Position numbers and translations under genes: made by a program. Shown here in pieces: positions 1 through 11,691 of a stretch of 11,691 nucleotides of DNA. How positions within the stretch are numbered: position 1 is the stretch's first letter; every line of letters starts with the position of its first letter. This DNA is from a bacterium (GTDB lineage: Bacteria > Babelota > Babeliae > Babelales > RVW-14): positions 1 through 11,691 of the forward strand of contig JAUIHA010000014.1 of NCBI GenBank assembly GCA_030432505.1, in the 5' to 3' direction. The notes under the pieces were generated by a model that was not told where the DNA came from, did no database searches, and saw only the letters and a list, made by a program, of their open reading frames with translations.

Positions 1-1366
1 GGGCATCTTGAGCCTTTTGCATAAAAACATCAAAGTCATTAGCTAGCCCCGTGAGGGGATCGTTACTATGCTCATTTCTTCCACGTAAATCGCATAGGCC
101 AACAAGGGCAAGTTGGCGCATGGAAACCTCAGGAGCAAGTTTATTCGCCAGGCGCTTGTATGCTTTTGCCCCTGCCTGTTCTTTAACAAAAAGACGTGCC
201 TGCATATGGTGCTTAACCAGTTTGCCAACCGCTTTGATAAGCGTTGCGTTGCGGGTAAAGCGTTTCAAAAGTTTTTGTGCAAGGGGAACGCCTGCTTCTG
301 CATGGCCATGGCAATGCAAATTTTCATCGGTATGAGTTGCTTTGCCAAGGTCATGGCAGAGTGAGCCAAGCATAATCATAAATTTTTCTTCTACGGCTGT
401 TTTTGTTTCAGTTTCTTGATATTCATCAAGGGTTGCTGCGGCATCAAGTGCCTGCATAGTGTGTTCAAAGACATCACCTTCTGGGTGGTAGTCTTTGCGT
501 TGTGGAACATCAACTAATGCATGAAGTTCTGGGAAAAGTTCTTTGAGCCGGCCAATGTCTTTGAGCCAACGAAAGCCAAGTGATGGACGGTGTGAATGCA
601 AAAATAGTTTTTTTATTTCCTCATAGATACGTTCGCGTGCAAGAGGTGCGTCTGTATACTCATCATATAAGCTCATGGTTGAGCAGAGATCATTAAGCTG
701 CTTGTCTGGAAACATTTCAAAGCGGCCTATGAATTGCATAACGCGATAAAAACGAAGTGGATCCTCAAGAAAGAGTTGTGTGTCAACGGCACGCAGCTCT
801 TTTTTTTCGAGTGCATCAAGGCCGTTGTAAGGATCGATGATTGTGAGGCCAAGTTTTTGCCACACACTATCACGCTCATCCTGAGGCGCTCCCGCAGGGT
901 GCCTTGAAGGGTCATCCTGTGATGTCATCCCGGACTCCGATCCGGGATCCAAATATAGTTCCATATTCTTACTCAAACTATTTAAATTAATAGCCATAGC
1001 ATTCATGGTTAAATCACGCCGCTGTGCTGCTTGCTCAATAGTCATGTGTGGATCAATTTCAACTGTAGGCTTGCGTCCTTTGTTGTCTTTGCGAGGAAGT
1101 GACCAATCAATGTCGAGATGATAGAGGCGCAGGACCCCGAATTTTTTGCCAAGAAGTTTGACGGGGCCAAATTTTTTAAGTGCTTCTTCAAGCTTTTCGA
1201 GCGTGAGGCCATGAACTTCTATATCAAAATCTTTAATTGGTCTGTTAAGGACAAGGTCTCGTACGGTGCCGCCAACAAGATAGCAGGATCCACCACTATT
1301 TTTTATTTCATCAACAATTGGTAAGAGTTGTTTGCATATTTCTAAAAAAGCCTTGATACATTTCAT
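1..1366 (-). CDS. cca: CCA-adding enzyme / tRNA nucleotidyltransferase with HD domain (3' end outside window)
   Basis: Adds or repairs the 3' CCA end of tRNAs in the cytoplasm. The minus frame is open for 455 codons from ATG 1364-1366 to the left edge, so the C-terminus is missing. Nucleotidyltransferase head: YLVGGTVRD at residues 29-37 and DFD at 46-48, the metal-binding acidic pair. Next come RRDLTMNAMA from residue 116, DPYNGL at 178-183 and EDPLRFYRV from 201, all family signatures. An HD phosphohydrolase domain follows, with FEHTMQALD (His302) and LCHDLGKAT (His338-Asp339), as in the E. coli type of class II enzyme. The start is supported by GGAG at 1373-1376, six bases upstream. Oddly, about 45 residues (roughly 129-173) sit between the RRD motif and the DPYNGL strand, where relatives have a short loop; this stretch is encoded by palindromic repeat DNA and stays in frame. 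A poly(A) polymerase of the same superfamily is the main alternative. Confidence 0.93.
   Translation of the reverse strand, partial: MKCIKAFLEICKQLLPIVDEIKNSGGSCYLVGGTVRDLVLNRPIKDFDIEVHGLTLEKLEEALKKFGPVKLLGKKFGVLRLYHLDIDWSLPRKDNKGRKPTVEIDPHMTIEQAAQRRDLTMNAMAINLNSLSKNMELYLDPGSESGMTSQDDPSRHPAGAPQDERDSVWQKLGLTIIDPYNGLDALEKKELRAVDTQLFLEDPLRFYRVMQFIGRFEMFPDKQLNDLCSTMSLYDEYTDAPLARERIYEEIKKLFLHSHRPSLGFRWLKDIGRLKELFPELHALVDVPQRKDYHPEGDVFEHTMQALDAAATLDEYQETETKTAVEEKFMIMLGSLCHDLGKATHTDENLHCHGHAEAGVPLAQKLLKRFTRNATLIKAVGKLVKHHMQARLFVKEQAGAKAYKRLANKLAPEVSMRQLALVGLCDLRGRNEHSNDPLTGLANDFDVFMQKAQDA
866..920. repeat. Palindromic element inside cca (first half of insert)
   Basis: GC-rich imperfect hairpin inside the cca reading frame. 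GAGGC at 883-887 pairs with GCCTT at 901-905 (one G-T pair), with an inner CCC (891-893) and GGG (897-899). The boundaries are approximate. It abuts the second palindrome at 923-954, and together they supply the extra residues of the enzyme. No second copy of this subtype was found in the window, so calling it a separate repeat is inferred from its structure and position. Confidence 0.5.
923..954 (-). repeat. Dispersed palindromic element inside cca, in frame
   Basis: Copy of the dispersed family seen elsewhere at 1636-1668. The stem CCCGGA (929-934) pairs with TCCGGG (941-946) around a six-base loop. The flanks are TGTCAT on one side and GGATCCAAAT on the other, the same flanks as the intergenic copies. 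Read on the minus strand it encodes YLDPGSESGMTS without a stop and keeps the cca frame on both sides. Confidence 0.85.
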
Positions 1367-1391
1367 TTTATGCTCCGGTTTTGTGGGCGAT

Positions 1392-1423
1392 GTCATGCTG
1401 AGCTTGTTTCTCAGCATCCAAAT
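1392..1423 (-). repeat. Dispersed palindromic element, GCTGAG-stem subtype
   Basis: Stem TGCTGAG (1396-1402) pairs with CTCAGCA (1410-1416) around CTTGTTT. The GTCAT and ATCCAAAT flanks match the other family members, in minus orientation. It lies 26 bases upstream of the cca start, so it probably falls in the cca leader or promoter region. Confidence 0.75.
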
Positions 1424-1454
1424 GTTCTCTCCTTATTTATGAATTAAGGAATTA

Positions 1455-1489
1455 TATTTGGACCCTGAAAAGCAAGTTCAGGGTGACAA
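1455..1489 (+). repeat. Dispersed palindromic element, CCCTGAA-stem subtype
   Basis: Flank ATTTGGA, then stem ACCCTGAA pairing with TTCAGGGT, then TGACA. It is nearly the reverse complement of the copy at 3573-3602, differing in the loop. It stands in inverted orientation 31 bases from the copy at 1392-1423. Confidence 0.8.
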
Positions 1490-1635
1490 CTCGGATAGGT
1501 TCAGCAAATATTATTCTTCATTTTAAAATTATACAAAGTACAATAGCTACATACTATTTTTTTATAAATTGAGTTAAGATTCAGGTAGTATTAATTCAAG
1601 CAGTAGATATTTTAGATAGTTTTATAAGATGATTT

Positions 1636-1668
1636 ACATTTGGATCCCGGATTGGGGTCCGGGATGAC
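1636..1668 (+). repeat. Dispersed palindromic element, CCCGGA-stem subtype
   Basis: ATTTGGAT flank, stem CCCGGA pairing with TCCGGG, and GATGACA flank. It matches the element inside cca (923-954, reverse complement) except for a few loop and flank bases. It ends about 20 bases before the start codon at 1691, so a transcript started upstream would carry the hairpin in its leader. Confidence 0.85.
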
Positions 1669-1690
1669 ACCCATAAAATTGAGAAGATAG

Positions 1691-2215
1691 ATGAAGCGCA
1701 GTACCTTTTTTGTAGCAAAACTTGTATTCTTTTTTTCCTATTTCTTCTTTACGGCATTTTCATATATGAGTGCCCATGGTTTTTTCATGGGGACATATCT
1801 GACGCTTCTATTCTGGAGTTTTTATATTTTGTGTGTGCCAGCAGCGCATGGCCAGCTTACCTTTGGGTATCCAATACGCATGTTGCAGGCTCGACGTTTT
1901 TACACAGAGCCGTTGATGTGGATTGCAGCACTTGGGCTCAATATTTTTACTATTTTTGCTTGCCCATCAATGTATCCAAAAAGTATTACTACACATTTGT
2001 TGTATCATATTTTAACAGTGCCAAATCCGTATTGGATTATTCCGGTAGTTTCTGCCTTTGGAACATTTTATAATCTTGTTTTTAAGCAGGATTATTTTAA
2101 CCAGCATGAAACATCACACATTACGATTCGTAGTATTTTGATCATTATGGGTATTATCAACCTCATTTACTTTTCGCATAAAGAAGCAATTCTTATGCTT
2201 AATGCTACGCTATAA
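1691..2215 (+). CDS. Multi-pass membrane protein of unknown function
   Basis: I do not recognise the family. The 174-residue product is strongly hydrophobic, with about five predicted membrane helices near residues 6-26, 31-52, 74-94, 112-131 and 144-162. A more polar loop at 50-73 (AAHGQLTFGYPIRMLQARR) joins helices 2 and 3; its two positive clusters suggest that it faces the cytoplasm. The first helix is very rich in phenylalanine and could be a signal anchor. The ATG at 1691 has only a weak GAGAAG ribosome site at 1681-1686. It is divergent from cca and lies 92 bases before the aminotransferase gene on the same strand, so cotranscription is possible. Codon use and an uninterrupted 174 codons support a real gene; no catalytic motif is visible. 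Confidence 0.8.
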   Translation: MKRSTFFVAKLVFFFSYFFFTAFSYMSAHGFFMGTYLTLLFWSFYILCVPAAHGQLTFGYPIRMLQARRFYTEPLMWIAALGLNIFTIFACPSMYPKSITTHLLYHILTVPNPYWIIPVVSAFGTFYNLVFKQDYFNQHETSHITIRSILIIMGIINLIYFSHKEAILMLNATL

Positions 2216-2239
2216 TACTTCTTTTTTCGGTAGCTAAAA

Positions 2240-2258
2240 TTATAAAAATATTTTATAA
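2240..2258. other. AT-only perfect hairpin between membrane protein and aminotransferase genes
   Basis: TTATAAAA (2240-2247) and TTTTATAA (2251-2258) form a perfect 8-bp stem with an ATA loop, 25 bases after the preceding stop codon. With no GC pairs it would be a weak terminator, and in AT-rich DNA it could arise by chance. Confidence 0.3.
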
Positions 2259-2307
2259 ACTAACATACGATTAATGTTGTTTACGATTATTCATATTAGG
2301 ATTGTCT

Positions 2308-3441
2308 ATGCTTCAACTTCCTCTTTCAGGTATTAAAAAAATTGAAGAGATTGTTCGTACAAGTGATGACTACGTTTCACTTTCTCAAGGTTCACTTAAA
2401 ACTGGTGGTATTCCACAAGACATCAAAAATTATGTACAAAAACTTTTAGAGACAGATATTACCGATTATTACGGTAGCTCATGGGGTTTGTATGAACTTC
2501 GTGAAACGCTTGCATCCGAATTGTCCAAAAAGTATGACGCAAATCTTTCTATTGATAACATTTTGCCAACACATGGTTGTGCAGGAGCATTAACGCTTTT
2601 GTTTCAAACCCTTCTTGAAGCGGGTGATGAAGTAGTGATTCCTGAGCCTGCGTATCCAGCGTATAGCATTTTAGCGCAGACAGCTCGAGCGAATGTACGT
2701 TATGTTTCATGTGTAAACGAAGATTCATTTTCACTTGATGTTGAAAAAATTAAACAAGCAACAACGGCTAAAACAAAAATTATTGTTTTCTCTCATCCAT
2801 CAAATCCACTTGGTATGATTGCGCCAAAAGAAACGTTGCTTGAAATAATTCGTTGGGCAGATTCAAAAGGGATTTACGTCATTATTGATGAGGCATACCG
2901 CGAATATGTGTATGAAGGTACCTGCGTTTCAGGCATTGAACTTTTAAAAGAATCTGAATTTGTAGTTAGTACAAATACTTTTTCTAAAAATATGGCAATG
3001 AGTGGGTGGCGTGTAGGTTACGTTGCAGCATCATCAAAACTAATTCCTGCGCTTGCTGGTTTACAAGATGCTTTGGTGAATTGTTTGAATAACGTTGCGC
3101 AGCATGCTGCTGCGTATGCAACCAAGCATCCAGAATTTTCAAAAATGTTTCACGAAAAAGTGAAAGCAGGGCGCGACTATGTGTGTGAAAATTTACAACC
3201 GCTTGTAAAAAAAGAGATCGTTTCATTTGAAAAGCCGCATGGTGGTTTTTTCTTATGCATGAAAACACAACATGCTGATGCTACTGAATTGTGCTGGAAA
3301 TTGTTGCAAGAAGCAAAAGTTGGCTTGATTCCAGGCATTTCATTTGGGCCAAGCGGGGCGCCGTTTATGCGTTTGTGCTTTGCTCGTGAGCGTGAGGTGT
3401 TGCAAGAGGGTGTTGGTAGGATTCTTCGTTATTTTGAATAA
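2308..3441 (+). CDS. PLP-dependent aminotransferase, class I/II (fold type I)
   Basis: Transfers an amino group between an amino acid and a 2-oxo acid using pyridoxal phosphate in the cytoplasm. The 377 residues are normal for the aspartate-aminotransferase-like family. Visible signatures: YGSSWGLYELRETLA in the N-terminal part; HPSNPLG with Asn166; DEAYREYVY with Asp194 and Tyr197, which contact the cofactor; TFSKNMAMSGWRVGY with Lys227 as the Schiff-base lysine; and FMRLCF with Arg355 as the substrate carboxylate clamp. The start was set at ATG 2308 because AGGA at 2298-2301 lies six bases upstream; a TTG at 2302 in the same frame would touch the ribosome site. The substrate cannot be read from sequence. 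Aspartate, aromatic amino acids or a diaminopimelate-pathway intermediate are all possible. The nearby murC makes a cell-wall link tempting, but a 477-base spacer separates the two genes. Confidence 0.93.
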   Translation: MLQLPLSGIKKIEEIVRTSDDYVSLSQGSLKTGGIPQDIKNYVQKLLETDITDYYGSSWGLYELRETLASELSKKYDANLSIDNILPTHGCAGALTLLFQTLLEAGDEVVIPEPAYPAYSILAQTARANVRYVSCVNEDSFSLDVEKIKQATTAKTKIIVFSHPSNPLGMIAPKETLLEIIRWADSKGIYVIIDEAYREYVYEGTCVSGIELLKESEFVVSTNTFSKNMAMSGWRVGYVAASSKLIPALAGLQDALVNCLNNVAQHAAAYATKHPEFSKMFHEKVKAGRDYVCENLQPLVKKEIVSFEKPHGGFFLCMKTQHADATELCWKLLQEAKVGLIPGISFGPSGAPFMRLCFAREREVLQEGVGRILRYFE

Positions 3442-3445
3442 ATGA

Positions 3446-3466
3446 ATGCTTCGACAAGCTCAGCAT
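3446..3466. repeat. Palindromic element just after the aminotransferase stop
   Basis: ATGCT (3446-3450) pairs with AGCAT (3462-3466), with an inner GCTT/AAGC pairing. The core CTTCGACAAGCTCAGCATGA resembles a dispersed repeat motif common in many bacteria. It begins five bases after the stop and has no T tract, so it is not a canonical terminator although it could protect the mRNA 3' end. Confidence 0.55.
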
Positions 3467-3480
3467 GAGTGCAGCTTTTA

Positions 3481-3512
3481 GCCCTGAGTTAATCGAAGGG
3501 TCAGCATGAGTG
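3481..3512. repeat. Second related palindromic element
   Basis: CCCT (3482-3485) pairs with AGGG (3497-3500) around GAGTTAATCGA, followed by TCAGCATGAGTG. That last segment also ends the element at 3446-3466, so the two are direct neighbours of one subfamily. Confidence 0.5.
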
Positions 3513-3572
3513 TTAAGTTATAAATGGCTTGAGTATTAGATAATGTTAAGTGGTATACGGTTATAGACAGAT

Positions 3573-3602
3573 GTCACCCTGAACTTGATTCAGGGTCCAA
3601 CT
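3573..3602 (-). repeat. Dispersed palindromic element, CCCTGAA-stem subtype
   Basis: GTCA flank, stem ACCCTGAA pairing with TTCAGGGT, CCAA flank. It is almost identical to the reverse complement of 1455-1489. Confidence 0.8.
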
Positions 3603-3693
3603 ATTATTCCTTTTAGTTAAAATAATAAAGAAAAATAAGTTGAGGCTGTAAGAAATAAATTTTATTAAGACATAAAAATTTTTAAGGAAGTAC

Positions 3694-3725
3694 ATTTGGA
3701 TCCTGAATCAAGTTCAGGATGACAT
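3694..3725 (+). repeat. Dispersed palindromic element, TCCTGAA-stem subtype
   Basis: ATTTGGA flank, stem TCCTGAA pairing with TTCAGGA, TGACAT flank. It faces the copy at 3573-3602 in inverted orientation with about 91 AT-rich bases between. Its right flank is the start of the 27-base tandem repeat. Confidence 0.8.
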
Positions 3726-3772
3726 CACTTAGTATCGTTATCCGTATGACATCACTTAGTATGGTTACCCGT
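3719..3772. repeat. Tandem duplication, 2 x 27 bases
   Basis: Positions 3719-3745 and 3746-3772 are direct repeats starting ATGACATCACTTAGTAT, differing at two positions (25 of 27 identical). The first unit includes the right flank of the palindromic element at 3694-3725, so the duplication happened after that element was in place. Confidence 0.85.
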
Positions 3773-3918
3773 TTGTTTTATTAAGATTTATAATTTTTAA
3801 TACGTAGAGGACGAGTTAGAGTGTGCTTTTCCTGTCTGTCCGTCGTAACAACGAAGGGGTAGTCGGGAGGTGTAAGTTTTAATGAGCCTCGAAGAGTTGA
3901 GTAAATAGGATAAGATTT

Positions 3919-5343
3919 ATGTATAAACAGCGAGAGCATATTCATTTTATGGGAATTGGTGGCATTGGCATGAGCGGCATTGCAGAAATACTGCGCTTGC
4001 AAGGTTATCCTGTTTCGGGGTGTGATGTTGTGACTAAAGGGAAAACAATAGAACATCTGCAAGAAATAGGATGCCAGATTTCTGCATGCCACGATGCACT
4101 TCATATTAAACAAGCTGATGTGTTGGTGTATTCATCAGCCGTTAGCCAGCAAGATCCTGAAATTTTGGCGGCTCTTGAAAAAGGTATTCCCGTAATTCCT
4201 CGAGCAATTATGCTTGCTGAATTGATGCGAACAAAATATAGCATTGCGGTATCCGGTTCACACGGAAAGACAACAACCACATCGTTAATTTCACACATTT
4301 TGATTGAAGCGCAAAAAAATCCAACTGTTGTTATTGGTGGTGTATTAAAAAATATTCAAGCGCATGCACAGCTTGGTGAAGGTGACTTGCTGATTGCTGA
4401 AGCTGATGAAAGTGACCGTTCGCTTTTGTATCTGAACCCTTCAGTTGCAGTAGTAACCAATATTGATGCCGAGCACTTGGATACGTATAAAGACATTGAT
4501 GATGTCAAACAAACCTTTCAAAACTTTTTGGCGCGCTTACCATTTTATGGAAAGGCATTTTTATGTGTTGATGATGAACATATTCGCTCAATTTTGCCGT
4601 TGCCACATGTGAGCACCATTTTGTATGGTTTGAGTACTAAGGCTGATGTGATGGGGAAAATTATTGAATTGAATGCTCGTCAGTCAGTGTTTGATGTGTA
4701 CAGCAACTTGGCGCAAGATGGTTTTAAAGGTAAAGAAAAGAAAAAGCTTGGGCGTATTACGCTCAACATGCCGGGTGAACATAATGTTCTTAATGCCCTT
4801 GCTGCATTATCAATGTGTCTAGAATTTGATGTTTCATTTGAAACCATTGCTCATGCGCTTGAAAATTTTCATGGTGTTGAAAGACGTTTTGAACTTAAAG
4901 GTGCCTATAAAGGTACTGAGATTTTTGACGACTATGGACATCATCCAACAGAAATACGTCATACTCTTGCTGTAGCACAAAAGCGCAAGCAAAATAAAAT
5001 GCATGTTATTTTTCAACCGCATCGTTATACGCGCACCGAGCGTTTGTGGGATGATTTTGTTGACGTGTTTACTTGTGGTAAAAACAAGTATCAGATTGAT
5101 GAATTGTATATTACTGACATTTATCCAGCGAGTGAACATCCTATTCCAAATATTACAAGTCAAAATTTAGTTGAAGCAATTAAAATTAAAAATCCTACAG
5201 TCAATGTACATTATCTTAAAACGTATGATGATTTGATTTCTGCATTGCCTGAAAAATTAACCGATGGCGATTTGTTGATTACGATTGGTGCAGGCAAGGC
5301 AAATTGCGTCGGAGACGCGCTTCTTGCAATGGCACACAATTGA
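3919..5343 (+). CDS. murC: UDP-N-acetylmuramate--L-alanine ligase
   Basis: ATP-dependent cytoplasmic ligase that joins L-alanine to UDP-MurNAc, the first amino acid of the peptidoglycan stem peptide. The 474 residues match the family length. The N-terminal UDP-substrate domain opens with HFMGIGGIGMSGIAEIL (residues 9-25). The Mur ligase ATP loop is GSHGKTTTT at 113-121 with Lys117. EADESDRS at 161-168 and NIDAEHLDTY carry metal- and substrate-binding residues. FDDYGHHPTEI at 336-346 (His341, His342) and FQPHRYTRTERL mark the central and C-terminal domains. All key residues seem present. ATG 3919 has AGGA at 3907-3910, eight bases upstream. It stands apart from the usual division/cell-wall cluster: no murB, murG, ddl or ftsQ is adjacent. 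The barrel gene starts 84 bases downstream with no clear terminator between, so some read-through is possible. Confidence 0.97.
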   Translation: MYKQREHIHFMGIGGIGMSGIAEILRLQGYPVSGCDVVTKGKTIEHLQEIGCQISACHDALHIKQADVLVYSSAVSQQDPEILAALEKGIPVIPRAIMLAELMRTKYSIAVSGSHGKTTTTSLISHILIEAQKNPTVVIGGVLKNIQAHAQLGEGDLLIAEADESDRSLLYLNPSVAVVTNIDAEHLDTYKDIDDVKQTFQNFLARLPFYGKAFLCVDDEHIRSILPLPHVSTILYGLSTKADVMGKIIELNARQSVFDVYSNLAQDGFKGKEKKKLGRITLNMPGEHNVLNALAALSMCLEFDVSFETIAHALENFHGVERRFELKGAYKGTEIFDDYGHHPTEIRHTLAVAQKRKQNKMHVIFQPHRYTRTERLWDDFVDVFTCGKNKYQIDELYITDIYPASEHPIPNITSQNLVEAIKIKNPTVNVHYLKTYDDLISALPEKLTDGDLLITIGAGKANCVGDALLAMAHN

Positions 5344-5401
5344 CAAATCAGTTTTTTTTGGTAAGAATTTAAACCTAATGTCGAAGTATTATTTTATTAT
5401 A

Positions 5402-5423
5402 TCCTTTACGGGAAAGGAAGGAG
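5402..5423 (+). promoter_or_regulatory. Strong ribosome site partly covered by a small hairpin
   Basis: The barrel gene has an extended Shine-Dalgarno, AGGAAGGAG (5415-5423), four bases before its ATG. TCCTTT (5402-5407) can pair with AAAGGA (5413-5418) around ACGGG, covering the first half of the purine tract but leaving AGGAG free. The strength of the site fits an abundant envelope protein; a regulatory role for the hairpin is speculative. Confidence 0.45.
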
Positions 5424-5427
5424 CTTC

Positions 5428-7407
5428 ATGACCAGTTCTAAACGCATCATGTTGTTGTCTCTTGCTGCGCTCGGGTTTGTATGCTCAGGTCCAGTGATGG
5501 CAAAAACAAAATATAAAAATAAAAAATTGGACAAGCGTCCTATCACTATCAAGCGTGGTGATTCTGCGCTTACCGTTGGTGGTAAGACTAGGATTGAGCA
5601 TTACTTCAAAAAACATGTTGCAATGCTGAACAATAGCCTTCCTGATCAAGCTGAATATTTCAAACATTATGTTGATGTTCTTTTTGATTATAATGTAGGT
5701 CAAAAAAAATATGGTCACAAAGCGGTACAAGCATTTGTTGATTTGCGTCACAAAGGTGTTTGGGGACTTGGTTCAACATTTGCTGATTCAGATGCTTCAC
5801 TTCCTACAAACGTTCAAATTAGTGACTCTGTGCTTAAAGATCACTCACACCAAAATGGTAAGCCACTTGTATGGGTGAAAGATGCTTGGCTTCAGTTCAG
5901 TTTTAACGCTGCATTAAACCAGTATAAAAAACATAATGTTCACTATATTAAGTTTGGTTGGTTCCCATTTGAACTTGGTCGTGGAATTTCTCTTGGTGCA
6001 GTATATGGCTTGAATCGTGAAGGTCTTGGTCTTTACAGTTACCCAGAAGATAAATCAACTCCAGGTATCAACATTAGTGGTGAAATCATCAAGAAAAGAT
6101 TGTCTTATGATCTTTACTACTCAAAATTCGAAGAGCGTGACAAGAGTTTACGTTATACATTGAATACTGTTAAAGAGCAACATCTTGGCAGAAAAGCAAA
6201 CCCATGGAGAGGTGTTGGTAAAGATGACGAAGTATTTGCTGCTCGCTTGAAGTGGAAAGCACTTAAAGACAGCAAATTTGGTACGCTTGATCTTGAACCA
6301 TACGTTTTCTACAACGAAGCTTCAGATCAAACAACTGAGGTCATTGCTGATACAAAAACTGAGCTTGGTTCATTAGGTCTTGCATTTGAACATAAGTACA
6401 AGCACTTTGAAATTGGTGGTGAAATTGCAACCAACTTTGGTGATGAAATTTTACAAGCGATTGATCGTAACCATGTTACACTTGAGCGTGATCCAAACGG
6501 ACAACTTGTTGAAGTATTTTCACATATCTATGATGAAAATAGACTAGATGCTAATGGTAAACCTTCACGTGCACTTGTAACACAGGATAACCAGCCAGCA
6601 GCGCTTAAAGAAAAAGATCAGGCTTTACATCTTATGACTCTTCACAATGCTGATCCTAATGATGCTTTATTCGCTACACATAACATTAAAGTTAAAAACA
6701 GATTCAGAGATTCATACAAAAACAGACTTCGTGGTTGGATGGCTGTAGTTGATATGGCATATACTTCAGAAGACTATGGTTTTTCTGTTGCAACTGGTTA
6801 TGGTTATGCGTCTGGTGATACAAATCCACACGTTGAAGAGAAAAACAAAACCTATGAAGGTTTCATTGGTCTTCATGAGTTATACACAGGTAAACGCATC
6901 AAGAGTGTTTTCTTTGATGACAGACTCTTGAAGATTCCTTCATCTCTTGGACCAAGTGATGATGTTGTAACTCAAGAACTTGCATTTACAAACATGCACC
7001 AACTTGGTTTTAGTGCAACATGGCAGCCTAACTGCTTCAAGAAGAAGAAGTTTAGAGTTAATCCAAACATGCTTCTTTTCTGGAAAGCTAAAAAATCATT
7101 CAAGTGGGAGCTTGATCAAGCAAATAACATAGATAGACGTTCTGACGAACTAGCTCGTCGTTACGTAGGTACAGAGCTTAACTTGATGGCAGATTTTCAA
7201 CCGATTAAAGACTTAACCGTATATGGTTACTTTGCGGCATTTATTCCAGGTAGCTTCTATGACGACATTAAAGGAACTCCACTTTCAAAAGATTTCTTTA
7301 AAGTTGTACAGACTAAAGCTCCTGAAACAGACTTAGAGAAGCAAGACTTTAGAATTGGTGATGATAATGCATACCACATGAACATTGGTATGACATACAA
7401 ATTCTAA
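5428..7407 (+). CDS. Outer-membrane beta-barrel (porin-like) protein
   Basis: The 659-residue exported protein probably forms a beta-barrel in the outer membrane; its substrate is unknown. Residues 1-25 are a typical signal peptide (KR, then LLSLAALGFVC, cleavage after PVMA). The mature part has no long hydrophobic helix but many alternating aromatic/polar strands, such as HYIKFGWFPFELGRG, DLEPYVFYNEA and GFSVATGYGYASG. It ends in MTYKF, the terminal phenylalanine preceded by alternating residues that the BAM machinery recognises. The mature N-terminus is very lysine-rich. I could not assign a named porin family; some strands recall alginate-export-type barrels, a weak impression only. An extended ribosome site precedes the ATG and a strong hairpin terminator follows the stop. 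A partial paralogue of the last 144 residues lies at 8250-8672. Confidence 0.9.
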   Translation: MTSSKRIMLLSLAALGFVCSGPVMAKTKYKNKKLDKRPITIKRGDSALTVGGKTRIEHYFKKHVAMLNNSLPDQAEYFKHYVDVLFDYNVGQKKYGHKAVQAFVDLRHKGVWGLGSTFADSDASLPTNVQISDSVLKDHSHQNGKPLVWVKDAWLQFSFNAALNQYKKHNVHYIKFGWFPFELGRGISLGAVYGLNREGLGLYSYPEDKSTPGINISGEIIKKRLSYDLYYSKFEERDKSLRYTLNTVKEQHLGRKANPWRGVGKDDEVFAARLKWKALKDSKFGTLDLEPYVFYNEASDQTTEVIADTKTELGSLGLAFEHKYKHFEIGGEIATNFGDEILQAIDRNHVTLERDPNGQLVEVFSHIYDENRLDANGKPSRALVTQDNQPAALKEKDQALHLMTLHNADPNDALFATHNIKVKNRFRDSYKNRLRGWMAVVDMAYTSEDYGFSVATGYGYASGDTNPHVEEKNKTYEGFIGLHELYTGKRIKSVFFDDRLLKIPSSLGPSDDVVTQELAFTNMHQLGFSATWQPNCFKKKKFRVNPNMLLFWKAKKSFKWELDQANNIDRRSDELARRYVGTELNLMADFQPIKDLTVYGYFAAFIPGSFYDDIKGTPLSKDFFKVVQTKAPETDLEKQDFRIGDDNAYHMNIGMTYKF

Positions 7408-7419
7408 AATTGTTCTTAG

Positions 7420-7467
7420 AAACAATAAAAAAGACGCTCGTTTTCGCGAGCGTCTTTTTTATTGTTT
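7420..7467. terminator. Bidirectional Rho-independent terminator, 21-bp perfect stem
   Basis: Arms 7420-7440 and 7447-7467 pair perfectly around a six-base loop (TTTTCG). The core GACGCTCG/CGAGCGTC is flanked by A6 on the left and T6 on the right, so each strand gives a GC stem followed by U residues. It starts 13 bases after the barrel stop and also lies 57 bases beyond the stop of the convergent gene at 7524. Confidence 0.95.
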
Positions 7468-7523
7468 GGCGTAAACCACTGAAATTGTTGTTAGGTACTT
7501 TCTTAAAATTATTGATGGGGCTA

Positions 7524-8120
7524 CTAGTCGTAAAGACTATAATCTAAATCAGGATCATCATCAGAATGATCTGAGTCAGGATCGTCATCATCAGAATGAT
7601 CTGGGGGTGCTATTGTAGTATAACCATCACCACCAAATTTAGTCCAACGTTTATCGTTGCTATCGTCACTAGGAGGCTTGCGAAAGTGAATCAAAGATCC
7701 TCCACTAGCAGTTGAAATTGTATCAAAAGGGGTTTCTCCGAGTGATTGTATGTTCTTTGAACCGTCTTTCTGTATAGATATAACTGTTACATGTTTTATA
7801 TTTCCTTTAATTATTAATTTATCCGTATTAATATCAGCCATTGCTACCCATGTTTTGTTTCCAATCAAAATAAGAAGATTTTTGCCATCTTGTAGGTTTA
7901 CCTCAAAGGTTCCGTCAGCAAAGTTTTTGCGAGGGAGTGGAGCGGGAAGAGGTATCCCTGATCTTATCATATCACTATAGGTAGTATTATTAGGGATGCT
8001 ATGCACTTTAATGCGATGGGGAGACTGATTATCTATCGTAATCTTATAGGCGTGTATGCATTGAGTTCCGAGTAACCCTAGGGTTACCAGGAGTGTGAAC
8101 TGTAATTTTTTATTTATCAT
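7524..8120 (-). CDS. Secreted protein with Asp-rich C-terminal tail, unknown function
   Basis: I do not recognise the family. The 198-residue product starts with a signal peptide (MINKKLQFTLLVTLGLLG, cleavage likely after CIHA at residue 24), and no lipobox is present. The mature part begins YKITIDN and has alternating hydrophobic strands to about residue 120 (NLLILIGN, KLIIKGN, HVTVISI), suggesting a small beta-sandwich. A Gly/Ser/Thr-rich linker follows, then a tail (172-198) with 13 aspartates in 27 residues, built from two copies of DHSDDD(D)PD. The start was set at ATG 8118-8120 because GGGA (complement of 8127-8130) lies six bases upstream; an in-frame start at 8153 would add 11 polar residues before the signal peptide. 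It converges on the barrel gene and shares its terminator. Its leader and mature start resemble those of the protein at 8704-9018. Confidence 0.82.
   Translation of the reverse strand: MINKKLQFTLLVTLGLLGTQCIHAYKITIDNQSPHRIKVHSIPNNTTYSDMIRSGIPLPAPLPRKNFADGTFEVNLQDGKNLLILIGNKTWVAMADINTDKLIIKGNIKHVTVISIQKDGSKNIQSLGETPFDTISTASGGSLIHFRKPPSDDSNDKRWTKFGGDGYTTIAPPDHSDDDDPDSDHSDDDPDLDYSLYD
7549..7603 (-). repeat. Intragenic tandem repeat coding the Asp-rich tail
   Basis: Units 7549-7573 (25 bases) and 7576-7603 (28 bases) are identical apart from one extra codon in the second; both carry TCATCATCAGAATGATCTG. They encode DHSDDDPD and DHSDDDDPD. A repeat that changes by whole codons suggests slippage in a tolerant, disordered tail. 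Confidence 0.85.
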
Positions 8121-8249
8121 ATTTTGTCCCTTTCTGAAGATAAGTGTTATCACTTCAGCTTAGAAGTCTTTTGTCTGCTATTTCTAATTGTAAATTATTT
8201 TAATTCAGAAAGGCAAGGGATCGTTGATTTTAAAGGGTTTTCTCTATTG

Positions 8250-8672
8250 CAAGAACTGGCATTCACGAATATGCACCAACTTGGTTTTAGCGCTACATGG
8301 AAGCCTAACTGCTTTAAAAAGAAGAATGTCAAAATTAATCCAAACATGCTCCTTTATTGGAAAGCTAAAAAATCATTCAAATGGGATCTTGATGCTGACA
8401 AGCGTTCTGATGAACTTGCGCGTCGCTATGTAGGTGTAGAGTTTAACTTGATGGCTGATTTCCAAACGCTTAAAGGCTTGCCCGTGTATGGTTACTTTGC
8501 GGCATTTATTCCAGGAAGTTTCTATGACGATATTAAAGGGATCAAGCTTTCAAAAGATTTCTTTAAAGTTGTACAAGCAAAAGCTCCAGAAACAGACTTA
8601 GAGAAGCAAGACTTTAGATTGGGTGATGATAACGCATACCACATGAACATTGGTATGACCTATAAATTCTAA
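8250..8672 (+). pseudogene. Truncated second copy of the outer-membrane barrel gene (3' part only)
   Basis: Residues encoded here align over 140 positions with residues 516-659 of the barrel protein at 5428-7407. By eye there are about 19 substitutions and one four-residue gap, and both copies end NIGMTYKF. Many DNA differences are synonymous, so the copy diverged while still under protein-level selection. The homology begins abruptly at CAAGAACTGGC (8250). The roughly 515 upstream residues, including the signal peptide, are absent. The frame is open back to 8124, but the residues before 8250 match nothing in the full copy and overlap the divergent gene's start. Without a signal peptide the product could not reach the outer membrane. 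It is best read as a remnant; use as a recombination donor for the full copy is possible. Confidence 0.87.
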
Positions 8673-8686
8673 AATGAATTAACATC

Positions 8687-8730
8687 GAAATTAAAAAGGA
8701 TACTTAATTATGAGTATCCTTTTTAATTTC
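8687..8730. terminator. Bidirectional hairpin terminator overlapping a coding end
   Basis: GAAATTAAAAAGGATAC (8687-8703) pairs perfectly with GTATCCTTTTTAATTTC (8714-8730). The stem begins 14 bases after the barrel-remnant stop. On the minus strand the right arm encodes the last residues EIKKDT of the gene at 8704-9018, and that gene's TAA stop lies in the loop. The stem has few GC pairs but is long and includes a T5 tract on each strand. Confidence 0.85.
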
Positions 8731-9018
8731 AAAAATAATAGTGTTATGTTGATCCCGGTAAGGTCTAACATAACAAGATTCAGTAACTTTTATACAAAAA
8801 TCTTTAGAGCTTATTCTAAGTTCTTGCTTGTCTGATATATGTGCTACTATTCTTCCTTGTACGTAATGGATGCCGGGCTTCCCTTTTATTTGATATGAAA
8901 TAGGATATGTCTTTGAATCTGAAGCATCAATTGTTACAGCATATTCTGCTTGTAAAAATCCTATAAAAAAAGTGTAAATAGTAATTATAAGAGTTAACTT
9001 TAATTTTTTACTTATCAC
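8704..9018 (-). CDS. Small secreted protein, unknown function
   Basis: The 104-residue exported protein belongs to no family I recognise. The signal peptide is MISKKLKLTLIITIYTFFIG, with cleavage probably after LQA at residue 24; the mature part starts EYAVTIDASDS. Alternating short strands (KQELRISS, FCIKVTES, NTIIFEIKKD) and two cysteines about ten residues apart suggest a small disulfide-bonded beta fold in the periplasm or outside the cell. The start codon is GTG at 9016-9018, supported by AAGGAG (complement of 9026-9031) seven bases upstream. The first residues, the 24-residue leader length and the Y-x-(I/V)-TID mature start resemble the protein at 7524-8120, which also sits convergently behind a barrel gene. 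This one lacks the Asp-rich tail. The two are probably distant paralogues. Confidence 0.78.
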   Translation of the reverse strand: MISKKLKLTLIITIYTFFIGFLQAEYAVTIDASDSKTYPISYQIKGKPGIHYVQGRIVAHISDKQELRISSKDFCIKVTESCYVRPYRDQHNTIIFEIKKDTHN

Positions 9019-9245
9019 AATCCCTCTCCTTCAGTCTTAATAATAAAAGGTTTATTTGTATTGAATAATAATATTTTAATAAATAAAAAAGCAATATATT
9101 ATATTGCAAATAAATAGAATATTATAATTAAAAGCAGAATTATATTAGATTTTTAGGTTTCTGTCCCCAGGTTTGACCCAGGGACAGGAAAAATAGAAAT
9201 TCTTAGATGAGAGAGTCATTTTCTTAAGAGATAGATAGAGGAAAG
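9019..9245. other. AT-rich spacer with two palindromes
   Basis: This 227-base region between trxA and the small secreted protein gene, both on the minus strand, is very AT-rich from 9040 to 9150. It includes a short inverted repeat GCAATA/TATTGC (9091-9107) whose minus strand contains TATAAT, a possible -10 box for the secreted gene, though no matching -35 was seen. A GC-richer palindrome at 9161-9188 is listed separately. Confidence 0.5.
9161..9188. repeat. GC-richer palindrome downstream of trxA
   Basis: CTGTCCC pairs with GGGACAG, with an inner CAGG/CCCA-type partial pairing. It lies 58 bases past the trxA stop and lacks a following T run on the minus strand, so it is a poor terminator. 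Its centre, GGTTTGACCC, loosely resembles the CCCTGAA-type dispersed elements, but the ATTTGGA and TGACA flanks are missing. Family membership is uncertain. Confidence 0.5.
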
Positions 9246-9566
9246 TTATCCTAAGTGATTTGTAACGTGCGCTTTAAGAGCATCTTTATTCATTGACCCT
9301 GTTTCTTTTGCCACAACGTTTCCATCTTTAATGAAAACAAATGTTGGAATGGATGAAACACTGTGTTGTACCGCAAGATCTCGATCTTCATCGATATTAA
9401 TTTTTACAAATTTGTATTTGTCTGCGTATTCGTTTGAGAGTTCATCAAATACTGGCCCCATTTGTTTACAAGGTCCACACCATGGAGCAAAAAAATCGAT
9501 GACCACAGGAAGACTAGACTTTGTTACTTCTTCTTCAAAATTCTGACTTGTTACAACAATTGCCAT
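9246..9566 (-). CDS. trxA: Thioredoxin
   Basis: Small cytoplasmic thiol-disulfide oxidoreductase that passes electrons from thioredoxin reductase to proteins such as ribonucleotide reductase. The 106 residues are the standard length. The active site FFAPWCGPCKQM has Cys30 and Cys33; Asp24 is the buried acid, Pro74 in SIPTFVFIKDG is the cis-proline, and the C-terminal helix ends NHLG. ATG 9564-9566 was chosen because AGGA (complement of 9574-9577) lies seven bases upstream. A longer in-frame start at 9659 would add 31 residues with no homology to thioredoxins and no better ribosome site. The gene follows the large gene at 9662 on the same strand after 95 bases and may be read with it. No thioredoxin reductase is adjacent. 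Confidence 0.97.
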   Translation of the reverse strand: MAIVVTSQNFEEEVTKSSLPVVIDFFAPWCGPCKQMGPVFDELSNEYADKYKFVKINIDEDRDLAVQHSVSSIPTFVFIKDGNVVAKETGSMNKDALKAHVTNHLG

Positions 9567-9661
9567 GAGAATTTCCTTTTTTAAAATTAGGGGGTTACTC
9601 GTTATTTTTCTGCGAAGATTAATGGTAACAAGGTGACAAAGTTTGTCTAGAAGTTGCAAGG

Positions 9662-11691
9662 CTACTGAATATTTTTAATATGCTCGAGGAATTTGAGTTT
9701 TTTTCTTTCAGTGAGCGGTGCTTGCTCAATGTGGATCCAATTTGATTTTGGATGAATAGGTTCGGCGGTGCGTGAAAAACGGTTGAGCCAGATGCCATCA
9801 CCATGGTTGTATACAAAGTCAAACCATTTGAAGTTTTTTTCGTTAGAAACTTTTGAGAGTAAAAGCACTCCGGAGTGATATGTTTGGATGTTGTTTTTTG
9901 CAAACCATGGTTTAAATGCCTGATACTCCATATTAAAGGTGAAAAGATGCAGGGGTTTTTCTTGCGAGCTGAGCCCCGCGAAAAATCCTTTGTAAAACCA
10001 GTTCACTAAAATGTTTGGCGTATAACAAACAATTTCTCCTTGAGGCAGAATAGCATTGCAGCGTGTTTTGATAATGTTGCCTATTTTCTGTGCTTCAGTT
10101 TCAAGATACTCAAAATAGCGGCCTGCTTTTTGATGCTTCATAAGATGAGCAACGCTTTGATGTATTGATGAAGTATTAAATGACAGGTTTTCCTTTCTCA
10201 AAAATGCATCAAGTGTTGCTTTGTCAAAGCCCATACATGTTGAAAAGGTTCCAGTTGTCTTACGACAATACATTTCTAAGTCGATGACGATTCCTGCAAG
10301 GGGAATGCCATGAGAAACATCATCGTTTTGCCAAACCTGTACAAACTTTTCAAGCGGTGTGATGATCTCATTTCTCCAATAGCTTTCACTTAAAGGAGCA
10401 GGAACGTCTTTATAGATATTTCCGTATGCATCAACTGCATGATGCTTGGGAAGGTTTGGCTCATATAGGTTGTCCGCGATTTCAAATCCAACGAGAATTC
10501 GTGGAGCTTGGCGGCTATGCCTGTCTGCATACCTTTTAAGATGCTTCGTAAATCGTCCAAGTGATCGTAAAAACTTTTTCTCTTTATCTTTATGTTTTGC
10601 AATTGGACTGTAATAGACGTTTGGCACCATACTGATCCAAAGTGAATCAAGACCTGAGTCATAAATATATTTAATAAGTTTTTCTTGGCGTGTCAGGCGG
10701 TCAGTTTTGTCTTTTACTATTTTTTCAGGTGTTAACTTACTGCTGCTGTAGTCAACTTCTTCAAAGATATTGATTTCCATCCAAGCATTTTTTTTGAGTG
10801 GATTAGTGCGTGTTTTTTCTATAGTGTGACCAAAGGTTTTGATAATATTTTGCGGTGATGTTGTTGTTAAAAGACTTTTATTTTTGTGAATGGAGAAAGC
10901 CAGTTCAGTCATTGTTTGCTGAATGCCTTTGAGTAGATCTTTACGAATCTTAAAGCTTGTAGGACAAAATCGAAAACTTTCTTCGATTCCAGAAAAATTA
11001 AGCATTGTCGTACTGCTTAAGAAGATATGATTGTTGTGTATTGGGTTGAGCCAGTAGATACCAAATGGGAAAGTTTGTTTTGCTTTTTGCATAAAACTAT
11101 GCGTGTTTTTATTGCTTGGCAATGGCTGAATAAATTCGTTTTTTTCTAAAATGGTCTTTATTCGTTGAGAAAAAAATGTTGGTGCTTTGCGTGGGAGCTT
11201 GAGTGACGTATGATAGCTTACACGCGCTTCGAGCGGCATTGTTAAAAATTTATTGAAGGCGAAAAAGACATCACTAAATGTCGTATTGGTAAGCTGATTG
11301 TTAATAAGTAGCCGTGGAGCAAGCGGTGTCTGCATGCCAAGTTTACTAAAAAATGGTGCGAAGTTACGCACAACGTTGACGGCTTCGGGTTCAAGTTTGA
11401 GCATAGGAAAGAATAAACCAACAAGCTTATCCTTTTGTTTACTGTAGTGCCCGTAGAGCTTTAATATTTTTTTACTGAGCTGAGAAAATTTATTTGCTCC
11501 TTTTAAGAATTCAATACCGCATAAAAAGAATAGTGCGTCATATTTTGATAATGTTGCAATGAGGTCTGGGGTATCCATAAGCTCATGCATTGACACATAA
11601 CGAGTTTGGAATCCAGCAGTATTTGCGAGATTAATGAATGGTTGATAAACAACTTCTTCTCGCTTTGTGGTATCCAGAAGAGCGAGTGTTG
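9662..11691 (-). CDS. Large protein of unknown family, possible TIM-barrel hydrolase (5' end outside window)
   Basis: The frame is open from the right edge to TAG 9662-9664, giving 675 codons with no start inside the window that must be used. A GTG at 11596 is in frame, but the 31 codons upstream of it (TLALLDTTKREEVVYQPFIN and onward) read as normal protein, so the true start lies outside. I recognise no named family. The N-terminal third has a Rossmann-like feel (SKYDALFFLCGIEFLKG). The C-terminal half has strand-plus-acid motifs in TIM-barrel style: DSLWISMVPNVYY near 10620-10660, RILVGFEIADNLYEPN near 10455-10503, AGIVIDLEMYC near 10266-10298, then EIVCYTPNILVNWFYKGF. The Glu and Asp in those motifs sit where glycoside hydrolases hold catalytic acids. 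This is fold-level inference, not an assignment. It precedes trxA on the same strand. Confidence 0.85.
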   Translation of the reverse strand, partial: TLALLDTTKREEVVYQPFINLANTAGFQTRYVSMHELMDTPDLIATLSKYDALFFLCGIEFLKGANKFSQLSKKILKLYGHYSKQKDKLVGLFFPMLKLEPEAVNVVRNFAPFFSKLGMQTPLAPRLLINNQLTNTTFSDVFFAFNKFLTMPLEARVSYHTSLKLPRKAPTFFSQRIKTILEKNEFIQPLPSNKNTHSFMQKAKQTFPFGIYWLNPIHNNHIFLSSTTMLNFSGIEESFRFCPTSFKIRKDLLKGIQQTMTELAFSIHKNKSLLTTTSPQNIIKTFGHTIEKTRTNPLKKNAWMEINIFEEVDYSSSKLTPEKIVKDKTDRLTRQEKLIKYIYDSGLDSLWISMVPNVYYSPIAKHKDKEKKFLRSLGRFTKHLKRYADRHSRQAPRILVGFEIADNLYEPNLPKHHAVDAYGNIYKDVPAPLSESYWRNEIITPLEKFVQVWQNDDVSHGIPLAGIVIDLEMYCRKTTGTFSTCMGFDKATLDAFLRKENLSFNTSSIHQSVAHLMKHQKAGRYFEYLETEAQKIGNIIKTRCNAILPQGEIVCYTPNILVNWFYKGFFAGLSSQEKPLHLFTFNMEYQAFKPWFAKNNIQTYHSGVLLLSKVSNEKNFKWFDFVYNHGDGIWLNRFSRTAEPIHPKSNWIHIEQAPLTERKKLKFLEHIKNIQ

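Follow-up and report, generated by a model that had tools for sequence, protein, structure and literature searches.

A CGTC-type REP hairpin and a second dispersed repeat within the reading frame of the cca gene of a Dependentiae bacterium

The window, the whole stretch of 11,691 nucleotides analysed here, is one complete contig (C95) of a MAG from an uncultured Candidatus Dependentiae bacterium. This genome, named G000 below (G001, G002 and so on are the other genomes of the comparison set), comprises 962 kb in 170 contigs and is 59% complete. The left end of the window is occupied by cca, whose frame is open from position 1366 to position 2 of the minus strand and carries PolyA_pol, RNA-binding and HD domains identified by family-model search. 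Solved structures matching the predicted Cca model are tRNA-processing and CCA-adding enzymes. Judged from its sequence, the product is a tRNA nucleotidyltransferase of the Cca type, and a search for Cca across the phylum gave a match in 90 of 101 genomes. The features of this region and of its surroundings are the following:

2..1366, minus strand: cca (class II tRNA nucleotidyltransferase), 455 codons in the window, the 3' end lying past the contig end
872..955, minus strand: repeat-derived in-frame insert Y138–R165 (YLDPGSESGMTSQDDPSRHPAGAPQDER), ~28 codons, ends approximate
871..918, minus strand: second dispersed repeat, AGGATGACCCTTCAAGGC...GCGCCTCAGGATGAGCGTG, with core GCTCATCCTGAGG; seven cores in G000 including that of cca
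923..951, plus strand: CGTC-type REP hairpin of 29 nt, TGTC-ATCCCGGA-CTCCGA-TCCGGGAT-CCA (tag, 8-bp stem, 6-nt loop, CCA tail)
952..962, minus strand: extension GGAACTATATT, found in the near-identical form GGAATTAYATT at several intergenic copies of G000
1391..1420, plus strand: another TGTC...CCA hairpin just upstream of the cca start, with an 8-bp stem and a 7-nt loop
1641..1669, minus strand: intergenic copy of the 29-nt hairpin of cca, between cca and the next gene
3697..3724, minus strand: 28-nt hairpin TGTC-ATCCTGAA-CTTGA-TTCAGGAT-CCA with a 5-nt loop, contained in one arm of an inverted pair; the second arm is at 3570-3612

The spacer from the conserved NAMA motif to the start of DPYNGL has 52 residues in the Cca of the window. 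It measures 9–31 residues in 41 of the 42 genomes where it can be measured and 89 residues in G002. The search covered 49 genomes, G000 included, among which 44 relatives were matched, 43 aligned and 42 measurable; one relative with a C-terminal match only and one with a split frame were left out of the count, which was taken from aligned relatives only and not from the 101-genome search. Distant relatives have a turn of 9 residues at this position, and the eight other measurable relatives of the same family have 15–31 residues. The real excess is therefore ~21–37 residues, and the insertion site is a loop already lengthened and variable in the family. Subtraction of the 28 repeat-derived residues from the spacer leaves 24, a length within the range of the family. 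The initial annotation had proposed about 45 extra residues, a figure that holds against the turn of distant relatives and is too high for members of the family; the segment it delimited, 857–982 (residues 129–170), contains the insert together with native residues on both sides. Its prediction that the insert is absent from relatives was borne out in all those measured, and the frame is kept across the insert without a stop, as it had stated. The closest relatives compared are at most ~61% identical to the window's protein in Cca, so that no empty site or target duplication is visible.

Irregularities were also seen in the Cca frames of other genomes. That of G041 (L018) has TGA and TAA codons inside and that of G008 (L043) an internal TGA close to the contig end; either decay or assembly error may account for these stops. 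The Cca of G043 (L040) has a 24-residue insert with repeated DGHHLDGCSLDG-type letters, positioned upstream of the conserved RRD motif.

The DNA of the insert in the window is composite. At 1635–1669 the hairpin of 923–951 recurs in inverted orientation (35 nt, 91% complementary), in agreement with the earlier proposal that cca holds a copy of the palindromic element found in the intergenic spaces. The palindrome is thus present as described, and it is accompanied by a second repeat (871–918) that the initial annotation did not separate from it. The stem of the cca hairpin is undecayed, with 8 bp and no mismatch, and the A/T-rich letters ahead of the 29-nt unit are near-identical in several intergenic copies of G000. 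For the 29-nt unit the folding energy is -13 kcal/mol (z -1.72), a value equalled or bettered by 14 of 200 shuffles; the whole composite insert, as RNA, is not more stably folded than its shuffles (z -0.47), and no match to Rfam was found at the gathering score. The motif ATGAC occurs twice in the 92-nt insert, corresponding to 21.7 per kb (both strands) versus 1.9 per kb in a sample of G000.

Repeated sequences of other types are found further along the window. A 27-nt direct duplication (3714-3767, 89% identical) abuts a REP unit and might record a repeat-associated duplication. The end of a 659-aa gene (5428-7407) is duplicated ~1.27 kb downstream (6973-7410 and 8250-8675, 87-88% identical), the duplicated segment adjoining two small genes on the opposite strand with similar starts (8092-8134 and 8990-9032). 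Directly past the gene ending at 7407 there is an inverted repeat of 21 bp without mismatch, its arms 6 nt apart (7420-7467), which resembles a terminator.

When up to 3 mismatches are allowed, the 29-nt unit is present at 20 places in G000, that of cca included, while a backwards control gave none. Classification against the genes predicted in the fetched contigs placed only 1 of 19 copies in a gene, that in cca, versus a random expectation of 84%; the twentieth copy is in no open frame of at least 120 residues with the hit inside. The cca copy is thus an exception among G000 copies that are otherwise intergenic. A related 26-nt type has 0 of 13 copies in genes. Two of the seven occurrences of the second repeat's core are genic: one is that in cca, and the other falls at residue 16 of a 532-residue frame with a doubtful start. 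Gene calling on G000 dropped 9 of 20 contigs, some short contigs reading N. A generic hairpin scan was built from the published CGTC REP definition (loops of 3–8 nt, one stem mismatch allowed, CCA required). Its yield was 14 units for the 241 kb scanned in G000 and 14 for 399 kb in G002. Loci totalling 57 kb in G003 contained 25 units and loci totalling 48 kb in G008 contained 15; these loci, as well as some of the G000 contigs, had been picked because they hold the unit. One block shuffle of the sequence of each of these four genomes contained no unit.

Across the phylum the unit was found, with up to 2 mismatches, in 11 of 101 Dependentiae genomes, with a control of 0. The exact 29-mer of cca is present letter for letter in G003, G005 and G046, and some other copies carry the tag CGTC in place of the TGTC of the cca copy. 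Predicted genes contain 5 of 26 copies in G003, where the fetched loci are 69% coding (28 hits less two duplicates from overlapping loci), and 6 of 17 in G008, where the loci are 64% coding and one in-gene copy lies at a start that may be wrong. In-gene copies at amino termini are unreliable because the simple gene caller takes the earliest start, and the location of in-gene copies in open frames is in part a product of the search, which was restricted to open frames. Family models identified TrmD, a histidine kinase, a glycosyltransferase, IleS and MutS as hosts of the in-frame unit in related genera, TrmD and the histidine kinase with two facing copies each. L139 and L144 were outside that search, and the G008 hosts L244, L253 and L254 gave no Pfam family match. 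The 165-aa ORF L065 was judged spurious and left out of the counts. The histidine kinase (MDPGSQSGMT), the glycosyltransferase (MDPGALPGMT) and IleS (MDLGSTSGMT) read the unit as cca does, while the remaining host proteins use other readings. Peptides resembling DPGSESGMT, which the initial annotation suggested to seek in other genes, are thus encoded in sister genera and in no other gene of G000 among the 19 copies classed there.

The hairpin form is kept in these copies, as deduced from changes on both sides of the stem in 26 distinct units, most of them from loci chosen with a stem-biased pattern. Pair 11-18 is A-T in 16 units, C-G in seven, G-C in two and unpaired in one, and pair 5-24 is T-A in 20 units and C-G in six.

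Repeats of other types also lie within genes in the phylum. The long spacer of the G002 Cca results from a different dispersed repeat; with 40 of the 69 candidates scored, it has at least 46 matches in G002, its own copy among them. A search with this insert gave 0 matches in G000, so that at that sensitivity the two Cca inserts are unrelated. The G002 repeat starts ~15 residues after NAMA and that of G000 ~14–16 residues after it, placing the two starts within about two residues of each other. The G002 repeat is ~125 nt in length. Cca and five further proteins read its long part in a single frame, the one frame without a stop in the Cca copy, and other proteins read it from the opposite strand. 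The repeat shows no significant extra folding (z -0.85). Predicted genes in the fetched G002 sequence contain 25 of its 52 pieces, including pieces of 21–30 nt, a proportion that is not a genome-wide rate because most loci were chosen for holding the repeat. Of the 51 repeat intervals in a 399-kb sample of G002, picked without regard to the repeat except for contig C12 carrying cca, 16 fall within predicted genes, and 33% of repeat bases are genic versus 86% coding overall. Six of these 16 intervals look like putative internal repeats of repeat proteins, and one of them like a putative ankyrin-type repeat. Family models identified Cca, MiaA, RsmE, an acyl-CoA ligase, a dehydrogenase fusion and MurE as G002 hosts of such other repeats. 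The acyl-CoA ligase (L140, 674 aa) has three separate in-frame repeat matches in one search, two of which recurred in another. In G003 the second repeat type is found in TilS, in BirA and, at another site, in Cca.

In the accessible parts of PMC3733652, a CGTC REP is an element with the tag CGTC, TGTC or CCTC, a stem of 8–9 bp starting with AT, a loop of 4–5 nt with exceptions, and a CCA tail. The cca unit has the TGTC tag, the AT-first 8-bp stem ATCCCGGA/TCCGGGAT and the CCA tail, and it is dispersed and mostly intergenic like these elements, some genic copies of which code for 20-30 residues as here. Facing pairs as in G003 are a further likeness, and the same source states that no dedicated transposase of CGTC REPs is known. 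The cca copy differs from a typical member by its 6-nt loop, a length shared by 22 of 25 units of the G003 loci, while a 5-nt loop is found in 10 of 14 units of the fetched G000 contigs and in all 14 of the G002 sample. It differs also by its host, outside the five phyla listed in that source (Proteobacteria, Chlorobi, Bacteroidetes, Spirochaetes and Thermotogae), and by the junction of the hairpin with a second repeat family.

The initial annotation had compared the insert with the palindromic elements (RPEs) described by Ogata and colleagues in Rickettsia genes. The comparison is upheld by the tag, stem and tail of the 29-nt unit, which fit the CGTC superfamily, and it is closer than had been thought because RPE-4 and RPE-6 belong to that superfamily: in R. 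conorii CGTC-1 is RPE-6 and CGTC-4 is RPE-4 (Di Nocera, De Gregorio and Rocco 2013, PMC3733652, available portion). RPE-4 and RPE-6 are likewise palindromic and are found in frame in conserved proteins that include tRNA enzymes and biotin ligase, and ATGAC is reported as frequent in RPE-4, -6 and -7 in the accessible part of PMC3767692. Organism and gene are different here, and the likeness is drawn from descriptions in the available portions of PMC3767692, PMC2229807 and PMC10969869, not from sequences. In-frame insertion that leaves the frame unbroken, as in RPEs, is seen in cca and in hosts of G002, G003 and G008. The G002 repeat, with a single reading frame shared by Cca and five other proteins, can be likened by description, as far as the sources extend, to long coding palindromes of the RPE-1 type.

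Other mobile elements compare less closely. GTAG REPs, which are mobilised by RAYT transposases according to the portion of PMC3733652 available, are alike in size and hairpin form, and the cca unit has TGTC in place of the GTAG tag. For MITEs, which are marked by terminal inverted repeats and a target-site duplication, the cca element is a hairpin unit and the limited identity of relatives in Cca leaves no empty site for comparison. Matches to Y1_Tnp were found in G001, G002, G004, G005 and G007 and none in G000 (59% complete), G003, G006, G008, G009 and G010; a Y1_Tnp transposase was rejected as the mover since its presence across genomes does not follow that of the repeats. A search of plasmid records with the repeat gave two weak partial matches, from Sphingobium and Streptomyces.

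An AlphaFold2 model of the window's Cca, built from an 11-sequence alignment, has a mean pLDDT of 88.3 and a pTM of 0.85. Residues 141–161, within the insert, form its sole stretch of at least three residues with pLDDT below 50. The helices predicted on its flanks, 128–137 and 162–171, have block means of ~64 and 58, indicating moderate confidence. In this model the insert fits a disordered loop, and the external loop foreseen in the initial annotation is consistent with the unstructured run predicted there. The insert is probably translated, to judge from the open frame, the enzyme presumably still works, and the effect of the insert would be near neutral. According to the accessible part of PMC2229807, a Rickettsia guanylate kinase bearing an RPE is translated and active, with a changed substrate affinity, which makes tolerance of the cca insert plausible.

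The reading favoured here, with a probability of roughly 0.87, is that a CGTC-type REP hairpin and a second dispersed repeat inserted into cca at a long variable loop and are tolerated. What the sequences establish is the insert, its repeat nature and open frame, its absence from the relatives measured, and parallel in-frame cases among the conserved genes of sister genera; its arrival by insertion is inferred. Both repeats would have entered through a mobiliser at a loop already variable in the family, and the composite, stop-free in the frame used, would be translated as ~28 residues of disordered loop. Selection would remove most genic insertions, the survivors being those that combine an open frame with a tolerant loop; the cca insert would be tolerated because its frame stays open and its loop is variable.

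The presence in two genera of repeat DNA starting at nearly the same position of Cca, together with the perfect stem of the cca hairpin, might indicate that a repeat-derived loop was retained in the catalytic head region for a role such as tRNA contact or regulation of Cca. Such co-option is unlikely, however: the G002 insert has no match in G000, the G003 repeat occupies another Cca site, similar repeats are found in many unrelated proteins, and the model attributes no confident structure to the insert. Alternatively, the element could act as a DNA or RNA hairpin within the gene (pausing, mRNA stability or attenuation), the peptide being a by-product. The stem kept through changes on both sides in the 26 units, from mostly stem-biased loci, and the folding of the 29-nt unit agree with this explanation, which is nonetheless quite improbable considering that the whole insert folds no better than shuffles and has no Rfam match at the gathering score. 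Stem conservation is moreover uninformative on cca in particular because it is a property of copies that lie mostly outside genes.

The insert is known from an assembly, and in a MAG of 170 contigs with the element at 20 places a metagenome assembler could have joined a repeat into cca. This artefact is very unlikely: both flanks are cca in one frame, which would require exit and re-entry in frame, and the same kind of in-frame insert is found in other genes of other genomes. Hairpin-type inserts that are skipped exist elsewhere, and the insert could in principle escape translation through skipping by ribosomes or processing. Nothing was found in favour of this possibility, the most improbable of all: skipping does not need an open frame, yet that of cca is open, although searches restricted to open frames would miss copies with stops. 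Insertion at a tolerant loop remains the preferred explanation.

In the accessible parts of the sources, Rickettsia is the main case described of frequent palindromic insertion in frame within conserved proteins, and intragenic REPs are recorded from other species. No report of in-frame palindromic repeats in Dependentiae, TM6, Babela or Babelota, or in Cca, was found among the papers listed by the literature searches, part of which were accessible only as excerpts, and the string 'palindrom' is absent from the main text of the papers on Babela, Chromulinavorax and Babelota. The kind of insertion is thus already known, while its phylum, its gene and the twice-used site were not found reported in those sources. 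For genome annotation, odd loops in essential proteins of MAGs can be repeat DNA.

Another phylum of intracellular bacteria is thus affected, partly in the same functional classes of proteins (tRNA enzymes and biotin ligase). With a second phylum, shared functional classes and one loop hit by two repeats, the question of whether such insertions are selfish or useful becomes testable by comparison. A broader proposal, held at slightly less than even odds, is that coding REP insertion is a continuing process at the level of the phylum in Dependentiae, in which CGTC-type hairpins and at least two other types of repeat would be mobile both within a genus and from one genus to another, would enter essential genes in frame time and again, and would share the Cca loop as a landing site. 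If this is true, Dependentiae would stand beside Rickettsia as an independent second system in which to test how new protein segments are built by repeat insertion.
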